Positions 1 to 64,000 of a DNA stretch of 64,000 nucleotides are shown here, one piece after another. The stretch covers positions 1,302,001-1,366,000 of the forward strand of contig CP036352.1 of the NCBI GenBank assembly GCA_007753915.1, given 5' to 3'. A model generated the notes under the pieces. The model was not told the origin of the DNA and made no database searches. It was given only the letters and a program-made list of their open reading frames with translations. How positions within the stretch are numbered: the first letter of the stretch is position 1; each line of letters begins with the position of its first letter. The position numbers and the translations under genes were made by a program. This DNA comes from Phycisphaerae bacterium RAS2. GTDB lineage: Bacteria > Planctomycetota > Phycisphaerae > UBA1845 > UTPLA1.

Positions 1-605
1 GAGAACATCCGCCGCGCCAGGCCGCGCACCACGGGCAGCCGGAATCGTCGCATCGATTTTTCCGCCGTGACCCGCCCATTGGCCACGCACACCGGAACTC
101 CGATTGACGCTGCGAGATCGATCAGGTTCGGCCAGACTTCCAGTTCCATCAGCACGATGGCGGCTGGTCGGACGCGCGCCAGCGTGCGGCGCACCGCGAA
201 GGAGAAATCCAGCGGATAGCGGAACACGGGCCTGTCGGGATAGAGACGCTGGGCGGCCGCGTAGCCCGTGTCGGTCGTGGCCGAAATGGCGACGACGCAG
301 TCGGGAAAGCGGGATTCGATCTCGCTCACCAGCGCGCGCGTCGCGTTGACCTCTCCCAAGGACACCGCGTGGACCCAGATGCAGCGCGACCGACCGACGC
401 GCCAGGGGATGCCGCCCAAGCGCTGCCGCCAGCCGCGGCGGTTCTTCTTGAGGACGATCATCTGATAAAGCAGAAAGGGCAGGTAGAGCGCGGCGGCCAG
501 AAAATAGACAAGATTAATAATGAGCGCGCGCAGCGTTAGCGGCGGGCGCGCCGCTCGCTCGCCCCGCGCCAGCAGGCCCGTGGTCAGTCCTTCTTCAGGC
601 AGCAC
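1..605 (-). CDS. waaA: 3-deoxy-D-manno-octulosonic acid (Kdo) transferase, C-terminus beyond window
   Basis: Inner-membrane glycosyltransferase that adds Kdo from CMP-Kdo to lipid A precursors. About 201 codons are visible. They cover the N-terminal membrane anchor ([20 protein letters not shown]), a basic segment ([13 protein letters not shown]), the family motif [12 protein letters not shown], and [10 protein letters not shown] followed by [14 protein letters not shown], all typical of WaaA/KdtA. The family is about 420 aa, so roughly half lies beyond base 1. The start is uncertain. A GTG at 605 is the furthest upstream start I favour, and it overlaps the preceding SEC-C gene by about 22 bases. 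The next in-frame ATG is the Met of LLYQMIV, inside the membrane anchor. kdsA (Kdo-8-phosphate synthase) is also in this window, so the Kdo pathway seems complete enough to make lipopolysaccharide. The product is confident, the start is not. Confidence 0.85.
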
Positions 606-793
606 TGCTTGTATTTCTTGCCGCTTCCGCAGGGGCAGGGGTCGTTGCGGCCCGGATCCGCCTTCGGATTCTTGATGGGTTCGACGGGCGGCGGCAGCGG
701 CGCTTCGTCTTCGCCGGGCAGACCCTTGCGCGCCTGCTCCTTGGCCTCGCGCTGGCGCTCGTAGTGTCGATTGAAGCGATCGTCTTTGCTCAC
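584..793 (-). CDS. Small SEC-C motif protein
   Basis: A 69-aa protein with a charged N-terminal half ([21 protein letters not shown]), a proline-rich linker, and a C-terminal SEC-C zinc-binding motif, [18 protein letters not shown]. The Cys-X-Cys...Cys-Cys ligands are all present. The same motif ends SecA and many small proteins and is thought to bind zinc and sometimes ribosomes or partner proteins. I chose GTG at 793 because a purine-rich stretch (AAGGAAAGGG) lies just upstream and the codons before it do not look coding. The frame stays open upstream to 931. It overlaps the presumed waaA start, so the two are probably co-transcribed. Its function beyond zinc binding is unknown. Confidence 0.7.
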
Positions 794-997
794 GGCGGAC
801 GCCCTTTCCTTGTGAAATTCCGAGCATAGCTTAACGCCGGGCCCATGGCCGACAAGCGCGGCGATGAACCCCCGCGGCGGTCCGTTCGGAATACGACTGG
901 ATGCCGTTACACTTTGGAGCCGCATCGGCAATCGCGCGCACGTTGGAGTGGATCGCGCTTAATTTGCTCGCGGCGCTTGGGAGAAGGCGACTTCGGG

Positions 998-2308
998 ATG
1001 CGACAGGTTGACCTGACACGACGAAAACGCGTACCGGTTCTGTTGGAGATGGTCCGCTCAATCAAAGACGCGCGCGATCCTCGGGCTGTCATGGAGCTGT
1101 TTATTCGAGTCGTGCAACAGGCCTATGAGCCTGCGTGCTACCTGGCGCTGTCCACGACCGGGCTTGATACCGGCGCATACCGCATTGCCCGCTGGCGCAC
1201 GGCCGACGGCGTCGAGCACGCTCCGCAGGCCGACCTCGGCCATGCGGCGCTCGCGCAACCGATTCGTCGCGGCGGTCTGCTCGCGGGGTTGACCGCGAGC
1301 GATTCGCCGACGTTGCTGCATGATTTCTCTGCGCCGAATGATCCCGTGTTCGGCGATCGGTTGGCGGGGTATCAGTGCGTCGCGGCCGTGCCGGTTTTCG
1401 AGGCCGACGATTCGCTCGACTGGGTCGTGCTGTTTCACGAGTCTTCGCGCGGGTTCAACGAGGACGACGTGGAGGCGCTCATGGCGCTGGCGAATCTGAC
1501 GAGCGCCGCGGTGAACTTTGCGCACCTGCATCAACGTGCTGAACAGGCGTCGCAGCGCGTCCATCGTGAGGTGGACATGATCGCCGAGATCCAGAAAGTG
1601 CTGCTGCCGCGGACGCCGCCTGCTGTGCCGGGCCTGTCGCTGGCGATGAGTTACAAGTCGTTCGACCGCGCGGGCGGCGATTATTTTGATGTGTTTGAAG
1701 TTCGTCGGCTGCCCGGCGCGAGCCCGGATGATGCGCGGTGGCTGATTCTGATCGCGGATTCGGCGGGACACGGCCCGGCGGCTGCGGTGATGATGACCGT
1801 GATCAACGCCGTCTTGTTCACCTATCCGCATGCGCCGGCGTCGCCCGGCGCGGTGCTGTCTTACCTGAATCATCATTTGCACGAGCGGCACCAGGCGGCG
1901 TCGATGGTGACGGCGATTCTCGGTTTCTATGAGCCCCAGACCGGGAGATTGGTCTATGCCAACGCGGGGCACAATCCGCCGTTGATTCGCAGGCCCGGTC
2001 CGCCCGTGGTGGTCGAGGAAGTGCCGCTGGGTTCGGGCCTGCCGCTGGGAATCCTGCCAAGCCACGATTCGAAAGACGCGGAGTTGACACTGCAACCAGG
2101 CGAAACGCTCCTGTTCTACACCGACGGCGTGCCCGACGAGCGCGACGAAGCCGATGAGCCGCTTGGTATGGAGCGGATTACGAACTTGCTGTCATCGACG
2201 GGTGACCCGCAGCAGGTCGTGGATCGACTCAATGCCGAATTGGTCCGCCATCAGGGGGCGACCATGCCGGAAGACGATCAGGCGATGGTGGTGATGAGGC
2301 GGGATTGA
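998..2308 (+). CDS. GAF domain plus PP2C-family (SpoIIE/RsbU-type) serine/threonine phosphatase
   Basis: A 436-aa cytoplasmic signalling phosphatase. Residues about 15-185 resemble a GAF sensor domain, followed by a short helix and a SpoIIE-type PP2C domain from about 215 to the end. Metal-binding and catalytic signatures are visible: DRAGGDYFDVF, IADSAGHGPAAAVMM, YANAGHNPP and LLFYTDGVPDERD. Family members dephosphorylate anti-sigma-factor antagonists (RsbV/SpoIIAA type), so this is probably the output of a partner-switching stress or development pathway. No anti-sigma or antagonist gene is adjacent. The frame is open from 845, but ATG 998 has a GAGAAGG ribosome-binding site 11 bases upstream, and the extra upstream residues look non-coding. 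The ligand of the GAF domain cannot be told. Confidence 0.85.
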   Translation: MRQVDLTRRKRVPVLLEMVRSIKDARDPRAVMELFIRVVQQAYEPACYLALSTTGLDTGAYRIARWRTADGVEHAPQADLGHAALAQPIRRGGLLAGLTASDSPTLLHDFSAPNDPVFGDRLAGYQCVAAVPVFEADDSLDWVVLFHESSRGFNEDDVEALMALANLTSAAVNFAHLHQRAEQASQRVHREVDMIAEIQKVLLPRTPPAVPGLSLAMSYKSFDRAGGDYFDVFEVRRLPGASPDDARWLILIADSAGHGPAAAVMMTVINAVLFTYPHAPASPGAVLSYLNHHLHERHQAASMVTAILGFYEPQTGRLVYANAGHNPPLIRRPGPPVVVEEVPLGSGLPLGILPSHDSKDAELTLQPGETLLFYTDGVPDERDEADEPLGMERITNLLSSTGDPQQVVDRLNAELVRHQGATMPEDDQAMVVMRRD

Positions 2309-2385
2309 AGCTCGGAGGACAGAAATCGGGGCCAAAGCATCGCGCCGTACCTGGAAGTCGGCGGTGCGGCAAGCAAGCTCGCCGG

Positions 2386-3171
2386 CTAAGTATGTCGCTC
2401 GCGGTGAATCGTCCATGCATCGCTCGCGTACATGCGCTCGAAAGGTTTCGCGGCGGCCAGCTCCTCGTCGCGCCACGAATCGGGTGTGAGCGTCCAGTTC
2501 ATCGCCCGCGCGAAGCAGGGGGTCAATCGGTCGACCGCAACGTCAAGTCCCTGTACATCGTCCAGCCCCCGCCATGTCGCAACGGTTTGCTCGGTAAATC
2601 GACTGTCGAGCATGATCGAACCGTGTTGCAGAATGGCTGTGCGCGTGCGTCGTTGCGCCGAGCCGGCGAGTTTCGCGAAGCCGCCGGGAGCATCGGCATC
2701 GGGTACGACGACATCCAGCGCGTGCCGCCGCGCGAAGCAGAAAAAGGGCCCGCGCTGCGATGAGCTGTCGCACGATTCGCCGCTTTCGTCGCAGCCGAAG
2801 CGCTGCGCGCGCGATCCGACCACGGCGATGATCGCCTCATGGGCCAGCTCGTAGAGTCGGTTGGGGCGTCCGGCGATGAGGGGGTGATCGATGGGTACGA
2901 CGATGGAATAGGTCACTTCGAGGTCGTGCAGAATCGCGCCGCCGCCGGTTGTTCGGCGGACAACGGGCAATTCGCGGATCGCGGGCGGCTGTGAATGCAA
3001 CTCGTCGATGGTTTGGAAGTAGCCGAGCGAGATTGTTGCGGGCGACCAGGCATAGAAGCGCAGCGTGGGGCGGTTGGACGGAGCGGTGCAGGCGGCGAGC
3101 AGGGCTTCGTCGCGCGCCATGTTGGCCGGGCCGGCGAGCGGCGGATCAATCAGAAGGCGTGCATCCGTCAT
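2386..3171 (-). CDS. lipM: Octanoyltransferase LipM / lipoate-protein ligase A family
   Basis: A 261-aa BPL/LplA-fold enzyme that attaches octanoate or lipoate to the lipoyl domains of 2-oxoacid dehydrogenases or GcvH. Visible motifs are VRRTTGGGAILHDLEVTYS (71-89) for acyl-AMP/acyl binding, the lysine of KLAGSAQRR (167), and LQHGSIMLD. Cys145 in GPFFCFAR sits where the catalytic cysteine of B. subtilis LipM lies. That favours an acyl-ACP transferase over an ATP-dependent ligase, though LplA cannot be excluded. The window also encodes pyruvate dehydrogenase E1 subunits, a plausible downstream beneficiary through E2. The gene is convergent with the phosphatase gene, with a 77-base gap. Confidence 0.8.
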   Translation of the reverse strand: MTDARLLIDPPLAGPANMARDEALLAACTAPSNRPTLRFYAWSPATISLGYFQTIDELHSQPPAIRELPVVRRTTGGGAILHDLEVTYSIVVPIDHPLIAGRPNRLYELAHEAIIAVVGSRAQRFGCDESGESCDSSSQRGPFFCFARRHALDVVVPDADAPGGFAKLAGSAQRRTRTAILQHGSIMLDSRFTEQTVATWRGLDDVQGLDVAVDRLTPCFARAMNWTLTPDSWRDEELAAAKPFERMYASDAWTIHRERHT

Positions 3172-3291
3172 GGACGGGATCGTAGATTGGCATCGCGCGA
3201 ATGGCGAGTCGCGCGGAGTGAACCGTCGGCCTGGCCGCGCGTGGGTGGCATGGCCGCGGCCTCTGGCGGCCGTGTTCGCGCATTGGGTGCA

Positions 3292-3426
3292 TCACGGTCG
3301 CCAGGGTTCGCGCGGGCGCACGGCAAGCAGCGCGGCAATTAGCAACATGGTGATCGTGACCGGCAAAAGCAGAAACACCGCCAGCGCCGCTGAAAAAGCG
3401 GCGCCGCCCTTCGTCAACTCGGACAT
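3292..3426 (-). CDS. Tiny single-pass membrane protein
   Basis: A 44-aa ORF beginning MSELTKGG, with one hydrophobic helix (AALAVFLLLPVTITMLLIAALLAV written as two adjoining hydrophobic runs, about residues 10-34) and a positively charged tail, RPREPWRP. ATG 3426 follows a strong GGGGGAGA ribosome-binding site, which is the main reason to accept it. It lies between lipM and a divergent glycosyltransferase. No family is recognised. It may be a small regulator or subunit in the inner membrane. Confidence is moderate because of its size. Confidence 0.45.
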   Translation of the reverse strand: MSELTKGGAAFSAALAVFLLLPVTITMLLIAALLAVRPREPWRP

Positions 3427-3597
3427 GTTCTCTCCCCCTGATTGGAGGAGGGGCAATCGCCATGCCGGGCCGGGGCTTGGGTTCACGTCCGGAAAGACCG
3501 ATGATGGAAAGGGTCCGGCGGCCTCGGCTCGATCCCACGTGGTTGTTCCGCGACAGCGTGTGGCGAAGAAGCAACGCGGCGCGGCCGGCGATGTAAT

Positions 3598-4788
3598 ATG
3601 ACAATCGTCTCAACAACGCTGTGTTATCCGACGCCGGCCTCGCCGACCCAGGGTGTGTTCGTTGCGCGGCGGCTGCGCGCCGTTCATGAGCAGATGCCGG
3701 TGAAGGTCGTCGCGCCGCAGCCCCGCTTCGGAGTCGGACCGGTCGGCTGGCCACCCGGAGGGCTGGCGCCGGCGGTGGATGTCCAAGAGAACCCGCCTGT
3801 CTGGCGGCCGACGATGTGGTATCTCCCGCGCGTGGCAAAGTCGCTGGACGCCTGGTTCTATTGCCGCGCGTTGCTAGCGGGCATTCGCAGCGCGATGGGC
3901 AATGAGCGGCCCGCGCTGATCGACGCGCACTTCGAATGGCCCGACGGCGTGGGCGCGTCCCTCGCGGCCAAGGCGCTTCGCGTGCCGTTCGTGCTGACCC
4001 TTCGCGGCAAGCTGGTGAGCCGCTCACAGGTTGCGTCGATGCGATGGCGGATGGCGGCAGCCATTGCCGGAGCCGATGCGGTCATCAGCGTCTCGCGCGC
4101 GCTGGCCGACCTGGCAAGCGAATTGGTCGGGCGTCAACTTAATGTTCGCGTGATTCCCAACGGGGTCGATGGAAGCGTGTTCGCCTTGCGCGATCGCGCG
4201 GCGGCGCGCGCGGCGCTGGGGTTGGAGGCCGGTGCGAAGTACGTTGTGAGCGTGGGTCACATGCAGGAGCTGAAGGGATTCGGGCGGCTTGTAGAAGTCT
4301 GGCCCGGCGTGCGGCAGCGCGGCGGCGACGTGCGATTGATCCTGATCGGCGGTGGCGCGCAGGAGCCGGGTTACGAGCGCGCGCTGCGACGGCGGATTGG
4401 CGAATTGGGTTTGAGTGATGCCGTGCTCATCGTCGGGCGACAGCCGCCCGAGCAGGTGGCCCAGTACCTGAACGCGGCGGACCTGTTCGCGCTGTGGACG
4501 CGCTCGGAAGGCTGGTGCAACGCGCTCGTCGAATCGCTGGCCTGCGGATGCCCGGTTGTGGCCAGTGCGGTCGGGGGCAACAGCGAGATCGTTTCGCAGG
4601 ATTCGCTTGGGCGGCTTGTTCCGTTCGACGACCGTGGCGGGTGGGTGGAGGCGATTCTCGCGGCGTTGGCGCGGCCCTGGGACCGCGATCACATCGCCCG
4701 GCGCGGGTCGCTGCGAGACTGGCAACAGGTCGGAGCCGAATGCGTCGATGTATTTCGAGAGGTTCTGAATCGGCGCGGGGGAGCGTAG
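3598..4788 (+). CDS. Glycosyltransferase family 4 (GT-B fold)
   Basis: A 396-aa GT4-type retaining glycosyltransferase. The N-terminal acceptor domain carries the usual N-terminal signature (LCYPTPASPTQGVFVARR). The C-terminal nucleotide-sugar domain shows VIPNGVDGSVF, YVVSVGHMQELKG, and the EX7E-type motif SEGWCNALVESLACGCPVVAS, in which both glutamates are present. It is probably cytoplasmic, building a cell-envelope or exopolysaccharide glycan. The sugar and linkage cannot be told. A second glycosyltransferase begins 12 bases downstream, so they probably form an operon. The C-terminal part resembles the GT4 members of polysaccharide clusters. Confidence 0.85.
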   Translation: MTIVSTTLCYPTPASPTQGVFVARRLRAVHEQMPVKVVAPQPRFGVGPVGWPPGGLAPAVDVQENPPVWRPTMWYLPRVAKSLDAWFYCRALLAGIRSAMGNERPALIDAHFEWPDGVGASLAAKALRVPFVLTLRGKLVSRSQVASMRWRMAAAIAGADAVISVSRALADLASELVGRQLNVRVIPNGVDGSVFALRDRAAARAALGLEAGAKYVVSVGHMQELKGFGRLVEVWPGVRQRGGDVRLILIGGGAQEPGYERALRRRIGELGLSDAVLIVGRQPPEQVAQYLNAADLFALWTRSEGWCNALVESLACGCPVVASAVGGNSEIVSQDSLGRLVPFDDRGGWVEAILAALARPWDRDHIARRGSLRDWQQVGAECVDVFREVLNRRGGA

Positions 4789-4800
4789 GCGGACGGCGGA

Positions 4801-5982
4801 TTGATCGAACATCGCAACATCGTTTGCATCGCCAGCAACTGGTACTACGACCCGACCAGCAAGCATCACGTCATGCGCGAGCTTTCGCGCTGCAATCATG
4901 TTGTGTGGGTGAACTATCACGGCTCACGCCGACCGAGCGCGACCGGGGCTGACCTGCGTGCGGCGGCGGGCAAGCTGCGGCAGTTCATCGAAGGCCCGCG
5001 GCGGGTGAGCGAGTCGATGACGGTGCTGACGCCGCTGGTGGCGCCGTGGCCGGGGAATCGGGCCGCGGCGGCGCTGAATCGGCGATTGCTCGTGCGGCAG
5101 ATTCGCCGGGTGCTGGCGGGGTTGCCGCGGCGGCCGGTGCAGGTGTGGAGCTTCGCGCCGGACGTGGGCTTTCTCTGCGGGCAGTTCGAGGAAGAGTCGT
5201 TTGTCTATTATTGCGTCGATGCGTTCAGTGAATTCGCCGGGTACGATCGCCGGGCCATGCTGGAAGCCGAGGCGTGCCTCGCGGCGCGGGCCGATCTTGT
5301 CGTGACCACGTCGCGGCGGTTGTTCGAGGACAAACAGGGGCTGGGATCGAGGACGATCCTTGTGCCGCATGGCGTCGACGCGGCGCACTTCGCGCAGGCC
5401 GAGCACGCAACGCTGCCGCAGGACGTGGCGCCCTTGCCGCGACCGATCCTGGGTTTTTGGGGGATGGTCGAGGACTGGATCGACGTTGAGCTGCTGGCGC
5501 AGGCCGCGCGGGCCTGGCCGCAGGCATCGTTCGTGTTGATCGGAGAAATCAAGACGGATGTTTCAGGTTTGCGAGCCTGCCCGAACGTGCATCTGCTGGG
5601 CCGTCGGCCGTATTCGCAGCTTCCCGGCTATGCGGCCGCGTTCGACGCCGCACTGCTGCCGTTTCGCATCAACGACCTGACGCGCGCGGTGAACCCGATC
5701 AAGCTGCGCGAGTACCTCGCCGCCGGGCTGCCGGTTGTAAGCACGGCGCTGCCGGAAGTGGAGCCGTATCGGCCGGACGTTCACGTCGCGCGCTCACATG
5801 ATACATTCGTAGATATTTGTCAGTCCGCGCTCGCGGCGGATTCTCCCGCAGCCCGCGCCGCGCGCCGCGCCGCGATGCAGCGCGAGACCTGGCCCGAGAA
5901 GGTGAGGCAGATCGGCGACGCCCTGGTTGGCACCGGGCGCTCGCGGGTTACTGCTGGACCGCCTCGTCGATGGCTTGATTGA
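4801..5982 (+). CDS. Glycosyltransferase, GT-B fold, TuaH-like
   Basis: A 393-aa protein starting at TTG 4801 (MIEHRNIVCIASNWYYDP). It has the layout of GT4-like enzymes related to teichuronic-acid TuaH: an N-terminal half with VWSFAPDVGFL and YYCVDAFSEFAGYD, then LVVTTSRRLFEDK, ILVPHGVDAAHF, a turn at GFWGMVEDWIDVELL, and the donor-site region NPIKLREYLAAGLPVVSTALPEV. It is probably co-transcribed with the preceding glycosyltransferase and likely works on the same surface glycan. Its last 35 bases overlap the 3' end of the convergent YlbF-family gene. Substrates are unknown. Confidence 0.8.
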   Translation: MIEHRNIVCIASNWYYDPTSKHHVMRELSRCNHVVWVNYHGSRRPSATGADLRAAAGKLRQFIEGPRRVSESMTVLTPLVAPWPGNRAAAALNRRLLVRQIRRVLAGLPRRPVQVWSFAPDVGFLCGQFEEESFVYYCVDAFSEFAGYDRRAMLEAEACLAARADLVVTTSRRLFEDKQGLGSRTILVPHGVDAAHFAQAEHATLPQDVAPLPRPILGFWGMVEDWIDVELLAQAARAWPQASFVLIGEIKTDVSGLRACPNVHLLGRRPYSQLPGYAAAFDAALLPFRINDLTRAVNPIKLREYLAAGLPVVSTALPEVEPYRPDVHVARSHDTFVDICQSALAADSPAARAARRAAMQRETWPEKVRQIGDALVGTGRSRVTAGPPRRWLD

Positions 5983-6277
5983 TCCGGTGCATCATCTCCA
6001 GGTAATCAGCCTGGTGTTTCATCATCGTCTTGAGTTTCTCGTTGCCGGCCAGCGCCGCCTCGCGCGCCGCGAGGGCGCGTTTGTCGTCCGCTTCGATCGG
6101 CTTGCCGGATGCCTCCAACTGCTGAACACGATGCACGGCTTGCTGGTACTCGCCGAGGATGGACTGGGCCTCTTTGTCCTCGGCGACGGCGCGGGCAGCC
6201 GTCATGAACGCGCGCGTCCGCTCATGCGCCGCGATTTTCTTGCCTAATTCGCGGGCGTGGGTGATGATGTCGTCCAT
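5948..6277 (-). CDS. YlbF/YmcA family (DUF964) helical protein
   Basis: A 109-aa all-helical protein beginning MDDIITHARELGKKIAAHERT. The segment with RTRAFMTAARAVAEDKEAQ and the C-terminal MMKHQADYLEMMHRINQAIDE match the YlbF/YmcA family. In Bacillus these form the Y-complex that assists RNase Y-dependent mRNA maturation and affects competence, biofilm and sporulation. A role in RNA processing is an inference, but the neighbouring divergent gene is RNase R. ATG 6277 has a strong GGAAAGGA ribosome-binding site. The frame extends upstream to 7021 without coding character and was trimmed. Confidence 0.75.
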   Translation of the reverse strand: MDDIITHARELGKKIAAHERTRAFMTAARAVAEDKEAQSILGEYQQAVHRVQQLEASGKPIEADDKRALAAREAALAGNEKLKTMMKHQADYLEMMHRINQAIDEAVQQ

Positions 6278-6358
6278 GGGGGTCCTTTCCGGGCCGAGGT
6301 CGGTTTGTTCCGCCCGGTATCTCAAGCGCAAGTCCGCCGACCTGCAAGCGAGTCCTTC

Positions 6359-8776
6359 ATGGGCAAGCGGTTTTCCGAACGAATCCTCGAATTCATCCGG
6401 CGGCCGGACTACACGCCGCTCAAAGCGCGAAAGCTCGCGATTGAAATGGGGATCGCCGAGTCGGAATACGGCGACTTTCACGACGCCGTGGATTCCCTGC
6501 GCCGCGTCGGGCGCGTCGTCCTCGGCAGCGGAAACGCCGTCACGCTGCCGCATCCTCCCAGCACGATGATCGGCACGTTTCGCGGCAACCCGCGCGGGTT
6601 CGGCTTCGTCGTGCCCGAAAGCCCCACCGAACACGGCGATCTGTACATCGCGCCGGAAGACACCGCCGACGCCGTGACCGGTGACAAGGTCCGCTGCACG
6701 GTGATGCGCCGCGGCCAGCGCGACGGCAAGCAGATGCTCGCCGGTCGAATCGTAGAAATTGTTCAGCGCGGCGAGAGCAAGTATGTGGGCCAATTGCGGC
6801 GAGACGGCGGTATCTGGTATGTCCGGCCCGACGGCAACACACTGCACGTGCCGATCCTGGTGAGTGATGTCGGCGCGAAGGGCGCGAAAGAGGGCGATCA
6901 GGTCGTCGTCGAAATCGTGCGCTATCCCAGCGAAGGCAAGCCCGCCAAGGGCGTCATCGTGGAACGGATCGGGGCACGCGGCCAGGCGGGCGTCGATCTG
7001 GCGAGCATCATTCGCCAGCACAATTTGCCCGAGGAATTTGACGCGGACGTGATGGCCGAGGCGCGCGGCGTGGCCAAGGCGTTTGATGCGCAGGCGATGG
7101 GCGGAGCGCGAGAGAACCTGACGGATCGAACGATCATCACGATCGACCCTGACGACGCGAAGGACTACGACGACGCGATTTCGCTGGAGCGCCTGGGAAA
7201 CAGCGGCGGCGACGACCGAGGGGGCGCGCGGAAGGGGCGAGCAAGCACCGAACGGCCGGGCGGAGCGACAAAGGGCGGATCAAGTCCCGATGGCGCCGCC
7301 TGGGAGTTGGGCGTGCACATTGCCGACGTGAGCACGTTCGTGCGCGAGGGCGGGGCGATCGACACGACGGCGCGGGAGCGTGGTACAAGCGTCTATTTTC
7401 CTGGCTACGTCATCCCGATGCTGCCGGAGCTGCTGTCCAACGGACTGTGCAGCCTGCAGGAGGGCGAGGACCGTTTGTGCAAGTCCGCGTTCATCCGCTA
7501 CGACGCGGCCGGTCGCGTAGTGGGCACGCGGTTCGCCAACACGATCATCCGCTCGACCAAACGCCTGACCTACACGCAGGCGCAGACGATCATCGACGGC
7601 AACGTCGGCGACTGTCCGCAGCCTGTGCTGCAATTACTGCGGGACATGGACACGCTGGCGAAGGTTATCCGCCGCCGTCGGCTCAATGACGGAATGGTGA
7701 CGCTAGATCTGCCCGAGGTGCGCCTCGTGCTCGATGACAAGGGCCGCGTGGTCGACGCGAAACCCGAGGACGACAGCTTCACCCATACGATCATCGAGAT
7801 GTTCATGGTCGAGGCCAACGAGGCCGTGGCGCGCGTGTTGGAGCGGATCGGCGTTCCTTTCATTCGGCGGATTCACCCCGAACCGAGCCCCGAGTCGCTG
7901 GAGGCGATGGGTCGGTTCATGCGGGCGGCCGGGTTCGCCGTGCCCAAGCGCATCACGCCGGGAGACTTGCAAGCCTTGCTCGCGCCGCTGAAGGGCAAAC
8001 CCGAAGCCTACGCGATCAACCTGATCGTGCTCAAGTCGATGCAGACGGCCGAGTACTCGCCGAAGCAGGTCGGGCATTTTGCGCTGGCCAGCAAGGGCTA
8101 CGCGCATTTCACCAGTCCGATTCGCCGCTACGCGGATCTGATGATTCACCGACTGGTGCAGCAGCATCTGGACGGCCGCCTGAAGAAGTTCATCGAAGGG
8201 ATGGAGGGCGTGCCGTCGTATGAGGAATTGCTGGAAGTCGGCAACCGGCTGTCATACCTCTCGCGCCGCGCGGAGGATGCCGAGGAGGAGTTGAAGACAG
8301 TCAAGGTGCTGGAGTTGCTGTCGGATCACGTCGGCGAGGAGTTCGACGGCGTGATCAATGGCGTCACCAATTTCGGGTTGTTCGTTCAGCATCCGATTTA
8401 TCTAATAGACGGATTGCTTAGGATGGAGGACCTCGGCGACGATTGGTGGGAGGCGAACGTGGCGATGGGCACGGTCGTCGGCGAGCGGTCGCGCAGGCGG
8501 TTCACGCTTGGGTCGATTGTGCGCGTTGCCATCGCCGAAGTGGATGTCTCGGCGCGGCAGATGCGGCTCGTGTTGCGGTCCGGGTCAGCGTCGCGCCGCG
8601 ATAAGACGCTGAAGGAAATTCCACTCTCCGGACGCCGAGGCGGGCGAGGCGGCTTTGGGAAATCCAAGTCAAACTCAGTGATGGGATTCGGAAAGAATCG
8701 CAAGAGCAAGGATCGTGTGAAATCCCCGCGGGGCGGCAAGGGCAATCGCGGTAAATCGCGGCGGCGCAAGAGGTAA
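6359..8776 (+). CDS. rnr: Ribonuclease R (3'-5' exoribonuclease, RNB family)
   Basis: An 805-aa processive exoribonuclease that degrades structured RNA. Domain order: N-terminal winged helix (1-60), two cold-shock OB domains (GTFRGNPRGFGFVVPE and after), the RNB catalytic domain with the metal-binding TIDPDDAKDYDDAISLE and ELGVHIADVSTFV, an S1 domain (VGEEFDGVINGVTNFGLFV), and a very basic Gly/Lys/Arg tail from about 750. There is a 37-residue hydrophilic stretch (residues 278-314, rich in G, R, S and K) between the catalytic aspartates and the WELGVHIADVS strand, where I expect only about 5-8 residues. ATG 6359 (MGKRFSERILEF) fits the family start, although the ribosome-binding site is weak. 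Divergent from the YlbF-family gene. Confidence 0.93.
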   Translation: MGKRFSERILEFIRRPDYTPLKARKLAIEMGIAESEYGDFHDAVDSLRRVGRVVLGSGNAVTLPHPPSTMIGTFRGNPRGFGFVVPESPTEHGDLYIAPEDTADAVTGDKVRCTVMRRGQRDGKQMLAGRIVEIVQRGESKYVGQLRRDGGIWYVRPDGNTLHVPILVSDVGAKGAKEGDQVVVEIVRYPSEGKPAKGVIVERIGARGQAGVDLASIIRQHNLPEEFDADVMAEARGVAKAFDAQAMGGARENLTDRTIITIDPDDAKDYDDAISLERLGNSGGDDRGGARKGRASTERPGGATKGGSSPDGAAWELGVHIADVSTFVREGGAIDTTARERGTSVYFPGYVIPMLPELLSNGLCSLQEGEDRLCKSAFIRYDAAGRVVGTRFANTIIRSTKRLTYTQAQTIIDGNVGDCPQPVLQLLRDMDTLAKVIRRRRLNDGMVTLDLPEVRLVLDDKGRVVDAKPEDDSFTHTIIEMFMVEANEAVARVLERIGVPFIRRIHPEPSPESLEAMGRFMRAAGFAVPKRITPGDLQALLAPLKGKPEAYAINLIVLKSMQTAEYSPKQVGHFALASKGYAHFTSPIRRYADLMIHRLVQQHLDGRLKKFIEGMEGVPSYEELLEVGNRLSYLSRRAEDAEEELKTVKVLELLSDHVGEEFDGVINGVTNFGLFVQHPIYLIDGLLRMEDLGDDWWEANVAMGTVVGERSRRRFTLGSIVRVAIAEVDVSARQMRLVLRSGSASRRDKTLKEIPLSGRRGGRGGFGKSKSNSVMGFGKNRKSKDRVKSPRGGKGNRGKSRRRKR

Positions 8777-8976
8777 TGGCGGGCGGGGAGAATACGACCG
8801 CGAGCCGAATATCCTGGCCGCCCTGAATCCAGTAATTCGGAGTCAATATCCCTTTGGAATTGCCGTTTGGCGAGTAACAGCGCGCCGGCTCCATGCAGAA
8901 TATGAAGCAACCTGCGTCGGCGCGTAGAATCCCGGCACGGGCAATGGGTCCATCGATCGCAGGAGCGCGTTTCGGC

Positions 8977-10026
8977 ATGATGAAACAGGTGGTTGTCATT
9001 CTGGCTTTGTGTGTTTCGCCGGTATGGGGGCAAAGCGAACAACCGGATTCCGCGGGGAACGGCGAATCGACCCGCCGGTCGCGGGATCGCATGCGCGAAG
9101 GCCGTCGCGAACGCGGGCCGCGCGAGGATCGTGCGAATCGGCCGCCGCGAGACGGCGAGCGACGCGGCAACTGGGAGCGGTTCCAGAATGCGACGCCGGA
9201 AGAGCGCCGGCGGCAGCGACTGGATCAGATGGTGCAACAGGCGACGCGTCTGTACGACCTTGACGACGCGCAACGAGAAGTGGTGCGCAGCCAGATTGAG
9301 ATGATGCAGGCGGAGCGCAAGGCCAAAATGGGCGCCGAGGCGGACGAGTACGACCAGCTTCGGACGAAGATGTTCGATCACTGGCGCTCGGCGCGGGAGA
9401 ATGCCGGCGAGCGTGTCCGCGATCCGAAGTATTGGGAGGAAGTTCGCCTCGATCCGCAGATGCAGGAGACGCGGAAGCGAGTCCGTGAATTGGAAGCGAA
9501 GTACCCGTTCAATTTCGACGAGCAGCTGCAGCGCATCGAGACGCTGCTGCCCGCCGAACAGGTCGCAAAGGGTCGCGAACGATGGGCCGCGCGGGAGCGA
9601 CGCGGGGATGAAGGCGGCCGCGACATGCGCCGCCGAACCGAACGCGAGCGGCGATCGCGCGGGGATCAGGTGGCGCGCGGCGACAGCACCCCGGCAACGG
9701 TCGCGCCGGGCAATCCGCTTCCGCCGCCGAAAGTCGCGCCGCCGCCTCACCCGTGGGAGGTTCACACGCGCCGATTCATCGAGCAGTATCAACTCACCGA
9801 ATCGCAGTCCGCCGCGGCAATGGGCGTCTTGAAAGACATGCGCCAGCGGGCTGAACAGGTGGAGCAGCTGACTGCGTCGCGCGTGGCGGCCGTGGCCGAT
9901 GCGGCCGGGAAGAAGAAGCTTGAGGACGAATCAATGCATCAAGTCGAGTCGCTGTTCGGAGAGCTGAAGCAGCGGCTGGAGTCGCTCCTGACAGCCGCCC
10001 AGCGCAGCGCCGGCGCGAAGCCGTAG
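8977..10026 (+). CDS. Secreted, highly charged hypothetical protein
   Basis: A 349-aa protein with an N-terminal signal peptide (MMKQVVVILALCVSPVWG, likely cleaved before QSEQ) and a long Arg/Glu-rich low-complexity region. It then has helical segments (RRQRLDQMVQQATRLYDLDDAQREVV and a C-terminal helix pair around LTESQSAAAMGVLKDM) that recall LTXXQ/Spy-like periplasmic chaperone repeats, but the match is weak. An internal Pro-rich hinge (PPPKVAPPPHPWEV) separates the halves. ATG 8977 follows AGGAG 11 bases upstream, so the longer open frame back to 8893 is not used. Probably periplasmic. It could precede the TPR membrane gene in one transcript, with a 34-base gap. Confidence 0.65.
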   Translation: MMKQVVVILALCVSPVWGQSEQPDSAGNGESTRRSRDRMREGRRERGPREDRANRPPRDGERRGNWERFQNATPEERRRQRLDQMVQQATRLYDLDDAQREVVRSQIEMMQAERKAKMGAEADEYDQLRTKMFDHWRSARENAGERVRDPKYWEEVRLDPQMQETRKRVRELEAKYPFNFDEQLQRIETLLPAEQVAKGRERWAARERRGDEGGRDMRRRTERERRSRGDQVARGDSTPATVAPGNPLPPPKVAPPPHPWEVHTRRFIEQYQLTESQSAAAMGVLKDMRQRAEQVEQLTASRVAAVADAAGKKKLEDESMHQVESLFGELKQRLESLLTAAQRSAGAKP

Positions 10027-10060
10027 TGTCGGCGGGTCGGATCGGCTACAACGCTCCTTC

Positions 10061-12163
10061 ATGTCGCGCAGAAACGCTACAAAAGGGGGCCGACCCAGCC
10101 GATCGCGCGAATCCTCGCAAACCAGTCCCGAAATTCGTCGTGAGGCGGAGCCGCGAACCAGCGCAGGGTTCGATGGTGCGCCGTGGCGGGGCCGGATTGG
10201 GTGTCTCCTCATCGCGGCTGCCACAATCGTGGCATACTCGAACAGCTTCTCGGGCGAGTTCATCGTTGACGACACGCTAAGCATCGTTCAGAACCGGGCG
10301 ATTCGATCGCTGTGGCCGCTGACGGAATACCTTGTCTCGTCCCGCCCGCTTGTTGATTACTCCCTCGGGATCAATTACGCGCTGCACGGGTTGGAGCGCG
10401 AAGGTTATCACGTCGTCAACCTGGCGATTCACATCCTCGCGGCGTGCACCTTGTTCGCGCTGGTGCGCCGAACGCAGGCGCTGCACGCGAACAGAATTTC
10501 GGCTGCGAAAGGCAGTCACGATCGTTTGCCCAATGTCGAATTAAGAGATACGCCTGTCGCCCCGGCGCTGATCATCGCGCTGCTGTGGGCCGTGCATCCG
10601 CTTCAGACGCAGGCGGTGACGTACATCATTCAGCGCAGCGAATCGCTGATGGGGTTGTGTTACCTGCTGGTGCTGTATTGCGTGGCGCGCAGCGCGACGG
10701 GGCCGCATGCGGGACTGTGGAGGATGGGCGCGATCACGGCCGGCGCGGCGGGCATGGCGAGCAAAGCGGTGATGGTGTCCGCCCCGATCGTGGCGCTGCT
10801 GTACGACCGCGTGTTTATCGCATCAAGCTTCCGTGAGCTGATTCGCAAACGATGGTCGCTGCACGTCGGCCTCGCCGCGACCTGGAGCGTCCTCGCGATA
10901 TTCGGCGTGGTGGGCGGCATCTTTGCGCGCGAGCAGGCGGACCCGATCACGGTGGGGTTCGGCACGCCGGGGCTGACAGCGTGGGAATACCTGCGCACCC
11001 AGCCCGAGATCCTCATTCATTATCTTCGATTGTCATTTATTCCGGTGGGGCAGTGCATCGATTACGGCTGGCCGGTGGCCGGGGTCGGTCCGCGCATGGT
11101 CCTTTGCGGTGCGCTGGTCGCGGGCTTGCTGCTTGGAAGTGTGCGGGCGTTGAAACGTCGCCCGTGGGTGGGGTTCATTGGCGTCGCTTTCTTTCTGATC
11201 CTCGCGCCGACATCGAGCATCGTTCCGATTCGCGATCTGGCGTTTGAGCATCGCATGTATCTCCCGCTCGCGGGTGTGATCGTGCTCGTGGTGCTTGGCA
11301 TCGGCGCACTGCTGCATCGGATCATCACGCCGGACATTCCGCGGCGGTTGCTGGCCGGCGGTGCGACGCTGGCCGCCGTGCTTGTGTTGGCCGCACTGAC
11401 GTATCGCCGAAATGCGCTGTACGGCGATGTGATTGCCCTCTGGCGCGACAACGTCGCCCGGACGCCGAACCATCCCCGGCCGCACAACGCGCTGGGATTT
11501 GCGTTGCTTCAGTCGGGCGGCGTGCCGGAGTCGATTTCGGAGTTTGACGAAGCCATTCGGCTGGATCCGTCGTACGCGGGCGCATGGGCGAACCTGGGGG
11601 TGGCGCGGCTCAAGCAGGGTGATGCGTCGGCGGCGGTCGAGCGGATGGAAAAGGCGCTGGCGTTGAGTCCGTACGAGTTCGACGCGGAATTATACTATTA
11701 TCTAGGATCGGCGTTGTTCGAGACCGGGCAATTTGAGCCGGCGCGTGAGCGATTCGGCCAGGCGCTGCAGATGCGGCCGGTCTATCCGGAGGCGCTTTGC
11801 AGCTTGGGGAACGCGCTTCGGGCGCTTGGGCGGTTGGCGGAGGCGGAGGCGGCGCTGCAGGCATCGCTTCGGGACGCACCGAATTACGCCGTGGCGTGGG
11901 CGAACCTGGGAGTTGTTCTGTCGGATTTGAATCGGCTCGATGAGGCTGTGCGAGCGTATGAGCGGGCGCTGAAATCACAGGTTGGCAGCGAGCCGGACCC
12001 TGCATTTACGGCACAGGTTTATGTTCGCCTTGGGCGGTTGCAGGAGCGAATGGGTCGGCCGGACGAGGCCCGGCGAAATTTCGCAGCGGCGTTGAAAATC
12101 GCGCCGGGTGATCTGGAGGCCCGAAAAGGCATGGGTCTGGAGGGGGCGGGCCCGTCACCCTGA
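10061..12163 (+). CDS. Multi-pass membrane protein with C-terminal TPR repeats
   Basis: A 700-aa protein. The N-terminal two thirds has a basic leader, then about ten hydrophobic segments with luminal-type loops (SGEFIVDDTLSIVQN, SSRPLVDYSLGINYALHGLE, HVVNLAIHILAACTLF) that resemble the GT-C glycosyltransferase-like TMTC family. The C-terminal third (about 460-690) is at least five tetratricopeptide repeats (HNALGFALLQSG, AWANLGVARLKQGD, YYYLGSALFETGQ, ALCSLGNALRALGR). The D-D motif in the first loop (FIVDDTLS) fits a GT-C acidic catalytic motif. TMTC proteins are O-mannosyltransferases in eukaryotes, and bacterial homologues of this layout are common in Planctomycetes but uncharacterised. 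Its role as a glycosyltransferase is inferred. ATG 10061 is accepted. Confidence 0.75.
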   Translation: MSRRNATKGGRPSRSRESSQTSPEIRREAEPRTSAGFDGAPWRGRIGCLLIAAATIVAYSNSFSGEFIVDDTLSIVQNRAIRSLWPLTEYLVSSRPLVDYSLGINYALHGLEREGYHVVNLAIHILAACTLFALVRRTQALHANRISAAKGSHDRLPNVELRDTPVAPALIIALLWAVHPLQTQAVTYIIQRSESLMGLCYLLVLYCVARSATGPHAGLWRMGAITAGAAGMASKAVMVSAPIVALLYDRVFIASSFRELIRKRWSLHVGLAATWSVLAIFGVVGGIFAREQADPITVGFGTPGLTAWEYLRTQPEILIHYLRLSFIPVGQCIDYGWPVAGVGPRMVLCGALVAGLLLGSVRALKRRPWVGFIGVAFFLILAPTSSIVPIRDLAFEHRMYLPLAGVIVLVVLGIGALLHRIITPDIPRRLLAGGATLAAVLVLAALTYRRNALYGDVIALWRDNVARTPNHPRPHNALGFALLQSGGVPESISEFDEAIRLDPSYAGAWANLGVARLKQGDASAAVERMEKALALSPYEFDAELYYYLGSALFETGQFEPARERFGQALQMRPVYPEALCSLGNALRALGRLAEAEAALQASLRDAPNYAVAWANLGVVLSDLNRLDEAVRAYERALKSQVGSEPDPAFTAQVYVRLGRLQERMGRPDEARRNFAAALKIAPGDLEARKGMGLEGAGPSP

Positions 12164-12181
12164 AAAAAGTCCGCCGCTGGA

Positions 12182-12207
12182 TGCACGAATTTGCTTTTGT
12201 TCGTGCA
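12182..12207. repeat. Perfect 8-bp inverted repeat between TPR gene and subtilase
   Basis: Arms TGCACGAA and TTCGTGCA flank a 10-base T-rich loop. It lies 18 bases after the TPR stop codon. There is no T-run on the 3' side, so it is not a classic intrinsic terminator. It could be a stem-loop at the transcript end or an operator for the subtilase gene. The remaining 127 bases before the subtilase start hold a possible -10 (TAAGAT, 12218-12223) without a convincing -35. Confidence 0.4.
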
Positions 12208-12334
12208 GGAAAACGAGTAAGATGTTTTTAACGTTAACAAGGCCATCCGTCCCCCGGAGGGCCGGAGTGAGGGAAAGTACTTGTTCCATTTTCCAGTCAG
12301 GGGCGGCGCGCCATCTGACCCGAGGGTCCCAAGC

Positions 12335-15300
12335 ATGTCATTCCGACGCAGCGTAGTTCTAGCTCTTTGTCTAATTTCAACCGCCGGGTGGAGTTCGGTG
12401 CAGTCGGCTGAGCCGGTGATTCGGTGGCGGACGGGGACACAGACCCTGCCGCGGCAGACCGCCGAGCAGATGAAGTCGAAGCTGGCCGAGTTGGCGGGCG
12501 TGGCGGCGCCGGGCGACGGCATGCAGAACGTCGGCGCGGTCAAGGCCGGCGAGGGCGCGGCGGTGCAAGCGAACGCGGGCGGTTCGGCGCACGTTCTCGT
12601 GCAGTTCGAGACGCCGGTGACACGAGCAATGCGCGACCAGCTGACAGCCGGCGGCCTGACGCTTCAGAGTTACCTCGGTGATAACGCCTACTTCGCGCAG
12701 TTGGAGGGTTCGAAGCTGGATGCCGAAGCACTGGCACAGGTGCCGGGCTTTTCACGTGTCGCGCCCATTCATGTCGAAGCCAAGATGCACCCCGATCTCG
12801 TGGCGGGCGAAATCGCGCCGTGGTCGGTCGTGCCGCGTGACGGCGTGGTGAAGCTCCAGGTTGAGGGTGACGAGTCGGCGGCGCTGGGTGAGTCCGGCAG
12901 GCTGTGGCAGGCTACCGAGGAAGACATGAAGGAGCCGTTCGTGGCTGCTTACGTCATCTTCCATCCCGATGCCTCGCTGGAGGATGGCGCAGCGATTATT
13001 CATCAGCTTGACGGCCGTGTGATGTCGTACCTGTACAACATCAACGGTCTGGTGGTCGAAATGCCCTACGCGAACCTCAAGCCGCTGGGCATGGAGGACA
13101 AGGTTCAGTGGATCGAGCCGCCGCTTCCGCCAATGGGCGAGTTGAATGCGGAAAACCGCGTTCGAACAGGGGCGAACATTGTTCAAGCAGCGCCATACAA
13201 TCTGTCCGGCGCAGGCGTGAAGGTGATGGTGTTTGACGGCGGTCGTGTGCGGACGACGCACCAGGACTTCCAGGGACGCGCGGTGATCGGACCGGGCGAA
13301 GGCGCCTGCACAACCAACAGCGATCATGCTACGCACGTGGCCGGCACGGTCGGTGGCGCCGGCATCGCCAATGCCAACAACAAGGGCATGGCCCCGGGTG
13401 TGGACATTGTCAGCTATGGTTTCCAGCAATCGGCCACGGGAACGACCTGCCCGAGTTTGTCCGCAGGTTTCCTTTACACTGATCCCGGCGACACGCTGGT
13501 GGATTACACCAACGCGTTCAATGTGGCCGGCGCGCACATCTCCAACAACTCGATCGGTACAAACACCGCGCCCAATGGGTTCAACTGCGCCTGGGAAGGC
13601 GACTACGGCGCGATGGACATTCTGATCGACTCGATGGTCCGCGGTAGCCTCGGCCAGCCGATCCGTGTGGTTTGGGCCAACGGCAACGAACGGCAAGTCA
13701 CTCGCTGCGGCACAACGTATCACACAACAGCTCCGCCGGCTTGTGCGAAGAACCATATCGCGGTCGGCGCGTTGAACTCCAACGATGACAGCGTGACGAG
13801 CTTCACGAGTTGGGGACCGGCCGACGACGATCGCATGAAGCCTGATCTCTCTGGTCCCGGTTGCCAGGTCGGTGGCGACGCGGGCGTGACCTCGTGCGGA
13901 AGCGCCAGCGACACGGCCTACTCCAGCAAGTGTGGCACTTCGATGGCCTCGCCGACGGTCTGTGGGTTGTCGGCCCTGCTGTTGCAGGACTATCGTGTGC
14001 AGTTCCCGGGCAATCCCGACTTCCGCAATTCGACTTTGAAGATACTGCTGGCCCACACGGCCGTGGACCTGTTCAACACGGGTCCGGACTACCAGACCGG
14101 TTACGGTTCGGTTCGAATCCAGCCGGCGGTTGATTTCATGCGAACCGGGAACTTCCTTGAGAACTCGGTCAACGGGACCGGTGAGACGTTCCAGGCCGTT
14201 ATGATCGTCACGCCCTCTGATACGCAGTTGAAAGTGACGCTGGCATGGGACGACGTGCCGGGTACGGCGAACACGATTCCCGAACTGGTCAACGACCTCG
14301 ATCTGCGAGTGTATGACGCGAGCAACACGCAGTATTTCCCGTGGACGCTGGGCGGCAACGCCAACCCCAGCGCGCCGGCGGTTCGCACGCAGCGAAATGC
14401 CGTGGACAACATCGAGCAGGTCGTGATCGATGCTCCCGCGCCCGGCGCGTACCGCGTCGAAGTGCACGGGTTCAACGTGCCGCAGGGGCCGCAGCCGTTC
14501 TCGCTGTGCGCGTCGCCGCTGCTGGTGAACTGTTCGAGCCAGGGCACTCTGTCGCTGGATCGCGCGAAGTACGCTTGTGCGAGCACGGCGACGCTTCGCG
14601 TGGTTGACTGCGACCTGAACACCGACGACGGCTCGGTGCAGACCGTCAACGTGACCATCGCCTCGACGACCGAACCGGGCGGCGAGACGGTGATTCTGAC
14701 TGAAACGGCCGCCGAATCGGCTACGTTCGTCGGAACAATTAATCTCGCGACAACGGACTCCGCCGGTGTGCTGCATATCGCGAGCGGCGATGCGGTGACG
14801 GCGACCTACGTCGATGCCGACGACGGCAACGGCGGGTTCAACGTCAACGTGACCGCCAACGCGACGGTCGATTGCGATAGCCCGATCATCTCCAACGTCG
14901 CGGTTTCCAACATCGAGCCGCGCGATGCAACGGTCACGTTCACGACCAATGAGCCGTGCCGGGCGACGGTGAATTACGGCACGAGTTGCGGCAGCCTGAT
15001 CGAATCGGCCAGCTCGCTGACTTACAACACGAGCCACACGTTTAACCTGTCGAATCTGACGATCGCGACGCCGTACTTCTTCTCCGTTAGCGTGGAGGAC
15101 CAGGCGGCCAACACGGCCTCCGATGACAACGGCGGCTCGTGTTACACGTTTACGACTGAAGACCTGCCCGAGCTGTTCACCGAGCAGTTCACCGGCGGCG
15201 CGGATTCGGTCGATCTCGACAACAGTGCTTATCTCTTCCAGCCGGATGGCTCGATCGACTTCTACTCGGTCTGCCGGGCTTCGCCGGTGAACGCGCTGCC

Positions 15301-17635
15301 GACCGACCCGGCCGGCGGCACGGTCGTGACGCTCGCGAACAACGCTTCGACGCCGGTCGTCCTCGGGCCGGGTCACAACGTGCTGCTCTACGGCGTGTCG
15401 TACGGAACGGTGCACATTGGCAGCAACGGTTACCTGACGTTTACTGCGGGCGACACGGACAGCACCGAGACGCTTGCGGATCACTTCGACACGCCGCGCG
15501 TGTCGGGCCTCTTCGACGATCTGAACCCGGCCTTGGCCGGCGCGCAGATCAGCTACAAGGAGCTGGCGGATCGGTTTGTCGTGACGTATCTGAACGTGCC
15601 GAAGGCCTCGACGACAAACACGAACACGTTCCAGATTGAGATGTACTACGACGGCCGAATTCAAATCGCGTACCTCGGCGTGGATGTTTTGGACGCCATC
15701 GCCGGTCTGTCAGGCAGCACGAGCCTGTCGCCGGACTTCTTCGAGAGCGATTTCACATCGTTTGGAAACTGCGGCCCGCGCCCGCCGTCGGCGGCCGGCT
15801 TGACTGTTGAAGTGCCGAAGGACACGCAGGTGTCGATCAACCTGATCGCAGGTGACGATGGCATCCCGAATCCGCAGTTGGAATACACCATCATGTCGCT
15901 CCCGACGTATGAACTGCGCGACGCAGGGAACAACCAGGTCATTGCGTCGGTTCCGTACACATTGGTCGCCAACGGCAACCAGGTGCTGTACCAGCCGACC
16001 GGCGGCTACTCCGGCCCGGATTCGTTCACCTTCAAGGCGAACGATGGCGGCACGCCTCCGGACGGCGGCGATTCGAACGTCGCCACGGTGACGCTCAACG
16101 TCCTGCCGGTGCTGACCATTCCGTTTAGCGACGAGTTCCCGACGACGACGTTTGATTCGCAGAAGTGGTACACCGTGTCGAACGCCACGATCGACAGCAC
16201 GACGCCGATCGCTCCGCCCAGCCCGCCGAACGCGGCGCGGTTCAACGGAGACCCGGCCGGCACTGACTCGATCGTCACTCACTTGTTCGACCTGTCGGGC
16301 GGCGACCCGGTCCGGTTGACTTACTCCTGGCAGGTACGTGGCAACGGTGAGACTCCGGACGCCGGCGACGACCTGTTCATTGAGTACCGCGATTCGGGCG
16401 GAAACTGGCAGATCCTCCAGCAGCACCTCGGATCATTGCCGGACATGACGACGTTTAACACGACAACGATGTTGCTCCCGCCCGGTGCGATGCACAGCTC
16501 GTTCCGGCTTCGGATTCGCAACATCGGAACGGCCGGCAATTTCGACGATTGGCTTGTGGATGACGTGCGCCTTGTTCCGGAGAACGCACCGGAGGCGTCG
16601 AGCTCAAACGTGACAACGGGTTCCAACACGCCGATCACGATTGGTCTGGTCGCCAGCGATCCGAACATGGACCCGCTGACGTACACGATTCAATCGCTGC
16701 CGAGCATCGGCACGCTGCGTGACCCGGTCACGGGCACCATCGCTTCGGCGCCGCACACGCTGTCCGGCAGCTCGGTCGAGTTCCTGCCGGGACCGGGTGT
16801 CTTCTCGGGTAACACCAGCTTCACGTTCAACGTGACCGACGGGCAGCACACGTCGAACACTGCGACCGTGAGCATCACCATCGGCGGCCCGCAGCCGATT
16901 CATGTGTTCAACCTCGACACCGATCCGGGTTGGACCACCGATGCCGGCGGCGGAGGCGGCGGTCCGAACAATGGCGGCTGGGCCTGGGGCACGCCAACGA
17001 ACTCCGACGCCCCGTGCGGAACCGGGCGCCTCGATCCGATCAGCGGCTTCACCGGTACAAAGGTGTACGGCTACAACAACGCCGGCTGCTACACGAACAA
17101 CCTTGGGAACACCCGATGGTTGACGACAACCGCGATCAATTGCACGACGCTTAGCGCCGGGCAGTTGCGATTCCGTCGCTGGCTTGGCATCGAGTCGGCC
17201 ACGTTTGACAAGGCCTACGTGGAGATTTCCACCAACGGCTCAACGTGGACCAACATCTGGACGCACCCGGCGACCACGATGAACGAGCAGAACTGGACGT
17301 TGCAGACCTACAACATCCCGCAGGCCGACAGTCAGCCGACTGTCTATCTGCGCTGGGGCATCGGCCCGACGGATGGTTCGGTCACGTACCAGGGCTGGAA
17401 CATCGACGACATCGAGATCTGGGGCGACGTTCCGTCCGCCTGCACCAACGTGCTGCGGGGCGACGTGAACAACGACGGCCAGATCAACGGCGGTGACGTG
17501 GCCCTGTTCACCCAGGCCTATCTCGACGGGAACTCGGTCACACCCGCGCAGAAGTGCGCGGCCGATACCGTCGTCAACGATGCAATCGATGACGCCGACG
17601 TGGCCAAGCTCGTCGAGTGGATGCTGGCTCCGTAA
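12335..17635 (+). CDS. Very large secreted subtilisin-family (S8) serine protease with C-terminal dockerin-like repeat
   Basis: A 1766-aa extracellular protease. The signal peptide is residues 1-29 (RRSVVLALCLISTAGWSS). A long prodomain follows, then the S8 catalytic domain with the triad Asp301 (VMVFDGGRVRT), His334 (DHATHVAGTVGG) and Ser536 (GTSMASPTVCGLSALL), all in standard context. Downstream come a P-domain-like beta sandwich, a C-rich segment, a fibronectin-like region, two bacterial cadherin/Ig-like repeats ending in SFTFKANDGG and SFTFNVTDGQ, and an immune-inhibitor-like adhesion module. The C-terminus (about 1710-1766) is a dockerin-like Ca-binding repeat (GDVNNDGQINGGDVAL). The start at ATG 12335 is set by the signal peptide. 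A terminator follows 33 bases after the stop. It probably digests external protein. The anchoring partner of the dockerin-like end is unknown. Confidence 0.9.
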   Translation: MSFRRSVVLALCLISTAGWSSVQSAEPVIRWRTGTQTLPRQTAEQMKSKLAELAGVAAPGDGMQNVGAVKAGEGAAVQANAGGSAHVLVQFETPVTRAMRDQLTAGGLTLQSYLGDNAYFAQLEGSKLDAEALAQVPGFSRVAPIHVEAKMHPDLVAGEIAPWSVVPRDGVVKLQVEGDESAALGESGRLWQATEEDMKEPFVAAYVIFHPDASLEDGAAIIHQLDGRVMSYLYNINGLVVEMPYANLKPLGMEDKVQWIEPPLPPMGELNAENRVRTGANIVQAAPYNLSGAGVKVMVFDGGRVRTTHQDFQGRAVIGPGEGACTTNSDHATHVAGTVGGAGIANANNKGMAPGVDIVSYGFQQSATGTTCPSLSAGFLYTDPGDTLVDYTNAFNVAGAHISNNSIGTNTAPNGFNCAWEGDYGAMDILIDSMVRGSLGQPIRVVWANGNERQVTRCGTTYHTTAPPACAKNHIAVGALNSNDDSVTSFTSWGPADDDRMKPDLSGPGCQVGGDAGVTSCGSASDTAYSSKCGTSMASPTVCGLSALLLQDYRVQFPGNPDFRNSTLKILLAHTAVDLFNTGPDYQTGYGSVRIQPAVDFMRTGNFLENSVNGTGETFQAVMIVTPSDTQLKVTLAWDDVPGTANTIPELVNDLDLRVYDASNTQYFPWTLGGNANPSAPAVRTQRNAVDNIEQVVIDAPAPGAYRVEVHGFNVPQGPQPFSLCASPLLVNCSSQGTLSLDRAKYACASTATLRVVDCDLNTDDGSVQTVNVTIASTTEPGGETVILTETAAESATFVGTINLATTDSAGVLHIASGDAVTATYVDADDGNGGFNVNVTANATVDCDSPIISNVAVSNIEPRDATVTFTTNEPCRATVNYGTSCGSLIESASSLTYNTSHTFNLSNLTIATPYFFSVSVEDQAANTASDDNGGSCYTFTTEDLPELFTEQFTGGADSVDLDNSAYLFQPDGSIDFYSVCRASPVNALPTDPAGGTVVTLANNASTPVVLGPGHNVLLYGVSYGTVHIGSNGYLTFTAGDTDSTETLADHFDTPRVSGLFDDLNPALAGAQISYKELADRFVVTYLNVPKASTTNTNTFQIEMYYDGRIQIAYLGVDVLDAIAGLSGSTSLSPDFFESDFTSFGNCGPRPPSAAGLTVEVPKDTQVSINLIAGDDGIPNPQLEYTIMSLPTYELRDAGNNQVIASVPYTLVANGNQVLYQPTGGYSGPDSFTFKANDGGTPPDGGDSNVATVTLNVLPVLTIPFSDEFPTTTFDSQKWYTVSNATIDSTTPIAPPSPPNAARFNGDPAGTDSIVTHLFDLSGGDPVRLTYSWQVRGNGETPDAGDDLFIEYRDSGGNWQILQQHLGSLPDMTTFNTTTMLLPPGAMHSSFRLRIRNIGTAGNFDDWLVDDVRLVPENAPEASSSNVTTGSNTPITIGLVASDPNMDPLTYTIQSLPSIGTLRDPVTGTIASAPHTLSGSSVEFLPGPGVFSGNTSFTFNVTDGQHTSNTATVSITIGGPQPIHVFNLDTDPGWTTDAGGGGGGPNNGGWAWGTPTNSDAPCGTGRLDPISGFTGTKVYGYNNAGCYTNNLGNTRWLTTTAINCTTLSAGQLRFRRWLGIESATFDKAYVEISTNGSTWTNIWTHPATTMNEQNWTLQTYNIPQADSQPTVYLRWGIGPTDGSVTYQGWNIDDIEIWGDVPSACTNVLRGDVNNDGQINGGDVALFTQAYLDGNSVTPAQKCAADTVVNDAIDDADVAKLVEWMLAP

Positions 17636-17667
17636 GGCCGGCAGCAGCTGAAGTTCATTGCGACCCA

Positions 17668-17720
17668 CCTCCGCCGTTTCAGATCGGGCCTTGCCCGGTT
17701 TGGATCGGCGGAGGTTTTTT
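17668..17720 (+). terminator. Intrinsic terminator after the subtilase gene
   Basis: Stem arms CCTCCGCCG (17668-17676) and CGGCGGAGG (17706-17714) with an inner GATC pairing, followed directly by six Ts. It ends the subtilase transcript and separates it from the hydrolase-purN pair. Confidence 0.8.
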
Positions 17721-17791
17721 CTGCATCGTGCCATCCAGGACGCGGCGGCCGCTGAATTGGCTGCCTGCGGGAGCGCGCGTATCATCCTGTT

Positions 17792-18691
17792 GTGGTGACC
17801 TCGCTGCCAGACATGCCCGTGCCGGCTGCTTCGCAAGACCGCCGGAAGCTCGCTCGCCGACCGGCTGCGGTCCTGCGCCGGCTGGTCATCATCCTGGTAG
17901 CGGGCTACCTGTTCTGGTGCGGCGCGCTGTACATCCTGCAGGACAGTCTGATTTTTCCGGCCGACATGGCCCCGACGCCGCTGAAGCTGATCCCGTATGG
18001 AAAATCGACAGTAGTCACGGAGTTTCCGCTCGAAGACGGCGGCGCGGTCATGTCGTGGTACGTGCCCGCGCGCGCGGCGAACTCGCGGCCGGGCCCCGTG
18101 GCGATCTTCTTTCATGGCAACGCGGAGATCATCGACTTCGAGGACGAGATCGTGCAGCCATACCTGGGCCTCGGGGTGTCGGTGCTGCTGCCGGAGTATC
18201 GCGGCTATGGTCGCGCAGGAGGAAAGCCGAGCGAGGCGGCGATCGTGGCCGATTGCGTGCGCTTTTATGACGAGCTGCTGAAGCGGCCGGACGTGGACCC
18301 GGCGCGGATCGTGTTTCATGGACGGTCGCTGGGTGGAGCGGTGGCGGTGCAGGTGGCAGCGCAGCGCAAGCCCGCGGCGTTGATCCTCCAATCGACGTTT
18401 ACGAGTCTTGCCCGGATGGCGCAGGGTTACGGCGCGCCGTCGTTTCTCGTGCGGCACGGTTTTCGCACTGACGAGCGGATTGGCAGCCTGGGCGTTCCTG
18501 TGTTGCTCGCCCACGGACGGCGCGATGACATCGTGCCGTTCAGGCATGCGGAGCAGCTAAGGGCGCTGGTCCCCGACGCGGAATTGATTGCATTCGACTG
18601 CGATCACAACGGATTCCCCGGCGACGGCAATGACGACGCCTACTGGGACGGCATTACGGCGTTCCTGCGAACTGCGAAGGTGCTGCCATGA
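17792..18691 (+). CDS. Membrane-anchored alpha/beta hydrolase (BEM46/YfhR type)
   Basis: A 299-aa protein with one N-terminal membrane segment (LVIILVAGYLFWCGALYIL) and an alpha/beta-hydrolase domain. Motifs are the oxyanion region FFHGNAE, the nucleophile elbow HGRSLGGAVAVQ with Ser in GRSLGG, the acid in HGRRDDIVPF, and the His of DCDHNGFPGDG. Substrate unknown; the subclass includes short-chain ester and thioester hydrolases. The start is GTG 17792 or ATG 17813, both of which precede the anchor. It shares an ATGA overlap with purN, so the two are translationally coupled despite no obvious metabolic link. Confidence 0.8.
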   Translation: MVTSLPDMPVPAASQDRRKLARRPAAVLRRLVIILVAGYLFWCGALYILQDSLIFPADMAPTPLKLIPYGKSTVVTEFPLEDGGAVMSWYVPARAANSRPGPVAIFFHGNAEIIDFEDEIVQPYLGLGVSVLLPEYRGYGRAGGKPSEAAIVADCVRFYDELLKRPDVDPARIVFHGRSLGGAVAVQVAAQRKPAALILQSTFTSLARMAQGYGAPSFLVRHGFRTDERIGSLGVPVLLAHGRRDDIVPFRHAEQLRALVPDAELIAFDCDHNGFPGDGNDDAYWDGITAFLRTAKVLP

Positions 18692-19362
18692 GCCGCCGCG
18701 GGCGCGATCGACGGCGCGATGGGGACGCTGCGCGCGAGGGCGGTCGCTCTGGTTCGTTCCGCCTGGCCGTACTCATCTCCGGCGGGGGATCGACGCTCCA
18801 GAACCTGATCGATCGCATGCGCGATGGGCGGCTGCCGGGCGTGGAGATAAGTGTCGTGATCTCGTCACGCAGCGACGTGGCCGGCGTTGCCCGGGCCGAG
18901 GCGGCCGGTCTGCCGGTGGACGTGATTCGCGTGAAGGATCATCCCGATGCCCAGCGGTTCAGCGACCACGTGACGCTGACGCTCGATGTGTTCATGCCGG
19001 ACCTCGTCGTGCAGGCGGGTTGGTTGTGCTACTGGATCGTGCCGCCGCGCTGGATGGGCAAGGTCATCAACCTGCACCCGGCGCTGTTGCCGAGGCACGG
19101 GGGCAAGGGCATGTACGGGCGCCACGTGCACGAGGCTGTGCTGGCGGCGGGAGACAGCGAGACCGGCGCGACGGTTCATTGGGTGGACAATGAATACGAC
19201 CATGGCGGGGTGATCGCGCAGGCGCGATGCCCGGTGCAGGCGGGGGACACGCCCGATGCGCTGGCCGAGCGAGTGCAGGCGCTGGAGCGCGAGTTGCTGC
19301 CGCGGACGATTCTCGCGATTCGTCGCGGAGAAGTGAGGCGCGGGGCGAAGTGCGCGAAGTGA
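18688..19362 (+). CDS. purN: Phosphoribosylglycinamide formyltransferase
   Basis: The 224-aa enzyme transfers a formyl group from 10-formyltetrahydrofolate to GAR in step 3 of purine synthesis. Catalytic residues are in place: Asn128 and His130 in VINLHPALLP, and Asp171 in NEYDHGGVI. The phosphate-binding SGGGSTLQNLID matches the family. A 22-residue basic N-terminal extension (RRGRDRRRDGDAAREGG) precedes the usual start at FRLAVLISGGG. The start ATG 18688 overlaps the hydrolase stop. Cytoplasmic. folC, elsewhere in the window, supplies polyglutamylated folate for such enzymes. Confidence 0.92.
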   Translation: MSRRGRDRRRDGDAAREGGRSGSFRLAVLISGGGSTLQNLIDRMRDGRLPGVEISVVISSRSDVAGVARAEAAGLPVDVIRVKDHPDAQRFSDHVTLTLDVFMPDLVVQAGWLCYWIVPPRWMGKVINLHPALLPRHGGKGMYGRHVHEAVLAAGDSETGATVHWVDNEYDHGGVIAQARCPVQAGDTPDALAERVQALERELLPRTILAIRRGEVRRGAKCAK

Positions 19363-19402
19363 TTGCAGCACGAATCGCGCCCCTGGGGAATACTGAAACG
19401 CG

Positions 19403-19437
19403 AAAAAAAGAAGCCGGCGGATCGCAATCCGTCGGCT
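19403..19437 (-). terminator. Intrinsic terminator of the rplM-rpsI operon
   Basis: Read on the minus strand, a near-perfect stem (AGCCGACGGAT / ATCCGCCGGCT with 4-base loop) is followed by TCTTTTTTT. It lies 29 bases after the rpsI stop and would end that operon. The core GGATTGCGATCC is close to the palindrome found at 34076-34103. Confidence 0.85.
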
Positions 19438-19465
19438 CCTGGTAAATCTGATTCCTCGTAAGCGC

Positions 19466-19897
19466 TTAGCGCTTGGAGAACTGGAATCGCTTGCGTGCGC
19501 CCGGTCGGCCGGGCTTCTTGCGCTCGACCTTTCGGCTGTCGCGGGTGAGGAATTTGCCGTCGCGAAGGACGGGTTCAAGGCTCGAGTCGGCCTTGATCAG
19601 GGCGCGAGCGACACCCATGACGATGGCGCCGGTCTGGCCGGTCTGGCCGCCGCCGCGGACGTTCACGAAGATGTCGTACTTGCCGAGGGTGTTGGTGGCC
19701 TTGAGCGGGCCCAGGACATCGGTGCGATGCTGGACATCGAGCAGGTAGTCCTTGGCTTCGCGCTTGCCGATGAGGAACTTGCCGGAGCCGGTTCGCAATC
19801 GCACCCGCGCGACGGCGGTCTTGCGTCGGCCGGTGCCCCAGTGAAAGGTGCCCCCGGCGGTTTTCTTTTGAGCGGTGTCAGCGGTCGTTTCAGCCAC
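19466..19897 (-). CDS. rpsI: 30S ribosomal protein S9 (uS9)
   Basis: A 143-aa small-subunit protein located near the P-site tRNA anticodon. Motifs are GTGRRKTAVARVRL near the N-terminus, GGGQTGQTGAIVMGVARAL in the middle, and the conserved basic C-terminal tail ending KRFQFSKR, in which the terminal KR contacts tRNA. A short 14-residue leader precedes the core. Second gene of the rplM-rpsI operon, 50 bases after rplM, the usual bacterial order. Confidence 0.97.
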   Translation of the reverse strand: MAETTADTAQKKTAGGTFHWGTGRRKTAVARVRLRTGSGKFLIGKREAKDYLLDVQHRTDVLGPLKATNTLGKYDIFVNVRGGGQTGQTGAIVMGVARALIKADSSLEPVLRDGKFLTRDSRKVERKKPGRPGARKRFQFSKR

Positions 19898-19947
19898 GTT
19901 TCACTCCGACGGTTGAATTCAGGGCGGCCGGTGTCCGGCGGCCGGGT

Positions 19948-20400
19948 TTAGATTTTTGTCAGGTCCAGCGGTTGAAGGCCTTGCGCCTGGTGCGGGTGCT
20001 TGCCGCCGGCGTAGATCTTGAGCTTGAGCAACTGCCGCCGCGCGAGGGCGTTCTTCGGCATCATGCGGCGCACCGCCTCGCGCAGGACGCGATCGGGGTG
20101 ACGGGCCATCATGTCGTTGAACGAGACGACCTTCTTGCCGCCGGGGTAGTAGGAGTAGGACTGGTATTCCATCTCCTGATCCTTTGTGCCGGTGGTCTTG
20201 ATCTTCTCGACGTTGGTCACGACGACGAAGTCGCCGGTGTCCACGTGCGGCGTGTAACTGGGCTTGTGCTTGCCGACCAGGACGGTCGCGAGTTTCGTCG
20301 CGAGGCGGCCGAGGATCTTGCCGTCGGCATCGACGGAGAACCACTTCCGCTCCACTTCGTGGGGCTTGGCCTGAAAGCACTTCTGGGTCATCACGGGCAT
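19948..20400 (-). CDS. rplM: 50S ribosomal protein L13 (uL13)
   Basis: A 150-aa large-subunit protein and early assembly component. It shows WFSVDADGKILGRLAT, LVGKHKPSYTPHVDTGDFVVV, DMMARHPDRVLREAVRRMMPKN and the C-terminal KIYAGGKHPHQAQ. The start is ATG 20400, preceded by AGGAAG at suitable spacing. A later ATG (20391) is possible, but its spacing to the same site is poor. The product of the rplM-rpsI operon is presumably driven by the promoter at 20449-20476. Confidence 0.97.
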   Translation of the reverse strand: MPVMTQKCFQAKPHEVERKWFSVDADGKILGRLATKLATVLVGKHKPSYTPHVDTGDFVVVTNVEKIKTTGTKDQEMEYQSYSYYPGGKKVVSFNDMMARHPDRVLREAVRRMMPKNALARRQLLKLKIYAGGKHPHQAQGLQPLDLTKI

Positions 20401-20448
20401 GTCAGTTCTTCCTGCTGATCGTTTCAACCGAGTTTTGTGAAGCCCCGC

Positions 20449-20476
20449 ATTCTAAGCGATGGGCAGGGTTCGTCAA
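20449..20476 (-). promoter_or_regulatory. Sigma70-type promoter of rplM-rpsI
   Basis: On the minus strand TTGACG (20476-20471), a 16-base spacer and TAGAAT (20454-20449). It lies 49 bases upstream of the rplM ATG. The match to consensus is good, as expected for a ribosomal operon. Confidence 0.75.
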
Positions 20477-20585
20477 GGGCTTTGCAGTCCGGGATTTCGC
20501 GGCAACGCCGTGCTAACTTGTTTATTTGCCTGCGCTTACGCCGGTTCGATCGGGATCACCAACGCACCCGTCCAACGGGACGAAA

Positions 20586-21437
20586 TCACGCCACGAACTC
20601 AATCTCGCCCGGGTTGGGGACCATGCCGGCGGCGGTGGCTTCGGACAGAAGCCGGCGGACGGCTTCTTCGCCGCGCGGGCCGTAGGCGAGTGTCCAGTTG
20701 TTGACATACATCCCGACAAACTTATCCGTGAGGGCGCGATCGAGGCCGCGGCCGAACTCGCGGGCGTACTCGACGGCTTCATCGCGATGATCGAGCGCGT
20801 ATTGAATGGACTGGCGGATGAGGCCGGAAATCTGCTTCATGGCGGCGGCGCCGAGGTCGCGGCGGATGACGTTCCCGCCCAGCGGCAGGGGCAGGCCGGT
20901 GCGCGCCTGCCACCACTCGGCGAGATCAACGACTTTGTGCAGGCCCATGGCGTGATAGGTGAGCTGGGCTTCGTGAATGATCAGCCCGGCGTCGACCTCG
21001 CCGTCGGCGACGGCCTGCGGGATGCGGTCGAACTCCATGACGACGGGTGTATATTCGAGATCGTTGAGGGCGAGGCGCAGGACAAGGTTGGCGGTGGTGC
21101 GTTCGCCGGGGATGGCGATGGTGTCGCCGAGGAGGTTCTCGATGGGGCGGGGGCGTTTGGAGATGACCATCGGCCCGTAGCCGTCGCCCATGCTGCATCC
21201 GCAGCCGAGGAGCGCGTAGCGTGCCATGACGTAGGGATAGCTGTGGATGCTGATGGCGGAGACTTCCAGCTCGCCGCGTTCGGCCCGGCGGTTGAGGGAC
21301 TCGATGTCGGCCATTTCGTGGGTGAAACGGTAGGGGCCGGTGTCGATTTTTTCGCGTGCCAGGGCGTAAAACATGAAGGCATCGTCGGGGTCAGGCGAAT
21401 GGCCGATGCGGATGAGCGTGGAGCCGGGTTTATCCAT
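20586..21437 (-). CDS. mqnD: 1,4-dihydroxy-6-naphthoate synthase (futalosine menaquinone pathway)
   Basis: A 283-aa periplasmic-binding-protein-like enzyme of the MqnA/MqnD family. MqnD converts cyclic dehypoxanthine futalosine to 1,4-dihydroxy-6-naphthoate. Signatures are IGHSPDPDDAFMFYALA at the N-terminus, EVSAISIHSYPYV, the GDTIAIPGERTTANLVLRL segment, and DAGLIIHEAQLTY, which carries the catalytic His. It has no signal peptide, so it is cytoplasmic. It is the only futalosine gene in the window. A possible -10 (TATAAT, minus strand, 21498-21493) lies about 56 bases upstream but has a weak -35. MqnA is the alternative, but HEAQL favours MqnD. Confidence 0.85.
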   Translation of the reverse strand: MDKPGSTLIRIGHSPDPDDAFMFYALAREKIDTGPYRFTHEMADIESLNRRAERGELEVSAISIHSYPYVMARYALLGCGCSMGDGYGPMVISKRPRPIENLLGDTIAIPGERTTANLVLRLALNDLEYTPVVMEFDRIPQAVADGEVDAGLIIHEAQLTYHAMGLHKVVDLAEWWQARTGLPLPLGGNVIRRDLGAAAMKQISGLIRQSIQYALDHRDEAVEYAREFGRGLDRALTDKFVGMYVNNWTLAYGPRGEEAVRRLLSEATAAGMVPNPGEIEFVA

Positions 21438-21612
21438 ACAAGTGTCTCACAGTTGCCGGGCGCGGGGTCTGTCGAAGCACGGTTGCGGGGCGATTATACG
21501 GATTCGCAGTGGGAATACGACGCGCCACCGCTTGTGAATCGTTTGGGACCGGCGCGGACGCAATGCCGCGCGATCGCGCGGCGGCGCCGGCCGCTCCCTG
21601 TGGCGGTTGACG
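21438..21612. other. Intergenic region between mqnD and pyruvate dehydrogenase E1 alpha (upstream part)
   Basis: The 381 bases between the two divergent genes hold a possible mqnD -10 (21498-21493, minus strand) and the promoter at 21613-21640. No ORF with coding character, no hairpin terminator and no RNA gene was seen. The leader from 21641 to 21818 has no recognised riboswitch. Confidence 0.4.
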
Positions 21613-21640
21613 TTGGCAGGGAGCGTGGGTCGGGTACAAT
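21613..21640 (+). promoter_or_regulatory. Sigma70-type promoter for the pyruvate dehydrogenase E1 genes
   Basis: TTGGCA (21613-21618), 16-base spacer, TACAAT (21635-21640). It would give a leader of about 170 bases before the E1 alpha start codon, enough for a regulatory structure, although none is recognised. Confidence 0.6.
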
Positions 21641-21818
21641 GCGCGGGGTGATGGTGATGATGCCGTCGGGCGCGATCCGCCCGGCCTCGGCCTGATCCGG
21701 TCGCAGGAGCTTGATTGGCCCGTCGCGCGAGTGGAGATGCTTCGCGGTCGCGGGCGGACTGCATCGGCGGGTCGGTGTGAGCGGCTGCGGCAGGCGGCCG
21801 GAAAGCGAGGGACGTGGC

Positions 21819-22955
21819 GTGCCACGGAAACAGATCGAACTTTCAAACCGCGTCGAGTATCTGAACATTCTCGACCTGGAGGGCAACGCGGACGCCGCGC
21901 TGGACCCGAAGCTCGATGCGAACGAGCTGCGAAAGCTGTTCCGCGCGATGCTGCTGGCGCGGCGCTACGACGAGCGCATGCTCAAGCTGCAACGGCAGGG
22001 GCGCATCGGGACGTACGGCCCGGCGCTGGGTCAGGAGGCGGCATCGCTCGGTCCCGCGTATGTGCTCGGCAAAGACGATTGGATGGCGCCCTCCTTCCGC
22101 GAGCCTGCGGGCATGTTGTATCGCGGCTGGCCAATGGAGAAGTTGATTCTATGGTGGGGCGGGAATGAGACCGGTTCATCGACACCGACCGGCGTGAACG
22201 ACACGCCGATCTGCGTGCCGGTGTCGTCGCAGTGTTTGTACGCCGCGGGCATTGCGTGGGGTTGCAAGCTCAAGGGCGGCAAGAACGTCGCGCTGGGGTT
22301 TGTCGGCGACGGCGGCACGAGCGAGGGTGACTTCCACGAAGCGCTGAATGTCGCCGGCGCGTTTCAACTGCCGCTGGTGATCGTGATTCAGAACAATCAC
22401 TGGGCCATTTCGCTGCCGCGGCAGAAGCAGTCGGCGGCGCAGACGCTGGCGCAGAAGGCCATTGCCTACGGCATGAACGGCCTGCAGGTCGACGGCAACG
22501 ACATCCTCGCGATGGTCGCGGCGACGCGCGAAGCGGTGGAGCACGCGCGGAGCGGCAAGGGGCCGATGCTCATCGAAGCGGTGACCTATCGCATGGGCGT
22601 CCACACGACGGCCGACGATCCGAAGAAGTATCGCACCGAGGAAGAGGTGGCCTGCTGGCAGCCGAAGGACCCGCTCGAGCGATTCTGGAAGTATCTGGCG
22701 AAAAAGAAAGTGATGGACGAGAAGGCGCGCGAGGCGTTGGAGGCCGAGCTTGCCGAGCAAATTACCGCGGCGGTGGCAAAGGCCGAGGCGTATGAGCCGG
22801 ACATCACCGAACCGTTCCGGCACAGCCTCGCGGAAATGCCGCCGACGCTGAAAGAACAGTTCGCGGAGTTCCAGGCGTACATGGATTCGTCGAGCCGGCC
22901 GGACAACGGCAGCGCGCCGTCCGCGCACGATCCACTGATGTCGCGGTTGCATTGA
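21819..22955 (+). CDS. pdhA: Pyruvate / 2-oxoacid dehydrogenase E1 component, alpha subunit
   Basis: A 378-aa thiamine-diphosphate enzyme that decarboxylates pyruvate (or a branched 2-oxoacid) and reductively acetylates the lipoyl domain of E2. The ThDP motif GDGGTSEGDFHEALN...NNHWAIS is intact. ARRYDERMLKLQRQG and TYRMGVHTTADDP match PdhA/BkdA subunits of the two-subunit (alpha2beta2) type. The start is GTG 21819 (VPRKQIELSNRV), with GAGGG upstream; the frame stays open to 21711 without coding character. It pairs with the E1 beta gene 85 bases downstream. Pyruvate is the likelier substrate, but branched-chain specificity cannot be excluded. Confidence 0.88.
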   Translation: MPRKQIELSNRVEYLNILDLEGNADAALDPKLDANELRKLFRAMLLARRYDERMLKLQRQGRIGTYGPALGQEAASLGPAYVLGKDDWMAPSFREPAGMLYRGWPMEKLILWWGGNETGSSTPTGVNDTPICVPVSSQCLYAAGIAWGCKLKGGKNVALGFVGDGGTSEGDFHEALNVAGAFQLPLVIVIQNNHWAISLPRQKQSAAQTLAQKAIAYGMNGLQVDGNDILAMVAATREAVEHARSGKGPMLIEAVTYRMGVHTTADDPKKYRTEEEVACWQPKDPLERFWKYLAKKKVMDEKAREALEAELAEQITAAVAKAEAYEPDITEPFRHSLAEMPPTLKEQFAEFQAYMDSSSRPDNGSAPSAHDPLMSRLH

Positions 22956-22969
22956 TCTTCAAGGTATGA

Positions 22970-23028
22970 CTGACCACTGGCCACTAACCACTGGCCACTG
23001 ATAACCGGCAACTGGCCACTGATCACTT
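22970..23028 (+). repeat. Short ACTGGCCACT repeat cluster between E1 alpha and E1 beta
   Basis: Three exact copies of ACTGGCCACT start at 22976, 22990 and 23011, within a run of related ACC-ACT and GATAACC words. It fills nearly the whole 85-base gap. It resembles the low-complexity ACTGACC-type intergenic repeats seen in planctomycete genomes. No terminator is visible, so read-through into E1 beta is expected. Confidence 0.7.
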
Positions 23029-23040
23029 AAGGGTTCCCGT

Positions 23041-24021
23041 ATGGCAGAATTGACGATGGCGAAGGCGCTGAACCTGGCGCTACACGAGGCGATGGCGGAA
23101 GACCCGACCGTGCTGCTGCTGGGGCAGGATGTCGGTCAGGACGAGGGCGTGTTCCGCATCTCCGAGGGCCTGCTGAAGAAGTTCGGCGCCGATCGCGTGA
23201 TCGACTTCCCCGTGGCCGAGTCGGCCATCGCCGGCGTTTCGGTCGGCATGTGCCTGACGGGCTTCAAGCCGATCGCCGAGATGCAGTTCAGCGGCTTCGG
23301 CTATCACGCCTTTCACCAGGTGGAGAACCACATCAGTCGATTTCGCAATCGCACGCGCGGGCGATTCACCTGCCCGATGGTGATTCGCATGCCGTACGGC
23401 GCGGGGATTCGCGCGATCGAGCATCACAGCGAAAGCCGCGAAGCGATCTGGGCGCATCTGCCGGGGTTGAAGGTGGTCGTGCCGTCCGGCCCGCGAAACG
23501 CGCGGGCGCTGCTGCGAGCCTCGATCTTCGATCCCGATCCGGTCATGTTCTACGAGCCGAAGGCCTGCTACCGCGCGTTCAAGGAAGAGGTGCCCGACGA
23601 GCCGGAAACGATGGAGATCGGCAAGGCACAGGTCGTGCGCACCGGCAGCGACGTGACGATTATTTCATACGGCGCGTCGATGCGGCCGGTGTTGGAGGCG
23701 GCGGACGATCTGTCGCTGGAGCATCAGGTCGAGGCGGACGTGATTGACCTGCTGTCGCTCTCGCCGATGGACACCGAGACGATCATCGCGAGCGTGAAGA
23801 AGACCGGCCGCGTGGTCGTGGTGCACGAGGCGCCGCGGACGTGCGGCCCGGCAGGCGAGATCATCGCGCGGATCGTTGAGAAGGCGCTGGATTTCCTGGA
23901 AGCGCCGATCGCGCGGGTCACGGGTTACGATCTCGTCATGCCGTATTTCAACCTGGAGCGGCACTACATGCCCGATCCGCTGAAGGTGGTGACGGCGGTG
24001 CGGGACGTGGTGAGTTATTAA
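23041..24021 (+). CDS. pdhB: Pyruvate / 2-oxoacid dehydrogenase E1 component, beta subunit
   Basis: The 326-aa partner of the alpha subunit. It carries the ThDP-contacting glutamate region (DFPVAESAIAGVSVGM), the NHISRFRNRTRGRFTCPMVIRMPYGAG segment read as two runs, HHSESREAIWAHLPGLKVV with the E2-interacting histidine region, and the C-terminal VVVVHEAPRTCGPAGEIIARI. It is probably translated from the same mRNA as the alpha subunit, and AAGGG lies upstream of its ATG. No E2 or E3 gene follows; the downstream gene is on the opposite strand. E2 must be encoded elsewhere. Confidence 0.92.
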   Translation: MAELTMAKALNLALHEAMAEDPTVLLLGQDVGQDEGVFRISEGLLKKFGADRVIDFPVAESAIAGVSVGMCLTGFKPIAEMQFSGFGYHAFHQVENHISRFRNRTRGRFTCPMVIRMPYGAGIRAIEHHSESREAIWAHLPGLKVVVPSGPRNARALLRASIFDPDPVMFYEPKACYRAFKEEVPDEPETMEIGKAQVVRTGSDVTIISYGASMRPVLEAADDLSLEHQVEADVIDLLSLSPMDTETIIASVKKTGRVVVVHEAPRTCGPAGEIIARIVEKALDFLEAPIARVTGYDLVMPYFNLERHYMPDPLKVVTAVRDVVSY

Positions 24022-24105
24022 TGGCGAACAGCGAAGAGCGGATTGCAAAAGCGCACGGGATATCGAGCTGAGAAGACAAATGGCCTGCAGGCGGACCGGG
24101 CCGGT

Positions 24106-25212
24106 TCAATTTGATGGGTAATCGAGTTCCGTCCGGACCTTGAGGTCGATGTCATAGACGATGACCTTTTGCAGATCTTCGTCCAGCCAGACCAATTTGT
24201 TTTGAATCAACATCGGGTCGGGCAGCAGCAAGTAATCATTGCTGGACGGGACAATCAATTCGTATCCGGCGTTGTCGCGATGGCGAATGAAGTACCGAGC
24301 AACGCCGCCGGACTCTTGTTTTCCGACGACCCGTCCATCGTAAGCCGCTACCAGTTTTCGCTCGGTTGCTCGTGTGCTGAACATTGGATCTTCAACGGTG
24401 AAGTCACCGGTTGAAAAATCCCATCGCATTAGCGCTCCGTAGGGCCAGTAGCCTGATGATTCCAGCCAATACACGGCGTAGTTGGTTGGGTCGATGGCTC
24501 CGCTATCGCCGATCGCATGATAGACTTGAAGCACGCGATCATCGTTGAGCGAGTGTAATTCAACGGCAGTCGAGAAATCTCCAAACAGATAGCCTGTGAG
24601 CAACCATTCTTCCGTGAGTGACCAAATCGAGTAGAACGCGGGATAGAGCGACAAGACTTGTTCCTGGGTCTCAAGATTGGCGACGATTCCGTACTCGCGC
24701 CTTCCGTCGACGAGATTGATCGACAGGTGATGCCCGACGATTTCCATACTGACAATGGACTCGATGTCGGTCAATTCATAGACCACCCAACCCTGTGACT
24801 GACCACATTCCGTCGCAACGATTGACCGGCCGTCGAGACCGATTGCGGCGATGTACTCGCCGTCGGATGCCATGCGCTCGGGCACGTAATCCAATTCGTG
24901 GACTTTTTCCTTGGCACCATCGAGGGCGACGCGATAGATCGGGATGACAACTCGGAACATCTCGGCGTATTGCGTGGGTTGGAGCTGCGGGACGGCCCAC
25001 AGGAGCGCGTTATCACTTTTTCCGATGACGCTCGGCCTGCCGCATATCGAGAATTGAGACAGCGTGACGGGCGAACCGTCGACCGGGCAATAGGGTCCAT
25101 GCACGATATCATCACAGACGAGTGCGAAAACAAACGGCAGCAACACGAGCAGCATGCAGACGTGTCGCAGTCGCAACGTTCGAACGTTGACAGATTGCCG
25201 GCGAGAATTCAT
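24106..25212 (-). CDS. Exported hypothetical protein, beta-rich
   Basis: A 368-aa protein with a signal-anchor-like N-terminus (RHVCMLLVLLPFVFALVCDD) and no recognised family. The rest looks beta-rich, with aromatic-ended strands (YRVALDGAKEKVHEL, GWVVYELTDIESI, RVLQVYHAIGDSGAI) suggestive of a propeller. It lacks the GC-rich codon bias of its neighbours, with many A/T-ending codons, which hints at horizontal acquisition. Convergent with the E1 beta gene. A TTGACG (25246-25241) and TATGAT (25226-25221), spaced by only 14 bases, lie just upstream on the minus strand, so any promoter there would give almost no leader. Function unknown. Confidence 0.6.
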   Translation of the reverse strand: MNSRRQSVNVRTLRLRHVCMLLVLLPFVFALVCDDIVHGPYCPVDGSPVTLSQFSICGRPSVIGKSDNALLWAVPQLQPTQYAEMFRVVIPIYRVALDGAKEKVHELDYVPERMASDGEYIAAIGLDGRSIVATECGQSQGWVVYELTDIESIVSMEIVGHHLSINLVDGRREYGIVANLETQEQVLSLYPAFYSIWSLTEEWLLTGYLFGDFSTAVELHSLNDDRVLQVYHAIGDSGAIDPTNYAVYWLESSGYWPYGALMRWDFSTGDFTVEDPMFSTRATERKLVAAYDGRVVGKQESGGVARYFIRHRDNAGYELIVPSSNDYLLLPDPMLIQNKLVWLDEDLQKVIVYDIDLKVRTELDYPSN

Positions 25213-25357
25213 ACGAAGGTATCATAACGTGAACTTCGAACGTCAAGAATGGCGGTCTGGAGCAAAATGGGGGTGCGGCAAATCAGACTTGAAAGGGGGC
25301 CGGGCCAGAATGATCCGGCACCATCGCCACTCGCCATTCGAAATTGAGAATTGCGTC

Positions 25358-26389
25358 TTACGGCAGCTTCCACGGATCGCCGCGGAGAATCTTGCGAATC
25401 TCTTCCAGCACAGCGCGGGCGTCGGCTTCCTGCTTCGTGAGGTCGGCGGACTGCGACTTGAGCACCGCCGCGACGGTCTTGCCCGGCTCTTTGACCCCGG
25501 ATGCCTTGATGAATTGCCGAAGGGCTTTCTCCTGCTCGGCCGCGATATCAGCGAGTCCGGGCCGCGCTTCGGTCGAGGTGTCGGGATCGAAATAGCGATT
25601 GACGCAATGATCGAGCAGGCCGGCCATGGCGGCCGCGAGTTGAATGCGCCCGTCCTCGGCGGCCTTTTCGTAGCAGGCGCTGGAAGCGGCGATTCCGCGC
25701 AGGTCCTTTGACTCGTCGCGGCTGCCGGCGATCAGGGCATCCTGCCGACCGCGGAAGACGGCTGCCAGCGCCGCTGCACACGCATCGCCGTACTTCGTAT
25801 TAACACCGGCGGCGTGCAGGTCGATGGCGTCGTAGATGGCCCGGAGGACAATCGGGTCTCGCTCCTTCGCACCGCGCTGGGCCAGGCCGTCCAGGGCCGC
25901 AGTCAAGTCCGCTGCGCTCGCCTGAAGCACGGGCATCGCGCCCTTCAACCCGCGCGCTGCAAGATAACGCACCGCCGGAAATTCGCTGGCAAGGACGGCG
26001 ACCATCGGCTTGACCGCGCTGGCATGTTTCAACTCGACAAGGACCAGCGTCGCGGCGTACGCGGCATCGAACACTTCAGCGGCCGCCACGTATTGCAGGG
26101 GATCGGCTGCTGCGTCGGCCAGCGCCGCGAGACCTGCCGGTGTCATGCCGGACGTTCGAGTGAGTTTCAGGAGAAAATCGCGCCGGTCGCCGAGCGCCTG
26201 GGCGTTGGGGGCATCGACGAGTTGTTTGACCTTGTTCTTGACCTCGGCCTCGAGCGTGGCTTTTTCTTCCCGGTTCAGGGAGGTCTTCTTGAGCAGGCCT
26301 TCCAGGCTGGATTGCGCCCGCGCGATCGACGGCATCGCGGCAGCGGCGCAGAAGGCGACGACCAGGCTGATGGTTGAAAAACGCTTCAT
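25358..26389 (-). CDS. Secreted helical-repeat (HEAT-like) hypothetical protein
   Basis: A 343-aa protein. The signal peptide is MKRFSTISLVVAFCAAAAMPSIARA, after which it is nearly all helix, with alanine-rich helical pairs (LAALADAAADPLQYVAAAEVF, PMVAVLASEFPAVRYLAARGL) that look like HEAT-type repeats. It probably acts as a periplasmic binding or scaffold protein. No catalytic motif is seen. ATG 26389 was chosen because it begins the signal peptide. The open frame extends 51 codons further upstream without coding character. Divergent from rex. Confidence 0.6.
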   Translation of the reverse strand: MKRFSTISLVVAFCAAAAMPSIARAQSSLEGLLKKTSLNREEKATLEAEVKNKVKQLVDAPNAQALGDRRDFLLKLTRTSGMTPAGLAALADAAADPLQYVAAAEVFDAAYAATLVLVELKHASAVKPMVAVLASEFPAVRYLAARGLKGAMPVLQASAADLTAALDGLAQRGAKERDPIVLRAIYDAIDLHAAGVNTKYGDACAAALAAVFRGRQDALIAGSRDESKDLRGIAASSACYEKAAEDGRIQLAAAMAGLLDHCVNRYFDPDTSTEARPGLADIAAEQEKALRQFIKASGVKEPGKTVAAVLKSQSADLTKQEADARAVLEEIRKILRGDPWKLP

Positions 26390-26616
26390 TGCAGTCCAGT
26401 GTGTCCCCGATGTGCCGGGGCCGGTAGGCTCATCTTCGGGCTTTGCGGGCATTGTGGGAAGCGGACAACGGTTCCGCCCCCGGTTGGCCGCAAAGGGCGT
26501 TCCCCCATTGCGTCGAATAATGAACCGTAGCGTGTCGCCCATCGGGCTGTCAAGTCGCCGGGTCGGGAGAGGTGCGGGGTCACGGGGCCGCGCGGGGAAT
26601 AAACGATGGAGATGGA

Positions 26617-26645
26617 TTGAGGGGCGTCGACGGTACAGATATTAT
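26617..26645 (+). promoter_or_regulatory. Sigma70-type promoter of rex
   Basis: TTGAGG (26617-26622), 17-base spacer, TATTAT (26640-26645), giving a leader of about 40 bases before the rex ATG. No Rex-type operator (TTGTGAA-N6-TTCACAA) overlaps it, so autoregulation is not evident. Confidence 0.65.
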
Positions 26646-26689
26646 CACCCGTCCCCGAGACGACGAGGCCGTCGGCGGAAAGAGCGAGC

Positions 26690-27331
26690 ATGAAACCCAA
26701 CCATTTTCCAGCCCCCGCCGTGATGCGGTTGAGTCTGTACCTGCGTGAGCTGGACAAGCTCTGGCACAACGACCGGCGCACGGTCTCGTCGCGCGAACTG
26801 GGAGACGCCCTGCGCATTTCGGCTCCGCAGATTCGTAAGGACCTCGCGTACTTCGGAACGTTTGGGCGGCCCGGCATCGGCTACGACATCGCCGAGTTGA
26901 TGACCAAGCTTCGCAAGATTCTGGGGACCGACCGGGCGTGGAACGTGCTGCTGGTCGGCGCGGGCAACCTCGGCATGGCGCTGTCGGCCTATCGGGGGTT
27001 TTCGCGCAAGGGGTTTCGATTGGTCGCGGTGTTCGATTCCGACGATCGCAAGGTGGGGCGCACGGTGGCGGGGCTGGCGGAACTGGTGATTCAGCCGTTG
27101 AGCGATCTTGCGGCAACGGTGCGCGATCGCGACATTCGTCTGGCGATCGTGGCGGTGCCGGCCGAAGCGGCGCAGGGCGTGGCGGATCAGTTGGTGGCGG
27201 CGGGGGTTCGGGGGTTGCTTAATTTCGCGCCGATCAGCCTGAACGTGGATTCGAAGGTGGCGGTCGCCGCGGTCGATCTCGCCGTGGAGCTGGAGCAGCT
27301 TTCATTTCAGTTGGGGGCGGAGGAAGGGTAG
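26690..27331 (+). CDS. rex: Redox-sensing transcriptional repressor Rex
   Basis: A 213-aa homodimeric DNA-binding repressor that senses the NADH/NAD+ ratio and controls fermentation and respiration genes. The N-terminal winged helix (about 10-80) contains RTVSSRELGDALRISAPQIRKDL and the AYFGTFGRPGIGYD wing. The Rossmann NADH-binding domain has VGAGNLGMALSAY (about 89-101) and VAVFDSDDRKVG. GAAAG upstream may serve as ribosome-binding site. The C-terminal 98 bases overlap the methyltransferase gene on the opposite strand. In this genome Rex may regulate NAD-linked genes, but no Rex operator was found in the window. Confidence 0.95.
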   Translation: MKPNHFPAPAVMRLSLYLRELDKLWHNDRRTVSSRELGDALRISAPQIRKDLAYFGTFGRPGIGYDIAELMTKLRKILGTDRAWNVLLVGAGNLGMALSAYRGFSRKGFRLVAVFDSDDRKVGRTVAGLAELVIQPLSDLAATVRDRDIRLAIVAVPAEAAQGVADQLVAAGVRGLLNFAPISLNVDSKVAVAAVDLAVELEQLSFQLGAEEG

Positions 27332-28211
27332 CGGCGCCGATGGCTCGGAGCCGTTGCCCTGTGATAGCGATGGCGCGGGCCGCAAGGTCGCAACCGATGC
27401 AGTGTCGGCCCAGTCGCCGGGCGGCGACCAGCGTCGTGCCGCTGCCGCAGAAGAAATCCGCCACGCGCTCGCCGGGGTTGCTCGATGCCTGAATGATGCG
27501 TTCAAGCAGGGCCAGGGGCTTCTGCGTGGGCCATGCGACGCGTTCGCGCGCCACGGTCGACAGGAACGGTATATCCCATACATCCGTCAACATCGGTCCG
27601 TCGCGGTGGAAGTACAGTCGTCCGCGCCGCGTGTTCTTGTACGGCCGGCCGTTCTCGTCGTGATTCAACCCGTCGGTTCGATAGGCGCCGCTTCGCTGTG
27701 CGTGGAATCGGTGTCGGCCCAGGCGGCGGGCGTACACGAGAATCGTGTCGTGCTTGCGGCCGAACCAGCGCGTGGCGACGCCCCCCGTGCGGTAGTGCCA
27801 GATGACTTCATTGAGGAAGTTCTTCGCGCCGAACAGGTCGTCCAGCATGACGCGAAGGTGGTGAGCGGCGCGCCAGTCAGCGTGCAGATAAAGCGTGCCG
27901 TGTTCGGGCAGCAGTCGACGGCATTGTTCCACCCGCGGCAGCATGAATGCGAGATAGCCGCGCAGTCCGTCGGGCCAGCGGTCGTCGTAAGAACGGTCGC
28001 GCGAGTCCGATGTGAGCGATTCGCGGGGTTGCTTTCGCGCGGCCTTGCGACCGGCGGGCGCACGGCGCGGTTGATTGGTGAAAAAGGGCGGGTCGAGGTA
28101 AATGAGGTCGCAGCAGCCGTCGGGCAATTGCTTCATGAAGGCGAGGTTGTCGCCGGTGTGAAGCGTGTCGGGGCCGAGAGCGTCAGAGCGGCGACGGGAT
28201 CGAGCAGGCAT
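27234..28211 (-). CDS. DNA methyltransferase (N6-adenine or N4-cytosine), beta-class, probably orphan
   Basis: A 325-aa DNA methylase. Motif IV is DPPF at residues 40-43 (DLIYLDPPFFTN), and it precedes the AdoMet motif I FFCGSGTTLVAARRLG, which is near the C-terminus. That order is the beta class seen in CcrM-like enzymes. HTGDNLAFMKQLPD and TLYLHADWRAAHHLR are typical framework motifs. No restriction endonuclease gene is adjacent, so it may be a regulatory orphan. ATG 28211 overlaps the TGA of the upstream PAS-Fis gene (TGATG), and it reads best as a coupled second gene. Its last 98 bases run antisense into rex. Target sequence unknown. Confidence 0.85.
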   Translation of the reverse strand: MPARSRRRSDALGPDTLHTGDNLAFMKQLPDGCCDLIYLDPPFFTNQPRRAPAGRKAARKQPRESLTSDSRDRSYDDRWPDGLRGYLAFMLPRVEQCRRLLPEHGTLYLHADWRAAHHLRVMLDDLFGAKNFLNEVIWHYRTGGVATRWFGRKHDTILVYARRLGRHRFHAQRSGAYRTDGLNHDENGRPYKNTRRGRLYFHRDGPMLTDVWDIPFLSTVARERVAWPTQKPLALLERIIQASSNPGERVADFFCGSGTTLVAARRLGRHCIGCDLAARAIAITGQRLRAIGAATLPPPPTEMKAAPAPRRDRPRRPPPSNPRSG

Positions 28212-28951
28212 CAATCTAAGTTTGATTGATCGATGCCCAGGGCGTCAAGACGGCGGTAGAGCCGGCTGCGCGAGATGCCCATGATCTTCGCGGCGTGTGT
28301 CCGCTGGCCGCCCGCGATCTCCAGGGCGCGGAGGATTTCGCGGCGCTCAACTTCCTCGATGACGCGATCGAGAGGCATGGATACATTTGAATTCTGCGAG
28401 CGATGATTCAAATCGTGATTGCCGCCGATCGACGCGGGTTGCCGGCTGGGCGGACTCAAATCCGGGGCGCTCTGCCTGGGTTGGTCGCTGATCTGCCGAC
28501 GCAGATCGGACATGTGCGCCTTGAGTTCATCGAAGTGCGCCTTCGAATCGGACACGTCGCGCACCAGCCCGAGGACGAACTCGATCCGCCCGGCATGGTC
28601 TCGTATGGGAGAATAATGAGTCTCGACCCACAAGGTGCTGCCGTCGCGCCGACTGATCTGCATTCGTTGCAGCGCCTGTTGCGCGCCCCCGTCGAAGACG
28701 GATCGCGCCGGACAGAGAAAGCCACCGAGATAGCGGCCGTACTCGTCCTTGCACTTTGTGGCTTCGTTGCAGGCGCACGCCTGCGTCATCAGTTCGTTCG
28801 CAGTGAACCCCGTCAGTCGTTCGAGCGCGGCGTTGACGAGGACGTAGCGTTTCTGGCGGTCGATGACGAACACTCCGTCGGCGGCGTTGGACAGGATTCG
28901 GTCGAGCGAAACAGGAGCCGTTTGCGTTGGTGCGGTCGGGAGCGGATTCAT
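28211..28951 (-). CDS. PAS-domain regulator with C-terminal Fis-type helix-turn-helix
   Basis: A 246-aa protein. A PAS domain (about 14-130) holds SNAADGVFVIDRQKRYVLVNAALERLTG and a CACNEATKCKDEYG insert with cysteines that could bind a metal or cluster. A short linker (about 140-200) is followed by a Fis-like helix-turn-helix (VERREILRALEIAGGQRTHAAKIMGISRSRLYRRL). The architecture is an NtrC-type regulator without its AAA+ ATPase domain. It probably binds DNA in response to a PAS ligand. It is the first gene of the pair with the DNA methyltransferase. A GGAGAG ribosome-binding site precedes ATG 28951. The signal and targets are unknown. Confidence 0.85.
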   Translation of the reverse strand: MNPLPTAPTQTAPVSLDRILSNAADGVFVIDRQKRYVLVNAALERLTGFTANELMTQACACNEATKCKDEYGRYLGGFLCPARSVFDGGAQQALQRMQISRRDGSTLWVETHYSPIRDHAGRIEFVLGLVRDVSDSKAHFDELKAHMSDLRRQISDQPRQSAPDLSPPSRQPASIGGNHDLNHRSQNSNVSMPLDRVIEEVERREILRALEIAGGQRTHAAKIMGISRSRLYRRLDALGIDQSNLD

Positions 28952-29119
28952 GGGCGACGCTCTCCTTCGGGCTTTGCAGTAGAATGCAGGACCGGAAAGC
29001 AGTGCGGCCGACGATTGAGAACGTTGGTCGTCACGTAACTCTACCGCGCTCGCGAGTGTCAGGCTAACCGAAAAATCTCCTAATGCGGCGCGGCAGCAGG
29101 CATGCGAGGTGCAGGATTT

Positions 29120-30019
29120 ATGTCAGCCCATGTCGGAATTAATCGAGACGCGCTCCGCCGGTTGCTCGAGATCGCGCGCGATGAAGATCTCGGCGAACAC
29201 GGCGATGTGACGAGTCGCTTGCTGCCGGAGACAACCCTCGTCGCTCAAGGGCGATGGGTGCTGCGCTCGCGGCAGTCGGGTCGCGTTTGTGGTGTTGAGT
29301 TGCTGCCTGACATGCTGGAAGTTCTCGCCCCGGCGGTCGAGCTTGAATGGGTGACGGCAAAGCCGCCGACGCAATTCGTCGAGACGGGAGAAGACCTCGC
29401 GCGGTTTCGCGGGAATGTGGGGCAGATGTTTGCGGCCGAGCGCGTGATGCTCAATTTCCTGCAACACCTGTCGGGCGTGGCGACGCTGACGGCGCGGTTC
29501 GTGAGCGAAGTCGCGGGCACCGGCGCGAAGATCTATGACACGCGCAAGACAACGCCGGGCCTGCGCGATCTGGAGAAGTATGCCGTGCGCTGCGGCGGTG
29601 GGCACAATCACCGGATCGGCCTGTACGATGCGGTGTTGATAAAAGACAATCATCTGGCCGACATCCCGACGGCGCGGCTGGCGCACTGCGTGTTTGACAT
29701 GCTCAATCGGCTGCCGCTGCTGCCGTCGACGCCGGCGTTCGTGGAGGTCGAGTGCGATTCGCTGGAGCAGGCGGCGGAGTTGTTCAAGGTCGTTGGGATC
29801 GATGTGATCCTGCTGGACAACTTCGAACCGCCGCGCCTGCGCGAAGCCGTGGCGCTGCGCGATCAGGCAGGCTTGCGCGGCAAGGTGGAACTGGAGGCCA
29901 GCGGCGGCGCGACGCTGCAATCCGTGCGGGCGACTGCCGAGACGGGGGTCGAGCGCATCAGCGTCGGGGCAATCACCCATTCCGCGCCGATCCTCGACCT
30001 GGGGCTGGATGCGGAATAG
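29120..30019 (+). CDS. nadC: Nicotinate-nucleotide pyrophosphorylase (quinolinate phosphoribosyltransferase)
   Basis: The 299-aa enzyme converts quinolinate and PRPP to nicotinate mononucleotide in de novo NAD synthesis. Motifs are EDLGEHGDVTSRLL, the substrate lysine/arginine cluster TRKTTPGLRDLEKYAVRCGGG, LIKDNHL, and SVGAITHSAP near the C-terminus. The start is ATG 29120 (MSAHVGINRD) with GAGG 11 bases upstream; an ATG 18 bases earlier is possible. birA follows after 76 bases. The kynurenine genes on the minus strand at 39-41 kb could feed quinolinate to it. nadA/nadB are not in the window. Confidence 0.95.
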   Translation: MSAHVGINRDALRRLLEIARDEDLGEHGDVTSRLLPETTLVAQGRWVLRSRQSGRVCGVELLPDMLEVLAPAVELEWVTAKPPTQFVETGEDLARFRGNVGQMFAAERVMLNFLQHLSGVATLTARFVSEVAGTGAKIYDTRKTTPGLRDLEKYAVRCGGGHNHRIGLYDAVLIKDNHLADIPTARLAHCVFDMLNRLPLLPSTPAFVEVECDSLEQAAELFKVVGIDVILLDNFEPPRLREAVALRDQAGLRGKVELEASGGATLQSVRATAETGVERISVGAITHSAPILDLGLDAE

Positions 30020-30095
30020 CGGCGGCGTTGGGAATTCAAGATTCTGAATGTGCAACGGGGGCGAAACTCCGGACGAGACCCCGAGGAAAAGAGGA

Positions 30096-30929
30096 ATGGA
30101 GTCCGGCTCCGGCCTCGGAACCATGACCAACCACCGATTGGACGCCAAGCGAATCGCACCCAGGCTGAAAACGGCACGCATCGGCCGCCGCCTGCTCGTG
30201 CTCGATGAGGTCGACAGCACGAACGAATACGCGCTGGGTGTGCTCGCTCCGCGCGAAGAACTTGCAGCCGACGGGATGGTTGTCTTCGCGGAACATCAGA
30301 CGGCCGGTCGCGGTCGGCTCGGCCGGACGTGGCATTCGCCGCGCGGGGCGAGCCTGGCGATGACGGTGTTGTTGTGTGAATCGCAACTGCCGCCGTCACC
30401 GGTGCGGCTGGTGATGGCGGGCGGGGTGGCGGTGGCGAAGGCGGTGGCATCGACGACAGATGTCGAACCGGTGATTCGGTGGCCGAACGATGTGTACGTC
30501 GGGCCGAAGAAGCTTGCGGGAATTCTTGTCGAGGCGCGGAGCGTAGGAACGGTCTCATGGGCCATGGCAGTCGGGATAGGCCTGAACTGTCTCCAGCAGG
30601 CTGGCCATTTCCCGCCGGACTTGCGCGACCGGGCGACGTCGCTGGAATTGGAGTCGAAGCACGCGATTGATCGTGAAGCCGTCGCGGTTGCCGTAATGAA
30701 CGAACTGGATGTACTTGTGCGGCGCGATTCGAGCGTTTCGGACGCCGCGCTCGTCGACCAGTGGCGGGCGCGCAGCGCCGACCTCGGCACGCGCGTCACG
30801 TTGCGGGAGAATGGACAAACCTATTCTGGCATCATCCTCGATGTTCACCCTCAAAGCGGTCTGCTGTTGCAGCTCGACACCGGCGCCCGGCGACATTTCG
30901 ACCCGGCGACGACAAGCCGGGAGGGATGA
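30096..30929 (+). CDS. birA: Biotin--protein ligase (monofunctional, class I)
   Basis: A 277-aa enzyme that activates biotin with ATP and attaches it to the biotin carboxyl carrier protein. The biotin loop GRGRLGRTWHSPRGAS (71-86), WPNDVYVGPKKLAGILVE and a C-terminal SH3-like domain are present. It lacks the N-terminal DNA-binding helix-turn-helix of E. coli BirA, so it is not a repressor. The start is ATG 30096, preceded by GAGGAAAAGAGG, a very strong ribosome-binding site. A later ATG (30123) exists, but it lacks one. It lies 76 bases after nadC and may be co-transcribed. Confidence 0.92.
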   Translation: MESGSGLGTMTNHRLDAKRIAPRLKTARIGRRLLVLDEVDSTNEYALGVLAPREELAADGMVVFAEHQTAGRGRLGRTWHSPRGASLAMTVLLCESQLPPSPVRLVMAGGVAVAKAVASTTDVEPVIRWPNDVYVGPKKLAGILVEARSVGTVSWAMAVGIGLNCLQQAGHFPPDLRDRATSLELESKHAIDREAVAVAVMNELDVLVRRDSSVSDAALVDQWRARSADLGTRVTLRENGQTYSGIILDVHPQSGLLLQLDTGARRHFDPATTSREG

Positions 30930-31262
30930 CACCGTAACGTCGGGCGGACTCATTCAATGTGCGGGACGTTGCACCGAAAATTGAAGGCCTCAACAGCCTG
31001 CGCATTTTTGCAGAGGACGTCAGGCAGCTTCCTCTACCGGAAAAAGGGACGCTCGAACCGGCTTCTGGACTCCTCTCCGCCTTTTGGAGAGAGGGTCGCC
31101 ACGGCGATGGATCGTTCGGGTGAGGGGAAAAAGAGAAAAGCGATTCAAGGGGCATGATCCGCCCTCTCCTCAACCCTCTATCTGAAAGGGAGTGGGAGTC
31201 TTGAATCGGCTTGATAGGAACAGGAATTGGTAACGACGTCGTCGGTACGCCGAAGGCGTATT
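30930..31262. other. Intergenic region between birA and the RAYT element, with repeat remnants
   Basis: No gene with coding character. It holds two loosely inverted CTCTCC...GGAGAG blocks (about 31071-31095 and 31153-31195) and, at its end, a small ACGCC-GAA-GGCGT hairpin (31250-31262). These are typical of intergenic repeat debris upstream of planctomycete transposons. No promoter or terminator is confidently seen. Confidence 0.4.
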
Positions 31263-31271
31263 GTCCGCTAG

Positions 31272-31302
31272 CCCAGGGTTGTCGCGCAGCGACTACCCTG
31301 GG
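31272..31302 (-). repeat. Left REP hairpin of the RAYT element
   Basis: A perfect 31-base inverted repeat. On the minus strand it reads CCCAGG-GTAG, then a TCGC/GCGA hairpin with loop TGC, then CAACCCTGGG. It contains the GTAG tetranucleotide that marks REP sequences cut by RAYT enzymes. Its outer ten bases on each side are identical to the right-hand copy but inverted relative to it. Confidence 0.8.
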
Positions 31303-31325
31303 ATGATTGTCGAAATAGCCGACCC

Positions 31326-31340
31326 AACCCCAACGGGGTT
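31326..31340. repeat. Short hairpin upstream of the RAYT gene
   Basis: AACCCC-AAC-GGGGTT, 19 bases before the RAYT start codon. A similar CAACCC-TTTCA-GGGTTG hairpin (31838-31852) lies 24 bases after its stop. The pair forms inner flanks of the element. This one could mask the start region or act as an enzyme-binding hairpin. Confidence 0.6.
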
Positions 31341-31358
31341 GTGTTTGCGAGACAAGCC

Positions 31359-31814
31359 ATGCCGCAATCGCTCAGCGCCGTCCATGTGCACCTGGTTTTC
31401 TCAACGAAGGATCGAACGCGCGCATTTCAGAATCTTGACCTTCGCGCCCAACTGCACGCTTATCTCGGGGGTGTATCGCGCCAGCTTGCTTGTCCGCCCG
31501 TGCGAATTGGGGGAGTTGCGGATCACGTCCATGTTCTCGCTCAACTTGGTCGGACGATCGCACAGGCTGACTGGGTAAAGGAATTGAAGCGCGTGTCATC
31601 GATCTGGGTTAAGACACAAGGTGGAGATTACACGGACTTTCAATGGCAAGCGGGCTACGCGGCGTTCTCGGTCAGTCAGTCAAACCTGGATCGAGTGACT
31701 GAATACATAGCGAACCAGGAGACTCATCACCGCGAGTTGTCGTTTCAGGATGAGCTCCGCGTCATGCTACAGAAGCATCAGATCGAATTCGATGAGCGGT
31801 ATGTCTGGGATTGA
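31359..31814 (+). CDS. REP-associated tyrosine transposase (RAYT, Y1/IS200-like HUH enzyme)
   Basis: A 151-aa single-strand DNA transposase of the Y1_Tnp family. The HUH metal motif is His57-Val-His59 (ADHVHVLAQL), and the catalytic Tyr is Tyr116 (DRVTEYIANQETHH). VHVHLVFSTKDRTRAF is the typical N-terminus. RAYTs cut and rejoin REP hairpins, and some disperse them. The gene sits between two inverted REP hairpins with GTAG, which supports this assignment over an ordinary IS200. Start ATG 31359 (MPQSLSAVH). Full length and intact, so possibly active or domesticated. Confidence 0.88.
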   Translation: MPQSLSAVHVHLVFSTKDRTRAFQNLDLRAQLHAYLGGVSRQLACPPVRIGGVADHVHVLAQLGRTIAQADWVKELKRVSSIWVKTQGGDYTDFQWQAGYAAFSVSQSNLDRVTEYIANQETHHRELSFQDELRVMLQKHQIEFDERYVWD

Positions 31815-31837
31815 GCCGTTTCATCGTGTTTGACACA

Positions 31838-31852
31838 ACCCTTTCAGGGTTG
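31838..31852. repeat. Short hairpin downstream of the RAYT gene
   Basis: CAACCC-TTTCA-GGGTTG, beginning 24 bases after the RAYT stop codon. It mirrors the upstream AACCCC/GGGGTT hairpin and may double as a transcription end signal. Confidence 0.55.
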
Positions 31853-31874
31853 CAATGACGAGGGTTGGCGATGA

Positions 31875-31909
31875 CCCAGGGTAGATCGCCTGCGGCGATC
31901 AACCCTGGG
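31875..31909 (+). repeat. Right REP hairpin of the RAYT element
   Basis: A perfect 35-base element: CCCAGG-GTAG, then ATCGCC-TGC-GGCGAT, then CAACCCTGGG. The outer arms match the left copy exactly, but the inner stem is different and yet still paired. It is in the opposite orientation to the left copy. A further GCCCCC-TTT-GGGGGC hairpin lies at 31921-31935. Confidence 0.8.
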
Positions 31910-31933
31910 CTGGAGGACGCGCCCCCTTTGGGG

Positions 31934-32098
31934 GCGAAGCGGCCCTTTCGAAGTGAAGCGACGCTTCGATGCGAAGCGGCCACATCGAAGTGAAGGGACG
32001 CTTCGAAGCGAAGCGGCCACATCGATGCGAAGCGACCCTTCAACGCGGAGCGGTTCTACGAACCGAAGCGACTCTTCAATACGGAGCGGTTCTACGAT
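31934..32098 (+). repeat. Degenerate 37-bp tandem repeat, four full copies plus a partial
   Basis: Copies begin at 31934, 31971, 32008, 32045 and 32082 (last one partial). Each starts GCGAAGCGG or GCGGAGCGG and ends around CTTC. Copies 1-3 share GCGAAGCGGCC; copies 4-5 share GGAGCGGTTCTACGA. Units contain CTTCG/CGAAG self-complementary words. The period of 37 is not a multiple of 3, so it is not a coding repeat. The last unit overlaps the stop codon of the aldo/keto reductase gene. Confidence 0.85.
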
Positions 32099-33153
32099 GC
32101 CGAATTCCGCGCCGTCTTACTGATGAACTGGTGCGGATACGTCGGCGGCAGCGCGCTGGCGCGGTCCAGGGCTGCGAGGTCATCCGTCGTGAGCGCCATC
32201 TCACACGCCGCGTGATTGTCCTTCCATTGCGCCACGCTTTTCGGTCCGACGATGATGCTCGACACCATCGGCCGCGTCAGTAGCCACGCCAGGGCGACGG
32301 CTGACAGATTCGAGCTGCCGGGCACCGCCGTGGAGACGAGCTTGTGCCGCTGCGCGACCGCCTTGACGGCGTCGGCGATGTCCATGTTCCGTTGATTGAC
32401 GAACTGCCGCCGCCAACTGTTCGGCTCGTCGGGCATCGCGCCGAAACGCGAACCGCTCGGACCGGTGCCGTTCTTCTGATACTTTCCGCTCAAAACGCCG
32501 CCGCCCAGCGGACTCCACGGCAGGATGCCGATGCCGTATCGTTGGCACACCGGCACGATCGCCGTTTCGATGTCGCGGCAGACAAGGCTGTATTGCATCT
32601 GTGCCGTGACGAACGGCTCCCAGTTGAATCGGATGCAAAGCTGCCGCGCCTCGGCGATGTGCCACGCGTCGTAATTCGACAGGCCGACGTACCGCACCTT
32701 GCCCTGCTTCACGAAATTGTCCAGCGTGCAGAGCGTTTCGTGGATCGGTGTGTGGTCGTCCCAGCAATGCACCTGGTAGAGGTCGATGTAATCGGTTTGC
32801 AGTCGGCGAAGCGATGCATCGAGCGCGGCCGTCAGGTGGCGGCGCGAGGAGCCGGTCGCGTTCACGTGATCGGGCGGCTCGCCGAACTTCCTCACAACGG
32901 GGAAGTGCCCCTTGGTCGCGATGATGAGCCGATCGCGCTTCCCCTGGATCGCGCGGGCGCAGATTTCCTCGCTGACGCCCTTGGAATAGACGTCGGCCGT
33001 ATCGATGAAGTTGCCGCCGGCGTCGAGGTAGGCGTGGATGATCGCGCGGCTGGCGGGTTCGTCGATGCCCCAATCGGCCATGCCGAAGTTCATGGCGCCG
33101 AGGCACAGCTCCGAGACGTACAGGCCGGTGTTGCCGAGTTTACGAAGTTTCAT
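32092..33153 (-). CDS. Aldo/keto reductase
   Basis: A 353-aa NADPH-dependent oxidoreductase of the AKR superfamily (TIM barrel). The catalytic tetrad is present: Asp and Tyr in FIDTADVYSKG, Lys in IATKGHF, and His in YQVHCWDDHTP. The NADP-site LPWSPLGGGVLSGKY and the C-terminal IIVGPKSVAQWKDN match the family. It starts at ATG 33153 after GGAAAGGAGCC, a strong ribosome-binding site; an upstream frame extension is not coding. Its last codons and TAG stop lie inside the 37-bp tandem repeat, so the C-terminal residues (after HQFI) are likely repeat-derived. Substrate unknown. Divergent from the fatty-acid operon. Confidence 0.9.
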   Translation of the reverse strand: MKLRKLGNTGLYVSELCLGAMNFGMADWGIDEPASRAIIHAYLDAGGNFIDTADVYSKGVSEEICARAIQGKRDRLIIATKGHFPVVRKFGEPPDHVNATGSSRRHLTAALDASLRRLQTDYIDLYQVHCWDDHTPIHETLCTLDNFVKQGKVRYVGLSNYDAWHIAEARQLCIRFNWEPFVTAQMQYSLVCRDIETAIVPVCQRYGIGILPWSPLGGGVLSGKYQKNGTGPSGSRFGAMPDEPNSWRRQFVNQRNMDIADAVKAVAQRHKLVSTAVPGSSNLSAVALAWLLTRPMVSSIIVGPKSVAQWKDNHAACEMALTTDDLAALDRASALPPTYPHQFISKTARNSAS

Positions 33154-33257
33154 TAGAAAGGCTCCTTTCCGCGGCGGGGCGGAGACCTGACTATATCCGC
33201 CGATTCGTCTCGCGTCGCAAGTCGCCATGCGGACGGCGTTTTTTCCTGGAGCCCATC

Positions 33258-34031
33258 ATGTCGGATGACTTCGTATTGCTCGAAAAAGAAGGCGCGGTGG
33301 CCATCCTGCGGCTGAACCGTCCGGATGTGCTGAACGCGCTGAACATCCCGACGATGGATCGGCTGATCACGCTGATGGAGTCGCTGGACGGCGACCCGTC
33401 GGTGCATTGCATGGTGCTGACGGGCAGCGACAAGGCGTTTGCCGCGGGGGCGGACATCAAGGAGATGGCCGAGGCGAGCGTGATGGATATGTACGAGCGG
33501 AACAACCTCGCGCGATGGGAGCGGATCAAGCGCGTGCGCACGCCGATTGTCGCGGCGGTCAGCGGCTTCTGCCTTGGCGGCGGATGCGAGTTGGCGATGC
33601 ACTGCGACATCATCACGGCGAGCGAGACGGCGAAGTTCGGCCAGCCGGAGATCAACATCGGCGTGATGCCGGGGGCCGGCGGGACGCAGCGGTTGAGCAA
33701 AGTGGTGGGCAAGTATCGGGCGATGGAGTTGATCCTCACGGGGCGGTTCTTCGACGCGAGCGAGGCACTGCGCCTGGGGCTGGTGACGCACGTCTGGCCG
33801 GTGGAATCTTATTTGAAAGAGACGCTGGCGCTGGCGCACCAGATCGCGGAGAAGTCGCCGGTGGCGACGCGCGTGGCGAAGGAAGCGGTCCTTCGGGCGT
33901 TCGAGACGGGCCTGTCGGACGGGCTGGAATACGAGCGCAAGCTGTTCTATATGCTCTTCGCGACGGAGGATCAGAAAGAAGGCATGAAGGCGTTTGTCGA
34001 GAAGCGGAAGCCGAAGTACACGGGGCGGTAG
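33258..34031 (+). CDS. Enoyl-CoA hydratase (crotonase family)
   Basis: The 257-aa enzyme hydrates 2-enoyl-CoA to 3-hydroxyacyl-CoA. The oxyanion-hole segments FAAGADIKEMAEAS and GFCLGGGCELAMHCDII, and the catalytic glutamates in GQPEINIGVMPGAGGTQRL, are all present. The pattern is that of FadB/PaaF-type hydratases. GGAG lies nine bases before ATG 33258. It leads an operon with a second crotonase, a hydroxyacyl-CoA dehydrogenase and a thiolase, the complete set for a beta-oxidation cycle. Confidence 0.92.
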   Translation: MSDDFVLLEKEGAVAILRLNRPDVLNALNIPTMDRLITLMESLDGDPSVHCMVLTGSDKAFAAGADIKEMAEASVMDMYERNNLARWERIKRVRTPIVAAVSGFCLGGGCELAMHCDIITASETAKFGQPEINIGVMPGAGGTQRLSKVVGKYRAMELILTGRFFDASEALRLGLVTHVWPVESYLKETLALAHQIAEKSPVATRVAKEAVLRAFETGLSDGLEYERKLFYMLFATEDQKEGMKAFVEKRKPKYTGR

Positions 34032-34075
34032 GGCGAACCGCTCGATTCTCCCTATGCATCGCCGCCATAGTGAGG

Positions 34076-34103
34076 AAGCTGACGGATTGCAATCCGTCAG
34101 CTT
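34076..34103. repeat. Perfect 28-bp palindrome between the two crotonase genes
   Basis: AAGCTGACGGATTG followed by its exact complement CAATCCGTCAGCTT. Lacks a T-run, so it is not an intrinsic terminator. It lies inside the operon and could attenuate, stabilise the mRNA, or be a dispersed repeat. The core (GGATTGC / GCAATCC) is shared with the rpsI terminator stem. Confidence 0.75.
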
Positions 34104-34142
34104 GGTTTGCAAACCGACTTGGATTGCCCCACAATATCCCCC

Positions 34143-34937
34143 ATGTCTACGAAGTCCTACGAAACCATTCTTGTCGCCGACGCTGACGGCGTGCGCACGA
34201 TCACGCTCAATCGCCCCGACGATTTGAACGCCATCGATGACCGCGTGACGAGCGAGTTGCAGGCCGAATTGAAGGCCGTTGCAAAGGACCGCGCCGTGCG
34301 CTGCCTCGTCCTGACCGGCGCCGGTCGCGCGTTTTGCGCGGGGCAGGACCTCAAGAGCGTGCAATCGCGCGAGGGGGCCTTTGACTTCACTGCGGCGCTG
34401 CGGCGGCGATACAACCCGATCGTTTCGGCCATGGCGGGGCTGGCCATCCCGACGATCGCCAGCGTGAACGGCGTGGCGGCCGGCGCGGGGTGGAGCCTGG
34501 CCCTGGCCTGCGACCTGCGGATTGCGTCAGCCAAGGCGAAATTCGTCAGCGCCTTCTCGAAAATCGGCCTGGTTCCCGATAGCGGAATGACGTGGATTTT
34601 GCCGCGTTTAGTAGGGCTGTCGCGTGCCCTGGAGATCGCCTGGATCGGTGATCCCATTCCGGCGGAAACGGCCTTACAATGGGGTCTGGTCAATCGAGTG
34701 GCCGCTGCGGAGGAGTTGGAGAAAGCGACGCGTGAGCTGGCCACAGGTCTGGCGCGATCAGCGACGAAGGGCCTGTCACTGACAAAGCGGGCGATGCTGG
34801 CGGGATTGTCGCGCGATCTGGACGGGCAATTGGAGTACGAGGCGTTGTTGCAGGGCGTCGCGGGCCGGACGCGCGACTACGCCGAGGGTGTGAAGGCATT
34901 TATCGAAAAGCGGTCTGCGGAGTTCACTGGTGAGTAA
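34143..34937 (+). CDS. Enoyl-CoA hydratase/isomerase (PaaG-like)
   Basis: A 264-aa crotonase-family enzyme. AFCAGQDLKSV, VAAGAGWSLALACDLRIAS and KIGLVPDSGMTWILPRLVG match PaaG-type isomerases (2-(1,2-epoxy-1,2-dihydrophenyl)acetyl-CoA isomerase) more closely than classical hydratases, since the catalytic Glu pair is replaced by Gly/Ser and Asp at VPDSG. The role in phenylacetate breakdown is inferred; no ring-cleaving paaABCDE is seen. The start is ATG 34143 (MSTKSYETI), without a clear ribosome-binding site. It overlaps the next gene by 8 bases. Confidence 0.85.
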   Translation: MSTKSYETILVADADGVRTITLNRPDDLNAIDDRVTSELQAELKAVAKDRAVRCLVLTGAGRAFCAGQDLKSVQSREGAFDFTAALRRRYNPIVSAMAGLAIPTIASVNGVAAGAGWSLALACDLRIASAKAKFVSAFSKIGLVPDSGMTWILPRLVGLSRALEIAWIGDPIPAETALQWGLVNRVAAAEELEKATRELATGLARSATKGLSLTKRAMLAGLSRDLDGQLEYEALLQGVAGRTRDYAEGVKAFIEKRSAEFTGE

Positions 34938-36198
34938 CAACGAACGCGTGTTGGGTGTGATCGGTGCGGGAACGATGGGCGGCGGGATCGCGCATGCGGC
35001 TGCCGCGGGCGGTTTCAAGGTGATGTGCACCGATACCGATCCCAAGCTGGTGGAGCAGGCGTTCGGGAAGATTCGCGAGCGACTGGATTCGAGCGTGTCG
35101 AAGGGACGTATCTCCTCGCGCGAGCGCGACGAGGTCGCTGCCCGGCTGCACGTCTGCAAAGGGTACGACGCGTTCGCCGACGCCGAGTGCGTGATCGAGG
35201 CGGCCCCCGAAGACCTCGCGTTGAAAAAGAAGATCTTTGCCGAGCTGGACAAGCTGCCTGCCAAGGTGCTTCGCGCGTCGAACACGTCGAGCCTGGCGAT
35301 CGCCAAAATCGCCGATGGGCTCAAGCATGCCGATCGCGTTCTGGGGCTTCACTTCTTCAATCCCGCGCCGGTCATGCAACTGATCGAGCTGGTGCAGGCG
35401 CCGCAGACCAGCGCCCAGTCGGTGGTCGATGCTCGCGCCGTGTGCGCGAAGCTGGACAAGACCGCGGTGAAAGTGAAGGACTCGCCGGGCTTCATCGGCA
35501 ACCGCGTGAATCGGCCGTTCTATCTCGAAGCGCTGCGGCTGCTGGAGACGGGCGAAGGCGACATTCGCACGATCGATTCGGCGCTCAAAACCGTCGGCGA
35601 TTTCAAAATGGGCGCGTTCGAACTTCTTGATCTCATCGGGCTGGACATCAACCTGAAAGTCACCGAAACGGTTTATCAGGACTTCAACAAGCCCGCGCGG
35701 TTCACACCGAATGCGATTCAACAGAAGCTCGTGCAGGCCGGCAAGCTCGGCCGCAAGACCGGCTGCGGGTTCTACGACTACTCAAACGGCGATCCGCTCC
35801 CGGCGTACGAGAGCAAGCCGAAATCGACATCCGGCTGGAAACCCAGCGCCGCCGTCGCGGAACTCGCCAAGGCGCTCGACAAGCCCGCCGATCGCGCGAT
35901 GTGGCTCTTCGCCCGCGTGTGGACAGCCGTCGTGAACGAAGCGGCGCACGTGGCGAACACGATTGCCCTGGCGCGCGACGTGAACCTGACCATGGAGCTG
36001 GGCTTTGCCTATCCGCAGGGGCCGCTGGCGCTGGCGGATTTCGTCGGGCTGGATGTCGTGCAGGCGCTCATGTCGGAGTTCTTCAAAGAGACGGGCAGCG
36101 ACGAGCGCTACGCCCCGAATCCGCTGCTCGATGAACTGGTCCGCGCGGGCAATCTCGGTGAGAAGACGGCGCACGGATTCCTGTACCATTCGCTGTGA
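34930..36198 (+). CDS. 3-hydroxyacyl-CoA dehydrogenase (PaaH-like)
   Basis: A 422-aa NAD-dependent oxidoreductase converting 3-hydroxyacyl-CoA to 3-oxoacyl-CoA. It has the Rossmann GAGTMGGGIAHAAAAGG, the catalytic HFFNPAPVMQLIELV (His of the His-Glu pair), PGFIGNRVNRPFYLEAL, and a second C-terminal domain (LGFAYPQGPLALADFVGLD). GTG 34930 overlaps the stop of the preceding crotonase. Follows the two crotonases and precedes the thiolase, so it is the third step of the same cycle. About 20-50 residues shorter than classical PaaH. Confidence 0.92.
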   Translation: MSNNERVLGVIGAGTMGGGIAHAAAAGGFKVMCTDTDPKLVEQAFGKIRERLDSSVSKGRISSRERDEVAARLHVCKGYDAFADAECVIEAAPEDLALKKKIFAELDKLPAKVLRASNTSSLAIAKIADGLKHADRVLGLHFFNPAPVMQLIELVQAPQTSAQSVVDARAVCAKLDKTAVKVKDSPGFIGNRVNRPFYLEALRLLETGEGDIRTIDSALKTVGDFKMGAFELLDLIGLDINLKVTETVYQDFNKPARFTPNAIQQKLVQAGKLGRKTGCGFYDYSNGDPLPAYESKPKSTSGWKPSAAVAELAKALDKPADRAMWLFARVWTAVVNEAAHVANTIALARDVNLTMELGFAYPQGPLALADFVGLDVVQALMSEFFKETGSDERYAPNPLLDELVRAGNLGEKTAHGFLYHSL

Positions 36199-36306
36199 TT
36201 GTTCGCCGCGCTCTCATTCGCCTCGTTTAGCCGGCGAGCTTGCTCGCCGCGCATTGGCTCCGCCGGTTGGCGTGTTTGGAATCGCCGCATCAACACGAGA
36301 ATTAGC

Positions 36307-37512
36307 ATGCGACAAGCCGTTATTGTTGACACCGTTCGCACGCCCATCGGTCGGCATCGCGGCGCGCTCGCGCCGGTGCGGCCGGACGATCTCGGTGCAA
36401 TCGTCATTCGTGAACTGGTCGCGCGCACAAAACTCGACCCCGCGCTGATCGACGACGTGTACTGGGGCGCGGCCAATCAGGCGGGGGAAGACAACCGCAA
36501 CGCCGCACGGATGGCCGTGCTGCTGGCCGGTTTGCCTGACAGCGTGCCGGGCACGACGGTCAATCGTTTGTGTGCGAGCGGGTTGGAGGCGGTGGCGATC
36601 AGCGCGCGAATGATCGAGGCGGGGCATGGTGACGTGTTCATCGCCGGCGGTTGTGAATCCATGAGCCGCGCGCCATTGGTGCTGCCCAAGCCGGACGAGG
36701 CGTTCGTCCGCGGCAATCAGACGATGTACGACACGACGCTGGGCTGGCGGATGACGAATCCGAAGCTGGCGGCGCGGTATCAGCCGTTCAGCATGGGTGA
36801 GACGGCCGAGAACGTGGCCGAGCGGCACCGGATTTCGCGCGAGGATCAGGACGCGTTTGCGTTGCAGAGCCAGCAGCGCGCGGCGGCGGCGATCAAGTCG
36901 GGTCGGCTGGCCGAGGAGATCGTGCCGGTGGAGATCGACCTGGGTCGTGGGAAGAAGACGGTTGTATCCATTGACGAACACCCGCGCCCCGAGACGACGC
37001 CGGCCGACCTGGCAAAGCTCAAGCCGGCCTTCCGCGAGGGCGGGACGGTGACGGCGGGCAACAGTTCAGGCCTCAACGACGGCGCGGCCGGCCTGGTGCT
37101 GATGGAAGCGGCAACGGCCAAGCGCCTGGGTCACAAGCCGCTGGCGGTGGTGCGAGCTTCTGCCTCGGCGGGCGTTGATCCGTCGTGCATGGGACTGGGG
37201 CCGATCCCGGCGACGCGCAAGGCGCTGGCCCGCGCGGGCTGGCAGATCAGCGATCTGGACGTCATCGAGTTGAACGAGGCCTTTGCGGCGCAGGCGCTGG
37301 CGTGCGTACGCGAGCTGGGGCTGGACCCGGCGAAGGTCAACGTGAATGGCGGCGCGATCGCGCTGGGTCATCCGCTGGGCTGCAGCGGCGCGAGACTAGC
37401 GGGGACGCTCGTGCGCGAGATGGTTCATCGCAAGGCGCGGCGCGGGCTGGCGAGTTTGTGCGTCGGCGTCGGGCAGGGTTTGAGCGTGCTGTTTGAACGC
37501 GTCGAACTATGA
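36307..37512 (+). CDS. Acetyl-CoA acyltransferase (thiolase; PcaF/PaaJ-like)
   Basis: A 401-aa thiolase that cleaves 3-oxoacyl-CoA with CoA to acetyl-CoA. The nucleophilic Cys is in [15 protein letters not shown], the His in [16 protein letters not shown] and the second Cys in [24 protein letters not shown] and [16 protein letters not shown] are family motifs. PcaF/PaaJ acts on 3-oxoadipyl-CoA; FadA-type substrates cannot be ruled out. The start is ATG 36307; the frame extends upstream to 36199 without coding character. Closes the fatty or aromatic acid operon. ATGA overlap with the DUF547 gene. Confidence 0.92.
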
Positions 37513-38453
37513 TTGATCGAGCGCACGAAATGAGTCGATCGCGCTTCCAGGTGAATTCGTCCCATCGAATACGCTCCCGGTGTGGATGCCGTTTGGCGGG
37601 GATCCTGATTCTCTCCGCTGCAGGATGCACCCCTGCAAACGTATCGATCAACGCCGAGTCGCTCGGCGTCTCAGCTGACGAACGCGCCCGATGGGCCGAC
37701 CGCGTCGATTGGTCCGACTGGGGCGCTTTCCTTTCCGCCGCCGCAACCGGAGACGGCATCAACCGCGACGGCGTCTCGCAGCAACGCCATTGCCTTCATC
37801 GGTTCCTGTCCATGCTCGCCGAAATCGGTCCGTCGCGAACGCCGCGCCTGTTCACCTCGCGCGAGTCGAAGCTCGCGTATTTCATTAACGCTTACAATGC
37901 GACCATCCAATATGTGAACGACGCCATGATGTTCAACAGCATGCCGATGCCCTGGCGATATGCCCGCCGCGAGTCATCATATTCATTCAACATTGACGGA
38001 GCAGCGCGCACACCCGCCGACCTGCACCGCGAGGCGATCAAGCTCGCCGGCGATGACTGGCGCGTAATCTTCGCGCTCGCCGATGGCCGCGCGATCGGCC
38101 CGCCACTCTGGAAGAGGCCCTACCTGGGAGACATGCTCGACGGGCAGTTGGACGACGCAGTCCGCCGCGCGATCGCCTCACCGCGCGTCGTCGCGATGAG
38201 CCATACAGACGTTAAACGACTGGAGCTATGGTGGGGGCTGTACGAGATTCGTGATCGATTGGTCGCGGATTATGAGGCACGCTCCGGGGCGAAGGGCGCG
38301 GTCGTGCTCAACGCGCTGCTCCACTGGGCCGAACCGCTTCGCCGGGCGGAGCTGCAGGGGGCCGTGGGGTATCCCATTGTGTCGCGGCGCGACGACGCCT
38401 CGTTTGATTTTCAGCAGATCACGCCGGGCGGGAAAGACGAGCCGGCGCGTTAA
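37509..38453 (+). CDS. DUF547-domain lipoprotein
   Basis: A 314-aa protein with a lipoprotein signal sequence ([13 protein letters not shown], lipobox SAAGC, Cys at about 40), then the DUF547 core with [23 protein letters not shown] and a C-terminal [15 protein letters not shown] segment. DUF547 proteins are of unknown function; a glutaredoxin-like fold has been suggested. The presence of a lipobox places it outside the cytoplasm, unlike the preceding enzymes. The start is ATG 37509 overlapping the thiolase stop, or ATG 37530 (MSRSRFQ). Overlaps the ACT gene end by 4 bases. Confidence 0.75.
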
Positions 38454-38905
38454 CGGCGACCCACGGATTGATTCAATCGGCCGTCGGGCTTTTCGCGCGC
38501 GGGCAGTTTCTTCGGCGCGGCCAGCTTCAGCGCTTTTTGCAGATTGTCCACCTTGAAGATGCCGATCGTCCGCCCGCCGCGCGCCCCGCTGGTGACGTAC
38601 GCATACTTGATGCTGATGTGGTTGGAGTTCAGCCGGGCGCACAGGTCGGCCAGCGCGCCAGGCCGGTTGGGCATCTCGGCCATGAGCACTTCGGTCTCGG
38701 TCGTGGGGATGTTCAGCCGCTTGAGCACCGCTCGCGACTTGGCCACGTCTTCCGCGACGAATCGAAACACGCCGTGCTCGATGCTGTCCATCAGCGTCAG
38801 GGCGACAAGGTTGATCTTGCTCCGCGCCAGCTCGTCGCAGACCTGCGACAGGATGCCGGGCTTGTTGACCAGAAACACCGAGAATTGCGTGTAGGCCTGG
38901 GTCAT
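38450..38905 (-). CDS. Tandem ACT-domain protein
   Basis: A 151-aa protein of two ACT domains. FSVFLVNKPGILSQVCDELARSKINL opens the first, and VLMAEMPNRPGALADLCARLNSNHISI the second; both carry the ligand-binding PG(I/A)L turn. Stand-alone ACT proteins bind amino acids and regulate metabolism. It lies just downstream of tryptophan dioxygenase on the same strand, so an amino-acid-sensing role there is plausible (inference). AGGGAGGAAC precedes ATG 38905, a strong ribosome-binding site. Exact ligand unknown. Confidence 0.85.
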   Translation of the reverse strand: MTQAYTQFSVFLVNKPGILSQVCDELARSKINLVALTLMDSIEHGVFRFVAEDVAKSRAVLKRLNIPTTETEVLMAEMPNRPGALADLCARLNSNHISIKYAYVTSGARGGRTIGIFKVDNLQKALKLAAPKKLPAREKPDGRLNQSVGRR

Positions 38906-39034
38906 GGCTGTTCCTCCCTGATGGGATCGATCACGGTGAACGGCGCGCCGCGCTGCGTGCCCGGTCAGCGTGATTATACGGCGCGAGCCTGCCCTTGCGT
39001 TGCGCGGCCGGGACGCGGCAGCGAATCGCCGGAA

Positions 39035-39823
39035 TCAAAGCTGATGACGGATCGCCCACAGATCGTGGAACACGGGTTGAAACAGCGACCGCTTGAGAAA
39101 CTCGACGCCGAGGCTGCCGCCCGTGCCCTTCTTGTTGCCGATGGTGCGCTCGACGAGTTTGACGTGGCGATACCGCCACTCCTGCAGGCCCTCGTCAAAG
39201 TCGGTCATCAGCTCGAATAGGATGGCGACGTCCTTCGCCCGGCGATACAAGTCGAGCAGGGCGGCCTGGATTCGCTCATCCGGCGCGTTGCTTTGAGTCA
39301 CGTCGCGCGACTTCAACTCCGGCGGTATCGCCGCGCCGCGCTGCTCAAGAAACTCATAAAAATGATCGATCACGCTCCGCTCGCCGAGCCGTCGAACGAC
39401 GGCCGCATGACCGGCGGTGTCCTTGCCATAGAGCGCGGCGAAGTCCATGTCGCTGCGCTTGTAGCCGAGGGCGAATTCCAGCTCACGGAATTGCGCTGAC
39501 TGAAAGCCCGACGCCGTTTCGAGCCGGTCGCGAAAACTGCTGAACGACATCGGCGTCATGGTTTCGAGGATGTCGAGCTGGCCGACGAGGGTCTTCATCA
39601 CCGTGCGGGCGCGCTTGAAAGTGTGGATCGCGCCGTACAAATCGTTGCATGAGAAATCGCGCTTGATCTTGTCCAGCTCGTGCAGGAGTTGCTTGAACCA
39701 AAGCTCATAGACCTGATGCACGACGATGAACAGCATCTCGTCGTGTTCCGGCGGGCTGGATCGCGGCTGCTGAAGGGTCAACAGTTTTTCGAGTTCGAGA
39801 TACCGCGTATAGGTCAGCGACAT
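39035..39823 (-). CDS. kynA: Tryptophan 2,3-dioxygenase
   Basis: A 262-aa heme enzyme that opens the indole ring of tryptophan to give N-formylkynurenine. LFIVVHQVYELWFKQLLHELD (active-site and axial-histidine region), RLETASGFQSAQFRELEFALG and YRHVKLVERTIGNKKGTGGS are clear family motifs; the last contains the axial His. ATG 39823 follows GGGAG. The tail VEFLKRSLFQPVFHDLWAIR fits the tetrameric core. It lies 38 bases after kmo on the same strand; kmo precedes it in transcription order. No formamidase or kynureninase is adjacent. Confidence 0.93.
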   Translation of the reverse strand: MSLTYTRYLELEKLLTLQQPRSSPPEHDEMLFIVVHQVYELWFKQLLHELDKIKRDFSCNDLYGAIHTFKRARTVMKTLVGQLDILETMTPMSFSSFRDRLETASGFQSAQFRELEFALGYKRSDMDFAALYGKDTAGHAAVVRRLGERSVIDHFYEFLEQRGAAIPPELKSRDVTQSNAPDERIQAALLDLYRRAKDVAILFELMTDFDEGLQEWRYRHVKLVERTIGNKKGTGGSLGVEFLKRSLFQPVFHDLWAIRHQL

Positions 39824-39861
39824 ACAGGTAGACTCCCGGGCTGCGTAGGATCGTACCGCGT

Positions 39862-41280
39862 TTACTCTGCCGGATCGAACGGATTGCGGGCAAGAAACCA
39901 GAGTAACCCCAGCAAACCCAACGCGAGCAACATGCATACGAGGAATGGCGGTGCAAAGGTAAGAAGGCAGGCAACGAGCGCCGAATACAAAAACCATGAG
40001 CCGACCGCGACAATCCGGTCCTGTGCCTGCGCCTTGCGCCGCGCCTTGGAATACGGGATGCGAGTGAAACTGATCATCGTGTAGAGCGGCGTGTACCAGC
40101 CCGGCAACAGCCGGTGCAGCGTGCGCTCCACCTTTTTCTTCGTGTGAAAACTCCGCGACGCCGTCTTGTCTCGCATCTCGACGAAGTTCTCAATCGCCAG
40201 GTCCGCCAGCGCGTCCGTGTTCGGCCTGCGCCGCGCCTCGTATTCGGCGAACGCGCGGCCGTAATCCGGGGCGAAGCGCTCCATGCACTCGGTCAGGGCG
40301 ACGCAGTCCTCAAATGCCGCGTTCATCCCCTGTCCGTAGAACGGCACGACCGCATGGCAGGCATCGCCGACCAGCGCCACCTTGTCGCGGTGATGCCACG
40401 GCGCGCACCGCACCGTGACCATCGAGCCGGTGGGATTGTCGCGAAAATCCTTGAGCAGCGTCGGCATCATCGGCACGGCATCGGGAAATTGCGAATCAAA
40501 AAATCGCCGTACGTCATCGTCGGTGCGAATCGCCGCGAAGCTCGACGGCCCCTCAAACGGCCAGAACAACGTACACGTGAACGACCCGTCCGGATTCGGC
40601 AGCGCGATCATCATGAAGCTGCGCCGCGGCCAGATGTGCAGGGCGTGTTTCTCCATCGCGAAGCCGCCGCCGGCGACGGGGGGGATGGTCAACTCCTTGT
40701 AGCCGTGCCGCAGGTAGCTCTGCGAGTAATCAAAGCGATTCAACTTCTGCATCGCGCCGCGCACGGCGGAGAAGGCGCCGTCGACGCCGATGACGATCCG
40801 GCCGGTTGACTCAATCTCCGCGTTTGTTTCGGTGTTGACGATGCGCGCCCGCGGTGCGTCGAGGTCCACATCGACGCACCGGTGGTTAAAATGCACGCGC
40901 ACGCCGGCGTGCTTTCGTGCGGCGTCCAGCGCGATGGTGTTCAGCGCCCCGCGACCGATTGAATTGATGCACCGCGACGGGTCTTTGTCATAGGGCTGAA
41001 GAAACGTCTCACCGCTCAAGGTGTGGATCATCCGTCCGCGCATCGGGATGGCGCTGCGCAGCACTTCCTCCGCAAGGCCGACGCGCTCGAGCGCATCGAT
41101 GCCGCGCGTTGAGAGGGCGAGGTTGATCGACCGACCGCCGACGAGATTCCCCGCGTGCGGATCGGGCCGCCGTTCGTAAAGATCGAGTTCGTATCCGGCC
41201 TTGCCGAGGTGCGCGGCGAGCAGCGCGCCGGCCAGGCCGCTGCCGATGAGCGTGAGTGGGGGTTTCTCTCCGTCTGCCAT
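39862..41280 (-). CDS. kmo: Kynurenine 3-monooxygenase
   Basis: A 472-aa flavoprotein hydroxylating kynurenine to 3-hydroxykynurenine with NADPH and oxygen. The FAD Rossmann motif LIGSGLAGALLAAHLGKAGYELDLYERR, the substrate/FAD loop (NLVGGRSINLALSTRG), VGDACHAVVPFYGQGMNAAFEDC and a C-terminal hydrophobic anchor (LVACLLTFAPPFLVCMLLALG) match KMO. Such a tail anchors the eukaryotic enzyme in the mitochondrial outer membrane. ATG 41280 is accepted. Upstream of kynA, probably in one transcript. Supplies 3-hydroxykynurenine for quinolinate and NAD synthesis through nadC. Confidence 0.93.
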   Translation of the reverse strand: MADGEKPPLTLIGSGLAGALLAAHLGKAGYELDLYERRPDPHAGNLVGGRSINLALSTRGIDALERVGLAEEVLRSAIPMRGRMIHTLSGETFLQPYDKDPSRCINSIGRGALNTIALDAARKHAGVRVHFNHRCVDVDLDAPRARIVNTETNAEIESTGRIVIGVDGAFSAVRGAMQKLNRFDYSQSYLRHGYKELTIPPVAGGGFAMEKHALHIWPRRSFMMIALPNPDGSFTCTLFWPFEGPSSFAAIRTDDDVRRFFDSQFPDAVPMMPTLLKDFRDNPTGSMVTVRCAPWHHRDKVALVGDACHAVVPFYGQGMNAAFEDCVALTECMERFAPDYGRAFAEYEARRRPNTDALADLAIENFVEMRDKTASRSFHTKKKVERTLHRLLPGWYTPLYTMISFTRIPYSKARRKAQAQDRIVAVGSWFLYSALVACLLTFAPPFLVCMLLALGLLGLLWFLARNPFDPAE

Positions 41281-41321
41281 GCGGTCGGATTGTAACGGGG
41301 CCGGCCGCCGCTGCGCAATGC

Positions 41322-41984
41322 TCACCGATTCCACTGCACCGCATCCGCCAGCGGCTTCTTCACCAGGTCCGGCACCTGGCAACCCTCCGCCGGGTAGCCC
41401 ACGGGGATGAGCAGGTACGGCTTCTCGCTCTCCGGTCGGCGACAAATGTCGCGCAGAAAGTTCATCGGGCTGGGCGTGTGCGTCAGCGTCGCCAGCCCCA
41501 GCGCGTGGCAGGCCGTCAGGAAAAACCCCGCCGCAAGGCCCGTGCTCTCAATCGGGTAATAATTCTTCAGCCGCCGGCCGCCGGTCTCATCCCAATCGAC
41601 GCGAAACAGCACCACCAGCCACGGGGCCACTTCCAGAAACGGCTTCTCCCACGTCGTCCCGATTGGCTCCAGCGCATCGAGCCATTCCTGAGGCATGCGA
41701 TGGTCGTAGCTCTCGCGCTCCTCGGCCTCCGCCGCAATGCGAATCTCGCGCTTCATCGCGGCATCGTCGATCGCCACAAACCGCCACGGCTTGCGATTGG
41801 CCCCGGACGGCGCGCTGTGCCCCACCGCCAGCGCCAGCTCCAGCACCTCGCGCGGCACCGGCCGCGGTGAAAAATCGCGGCAGCTTCGCCGCATGTTCAG
41901 TTCCGCGAACAGTTCGCGGCCGCGTTGCAACTGCCACGCCTCGTCGCGCGGCGGCAGGGAATACGGGATCAGTTTCGGCGGCAC
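41322..41984 (-). CDS. Nitroreductase family flavoprotein
   Basis: A 220-aa FMN-dependent oxidoreductase. FAELNMRRSCRDFSPRPVP (FMN phosphate contacts), GHSAPSGANRKPWRFVAI and STGLAAGFFLTACHALGLATL are standard. The overall pattern (longer middle with SYDHRMPQEWLDAL) recalls iodotyrosine deiodinase-like and nitroreductase subgroups. It reduces an unknown substrate. The start is GTG 41984 with GAGG seven bases upstream. It lies 41 bases upstream of kmo in transcription order, so a link to tryptophan metabolism is possible but speculative. Confidence 0.85.
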   Translation of the reverse strand: MPPKLIPYSLPPRDEAWQLQRGRELFAELNMRRSCRDFSPRPVPREVLELALAVGHSAPSGANRKPWRFVAIDDAAMKREIRIAAEAEERESYDHRMPQEWLDALEPIGTTWEKPFLEVAPWLVVLFRVDWDETGGRRLKNYYPIESTGLAAGFFLTACHALGLATLTHTPSPMNFLRDICRRPESEKPYLLIPVGYPAEGCQVPDLVKKPLADAVQWNR

Positions 41985-42152
41985 GGGGCACCTCGTTTCG
42001 CAGGATCACGATCAGAGCGCCATGCTAAGTCACGGCGCAGCGCAATCGCAATGCTGCGCTGCATACCCGCTGCGTAATGGGTTGCCTGGTGTGCCACTGC
42101 TTCAAGCCGTGGTACGAGAGCGGAACCCGCTCGCTGACGATCGCGGCTCGGT
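41985..42152. other. Intergenic region upstream of the zinc-ribbon gene, repeat-rich
   Basis: Together with 42187-42256, no gene is seen. It contains a TGCGCAGC-rich run (about 42029-42075) and a GAGCGGAACCCGCTC inverted repeat (about 42117-42132), which resemble dispersed planctomycete intergenic repeats. The 34-bp repeat begins at 42153. Confidence 0.4.
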
Positions 42153-42186
42153 TCGATTCCGCCGCATGACTGCGGCGGCTCGGATT
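42153..42186 (+). repeat. First copy of a perfect 34-bp repeat with CCGCCGC hairpin
   Basis: Begins TCGATTCCGCCG and ends GGCTCGGATT; inside is CCGCCGC-ATGACT-GCGGCGG, a 7-bp-arm hairpin. An identical copy lies at 43198-43231, both in the same orientation. They bracket the zinc-ribbon membrane gene. Confidence 0.85.
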
Positions 42187-42256
42187 TCGAGGCGGCGTTG
42201 ACGGCTGAATCCTGTCTTAATACGATTTCCCGCTCTAACGGGCTGGGAGTCTCTGC

Positions 42257-43126
42257 ATGAGTGATATTCCAACGCACGCACGGGCGATTCCGTTTGACGA
42301 AGACGGCATGATCGCGACGGACGTGCCGTGCATCAAATGCGGCTACAACCTCCGCGGGCTGGATGAGGGCCGCGTGTGCCCCGAATGCGGCACGGCGGTG
42401 GGGCGGTCTCTGCGCGGCGATTTTCTCAAGTACTGCGATCCCGATTGGGTGGGGACCGTCGCGTCGGGGTTGAACTGGATCATGGCTGGGATCGCCATCG
42501 GTTTCGTCGGTGGTCTGATCACGGGCGCGCTGACGAGGCAGAGCGTGGCGCCGCCGGCGCTGTTTCAGGGGTTCATTCTGTTGTTGAGCATCGTTCCGCT
42601 CATCGGCTACTGGAGACTGACCGCTCCAGATCCCGCCGCGACGGCGGATCAGGGAATCACCGCGCGCCGACTGGTTCGAGTAACGCAGGTGCTCGGCTTT
42701 GGTCTGGGTTTCCTGACGAACACCGAGATTCTCGCGGGGCAGGAATTGGCGGAAGAACTCGTCGGAGTGTTGTCCGGGGTCAATCTCGTTGTTTTCTTTT
42801 TCGCCGTGCTGATTTATCTGCGACGAATGGCACTTCGGATTCCGAATACCAAGCTGGCTTCGTCCTGCCAAACCATCATGTGGGGATGGGTAATTCTGGC
42901 GCTGGCTGGCATCGGCGGTGCGATTGTTGCTGAAACGCTCGGAAGTAGCGGAAGCGGGATGGGCGCGGGCGAGGCGATTCTCTGCTCGACCATAATCGCC
43001 ACGCCGATTTTCCTGATCCTGAGTTTGATCCTCGCCCTGCGGCTTCGCCGGGCCTTCGCTGATGAGGCGAAGCTCGCCCGCGCGACCTGGGCCGCGGGCA
43101 TCGCCCGGCCGATCGCGGCAATCTAG
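42257..43126 (+). CDS. Zinc-ribbon membrane protein of unknown function
   Basis: A 289-aa protein. A short N-terminal zinc ribbon (CIKCGYNLRGLDEGRVCPECG, two CxxC knuckles, residues 24-45) is followed by about six hydrophobic segments (ASGLNWIMAGIAIGFVGGLI, ALFQGFILLLSIVPLIGYW, SGVNLVVFFFAVLIY). This CxxCGYxLxGL ribbon plus membrane layout is common in Planctomycetes. No enzyme motif is seen. The ATG at 42257 is preceded by GGGAG. Flanked by two copies of the 34-bp repeat, which may mean it came as a unit. Confidence 0.75.
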   Translation: MSDIPTHARAIPFDEDGMIATDVPCIKCGYNLRGLDEGRVCPECGTAVGRSLRGDFLKYCDPDWVGTVASGLNWIMAGIAIGFVGGLITGALTRQSVAPPALFQGFILLLSIVPLIGYWRLTAPDPAATADQGITARRLVRVTQVLGFGLGFLTNTEILAGQELAEELVGVLSGVNLVVFFFAVLIYLRRMALRIPNTKLASSCQTIMWGWVILALAGIGGAIVAETLGSSGSGMGAGEAILCSTIIATPIFLILSLILALRLRRAFADEAKLARATWAAGIARPIAAI

Positions 43127-43127
43127 A

Positions 43128-43184
43128 GTGGGCATGGCCCACCATTTGGTATCGCGTCGCGCTGTTATGGTGGGCGGTGCCCAC
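43128..43184. repeat. Inverted GTGGGC repeats downstream of the zinc-ribbon gene
   Basis: GTGGGCATGGCCCACCAT (43128-43145) and ATGGTGGGCGGTGCCCAC (43167-43184) are inverted copies, 16 of 18 positions matching, each internally symmetrical. They begin one base after the stop codon of the zinc-ribbon gene. Resembles a small REP-like or MITE-like element; it might also work as a bidirectional terminator hairpin, although no T-run follows. Confidence 0.65.
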
Positions 43185-43197
43185 CCTACGCCACGGG

Positions 43198-43231
43198 TCG
43201 ATTCCGCCGCATGACTGCGGCGGCTCGGATT
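43198..43231 (+). repeat. Second copy of the 34-bp repeat
   Basis: Identical, in the same orientation, to 42153-42186, with the CCGCCGC / GCGGCGG hairpin. Forms the downstream flank of the zinc-ribbon gene. Confidence 0.85.
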
Positions 43232-43260
43232 CATCGTTTTGACTTTTCGACGTTTCCCCA

Positions 43261-44220
43261 TCATAGATCCGGCGCGGGCGGAACCCAGATCCCTCCGGCG
43301 TTCTGGCCGTGGATCAACGCCAGCACGATCAGCGGCTGATGCACCGCTTGGCGAAGCAATTCGCCCATCAGCACGAAGGGCGTGAACATGGCCGTGACGA
43401 TCGCGCGCGTCAGGCCGATGACGACGTTCACGAGCGCCTCGACCACGACGCCGATGATCTTGCCCATAAGCTGCACCATGACATAGCCGAGGCTGGCGAA
43501 CGCGTAGATGTACGTCGGCCCCCAGAAGAGCGCGATGAGTTGCGCGGTGGCTGCGTCCTTGCCGGCGACGTTATTTACAACCGTTGCGATGTCGCGTCCG
43601 GCGACAAGCCGTGACACGTCCGAGGCAGTCGGTCCACTGTCGGTGCGCTTGATCCGCCCGCCGGGGTCTTCGGGCGGCGCTTCGTCGGAGACATCCAGCC
43701 CCAGCAGCGTCTTGATCTCCTGCGCGAGTTGCTCCGCCGCCTCCGCCAGGTCGGCGTCGAATGAAATCGTCTGAACTTTGTCCGCGTCGTCGAGCGCGGC
43801 GAACGTCAGCGTCGCCGTGCCCTTCAGCCGCGTGGCTGTCCGCTCGGTGTAGGTCACGTCGATGCGGCTGCCGTCCGGTCCGACAGCCTTGCTCGGCAGT
43901 CCGCCGTCGAGTTCGATCTGGGTGACGTTGCCATCGGGATCGGTGAAGACCGCGCCGGTAACTTCGTTGATGCTGCCGTCGGGCTTGAAGCTGCCGAATG
44001 CGAAGGCGCTCGAGCCGTCGGCGAGATTGATGCCGCCGAGGACATTGCTCGCGAGATTGGAGTTGATGAGCAGGCCGAATGATCCGCCGCCACCACCACC
44101 GCCGAGAAACTGCCCGAGATTGAGCGAAGAACACCCCGGCGCGCCGACGACCAACACCGCTATGAGAATCGAAGTGACAAAGTGACCGCGAAACGTGGCG
44201 GGAAAATCAAACCATCGCAT
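43261..44220 (-). CDS. Lipoprotein of unknown function
   Basis: A 319-aa protein with a lipoprotein signal (VTSILIAVLVVGAPGCSSL, Cys at about 30) and a glycine run (LGGGGGGGSFG). It then has beta-rich repeats around DGSINEVTGAVFTDPDGN and, towards the end, hydrophobic helices (IYAFASLGYVMVQLMGKIIG and after) that could be amphipathic or transmembrane. No family recognised. ATG 44220 follows GGAG, and the open frame upstream to 44337 is not coding. Divergent from the Gld-like operon. Confidence 0.65.
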   Translation of the reverse strand: MRWFDFPATFRGHFVTSILIAVLVVGAPGCSSLNLGQFLGGGGGGGSFGLLINSNLASNVLGGINLADGSSAFAFGSFKPDGSINEVTGAVFTDPDGNVTQIELDGGLPSKAVGPDGSRIDVTYTERTATRLKGTATLTFAALDDADKVQTISFDADLAEAAEQLAQEIKTLLGLDVSDEAPPEDPGGRIKRTDSGPTASDVSRLVAGRDIATVVNNVAGKDAATAQLIALFWGPTYIYAFASLGYVMVQLMGKIIGVVVEALVNVVIGLTRAIVTAMFTPFVLMGELLRQAVHQPLIVLALIHGQNAGGIWVPPAPDL

Positions 44221-44641
44221 GGAAGTCGACTCCGTTCGATGGCGAGGTGACAGGAAGTATCGCCCGCCCGAATCGATTCGGCAAGCGAATCGCGCGATGC
44301 GGCCGGGGCTTGAGGGCAGCCATGCAACCTGTAACAAGATCGTAAACCTCGTGAATCCGAGGCCACTTCGCGACGGGGTTCAAGGAACCGATTCGGTCTT
44401 GCGTTCTGGAGTTAAATGTCGCATATTCCGCGAGTTGGACGCGGCAAAGCAGGGATACGACGGGCCTCACAGCGCGGTCGGAAGGCTCAAAGAACTTGCC
44501 CTGACCGGCCTTGCTCCCCAATGGCGTAACACTTGGCGCGTGACGCGAGGAACGACAAAACTATTGACCGATTGACGGGCGACGCCCGCCGGGTTCCTCC
44601 CACGTGCGGGCACACTTACCACAACCGGTATTGGACGTGAC
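44221..44641. other. Intergenic region upstream of the Gld-like operon
   Basis: 421 bases between divergent genes. Open frames here have no coding character. Two TTGAC words (44565 onward) have no matching -10 at proper spacing, so I name no promoter. No RNA gene or hairpin terminator was seen. Confidence 0.4.
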
Positions 44642-45610
44642 ATGATTCGCGTACAGAACCTCACCAAACAGTACGGACAGCGCCGGGCCGTGAACGGCAT
44701 TTCGTTCTCCATCGAGGAGGGCGAGATCGTTGGTTTCCTCGGCCCCAACGGCGCGGGCAAAACCACGACGATGCGCATCCTGACGTGCTTCATGCCGGCG
44801 ACCAGCGGCAGCGCATCGATCGGCGGGCACGATGTCTTCACCGAGTCGCTCGCCGTGCGGCGCATCGTCGGCTACCTGCCCGAGAGCACGCCGCTGGACA
44901 TGAACATGCGTGTGCGGGAGTACCTGACCTTTCGCGGAAAGATTCGCGGGCTGGATCGCGGCGCGCGGGCCGGCGCGATTCATCGAGTGGTCGAGACCTG
45001 CTGGCTGGGCGATTTCATCGACCGGCCGATTCATCAGTTGAGCAAGGGCATGAAGCAGCGTGTGGGCCTCGCCGATGCGCTGCTGCACGATCCGAAGGTG
45101 CTTATCCTCGACGAACCGACGATCGGCCTGGACCCGACGCAGATCCGCGAGACGCGCAATCTGATTCAACACCTCGCCAAGCGGCACACGGTGCTGCTCT
45201 CCAGTCACATCCTGCCCGAGGTGGAGGCGACCTGTCAGCGGACGATCATCATTGCCGGCGGGCGGATCGTGGCCAGCGGCTCGCCGGCGGAGTTGAAGGA
45301 TCGCATCCGCGGCGGATCGCGCCTGATCGCCGAGGTCTCCGGTCCGGAGAAGGAAATCGAAACAGCGCTCGGAGCCGTCGACGGCGTCAGTCGTGTCTCG
45401 CGCGAGTCGGACAACGGCTGGCATCGCGTGACGATTGAATCGCGCGGCCATGGTGACCCGCGCGAGGAGATTTTCAAAGTGGTGAAGCAAAAGGGTTGGG
45501 GCCTGCGCGAGCTGCGGCTCGAAGTCGGCAGTCTTGAGGAGTTCTTCGTGCAGATCGTCGCGCAGCAGGCCCAGGAGCAGAAGGCCGCGCGACGGGAGGT
45601 GCAGGCGTAA
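44642..45610 (+). CDS. ABC transporter ATP-binding protein (GldA/CcmA-like)
   Basis: A 322-aa ATPase with Walker A GPNGAGKTT, the signature LSKGMKQRVGLADALL, Walker B KVLILDEPTIGLDP and switch His SSHILPEVEAT, plus a C-terminal accessory region. The resemblance is to GldA and other ATPases of ABC-2 exporters. The downstream permease, GldG-like and DUF4340 proteins form the usual partner set. GldAFG in Bacteroidetes is required for gliding; in other phyla the homologous set is widespread and its cargo unknown. The first base of the permease start overlaps this stop. Confidence 0.88.
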   Translation: MIRVQNLTKQYGQRRAVNGISFSIEEGEIVGFLGPNGAGKTTTMRILTCFMPATSGSASIGGHDVFTESLAVRRIVGYLPESTPLDMNMRVREYLTFRGKIRGLDRGARAGAIHRVVETCWLGDFIDRPIHQLSKGMKQRVGLADALLHDPKVLILDEPTIGLDPTQIRETRNLIQHLAKRHTVLLSSHILPEVEATCQRTIIIAGGRIVASGSPAELKDRIRGGSRLIAEVSGPEKEIETALGAVDGVSRVSRESDNGWHRVTIESRGHGDPREEIFKVVKQKGWGLRELRLEVGSLEEFFVQIVAQQAQEQKAARREVQA

Positions 45611-46326
45611 TGCGAAACGTGGTTCCCCTGGCCCAGCGCGAACTGGCGGCGAGCTTCTACTCGCCCGTGGCGTACATCGTTGCCGCGGTCTTTCTCTTCG
45701 CGACGGGCTACCTGTTCATGACACGCACACTGGTCGAGGGCGGCGAGGCGACGATGCGCGTGCTGTTCGACGGCATCGCCATCCTGCTTATCTTCGCCGT
45801 GCCGATGCTGACGATGCGGCTGCTGGCGGATGAGTTCGCCTCCGGCACGATCGAGGCGCTGATGACCGCGCCCGTCACCGACGTCGAAGTCGTCCTGGGC
45901 AAGTTTCTCGGCGTCATGGCCTTTTTCGCCGCCCTGATCGTCAGCACGGCCGTGTACGCGATCATCCTCATGATGCACGGCGGGCGCGACCTGACCGCGA
46001 TCTTGTACGGCTACCTCGGCATGTTGCTGCTCGGTTCGTTCTATGTTTCGGTCGGCTTGTTCGCCAGCGCGATCACCCGCTATCAGCTGGTCGCGGCGCT
46101 GGTGGGCATCGCGTTGCTGGGTCTGCTGACGACGGCGGTGGATTACTTCGCGGGTCTGGCCGGCGGCGACTGGCGCGCGACGTTGAGCTATGTCAACGTG
46201 CTGCATCACTTCGAGGATTTCAGCAAGGGTCTCTTCGACACGCAATCAATCGTCTTCTTCATCGCCGCCACGCTGTTTTTCCTGTTCCTGGCGGTCAAGG
46301 TTCTGGAGTCGCGCAGATGGCGGTAA
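45610..46326 (+). CDS. ABC-2 type permease (GldF-like)
   Basis: A 238-aa inner-membrane protein with about six transmembrane segments (SPVAYIVAAVFLFATGYLF, FDGIAILLIFAVPMLTMRL, FLGVMAFFAALIVSTAVYA, and later). FASGTIEALMTAPVTDVEVVLGKF is a signature of the ABC-2 GldF/CcmB-like subgroup. Coupled to the ATPase by the 1-base TAATG overlap and followed by a GldG-like gene, with its last 10 bases overlapping that gene. Confidence 0.88.
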   Translation: MRNVVPLAQRELAASFYSPVAYIVAAVFLFATGYLFMTRTLVEGGEATMRVLFDGIAILLIFAVPMLTMRLLADEFASGTIEALMTAPVTDVEVVLGKFLGVMAFFAALIVSTAVYAIILMMHGGRDLTAILYGYLGMLLLGSFYVSVGLFASAITRYQLVAALVGIALLGLLTTAVDYFAGLAGGDWRATLSYVNVLHHFEDFSKGLFDTQSIVFFIAATLFFLFLAVKVLESRRWR

Positions 46327-49007
46327 GCAACACAGCAGCAACGGACACGCGCGAAGGCTCCTTCGCGCAGCGATTCTCCATCGGGGCCAACGTTGTCCTG
46401 GCGGTGGTCGTCGCGGCGGCGATTCTCGTCGTGGTCAACATGATCGCGGCGAAGAAGAGCTACCGCCACGACATCACCTCGACCGGCAACTACGGCTTGA
46501 GCGACCGCACCAAGAGCGTCCTCGACGGCCTGAAGGGCGACGTGACGTTCTCCATGCTTTATCGCTCCGGTGAGGACGACGAAGCGCAGCGCAACTACGT
46601 CTCGCGCACGCAGGAATACTTTGACGAAATGCAGCGATACAGCCCGGCGGTTCGTGCGACGCTGGTCACCAGCCCGATGCAGCGCGAGAAGCTCGTCGCG
46701 CATTTGAGCGAGAAGTTCTCCGGTGAGGCCGACCAACACAAGGCCGCGCTGGGAGAATTTGAGAAGCTTCGCGCGGAGCTGCTTGCCGTCATCGAGCAGC
46801 GCGTCGCCGAGGCGGGTCAACTGGTCGGGGGCCAAAGCTGGCTGTCAGACTTCCCCGTTTTCACGAGCATCTTCACCACGCTCAAGGCCGACGTCGAGAC
46901 GCTCAAAAAGGTGCACGAAGAAATTGCGGAACTCACCCCGGCCGGCGGCATTCCCAAGTACAAGGACGCCGTCGACAAAGCCAAGACCGCGCTCGGCGAG
47001 GTGAAGGGTCATCTTGAGTTGATCACCAAGCGCATGCGCGACCTTTCGGATCTTGGGAAGGACGCCTCCCAGCCCGATGCGCGGAACATCGCGACGCTCC
47101 GCAAGGTGGCAGAAGACCTCGTGGCCATGATTACCCCGCTCCGCGAGGCTGTCGGCGATGACGCCGCACCGTTCCCGAAGGACATTCCCGCGGCGCTGAA
47201 GTCGTTTGCCGACGCGGGCGTCAAAGTCGGCGCCGACCTCGAAGGCCTCGTGAGAAAGGTCGACGCTTTCGCGCGCATGTACCCCGCCGCGACGCAGCAC
47301 TTGAGCTGGGCCGCCTCGGTCCAGATGGGGCCGCTGACCGCGCGGATGGATGTCGGCGATGTCCTGCAGCAGGCAAGTCAGACGTTGAGCAAGGCCCGGC
47401 TGGTCATTCTCGGCGTGATCGACTCGAACAAGCCCGATCAGCTGAATGAGGCGCTTCGCGGCGCGCGGCAGAACGTGCAGGTCATGGAGCAGAACGCCGA
47501 GTCGTGCCAGAAGCTGCTGTCCGATCTGTGCGACCGGCTGGCGACGGTGGACCCGGCATCGAAGGCGTTTCTCGATGCAGCGGCCGGTGGAAGCCTCTTC
47601 GGCGACAAGGTCGAAGCCGTGACGGCGCTGGACGGCAAGTTCGCCGCGCTCCCGGAATTGAAGCTGGGTTCGATGGCCGACACGCTCAAGGAAGAGAACT
47701 CGATCATCGTCGAGTACCAGGGTCGGCTTCGGCTGGTCGGTTTCAACGAGGCGTGGCCGGTGCGGGAGAGTTTTGCCGGGCAGGGGACCGCGGCTGAAAC
47801 GGCGCGAAGCTTTAACGGCGATTCGGCGTTGTCGTCGGCGTTGCTCGGGCTGATGCGCGAGAAGCCGTTCGCAACGGTGGTGCTGACGTTCTTTGAGCCG
47901 CCGCCTCCGCAGCAGCGCAACCAGTTCATGCCGCCGCCGCCGCAGAGCTGGGTGCCCTCCAATCGTCTGTCGGAGCTGCGCAAGCGCCTGGAAGCATCCA
48001 ATTTCAAAGTCATTGAATGGAACATGGCGACGACCCCGGAGATGCCCAAGGCCGAGGAAGGCACGCAGCCGGTATACGTCTGTCTGCCTCCGCCTCCGCC
48101 CGCGCAGCAGTCGCCCTTCGGTCCGCAACAGGGAGAGAAGAACTTCGGCGAGCCCGAGCGAATGCGCATCAAGCAACTGCTTGATGAAAACGCCCGCGTG
48201 CTGTTCCTCGCGAGCTGGGAGATCACCGCCGGCGGCATGTTTGGCGGACCGCCCGTCTCGCCGCCCTACGGCTACGGCCCGATCCTCGCAACCGACTGGG
48301 GCATCGCGGTTGACAACTCCCAGCGCGTCGTCTGGATTCAGCCCGACGTGAAAGCCGCCAACAGTTTCCAGGTCGTGCCGCGCAAGTTCATTCACATGCC
48401 CGTCGGCGTCTTCTCGGATCATCCGATCAGCCATCCGATGACCGGCACGCGGTTCCTGGTGCAGGATGCCTGCCTCGTGAAACTTGGCGACAAACTGCCG
48501 GACGGCGTCCTTGCCTCGCAGATCGTCGGCGTGTCCGACAGCGAGAATTACGTCGCCGCCAACATCGATACGCTGATGGAGATCATCGACAAGGTGCAGG
48601 ACCCGACGGCTCAAGGTCGTGTCACCGTCAAGGCCATGCCCCCGCACGGACCGTTTAACCTGATGGTCGCTGCCGAGCGGAAGGAAGGCGACAAGGAAAA
48701 GGGTCGCATCGTCGTCTGCGGTTTCGGCGCGGCGCTTCGGGATGATTTCCTCTCGCAGCCGGTCTGGTCGGAAGGTGATACGCTCAAGCTCGATCCGCCG
48801 CCCGCGGAAAACGTGGATCTGTTCGTGAATGCGTTGTACTGGTTGATCAACGAGCCGCAGTGGATCGCGCGCGGGCCGGTGCCCGTGCCACGGGTCGAGC
48901 CGATCGAGCCGGCCCGGCGCAAGCTCGTGCAGGCGTTTGTCTGGGGCATCTGGCCGGCGGCGGTTTTTATTCCCGGTGTGATCCTCTGGTCCGTGCGTCG
49001 CCGCTGA
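46317..49007 (+). CDS. GldG-family (ABC auxiliary transport) protein, long form
   Basis: An 896-aa protein anchored by an N-terminal segment (VVLAVVVAAAILVVVNMIA) and a C-terminal segment (IWPAAVFIPGVILWSVRRR). The extracytoplasmic part begins with the GldG signature (RHDITSTGNYGLSDRTKSVLDGL) and has a long coiled-coil region of about 300 residues (about 115-430), followed by proline-rich loops (PPPPQQRNQFMPPPPQ) and a beta-rich domain. Typical GldG is about 500-560 aa, so the middle is an expansion. It probably works with the ABC-2 exporter at the cell surface. ATG 46317 overlaps the permease stop. Confidence 0.8.
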   Translation: MAVSNTAATDTREGSFAQRFSIGANVVLAVVVAAAILVVVNMIAAKKSYRHDITSTGNYGLSDRTKSVLDGLKGDVTFSMLYRSGEDDEAQRNYVSRTQEYFDEMQRYSPAVRATLVTSPMQREKLVAHLSEKFSGEADQHKAALGEFEKLRAELLAVIEQRVAEAGQLVGGQSWLSDFPVFTSIFTTLKADVETLKKVHEEIAELTPAGGIPKYKDAVDKAKTALGEVKGHLELITKRMRDLSDLGKDASQPDARNIATLRKVAEDLVAMITPLREAVGDDAAPFPKDIPAALKSFADAGVKVGADLEGLVRKVDAFARMYPAATQHLSWAASVQMGPLTARMDVGDVLQQASQTLSKARLVILGVIDSNKPDQLNEALRGARQNVQVMEQNAESCQKLLSDLCDRLATVDPASKAFLDAAAGGSLFGDKVEAVTALDGKFAALPELKLGSMADTLKEENSIIVEYQGRLRLVGFNEAWPVRESFAGQGTAAETARSFNGDSALSSALLGLMREKPFATVVLTFFEPPPPQQRNQFMPPPPQSWVPSNRLSELRKRLEASNFKVIEWNMATTPEMPKAEEGTQPVYVCLPPPPPAQQSPFGPQQGEKNFGEPERMRIKQLLDENARVLFLASWEITAGGMFGGPPVSPPYGYGPILATDWGIAVDNSQRVVWIQPDVKAANSFQVVPRKFIHMPVGVFSDHPISHPMTGTRFLVQDACLVKLGDKLPDGVLASQIVGVSDSENYVAANIDTLMEIIDKVQDPTAQGRVTVKAMPPHGPFNLMVAAERKEGDKEKGRIVVCGFGAALRDDFLSQPVWSEGDTLKLDPPPAENVDLFVNALYWLINEPQWIARGPVPVPRVEPIEPARRKLVQAFVWGIWPAAVFIPGVILWSVRRR

Positions 49008-49092
49008 TCGGCGTCGCGCGCGTCGAACGGGGCAGCGCGTTCGGTTCGGTTCGCAGTGTGCCGGTCCTACGAATAACAGTGATAAGGCAGCC

Positions 49093-51390
49093 ATGAATCG
49101 CAATACGACAATCGGCTTGGTGTTGGCATTGGGTGTGGCCGTCGTCGGCCTCTGGTGGGCAGGTTCGACGTCCAAATCGCCGACGGCGCTCGACGATGCA
49201 GCAGGCCCGAAGCGGCTGATCGACCCGCCGCTGGGCGAGATTCGCGAGTTCGAGGTCGCGTCGTCCGGAACCGCCGCGCCGCTCAAGTTCGCCATTGAAT
49301 CCGGCAAAGCGAAGATGACGTCGCCCGTCCCCGGTCCGGCCGACTACAACGCCCTGACCATGAGCACGACGATGTACAAGGAGATGCGCTACAGCCGCGC
49401 GTTCCCCGTGGGCGATGCCGAACGGCCGACCGAGCAGATGTCGGGCCTGGCCAATCCGATTCGTACCATCACGCTGAAGGATGGCGAGGGGCGTTCGGTG
49501 GTGCTCAAGATCGGCGCGAGGCAGGCGTTGTCGGCCAAGACGTACGTTCAGAAGCAGGGCGACGAGAAGATTTACCTTGTTGATACGGATGTCTCCGCCG
49601 AGCTGCGCAAGGGCCTTGCCGATTATCGCGGCAAGCGCCTGACGGAGTTCGCGCAGTCCGATGCCGTGCGGATCGAGATTCAGGGCGACCCGAATTATGT
49701 GCTCGTGCGCGACGGTGAACACTGGAACATCGACGCGCCGTACAAGGCGCGCGCTGACCGACTGGTCGTGAACCGGATACTTGCGGCCGCCGCGAACCTT
49801 AACGCGAACAAGTTCGTCGACGACGAAGCGAAGAACCTGCGGCCCTACGGGCTGGAAACCCCGCGCACCATCGTGACGGTCGTGACGGAGAAGAAGACGC
49901 CGCGCCCGCAGCCGACGACGGCACCGGCCTCCGCGCCGGCCGAGCCGCAGTTCGACGTGGAGACAAGCACGTTCAAGCTGGCGCTGGGCGGCGTCGCCGA
50001 CGAAATGGTCTTCGCGCGAATGCTCGAGCCGGCCCTTCCGTCGGTCTTCGACGTGCTGCAAAGCAGCGTGAAAGACCTGCAACTGCCGCTGGATGAGCTG
50101 CGCGACAAGACGGTCGTTTCGCTGGCCGGCCGCAATGCACAGAAAATTGTCTATACGACGGGTGCGACCTCCGTCTCGGTCGTGAAGAACGCCGCCGGTC
50201 AGTGGGAGTTGGAGCCTGCCACGCCCGTCGAACCGGCTCGCCCGGCCGAATTGGCCGCCGTGGAAGACCTGCTCAAGAATCTGCGCGAACTGAAGGCCGT
50301 CGGCTTTGAAACGACGCCCACGCCGGTGATGGGTTTCGATTCGCCCCGCGCCCGAATCGAATTGACGCTCGAGGGCCAGGTAGAGCCGCTGCGACTCGCC
50401 ATCGGGCAATACACACCGAGCAAGACCGGCGCCTACGCGCGAAACGAGCAGGACATGGCGATCGCGGTCATCCCCGCGAAAGTGGCGGACGATCTCGCTG
50501 CCGGCCCGCTTTCTTTCTGGAGTCGCGATTTGGTCCGTTTCACGCGCGATCACGTGGTGGAGTTCGAAGTGGCGCGCGACGGCAAGACGCTCAAAATGGC
50601 AAAACAGGGCGCAGCGTGGAAGTTCATCGCGCCGATTCAGGGCGATTGCGAGCAGGGCATCCTCAATGCAGCCCTCGCCGATCTGTCGAATCTTCGCGGT
50701 CGCCGCGTGATCGGGCTGGCCGCCGACGCGAAGAAACTGGGGCTGGACAAGCCCGTGGTTCGTGCCGTCGTTTCGACACAAGTCCCGTCGCCCCCCCCAA
50801 GCACCCAGACCAGCCAGCCGGCCGAGCCGCCGGCGCAGCCGATCGTTCGCCATGCCGTTCTGATTGCCCGCGAGCTGGACGGCGAGCGCATCTTCGCCAT
50901 GGCCGAGGGCGGCGATCGCATCTGCGAAATCGACGCCCGGGTGATTCAAAACCTTGAAGCCGAGTTCTTCTCGACGCGCATCGCTTCGGTCGAGCCGGCC
51001 GACGTCACCCAGCTTCGCAGCGACGGCAGCACCAATTTTCTATTCGAGAAGGTCGGCGAGAACTGGCGGCTTCGCGGAGAGGACACCTTCGCCGTCGATG
51101 TCGCCAAGATCACCCAGTTCTGCTCCACGCTTCGCGACCTCCGCGCCGCGCGATACGTCACATACGACGGCGCAAAGCCGGCCGACTACGGGCTGGATTC
51201 TCCTCAGCAGTCCATTACGGTTCAGACGACCGCAGGGGATTCCTTGACGCTGAATCTGTCGGCCAGGGGGCCGGACAGTCAGAGCCGCTATGCTTCGCTT
51301 GCCTCGGTGCCGGGCCGCGTTTTTGTCATCAAATCCGAGGACGTTCCAAAGCTTGCCGTTGGTCTGCTACACTTCCAGGCGGCCGGCTGA
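49093..51390 (+). CDS. DUF4340-domain protein
   Basis: A 765-aa protein with an N-terminal membrane anchor (TIGLVLALGVAVVGLWWAG). Three or so repeated beta-rich modules follow, in which a hydrophobic strand-turn pattern recurs (YGLETPRTIVTVVTE, MGFDSPRARIELTLEG, YGLDSPQQSITVQTTAG). This is the DUF4340 pattern. DUF4340 genes usually follow GldG-like genes, as here, 85 bases downstream with AAGGCAG before the ATG. It is presumably an envelope partner of the exporter. A Pro/Ala/Thr-rich linker lies at about 270-285, and another at about 565-580. Confidence 0.8.
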   Translation: MNRNTTIGLVLALGVAVVGLWWAGSTSKSPTALDDAAGPKRLIDPPLGEIREFEVASSGTAAPLKFAIESGKAKMTSPVPGPADYNALTMSTTMYKEMRYSRAFPVGDAERPTEQMSGLANPIRTITLKDGEGRSVVLKIGARQALSAKTYVQKQGDEKIYLVDTDVSAELRKGLADYRGKRLTEFAQSDAVRIEIQGDPNYVLVRDGEHWNIDAPYKARADRLVVNRILAAAANLNANKFVDDEAKNLRPYGLETPRTIVTVVTEKKTPRPQPTTAPASAPAEPQFDVETSTFKLALGGVADEMVFARMLEPALPSVFDVLQSSVKDLQLPLDELRDKTVVSLAGRNAQKIVYTTGATSVSVVKNAAGQWELEPATPVEPARPAELAAVEDLLKNLRELKAVGFETTPTPVMGFDSPRARIELTLEGQVEPLRLAIGQYTPSKTGAYARNEQDMAIAVIPAKVADDLAAGPLSFWSRDLVRFTRDHVVEFEVARDGKTLKMAKQGAAWKFIAPIQGDCEQGILNAALADLSNLRGRRVIGLAADAKKLGLDKPVVRAVVSTQVPSPPPSTQTSQPAEPPAQPIVRHAVLIARELDGERIFAMAEGGDRICEIDARVIQNLEAEFFSTRIASVEPADVTQLRSDGSTNFLFEKVGENWRLRGEDTFAVDVAKITQFCSTLRDLRAARYVTYDGAKPADYGLDSPQQSITVQTTAGDSLTLNLSARGPDSQSRYASLASVPGRVFVIKSEDVPKLAVGLLHFQAAG

Positions 51391-51461
51391 CCCCAAACCC
51401 CGAATCCGGCCCGCGGCCTTCCACTGTTTGACGAATTTGCCCCACCGGGCAGAATGCCATC

Positions 51462-52250
51462 ATGCAAATCGAAAGCGGCCCCAATACCGAGCGTACCATC
51501 CGCAACTTACTCATGCTGCTCATGGTGGCGTTCTTCGCCGCATGGTTCGCATACGACGGCTGGGTCGGCTACCCCTCAAAGAACTTCGAAGACCTCCTCA
51601 AGCAGATGCCGCCGGAGCTGCGCGAGAAGGCGACGTCGGCCGTGGTTTATCCGTCGATCACCGAAGCGATTCTTCCGGTCATGGAAGAAGCGAAGCAGGC
51701 CCCTTCCGCCGTCGCTGCGCGTGATATTCTGGAGACAGCGGTCGGCGGTCCGCCTTCGCTGGAGAGTCCCGATACCTGGTTTTACTTCGGCCCGGCGCTG
51801 GGTTTCAAATTGACCTTCGAGCGCGGCGCGCCGGCTCGTTTGGCGGCGATGCGCACGCCCAAGAGCGCGATGGACATTCGATTGCAGCAATACATCGCCA
51901 TGGGCCTGATGGCGCTGACCGCGTACCTGCTCGTATTCAATCTCATGCTTCGGCGCACGCGCATGCGGCTGGATGACGCCGGGCTGACGGTCTCCGGTAC
52001 CGGCCCGATTCCGTGGAGCGCGATGAAGTCGCTCGACATCAGTCGATTTGCAGCCAAGGGCTGGGTGGACCTGATCTACGATGACCACGGCTCCCAGCGC
52101 ACCCTTCGCCTGAACGAGTACCATCACAGCGCGTTTGACGATGTGATCGATGCCCTGTGCCGGCAGAAGGGCTTTGAGAACCCGCTGCCGCTGCCCGAAT
52201 CTCCGTCCGATGGGGCGTCATCCCCGGCGGACTCGAAACCCGGCAAGTAA
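51462..52250 (+). CDS. Membrane protein of unknown function
   Basis: A 262-aa protein with transmembrane segments at about 14-33 (NLLMLLMVAFFAAWFAYDG) and 145-163 (YIAMGLMALTAYLLVFNLML). Between them is a roughly 110-residue soluble part, and after them a cytoplasmic PH-like beta domain (MRLDDAGLTVSGTGPIPWSAMKSLDI). No family assigned. Follows the DUF4340 gene by 71 bases and may be the last gene of the exporter operon. Convergent with the bactofilin gene, 15 bases away. Confidence 0.65.
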   Translation: MQIESGPNTERTIRNLLMLLMVAFFAAWFAYDGWVGYPSKNFEDLLKQMPPELREKATSAVVYPSITEAILPVMEEAKQAPSAVAARDILETAVGGPPSLESPDTWFYFGPALGFKLTFERGAPARLAAMRTPKSAMDIRLQQYIAMGLMALTAYLLVFNLMLRRTRMRLDDAGLTVSGTGPIPWSAMKSLDISRFAAKGWVDLIYDDHGSQRTLRLNEYHHSAFDDVIDALCRQKGFENPLPLPESPSDGASSPADSKPGK

Positions 52251-52265
52251 TATACAAATGACTTT

Positions 52266-52793
52266 TTAGTTCGCCGAGTCGGTCGGCCGCTGGAGCCGGC
52301 GCGTGGCCGGGCCGCGCGCGGCGGGCGGGGGGGCGGTCGGCTGCGATGCCGGTTCGCCGCTCGGTTGATCGGGGCCTGCGGCTGCGCCGGTCTCACGCAA
52401 TTCACCGAAGAGCGGATCGACGCGCACCATTTCGCATCGCCCGGAGATGACGGCGCCTTCCTGCACGATGATCTTCGGCGCGCGGATGTCGCCCGTCACG
52501 CGGCCCGTCGAAGCGATTTCCACGGACTCGTTCGCAAGCACCTGCCCGACGACGCGACCATGCACCACGACGCGCCGCCCGAACACGTCGACGTTCAGCC
52601 GGGCCGTCGGCTCGATCAGAATGTCGCCACAGGTCATTAAGACCTTGCCGGGGTGTGTCCCGGTGATGCGCAGGTCTTCGAGGTTCACACGCTTCTGACA
52701 GCTCGGGCAGAAGACGGACAGTGCCCGTGCCGAGACCTTCATCAGGCCTTTGCAGTGAAAGCAGCGAACAATCCTTGTGCCTGCCGGGTCCAT
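52266..52793 (-). CDS. Bactofilin with N-terminal zinc ribbon
   Basis: A 175-aa protein. An N-terminal zinc ribbon (VRCFHCKGLMKVSARALSVFCPSC, CxxC...CxxC) precedes a bactofilin beta-helix: DVFGRRVVVHGRVVGQVLAN, VEIASTGRVTGDIRAPKI and VQEGAVISGRCEM. The C-terminal 45 residues are Pro/Ala-rich and disordered. Bactofilins are cytoskeletal filaments that localise cell-wall and surface machinery. ATG 52793 (MDPAGTRI) follows GAGAGGG; an upstream ATG at 52805 is possible. It faces the Gld-like operon. Confidence 0.82.
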   Translation of the reverse strand: MDPAGTRIVRCFHCKGLMKVSARALSVFCPSCQKRVNLEDLRITGTHPGKVLMTCGDILIEPTARLNVDVFGRRVVVHGRVVGQVLANESVEIASTGRVTGDIRAPKIIVQEGAVISGRCEMVRVDPLFGELRETGAAAGPDQPSGEPASQPTAPPPAARGPATRRLQRPTDSAN

Positions 52794-53101
52794 TTGCCCT
52801 CTCATGGCCGAGCCGGGCATTCTGCGGGTTGAGCCGCTTGCTCGCCAGCACATCGGTTTGAACCGGCCGCGGACAATTGACGTCCGATATCACTCGATTC
52901 CGACGGCGAGCCCGAACCTTTTTCCGGCTGAAGCGTTACAAGAGGGTAGGTTCTGACGTCGTCGTTTCGTTATCGGACACCTCGATGTTAGGGATATTTT
53001 TGGAGAGTGGTCATTGCGGCGTGGCCCACTTAAGGGCTTGCAATCGCAATAGTTATGAGCGAGCGACAGCAGGAATCCGCTCGCATGCGTCGCCACGATT
53101 C
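52794..53101. other. Intergenic region between bactofilin and folC
   Basis: About 308 bases with no gene or hairpin terminator. A weak dyad (GGACAATTGACGTCCGATATC around 52872-52892) and a TATCGGACA word near 52972 were noticed, without a clear promoter. Confidence 0.35.
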
Positions 53102-53130
53102 TTGACCCTTGGCTTTATTTGACGTATCAT
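53102..53130 (+). promoter_or_regulatory. Sigma70-type promoter of folC implying a leaderless or near-leaderless mRNA
   Basis: TTGACC (53102-53107), 17-base spacer, TATCAT (53125-53130). The expected start of transcription at about 53137 is two bases before the folC ATG at 53139. No ribosome-binding site precedes that ATG. Confidence 0.6.
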
Positions 53131-53138
53131 CGCACCCT

Positions 53139-54668
53139 ATGGGACGATCCCTTACTCCAGCGCGTAAGACCCGAAAAGCCCCCCGAAAGCCCGCCAAGAG
53201 CGGTACCTCGTCCGGCAAACGTGCCGTTGCGCACCGACATGCCGGCAAGCCCGACATCGCGGTCAACCCGGCGTCAGCCGCCGTTTCGTCCGGGGCCTCC
53301 AAGTCAATCCGAACCTACCGCCAGGCGATGGACTTTCTTGGCGCGCAGGTGAACTACGAACGCCGCCCGCCCACGGCCAAGCAGCGCGCCGCGTTCACGC
53401 TCGGTCGGATGAAGCGGTTGATGACCGACCTGGGCAACCCGCACAAGGCGTTTCGCAGCGTCCACATCACCGGCACGAAGGGCAAGGGCTCGACGGCCAC
53501 GATGCTGTATCACATGCTGCGGAACAACGGCATGAACGTCGGGCTGTATACCTCGCCGCACATCATGGACGTGCGCGAGCGGATTGTCGTCAACGACGAC
53601 AAGATTTCCGAGGCCGCCCTGACGCGTTACATCGCGAGGATCGCCGACGTCTCCCGGCACTACGGCGCGGACAAACCAACGTATTTCGAGATTCTCACCG
53701 CGGCGGGGTTTCTGTACTTCCGCGACAAAAAGGTCGAGATCGCCGTGGTCGAGGTCGGCCTGGGCGGCCGGCTCGATGCGACGAACGTCCTGCGCCCGGA
53801 TGTCTGCGGCATCACCAGCATCAGCCACGATCACATGGCGCAGCTTGGCAACACGCTTGAGGAGATCGCCGAGGAGAAGGCGGGCATCTTCAAGGAGAAG
53901 GTGCCGGTCATCAGCGCGCCGCAGCCCAAGAACGTGAAGACCGCGCTTCGCAAGGTTGCCGAGCGCGTCGGCTGCCCGCTCCAGTTCGAGGGCGACGAAA
54001 TCGAGTTCAGCTATCGCTTCGAGTCGTCGCGCGTGGCCGGGCCGCAGGCGCGCATCTGCATCACGACTGCGACGAGCCATTTCGACCACCTGCCCGTGCC
54101 GCTTGTCGGCGAGCACCAGGCGATCAATTGCGGCCTGGCGGTCGGCCTGCTTGACCAGCTCAAGGCCAATGGTCTGAAGCTCGACGAGGAAGCATCCATC
54201 GCCGGACTGGCGAAGGTCAGCCTCGAAGGGCGCATGGAAATGCTCTGCGATGAGCCGCGTGTCCTGGCGGACGGCGCGCACAACGCCGCCAGCATCGACG
54301 CGCTCATGCGCGCCATCGGGCAGAACATCACCTGCGATTCCACCGTGGTCATCTTCGGCTGCTGCGCCGACAAGGACGTGACCGGCATGCTTCGCCTGAT
54401 TCAGAACGGCGCCGACAAGGTCATCTTCACGCGGATCAACTCGCCGCGGTCGGCCGACCCGGCCGAACTGGCCGCCGCATTCGTGGAATTGAGCGGACGC
54501 ATGGCCCAGACCGCGCCGAACCTGGCGACGGCGCTGGAGATTGCCGAGAAGGCCGTCACGCGCGAGGACCTCATCTGCATCACGGGTTCGTTTTATCTCG
54601 TGAGCGAAGCGAAAGCTCACTTCGCAACGCATCCGCATCGCGCGAAGTCAGGAGCTCTGGCGTTCTAG
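53139..54668 (+). CDS. folC: Folylpolyglutamate synthase / dihydrofolate synthase
   Basis: A 509-aa Mur-ligase-like enzyme that adds glutamates to folates. The ATP loop HITGTKGKGSTATMLYHML, SPHIMDVRERIVVN, the FPGS motif VEVGLGGRLDATNV, SHDHMAQLGNTLEEIAEEKAGIF and LADGAHNAASIDAL are intact. It has a 50-60 residue very basic N-terminal extension (RKTRKAPRKPAKSGTSSGKR) that typical FolC lacks. The start ATG 53139 is supported by the promoter at 53102-53130. The last 89 bases overlap the convergent membrane-protein gene. Confidence 0.93.
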   Translation: MGRSLTPARKTRKAPRKPAKSGTSSGKRAVAHRHAGKPDIAVNPASAAVSSGASKSIRTYRQAMDFLGAQVNYERRPPTAKQRAAFTLGRMKRLMTDLGNPHKAFRSVHITGTKGKGSTATMLYHMLRNNGMNVGLYTSPHIMDVRERIVVNDDKISEAALTRYIARIADVSRHYGADKPTYFEILTAAGFLYFRDKKVEIAVVEVGLGGRLDATNVLRPDVCGITSISHDHMAQLGNTLEEIAEEKAGIFKEKVPVISAPQPKNVKTALRKVAERVGCPLQFEGDEIEFSYRFESSRVAGPQARICITTATSHFDHLPVPLVGEHQAINCGLAVGLLDQLKANGLKLDEEASIAGLAKVSLEGRMEMLCDEPRVLADGAHNAASIDALMRAIGQNITCDSTVVIFGCCADKDVTGMLRLIQNGADKVIFTRINSPRSADPAELAAAFVELSGRMAQTAPNLATALEIAEKAVTREDLICITGSFYLVSEAKAHFATHPHRAKSGALAF

Positions 54669-55197
54669 CCGGCGGATGCCGCTGCAGCACGCCGTGGCTC
54701 ACCCCCGCGAGCAGGAAGAACGCCGTCCACGCCAGCGCCAGCACCGCGCCCGTGATGAGCCTCCCAACTCCGCCGAACGTCCACCCCGCCGCAACGACGT
54801 ACGCCCAGTGAAACAGCGCGGCGCACGCTGTCAGCGCCATCACGCCGCGCCCGCTGCGCAATCGGTCGCTTTGCAGGCCGATGCCGGCGGCTGTCAGGGC
54901 AAGCCCGCCGATGAAGCTCACGCAGACCGCCGCGAGCGACCACTTTTGCGCGGCGGTGGCATCTTCGCTTAGCACCACAACACGGCGATCCGGCTCGGCG
55001 GGGCGGGCTTCGGACTGAAACCGCCCGGCGAAGGACCACCAGCAACAGGTGGACAGCGCAAGCAGGAAACCGGCGCTTTGATACACAAATCCGGTTGCAT
55101 GACAAAACGCGCGCGGCGAAGGAGTCCCCTGCGCGGGAGACGGAGCGCCGTCAGGAGATGAGGGGTTGGCATCAGGCGTATTCGCACCGCCGGTCAT
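54580..55197 (-). CDS. Hypothetical membrane protein downstream of yidC
   Basis: A 205-aa protein with a Pro/Ser-rich N-terminus and four hydrophobic segments: GFLLALSTCCWWSFAGRF, WSLAAVCVSFIGGLALTAAG, VMALTACAALFHWAYVVAAG and ITGAVLALAWTAFFLLAG. No family recognised. ATG 55197, 47 bases after yidC on the same strand, so it is probably the last gene of that operon. The C-terminal 30 residues overlap folC antisense by 89 bases, which is unusual for two real genes; the C-terminal part could be extended read-through of a weaker stop. Confidence 0.6.
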   Translation of the reverse strand: MTGGANTPDANPSSPDGAPSPAQGTPSPRAFCHATGFVYQSAGFLLALSTCCWWSFAGRFQSEARPAEPDRRVVVLSEDATAAQKWSLAAVCVSFIGGLALTAAGIGLQSDRLRSGRGVMALTACAALFHWAYVVAAGWTFGGVGRLITGAVLALAWTAFFLLAGVSHGVLQRHPPARTPELLTSRDADALRSELSLRSRDKTNP

Positions 55198-55244
55198 GGT
55201 GTCTCGATTTCAATCGTTGAGCACTCCGGTCGAACCGGATGCAA

Positions 55245-57416
55245 TCAGAATCGCTGCTTCTTGCGTTTCTTCGGCTCCGTTGCTTGGGGCCGCTCGGCCT
55301 GAAGTTTGCGCATCTCCTCGGCGCGATCCTGCATGCGCTGGAAGAACGAGGGCTTCTTCGGTGTCTGCGGCCCGGCGGGCTTCGGGTCGAAGTCGCCGCG
55401 CTCGTCGCGCCGCTTCAGTTGCTTCTTGATGTAGATCTGCTCGGCCATGCCAAGGATGTTGCTCGTAAGAATGTACAGATTCAGCCCGCTGGGGAAGTTG
55501 TAGAAGATGAACCCGAAGAAGATCATCATGAAGTTCATGATCTTCTGCTGCTGGACCATCGGGTCGGGAATGACGCGGCCTTGCTCATCGTACTTCGGGG
55601 CGGGAGGCACGGCGGGCTGGGTCATCTTCTGCATGATCTTCTGCTGCGCGTACATGGTGATGGTCATGATGATCGGCAGCAGGTTGAAGGCGTGGATCGG
55701 GCCCATCATGCTGCCAAGCAGCGGGATGTGATAGGTGCCGGCGAAGGGAATGAGCGCATCGGGCGCCGACAGATCGCGAATCCAGCCGAAGAACGCCTCG
55801 TGTCGCATGTCGATATTTGTATTCAGCGTCGTCCAGAGCGCGACCCATACCGGCATCTGAAGAAACATCGGCAGGCAGCCCAGCATCTGACCGGCGGGGT
55901 TGATGCCCTCCTCGCGGTAGAGCTTCATCGTCTCTTCGTTCAGCTTCTGCTTGTCGTTCTTGAATTGCTGCTGGAGGGCTTCGAGCTTGGGCTTCAGCGT
56001 CGCCATGCCTTTTTGCATCTTCATCATGTTGATCTGCCCCCGCTTGGAGATCGGGTGCAGGATCGTGCGAACGATCAGCACCAGCACGATGATGGCGATG
56101 CCGTAGTTCCCCACGATGCGATAGGCGTGATTGAGCAGCCAGAGCATGACGGTGCGCAGGAACGGGAACGTGCACATCGACGCGTCGGGCGCGTTGATCA
56201 GCTCGAACTTGCGCGGCTCGGCGCCGGGCGCGGCGTTGATCACGCCCGCGCTCTTCGGCCCGAGATAAATGTCTGTCTCAAACGCGTACGTCGCGCCGGC
56301 CTTGATCGGCGATGCCGATGCGTACGTCACGTCGAACGTCAGATCGTCCAGCCTTTCGCCCTCGCCCATCGGCGACCGCGCGACGAGCTTGCTCAACATT
56401 CCCGGCTTGTCGCGCGAGCCGTCCGGCGAGGCCGGTGCGAGCAGCGCGGTGAAGTACTTGTTGCTCAACGCCGCCCAGACGAACTGCTTGTCGCCGGCGA
56501 TCAGCTCCTTCTCGTCGCCCTCCTTGTGGACATCCGCCCGCATGACGACCGACCCGGCCGTGATCTGCCCCGACGAATCCTTGACCGCCGTGACGACGCG
56601 CCGATCCTCGTGTTGCGAATCAATCTGTTTGATGCCGATCGGACCGTTCTCCACCCAGACGATCCGCCGGTCGCGCGGCGACGCGTTCTCGATTTCGTAC
56701 CGCACTCGCATCAGCAGCGAATCGTGTTCCAGGCGATAGGTCTTGCGCAGCTTCAGCACATCGGCGCCGGCCTGTCGGATCGTTGTCGAAAGAGTGACCG
56801 ATTCGCCGCTGTTGTCGGTGCGCCGGTCGGCTGTCCAGTTGGTGCGTTCCAGGTCGATCGTGGCGTTGTCGTCGACGAGCTTCAGGGATCGCGCGGCGAA
56901 CGAGGTGAACGTCTGCCCCGTCGTCGCGTTCTCGATCATGGTGAGCAGCTTGTAGGGATCGTGCTCCGGGTGCTTGCGGTCGCGCGGCACGGTGTTTCGA
57001 TAATCGGCCAGCTTGGCGAACGCGACCGACGCGCCCTTCGCGTTCACCGTGATGGCGCAGGCAAAGGGATTGCGTGATTCGGATTTCACCTCGCGGTTGT
57101 GGTCGTCGCCGATCGTGATGAGGCCGCCCTGCGGGGCTTCAACGACGGTGAAACCCGGCGCAGCCGCGGCGGTCGCGGGCGCGATTGCGGCGGATGAGGA
57201 TGCTTCCGTCGGCGCGGAGGCGGCGGGCGGGGTTGCCGCGCCGTCCTGCGAGGCCGAGCCGCTCGTCGCGAGGGCGTCCTGCGAAGTCGCCGCGGACGTG
57301 GAAGTCGTCGATCGCGGGGGAAGGGGGTACCAGATTTCCATCAGCTTCGACCATCCCATGAGGATGGCGAGGCAGATGACCATCGCAAGGAGGGTCCGTT
57401 TGCCTTGAGAGTCCAT
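55245..57416 (-). CDS. yidC: Membrane protein insertase YidC
   Basis: A 723-aa insertase that inserts and folds inner-membrane proteins, with or without SecYEG. An N-terminal anchor (RTLLAMVICLAILMGWSKL) and a large beta-sandwich periplasmic domain (P1, about 100-440) precede the conserved 60-kDa core: NYGIAIIVLVLIVRTILHPISKRGQ, KLNEETMKLYREEGINPAGQMLGCLPMFLQMPVWVAL (two runs), and LPIIMTITMYAQQKI. It is long for the family because of an expanded Ala/Ser linker and P1. The positively charged tail (KKRKKQRF) suggests ribosome contact. Operon with the phosphoesterase upstream (47-base gap). Confidence 0.95.
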   Translation of the reverse strand: MDSQGKRTLLAMVICLAILMGWSKLMEIWYPLPPRSTTSTSAATSQDALATSGSASQDGAATPPAASAPTEASSSAAIAPATAAAAPGFTVVEAPQGGLITIGDDHNREVKSESRNPFACAITVNAKGASVAFAKLADYRNTVPRDRKHPEHDPYKLLTMIENATTGQTFTSFAARSLKLVDDNATIDLERTNWTADRRTDNSGESVTLSTTIRQAGADVLKLRKTYRLEHDSLLMRVRYEIENASPRDRRIVWVENGPIGIKQIDSQHEDRRVVTAVKDSSGQITAGSVVMRADVHKEGDEKELIAGDKQFVWAALSNKYFTALLAPASPDGSRDKPGMLSKLVARSPMGEGERLDDLTFDVTYASASPIKAGATYAFETDIYLGPKSAGVINAAPGAEPRKFELINAPDASMCTFPFLRTVMLWLLNHAYRIVGNYGIAIIVLVLIVRTILHPISKRGQINMMKMQKGMATLKPKLEALQQQFKNDKQKLNEETMKLYREEGINPAGQMLGCLPMFLQMPVWVALWTTLNTNIDMRHEAFFGWIRDLSAPDALIPFAGTYHIPLLGSMMGPIHAFNLLPIIMTITMYAQQKIMQKMTQPAVPPAPKYDEQGRVIPDPMVQQQKIMNFMMIFFGFIFYNFPSGLNLYILTSNILGMAEQIYIKKQLKRRDERGDFDPKPAGPQTPKKPSFFQRMQDRAEEMRKLQAERPQATEPKKRKKQRF

Positions 57417-57463
57417 TCGGTTCTTTCACTCGCTTTGCAGTCGGCGCGGGCGCCGATCGGCCG

Positions 57464-58219
57464 CTACTTTCCTTCGTACAGCCGCGCGCCAAGAAAATCG
57501 TCGAGATTCGGATTGTCGCGAATCTTCCGCGCCGTCACATCAATGTTGTACGCGATGCGCACAAACTCCACTTCGTCCTCGTTCACGATCACGTAGGCCG
57601 CGCGCGGGTCGCGATCGCGCGGCTGACCCACCGAGCCGACGTTGATGATCACCTTCTCTTCGCCAATCGCGTATTTGGAATTGGCCAGCTCATCCGGCGG
57701 TTCGAAGTAGGGGTCGTCCACGAACACCCCCGGCACATGGGTATGACCGCAGAAGCAGGTCAACTGCTCCATCCGCTCGAAGCTCGCCATCAGCTTCTGC
57801 GGATTGGTGTACACGTCGTCGGGGAACAGGTACTCGTTGATCGGCTTGCGCGGCGAGCCGTGCACAAACAGGATGCCGTCCATCTCGAACCGCGGCGACA
57901 GGCCGCCGAGAAACCGCCATCGCGCGTTGCGCCGCGCGGGGTCCGGCTCGCTTTCCAGTTCCTGTCGCGTCCAGTAGGCCGCCTTCTCCGCCGCGACGTT
58001 GAAGTTCGTCGGCTCGTAAAATACCGCGTGATCGTGGTTGCCGCACAGGCACTTCGTGGCGCGCTGGGAGACCAGGTCCAGGCAGCCGCCCGGCTCCGGG
58101 CCGTAGCCCACGATGTCTCCGAGACAGTAAATTGTCTTTATTCCGCGCTGGTCGATGTCCGCCAGGACCGTCCGCAGGGCCTCAAGGTTTCCGTGAATGT
58201 CCGAAATGATGGCAAACAT
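57464..58219 (-). CDS. Calcineurin-like metallophosphoesterase
   Basis: A 251-aa phosphoesterase of the YfcE/MJ0936-type class. Metal-binding motifs are in order: DIHGNLEAL, GDIVGYGPEPG, GNHDHAV, HGSPRKPINEYL and GHTHVPGVF. Substrate unknown; relatives cleave cyclic nucleotides or phosphodiesters. Cytoplasmic. It lies between trm112 and yidC on the same strand and probably shares a transcript with both. Confidence 0.9.
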   Translation of the reverse strand: MFAIISDIHGNLEALRTVLADIDQRGIKTIYCLGDIVGYGPEPGGCLDLVSQRATKCLCGNHDHAVFYEPTNFNVAAEKAAYWTRQELESEPDPARRNARWRFLGGLSPRFEMDGILFVHGSPRKPINEYLFPDDVYTNPQKLMASFERMEQLTCFCGHTHVPGVFVDDPYFEPPDELANSKYAIGEEKVIINVGSVGQPRDRDPRAAYVIVNEDEVEFVRIAYNIDVTARKIRDNPNLDDFLGARLYEGK

Positions 58220-58266
58220 GAATACGCGCGGGCCGCCCGGAGCGCCGCGCAGCCTCGATTCTGCTT

Positions 58267-58464
58267 TCAGTCGTTCGACGGGCCCCCCGACGCGGCCTCA
58301 TCGACCAGCATGACCGGAATGCCCTCGCGAATCGGATACCGCAGGCCGCAACCGGTGCAGGCCAGCCAGCCCTGAACGTCTTCGCCGGGCCTCGCCGTCT
58401 CCGGTTGAACGGGCTTCTTGCAGGCCGGGCACGCCAGGATGTCCAACAACTGCTTGTCGATCAT
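58267..58464 (-). CDS. Trm112-family zinc protein
   Basis: A 65-aa protein with two CxxC knuckles (LACPACKKP and ACTGCGLRYP), and IREGIPVMLVDEA, the Trm112/YcaR signature. In E. coli the YcaR homologue sits between lpxK and kdsB; here the neighbour is kdsA. It acts as a zinc-binding activator of methyltransferases in eukaryotes, with an unclear bacterial role. ATG 58464 is chosen; the TTG six bases earlier is in frame. A promoter lies about 85 bases upstream. Confidence 0.85.
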   Translation of the reverse strand: MIDKQLLDILACPACKKPVQPETARPGEDVQGWLACTGCGLRYPIREGIPVMLVDEAASGGPSND

Positions 58465-58546
58465 GCCCAAAAGATTCGCCGATGCCTCGCAGGAAAACCG
58501 CTACTCGACGCGAGAACTCAACCAGCCGACCACCGGCCGGACCCTG

Positions 58547-58575
58547 ATGCTAGGGGGTTCACAGGGGATCGTCAA
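58547..58575 (-). promoter_or_regulatory. Sigma70-type promoter for the trm112-phosphoesterase-yidC operon
   Basis: On the minus strand TTGACG (58575-58570), 17-base spacer, TAGCAT (58552-58547). It lies 90 bases after the kdsA stop and about 83 bases before the trm112 ATG. Confidence 0.65.
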
Positions 58576-58664
58576 ACGAGCACATGGGTTGCAAGCTTTT
58601 AAGCGGCAAGCTGTTACGAGGCGATGCGGCGCGTGCGGCACGAAACTGGGGCAGGCGTTGAATC

Positions 58665-59489
58665 TTAGCCTGATTCTACCGCGGATCGAATCTTCCGGCA
58701 GGTTGAAAGCAGCCCTTCGACCTGGTCCAGCGGAAAGACGGTGGCGGAATCGGACTTCGCCGCGTCGGGATTGTCGTGGACCTCAATAAACAGCGCGTCG
58801 CAACCGGCCGCGACCGCCGCCCGCGCGAGCAATGGAACGAATTGCCGCAGCCCGCCGGATTGCGTGCCCTGCCCGCCGGGAATCTGGCAACTGTGCGTCG
58901 CGTCAAACACGACTGGGGCGAACGCGCGCATCACCGGCAGCGCCGTGAAATCGTTCACCAGTCGGCCGTAGCCAAAGAACGAGCCGCGGTCGGTCAGCAG
59001 AACTTTCTGATTGCCCGCGCTGGTCACTTTTCGCACCGCCTGAACCATCTGTTCGGGCGCCATGAACTGGCCTTTCTTGATGTTCACAGGTTTTCCCGTC
59101 CGAGCGGCGGCGACAAGGAGATCGGTTTGTCGACAGAGGAACGCGGGAATCTGCAGGATGTCGCAGACTTCGGCGGCGGGCGCGGCCTGTTGCTCGACAT
59201 GGATGTCCGTCAACACCGGCACGCCGACGCGTCGCTTTACTTCCGCCAGCGTAGCCAGCCCGGATTCCAACCCGGGCCCGCGAAATCCGTCGGCGCTGGT
59301 GCGATTGGCCTTGTCGAAGCTGCACTTGAAGACGTACGGCAGGCCGAGACCTTTACAAATGTCGGCCATCCGCCGTGCGACCATCAGGCAGTGCTCGGTG
59401 GACTCAATGATGCACGGCCCGGCGATGACTGCGAGCGGCCGACCCGCGCCAATCGAGAAAGGACCGATGTCTACGCTTTCGATTCCCAT
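58665..59489 (-). CDS. kdsA: 3-deoxy-8-phosphooctulonate synthase (Kdo-8-P synthase)
   Basis: A 274-aa TIM-barrel enzyme condensing phosphoenolpyruvate with arabinose-5-phosphate. AVIAGPCIIESTEHCL, FKCSFDKANRTSADGFRGPG, PVLTDIHVEQQAAPAAEVCDI, FMAPEQMVQAVRKV and FDATHSCQIPGGQG are family motifs. GPC contains the Cys that contacts metal in metal-dependent KdsA. The start ATG 59489 follows ACGAGG; the frame extends back to 59885 without coding character. With waaA it supports Kdo-containing lipopolysaccharide. Confidence 0.94.
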   Translation of the reverse strand: MGIESVDIGPFSIGAGRPLAVIAGPCIIESTEHCLMVARRMADICKGLGLPYVFKCSFDKANRTSADGFRGPGLESGLATLAEVKRRVGVPVLTDIHVEQQAAPAAEVCDILQIPAFLCRQTDLLVAAARTGKPVNIKKGQFMAPEQMVQAVRKVTSAGNQKVLLTDRGSFFGYGRLVNDFTALPVMRAFAPVVFDATHSCQIPGGQGTQSGGLRQFVPLLARAAVAAGCDALFIEVHDNPDAAKSDSATVFPLDQVEGLLSTCRKIRSAVESG

Positions 59490-59566
59490 GCCCGCGCCTC
59501 GTGATTCGAGCGGCATTCTAGCCGCGGTGTGAGGGCCTCGCAAAATGCAGCGCGGGCTGCGGCGAG

Positions 59567-60325
59567 CTACCAGTAACTTGACGCGCGGCGGGGTTTGACC
59601 GTCCCGTCGGCGTTGAAATTCGAACTGGTCGGCGAGAGCAGGTCGTGCGGGGCGAGCGCCGACCCTGCGCCATGAAGATGCGTAATGTCGTTGAGGCAGA
59701 TCAGGCTTCGGACGCCCGGTGTGCTTCCATCCGGGGCCGGTTCGTGGCGTAGCGCCGTCAACGCTGCATTCTCGATCACGAATCGAAAAGACGGCCCCGG
59801 AATGTCGGTCAGCCAGGCCTCGATCAGCCGCGCGATCGGGCTGCCGTGGCTGATGACGACGACGGTATCGTCCGGTCCGGTCCATCTCGCTTTGAGAAAG
59901 TCCGCCATCGCGCGCGTTCGTTGCAGCATCGACTCCCGCGATTCGTCGACGGCGGGCCAGTCCATCGCTCTACTGCAATCGGGACAGGACTTCGCGATCG
60001 GGAATCGCGCGATGACCTCGTCGATGCCGCCCAGGCCGGTATCGACACGCGACCCGGAGGGCACGTGGTGATACTCCCAGAGTTCCGGGCGGATGAAGAC
60101 CGGGATGTTCGGCCGACCCTCTGCCAAGGCGGCGGCGGTTTGCAGGCACCGGTCAAACGGGCTTGCATAAATGGCGGAAATCGCAACGGGCTTCAGTCGG
60201 CGCGCGACGGCGGCGGCCTGTCGAAGCCCGCGCGGCGTCAACGAGCTGTTCAATCCCGCGGCCGGGTCAACGTTGAAGTGCGATTCGGCATGTCGGATCA
60301 CGTAGGCAAGCACAAGAGGCTCCAA
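59567..60325 (-). CDS. Histidine phosphatase (phosphoglycerate mutase-like)
   Basis: A 252-aa phosphatase of the branch-1 superfamily. The catalytic His is in YVIRHAESHFN, YASPFDRCLQTAAAL provides the conserved Arg, the acid is in PELWEYH, and the second His is in VVVISHGSPIARLIE. Probably cytoplasmic. Substrate unknown. A CPDCSRAMDW insert around residue 114 adds two cysteines. Divergent from the SH3 protein; the promoter of that gene lies just upstream of this start. Confidence 0.88.
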   Translation of the reverse strand: MEPLVLAYVIRHAESHFNVDPAAGLNSSLTPRGLRQAAAVARRLKPVAISAIYASPFDRCLQTAAALAEGRPNIPVFIRPELWEYHHVPSGSRVDTGLGGIDEVIARFPIAKSCPDCSRAMDWPAVDESRESMLQRTRAMADFLKARWTGPDDTVVVISHGSPIARLIEAWLTDIPGPSFRFVIENAALTALRHEPAPDGSTPGVRSLICLNDITHLHGAGSALAPHDLLSPTSSNFNADGTVKPRRASSYW

Positions 60326-60375
60326 TGAAACAAGTCACAGGCCGCCGTTTGGTGGTTGGGGCGACGCGGCTGCGA

Positions 60376-60404
60376 TTGACTTTTCCCGCATTTGGTCGTA
60401 TTTT
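60376..60404 (+). promoter_or_regulatory. Sigma70-type promoter of the SH3-domain gene
   Basis: TTGACT (60376-60381), 17-base spacer, TATTTT (60399-60404), 71 bases before the ATG at 60475. Confidence 0.6.
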
Positions 60405-60474
60405 TCAAGGCGTGCTAGTTCGACGGATCGCGCGCAGCACACTCGCCGCGCGGGGCTTGCAGGGAGGATCAGTC

Positions 60475-62166
60475 ATGCGCAAAGCGTTCATTGCATTTTC
60501 GTTGCTGTGTGTCATGGGCGGGGCCGGTTTGGTCCGGGGTCAATCCACGCCCGCGGGAAGCCCGCCGCCGTTTCCGTGGGAGGGCGAAATCACCGCTTCC
60601 AACGTTTACGTGCGCAGCGGCGCGGGCAGCAATTGGTACCCGACGACCAAACTCAACAATGGTGACCGCGTCGTCGTGCTGGGAGAGAAGTTCGGCTGGT
60701 ATCAGGTCGCGCCGGTTCCCGGCAGCTTCAGCTACGTCGACGCCGCAATGGTGGATCGCGCGGCCGGGGCGAAGAAGGGCACGATCAAACAGGACAAAGT
60801 CTATATTCGGGCGGGCAGCGCGCTGGAATCGCGCAAGAACGCGACGCAGGTCGTGCTGAACAAGGGCGACTCGGTCGAGATTCAGGGCGAGGCCGATGGG
60901 TTCCTGAAAATCGCTCCGCCGCCCGGCGCGACGCTGTTCGTCTCCAAGCAATACGTCCGCCCGGTCGATGCACGGCTGCGCAGCGGCATGGTGGAGAAGC
61001 ACTTGAGCAACCAGCCGCGAAGCCTGCCGCCGGAGAACAAACCGGCGGACATTCCGCCCAGCCCGATGCAGCCGGGCAACGCGGTCGCCGGTGGCGAGGG
61101 CGCCAAGCCTGTTACGCCGCAACCGGGCGCCAATCTGCCGACCGGCGAGCAGCCGACCCAGACGGCCGACGCCTCGACGCCGACCGGCGCCGGAGTGACC
61201 GAAGGGATCAAGGTCCCGATGACTGAAGGCGGCGATGAGGCAGCGACGAGCCAGCCGGGCGCACCGACGAGTGACACGAAGCTGGCAACCGGACCGAGTG
61301 CTGATGGGGCGGCGATGAACCCGGTTGCCGCCGCAGACAAGGCCAAGCCGGACGCCAAGACCGACAAGAAGACGGCATCCGCGGCGAAGACGCCGCCGAA
61401 GAAGGCCGACGTTCCGGCCGGTCAGCCGCGCAAGACGCCCGACCGTTACAAGGCGATGTTGACGGTGCTGGAGAGTGAGCTGGTGGCGATGCTGGCCAAG
61501 CCGCTGGAGCAGCAGGACTCCGAAGGTTTGCGCAAGAAGTACGAAGAGATCGCCAACCAGTCCGAGGAATACGTCCCGGCCGAAGTGGCGAAAATCCGCG
61601 TTCGCCAGCTTCGAGACCGCGCGACGCTCAAGCTGGCCCGCAAGGACTTGAACTCGGACGCCGAAGAAATCGCCGCCTACCGTGCCAACATGGACCAGGA
61701 GCGGATGAAGATCCTGCGCCGAAAGGTCTCCAAGGCGATGGAGCGCTTCGAGTTGGAAGGCGAACTGTGGCGAAGCCACGCCTTCTCGCCGGAGAGCCGC
61801 CGTTACCGACTGGTGGATCCGTCCAGCAAGGCGACCGTTGCGTACGTGGATATTCCCGTCGGCGTTGATCCGAATCCAGACCATCTGATCGGCCGGCTGG
61901 TCGGCATCAACACGCGAACGCAGAAATTTAGTCCGTCGGCTCGCGTTCCCATCGCCGAGGCGCGGGAGGTCATCGACCTCTCGATTCGCAAGATGCCGCC
62001 CGCGGACGAGTTGGGCGAGCTTCCTCCGGCCGGCGCCGGTGCGAATATTCCGGCCGGTGCGGGCAATCCCCTGACCTCCGGAACCCCGGCGAAGCCCGCA
62101 GGAGAGCCTTCCGCCTCGGCGGGCGAGGCGGGCGAGGCGGACGAGGCGGACGATCAGCTGCCCTGA
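60475..62166 (+). CDS. Secreted SH3-domain protein with Pro/Ala-rich linker
   Basis: A 563-aa protein. The signal peptide is residues 1-23 (IAFSLLCVMGGAGLVRG). Two bacterial SH3 domains follow: ASNVYVRSGAGSNWYPTTKLNNGDRV (about 40-95) and KVYIRAGSALESRKNATQVVLNKGDSVEI (about 105-165). A long disordered Pro/Thr/Ala region runs from about 180 to 325. Then a helical region (ESELVAMLAKPLEQQDSEGLRKKYEEI, with a coiled-coil feel) and a beta-rich end with DPSSKATVAYVDIPVGVD. Probably envelope-associated. ATG 60475 follows AGGGAGG; the upstream frame has no coding character. Confidence 0.75.
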   Translation: MRKAFIAFSLLCVMGGAGLVRGQSTPAGSPPPFPWEGEITASNVYVRSGAGSNWYPTTKLNNGDRVVVLGEKFGWYQVAPVPGSFSYVDAAMVDRAAGAKKGTIKQDKVYIRAGSALESRKNATQVVLNKGDSVEIQGEADGFLKIAPPPGATLFVSKQYVRPVDARLRSGMVEKHLSNQPRSLPPENKPADIPPSPMQPGNAVAGGEGAKPVTPQPGANLPTGEQPTQTADASTPTGAGVTEGIKVPMTEGGDEAATSQPGAPTSDTKLATGPSADGAAMNPVAAADKAKPDAKTDKKTASAAKTPPKKADVPAGQPRKTPDRYKAMLTVLESELVAMLAKPLEQQDSEGLRKKYEEIANQSEEYVPAEVAKIRVRQLRDRATLKLARKDLNSDAEEIAAYRANMDQERMKILRRKVSKAMERFELEGELWRSHAFSPESRRYRLVDPSSKATVAYVDIPVGVDPNPDHLIGRLVGINTRTQKFSPSARVPIAEAREVIDLSIRKMPPADELGELPPAGAGANIPAGAGNPLTSGTPAKPAGEPSASAGEAGEADEADDQLP

Positions 62167-62246
62167 TGCGCCGTCGCCGAAATGGGGGCGCCGCGGGGCC
62201 GTTGTCTCCTGTTGACCGGCGTATCCCGACCGGGCGGTGAATTTTC

Positions 62247-62843
62247 GTGGTCTATTACTTCGTCATCGGCAACGACGGTCAGCGCTACGGCCCGGCCGAC
62301 GTGGATTCGCTCGTTCTATGGGCGCGCGAAGGCCGCCTGATCCCCGAGACGATTCTTGTCGAATCGGGCACCGAGGTGCAGCGCCGCGCCGATACAATTG
62401 TCGCGCTGGCAGCCGTCTTCACGGCGTTCGATGCGCGGCGCGTGGCGCTGGAGCGCAGCGAGGCGCAGACGCTGCCCGCGCGCGGTGCACGGCGCGAGGC
62501 CGGGCGTGACGCAGCGCAGGGCGGCGAGCGTCCTGCGCCCCCGGTGTCGCCGGGCTTCGGGTTGTTGCCGCTGGAGCGGGAGCTTCCGGCCGTCGGGTCG
62601 AAGAGCCGCGTCGTGGCGGGTTTGCTGGGAATCTTCCTCGGGGCGCTGGGCATCCACCGGTTCTATCTCGGCTACACGGGCATCGGCCTGCTGATGCTGC
62701 TGATCACCGTGGCCGGCGGCGCTGCGACGTTTGTCTGCATGCCCGGCTCGGGCTGCGGATTCGTCGCCCTGTGGGGCTTCATCGAGGGTGTGCTTTGCTT
62801 GTGTGGTTCGATGCGGGATGCCAACGGTCGCGAGCTGGCGTAG
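62247..62843 (+). CDS. GYF_2 and TM2 domain protein
   Basis: A 198-aa protein. Residues 1-45 are a GYF_2-like domain (MVYYFVIGNDGQRYGPADVDSLVLWAREGRL read as two runs). After a Pro/Arg-rich linker the C-terminus is a TM2 domain: VAGLLGIFLGALGIHRFYLGYTGIGLLMLLI, with the conserved GIHRFYLGY, then a second helix. The two-part layout is frequent in Planctomycetes. The function is unknown; a protein-interaction role through GYF is likely. GTG 62247 is the start. Confidence 0.85.
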   Translation: MVYYFVIGNDGQRYGPADVDSLVLWAREGRLIPETILVESGTEVQRRADTIVALAAVFTAFDARRVALERSEAQTLPARGARREAGRDAAQGGERPAPPVSPGFGLLPLERELPAVGSKSRVVAGLLGIFLGALGIHRFYLGYTGIGLLMLLITVAGGAATFVCMPGSGCGFVALWGFIEGVLCLCGSMRDANGRELA

Positions 62844-62891
62844 GCCGGACGAGTCGCCGGATGCGTTCTCAACGCCAATGATTCAATGTCG

Positions 62892-62963
62892 CGTCATTCC
62901 CGCGAATGCGAGAATCCGGGGATTCGACAATCAAACTGGACCCCTGCTTTCGCGGGGGTGACG
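62892..62963. repeat. MITE-like 72-bp element with inverted CGTCA ends
   Basis: Begins CGTCATTCCCGCGAATGC and ends GCTTTCGCGGGGGTGACG, which are imperfect inverted repeats ending in CGTCA/TGACG. This is the widespread GTCATTCCCGCG...GCGGG-GTGACG type. Non-coding. The only copy I see in this window. Confidence 0.75.
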
Positions 62964-62988
62964 GCTTCTTGGGATCATCCCTTGCAAA

Positions 62989-63711
62989 TCATGGCGCGCC
63001 GAATCCGCCCGAGGATTCCAGCGTGGCAATGGCCTCGGGCACCACGTCCGCCCATTCACCCGTGTAGTCCACGCTGATCTGCGCCGTGAACGCCAAGTTG
63101 TTCTGATTCTGCCCGCTCAACACCACGAAGAGCGTGCGCGCGACTTCGCCCTCGGTGGTCATCGCATCGGGATCAAAAGACCCGGTAATCGTCGAGGCCG
63201 ACAGAACGGCTCCGGCGCCTTGATCCTGATTGCCGTTGTTCGTCGCGCCGCCCGCCAGATCACCCAGGAAGAAATACTCGTAATCACTGTTGATCGCACC
63301 CAGGCCGGTCTTGCTCGTGTCGGCCGGGTTGGTGAGCCGCATGCGCGCGTATTGCGGGAACGTCACGACGACTTCATCGGGAAAGGCCTCATCCAGCGAG
63401 GCGTTCAGATCGGCGAGGCCTGCGTTCCATTGATTGACCAGTGGTGCGAATTCAGACGGAAAATCGTCCGGGTCGAGCGGGTCAAGCTCCCCGGTGGTGG
63501 AATCAGCCTGGGTTTCTCCGCCGCCGTTGGCGCTCCAGGTGAACGTGATTCGAATGTCGCCGCGCTGAAGTGCCCAAAGGCCCTCGAGGTCAGACCCCGG
63601 CAGTGGTCCGCTCGCGGGGAACGTCAGGTTGCAGCTTTGGCCGGACATGCCCATGCAGATCGCGGCGCCGAGGACGAGGCCGGCGGTGATTCGACCGGTT
63701 CGGAAACTCAT
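62989..63711 (-). CDS. Putative lipoprotein
   Basis: A 240-aa protein with a lipoprotein signal (AGLVLGAAICMGMSGQSC, Cys at about 27) and a mostly beta, acidic body (RGDIRITFTWSANGGGETQAD, VVVTFPQYARMRLTNPA, AFTAQISVDYTGEW). It probably folds as a beta-sandwich at the outer surface. No family recognised. The start is ATG 63711. Confidence 0.6.
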   Translation of the reverse strand: MSFRTGRITAGLVLGAAICMGMSGQSCNLTFPASGPLPGSDLEGLWALQRGDIRITFTWSANGGGETQADSTTGELDPLDPDDFPSEFAPLVNQWNAGLADLNASLDEAFPDEVVVTFPQYARMRLTNPADTSKTGLGAINSDYEYFFLGDLAGGATNNGNQDQGAGAVLSASTITGSFDPDAMTTEGEVARTLFVVLSGQNQNNLAFTAQISVDYTGEWADVVPEAIATLESSGGFGAP

Positions 63712-63813
63712 AGGGGGCGGACTCCGAGGCGAGTGAGGGTTGAGGATGCGGCGAGGATCGCCACTGAATTATATCGGCCAATGGGTCCGGGGCAACGAAG
63801 CAGCGCAAGGCGT

Positions 63814-64000
63814 CTAGCCCGCGGTGCCCGCCAACTCGGGGTGCGGCAGGATTGGCTTGAAAGACCGAGTCGGCGCGTCCGGTTCGTCGAGTTCATCGGC
63901 GTTGCCGGGTGACGCCAGCAGGGCGGCGTGATCGGCATCCGGATCGAAACTCTGCCGCAGAAACGATTCATTGGCTGTGTTCTCAATGAGCCGGCGAATC
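63814..64000 (-). CDS. C-terminal fragment of an unidentified protein, truncated by the window edge
   Basis: 61 codons ending at TAG 63814-63816, reading RRLIENTANESFLRQSF and then DPDADHAALLASPGN...PILPHPELAGTAG. Codon use and a consistent acidic-then-hydrophobic pattern suggest a real gene end. The rest lies beyond base 64000. Product unknown. Confidence 0.5.
   Translation of the reverse strand, partial: IRRLIENTANESFLRQSFDPDADHAALLASPGNADELDEPDAPTRSFKPILPHPELAGTAG

Follow-up and report, generated by a model that had tools for sequence, protein, structure and literature searches.

Two minus-strand genes of Phycisphaerae bacterium RAS2, joined by an overlapping stop and start, encode a PAS-Fis regulator and an orphan beta-class DNA methyltransferase. 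By sequence comparison, the regulator appears to share common descent with PAS-AAA+-Fis activators of sigma-54, with its whole ATPase domain deleted. The interpretation leaned towards here, if only slightly, is that a dedicated, PpsR-like and sigma-54-independent PAS-Fis regulator sets the dose of the orphan methylase, so that methylation follows a signal. Both the regulator-methylase partnership and the stripped activator seem to be new. No paper on a PAS-Fis/methylase pair or on orphan methylases of Phycisphaerae was recognised among the open-licence papers searched, and the terms 'planctomycet' and 'PAS domain' do not occur in the available portion of a 2026 review.

The window, that is, the whole stretch of 64,000 nucleotides that was analysed (contig CP036352.1, positions 1,302,001 to 1,366,000), holds the following features at the locus, numbered from its first letter:

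26690-27331, plus strand: rex, convergent neighbour, with a 98-base overlap with the 3' end of the methylase gene
27234-28214, minus strand: beta-class DNA methyltransferase, 325-326 amino acids, start at ATG 28211 or TTG 28214
28209-28214, minus strand: TTGATG stop/start overlap joining the regulator and methylase genes; the start of the methylase is not preceded by a Shine-Dalgarno-like match
28211-28951, minus strand: PAS-Fis regulator, 246 amino acids; PAS at about residues 15-151 (Cys59/61/67/80), linker 152-188, Fis-type HTH 189-241, AAA+ absent
28952-29101, minus strand: intergenic region common to the operon and the divergent nadC, presumed operon promoter, with AGGAG just upstream of the regulator
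29102-30019, plus strand: nadC, divergent from the operon and encoding quinolinate phosphoribosyltransferase; identity to the locus-side nadC is 67% in genome G007 and 61% in G014
30048-30929, plus strand: birA-like biotin/lipoate ligase, of a cluster found beside the locus in 10 of 17 genomes of family f1, four of them without the regulator

The two genes and their junction

A sequence-only reading of this DNA had described two minus-strand open reading frames (ORFs) at 27234-28951 sharing TGATG, a regulator with a PAS domain and a Fis-like HTH but no AAA+ domain, and a methylase with DPPF followed by FFCGSGTT. These descriptions were borne out, the full junction being TTGATG with an alternative TTG start. 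The regulator matches the Pfam families PAS (PF00989, 2.5e-15) and HTH_8 (4.9e-11) and gives no match to AAA+ (Sigma54_activat) at E<=0.01. The methylase matches N6_N4_Mtase (PF01555, 2.9e-41), and its motif IV (DPPF, residues 40-43) precedes motif I (FFCGSGTT, residues 253-260, both in ATG numbering). This order, DPPF before FxGSGTT, the invariant columns of the alignment and a fold match to beta-class enzymes place the protein in the beta class. It is most like M.BceJIV, MboIIA, RsrI and CcrM in a PDB sequence search, and a structure search with the predicted fold (pLDDT 80) ranks M.BceJIV top. M.BceJIV of Burkholderia cenocepacia (PDB 8urk), which we take to be the same enzyme as BCAM0992, is the nearest solved structure both by sequence (3.7e-22) and by fold (3.0e-18); at 28% identity, its motif is not transferable to the window methylase. 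The accessible text of PMC7364216 describes BCAM0992 as an orphan methylase with the motif GTWWAC that affects gene expression. CcrM of Caulobacter, to which the sequence-only reading had compared the enzyme, likewise combines the beta-class fold with orphan status, but the comparison does not extend to the CcrM family itself, since the window methylase scores 87 bits against an NCBIfam equivalog cut-off of 830, its best stretch covering profile positions 183-253 of 350.

The expected absence of a restriction partner held among relatives as well. PADLOC hit no restriction model among the 98 nearest neighbouring ORFs (130 amino acids or more) at 57 loci (12 models with one member each, listed in full), and a Pfam scan of the neighbours, with 25 of 128 families listed, recognised no restriction gene. 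Judged by family, motifs, predicted fold and the lack of a recognised adjacent nuclease, the second gene is classed as an orphan beta-class DNA methyltransferase. Gene regulation by such enzymes is reported in PMC7364216 and PMC13076061, and a marine survey gives 86% of methylases as orphans and a restriction partner for only 3.19% of type II methylases (PMC9516812); with orphans so common there, orphan status alone weighs less.

At the junction, the A of the regulator's TGA is also the A of an ATG, an in-frame TTG lies three bases earlier, and the methylase may start at either codon. Twenty regulators were compared here (22 upstream ORFs minus L082 and L083, which are not homologous regulators). 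Nine of them overlap the methylase start codon by four bases (NTGA), namely every AAA+-less member of f1, the family of the window (seven in all), together with G007 and G055; in the other AAA+-bearing pairs among the 20, the methylase start is ambiguous. A TTGA junction is also present in four named-record loci (L106, L115, L116 and L121, of which L115 is the record of G324), and the four-base overlap is present in all of the ten linked AAA+-less forms but G322. Given the frequency of the NTGA overlap in relatives, TTG may be the homologous methylase start. AGGAG at the regulator with no Shine-Dalgarno-like match at the methylase would fit translational coupling, short of proving it, and the absence is weakly informative, since such a match occurs at just 17 of the 32 regulator starts examined.

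Distribution and pairing across relatives

An orthologue of the methylase is present in 42 of 61 relatives, a set that includes the window genome: 41 match at E < 1e-75, and one more, in G060, is interrupted by a contig end. Across the class, 50 of 347 genomes match at E < 1e-115, the next best match being 1e-78, and 47 of them belong to the window's order and three to family f14 of the same class. Members of this close group share about 50% identity or more where measured; among the best 80 of 576 matches, identity is 51-61% within the group and falls to 45% in the next one, Thermoplasmata. Full-length homologues with 40-45% identity are found in these archaea at L122, L124-L127 and L129, five of which come directly below the planctomycete matches. 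The close loci are from records titled Phycisphaerae, Phycisphaerales or Planctomycetota; the exception is L110, titled Alphaproteobacteria bacterium, whose methylase sequence is identical to that of G023 of the window's order and whose title looks wrong. G036 and G260 carry, besides the orthologue, a more distant methylase paralogue (L205 and L209, matching the group profile at E 5e-76 and 4e-78). Three long-branched sequences from outside the group, L129, L130 and L135, fall with it inside an unresolved fork of the methylase tree, which is why the set is termed a close group here, short of a proven clade.

Full-length matches in mobile elements are distant among the matches listed: the top one reaches 37.6% identity in plasmids and 41% in viral contigs, where some partial segments score higher, and phage matches range from 31 to 38%, the 38% one being split into three pieces. 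The neighbours are conserved. In those 10 f1 loci the birA-like gene adjoins the locus on the opposite strand, also in the regulator-less G006, G008, G014 and G016, nadC adjoins it in six f1 loci of the neighbour cluster table and in the window, and some members of family f8 have a fructose-bisphosphatase gene in this place. Conserved neighbours and low identity to plasmid, phage and viral sequences make the methylase look like a resident chromosomal gene, and a mobile origin was rejected on these same grounds.

C proteins act as controllers in restriction-modification systems, and the pair could be read along these lines, with the methylase as a type II remnant or a solitary protective enzyme and the regulator as a C protein analogue. 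The PADLOC model nearest to the methylase is indeed a type II methylase, and its more distant homologues do occur in phages, plasmids and viral contigs. Nevertheless, the empty restriction search around the 57 loci and the conserved chromosomal neighbours speak against this origin, which is considered very unlikely.

A Fis-type regulator lies directly upstream of the methylase, on the same strand, in 25 of 58 orthologue neighbourhoods (window included), a pair being counted when the regulator ends within 346 bases of the methylase domain. The remaining 33 have no such partner, and for all of them but G036 at least 3 kb of upstream sequence is available. Four extra named-record loci add three pairs (L106, L116 and L121) and one unpaired methylase (L109). 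A Fis-domain search at E<=1e-9 found the regulator in 25 of the 61 genomes, one copy each; the weaker match in G015, found with the full protein, brings the total to 26 and indicates that this cut-off may miss others. The methylase accompanies the regulator in 24 of these 26 genomes and is adjacent to it in 21 (Fisher p 7e-4, relatedness not corrected for). The regulator is unlinked in G022 (a 179-residue open frame), G030 and G036, it occurs without a methylase orthologue in G018 and G031, and 18 genomes have the methylase without a regulator at the Fis cut-off. The regulator of G031 has its sister at L121, a locus with the methylase; as G031 still has the same fructose-bisphosphatase neighbour, it probably lost its own methylase. 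On the methylase tree, the 'no regulator' state needs at least six changes on starred branches.

The regulator is therefore rarely found without the methylase, and the methylase is often found without the regulator: the pairing is real, yet not obligatory. The partnerless orthologues indicate that the methylase does not need the regulator, and regulators that are unlinked or have no methylase orthologue may have other targets. Conservation of the pair, which the sequence-only reading had proposed as a check, stands as a linkage across genera and families; relatives lacking the pairing, which it had named as counting against its idea, are at the same time numerous, and orthologues do not extend, as far as searched, to Planctomycetota at large, being confined to one order and the three family f14 genomes.

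The 33 partnerless methylases, together with five of 26 regulators unlinked or without a methylase orthologue, would also suit a merely historical adjacency, in which a regulator with some other task is co-transcribed, to no functional end, with a housekeeping methylase. This is held to be decidedly unlikely. Adjacency in 21 of the 24 genomes that have both genes, in neighbourhoods of at least two kinds (nadC-birA and fructose-bisphosphatase), and four-base overlaps in nine of ten linked AAA+-less forms argue against it.

Descent of the regulator

Forms with and without AAA+ that lie upstream of the same methylase can be aligned in their PAS and Fis parts. An AAA+ domain lies between them in 18 relatives, as Pfam confirms for all six scanned, and is absent from 11 PAS-Fis proteins, the window's included; in G294, G324 and perhaps G055, whose start is unsure, only a Fis HTH is found just upstream of the methylase. 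The window protein has no AAA+ with GAFTGA, the mark of a sigma-54 activator (bEBP), and its same-locus orthologues do have the AAA+ domain. The GAFTGA motif is kept in two of the 18 AAA+-bearing relatives (G004 and G007) and lost in 16, with the loop itself deleted in G010 and G012. In a control set of 30 other activators, taken from six of these genomes, 28 carry GAFTGA (14) or a version with one change (14); this set leans to strong members, being the best-scoring 30 of 72 places. Sigma54_activat scores are 213-217 bits where GAFTGA is kept, 155-172 bits in two forms lacking it, and 101 and 66 bits in the two loop-deleted ones.

We infer that the direction was AAA+ loss rather than repeated gain. 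In the tree of the PAS and Fis parts, AAA+-less forms appear in two places and a single origin is rejected (p-AU 0.014, with G299 omitted as a long branch); one loss within f1 is not rejected (p-AU 0.141). The AAA+-less forms of f1 group with the GAFTGA forms of G004 and G007 (96/96), and the loop-deleted G010 and G012 fall outside, so that deletion of the domain need not pass through loss of the loop. A stepwise path, with the loop lost first and the domain later, was dropped, as the f1 tree gives it no support. Loss of sigma-54 as the cause of the AAA+ loss was also rejected, given that rpoN is present in 58 of the 61 genomes, including that of the window; it was unmatched in G048, G057 and G060, which are 72, 55 and 84% complete.

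Compared with its genus mate, the window has a dN/dS near 0.17 in PAS, 0.18 in Fis, 0.86 in the linker and 0.27 in the methylase, and from this one species pair both PAS and Fis look maintained. The linker, which is poorly conserved, is where AAA+ lies in relatives. The structure model of the regulator, built from 8 sequences, is modest (pLDDT 76, pTM 0.51). The profile A2, run across the class, matched 347 of 347 genomes, swamped by AAA+. If the inferred descent is right, a single locus offers sigma-54 activator forms that are intact, changed or deleted in the contact loop, devoid of the whole domain, or reduced to the HTH, next to a constant neighbour.

Proposed DNA binding, sensing and control of the methylase

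PpsR/CrtJ, which to our knowledge has no AAA+ domain, resembles the window regulator in joining PAS to a C-terminal HTH, and NCBIfam TIGR02040 matches the window protein in the HTH region only, at 24.9 bits against a cut-off of 275.4. The part of PMC3949515 consulted presents PpsR/CrtJ of purple bacteria as a redox-responding repressor with PAS domains and a C-terminal HTH that binds DNA directly, PpsR having three PAS domains and binding TGTc-N10-gACA upstream of photosynthesis genes. In contrast, the window regulator has one PAS with a conserved Cys set, adjoins a methylase and has AAA+-bearing orthologues at the same locus. Caulobacter NtrC is likewise an activator-family protein without GAFTGA but, unlike the window regulator, keeps AAA+; the available section of PMC12421884 reports that it functions at sigma-70-dependent promoters and that expression of sigma-54-dependent genes still goes up in some of its mutants. 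An activator without GAFTGA can accordingly still influence sigma-54 genes, which counts against sigma-54 independence.

Upstream regions were compared for 28 loci (32 minus three unsure starts and one near-copy, starts being set by a nearest-ATG rule). None has a sigma-54 promoter at two or fewer mismatches, which is weak evidence of absence, as the shuffled mean is only 1.3; at three mismatches there are six, against 9.4 expected. TATAAT-like hexamers occur in 15 of the 28 (against a shuffled mean of 8.9 and a maximum of 15 over 100 shuffle sets), and TAWAAT-like ones, found in 20, are not enriched (shuffled mean 16.2, highest 23). The operon promoter therefore leans towards a sigma-70 type. 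No shared palindrome rose above shuffled controls in these regions, which leaves autoregulation without sequence backing.

The Cys-rich insert CACNEATKC noted earlier is present in the PAS domain. Among 28 orthologous PAS domains, C80 is kept in all, C61 and C67 in 25 each and C59 in 18, and an extra Cys is present in 21 at the position of Leu43 of the window. A structure search finds the predicted PAS similar to those of LOV, NifL and FixL, which bind different cofactors, so that the resemblance names no ligand; no fitting precedent for the Cys set was found among the open-licence papers searched.

In the favoured reading of a regulator that sets methylase dose, the AAA+-stripped protein would consist of a PAS sensor attached to a DNA-binding domain of the Fis type, and a PAS-gated dimer would bind DNA directly, as PpsR/CrtJ does, without using sigma-54. 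It would set the amount of methylase through the common transcript and the overlapping stop and start, and the methylation state of some chromosomal sites would follow the signal sensed by PAS. If true, a planctomycete lineage has an orphan methylase that is conserved and served by a one-component regulator of its own, and DNA marking may be tied to a signal through the sensor.

In Dam-type competition switches, a site is either bound and spared from methylation or methylated and no longer bound. Regulator and methylase could similarly act on the same DNA, binding and methylation excluding each other and co-transcription serving only to keep their ratio. The invariance of the HTH residues SRSRLYRR in 18 aligned regulators and the fact that G294, G324 and perhaps G055 retain the Fis HTH alone, directly ahead of the methylase, are in keeping with such common sites. 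The regulators of G031 and G018, which have no methylase orthologue, and the 33 of 58 methylases without a regulator are not, and this alternative is deemed unlikely. A further extension, for which the chances are regarded as low, is a sensor-gated epigenetic switch native to Phycisphaerae, in which the ATPase was shed more than once and one-component PAS-Fis or Fis-only proteins, acting with the methylase on common chromosomal sites, write an environmental signal as heritable methylation.

Overall, the sequence-only reading was right about what lies at the locus, and its interpretation, a putative sensor-linked epigenetic switch, was supported in part, namely for the orphan methylase, the AAA+-less regulator and their linkage. 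It had also placed the pair next to rex, with a possible redox role. The gene is indeed there and overlaps the methylase, but G000 and G001, of the window's genus, are the only genomes in which it was recognised as the nearest neighbour, and the redox link through rex was dropped for this reason. The methylase tail encoded in the overlap region has low confidence in the predicted structure. Farther along the window, the ORF at 31341-31814 is, by the look of its sequence, presumably a REP-associated or IS200-type transposase. The convergent overlap at 27234-27331, comprising the last 98 bases of rex on the plus strand and the methylase on the minus strand, is also seen in the genus mate (L061, 7512-7610).
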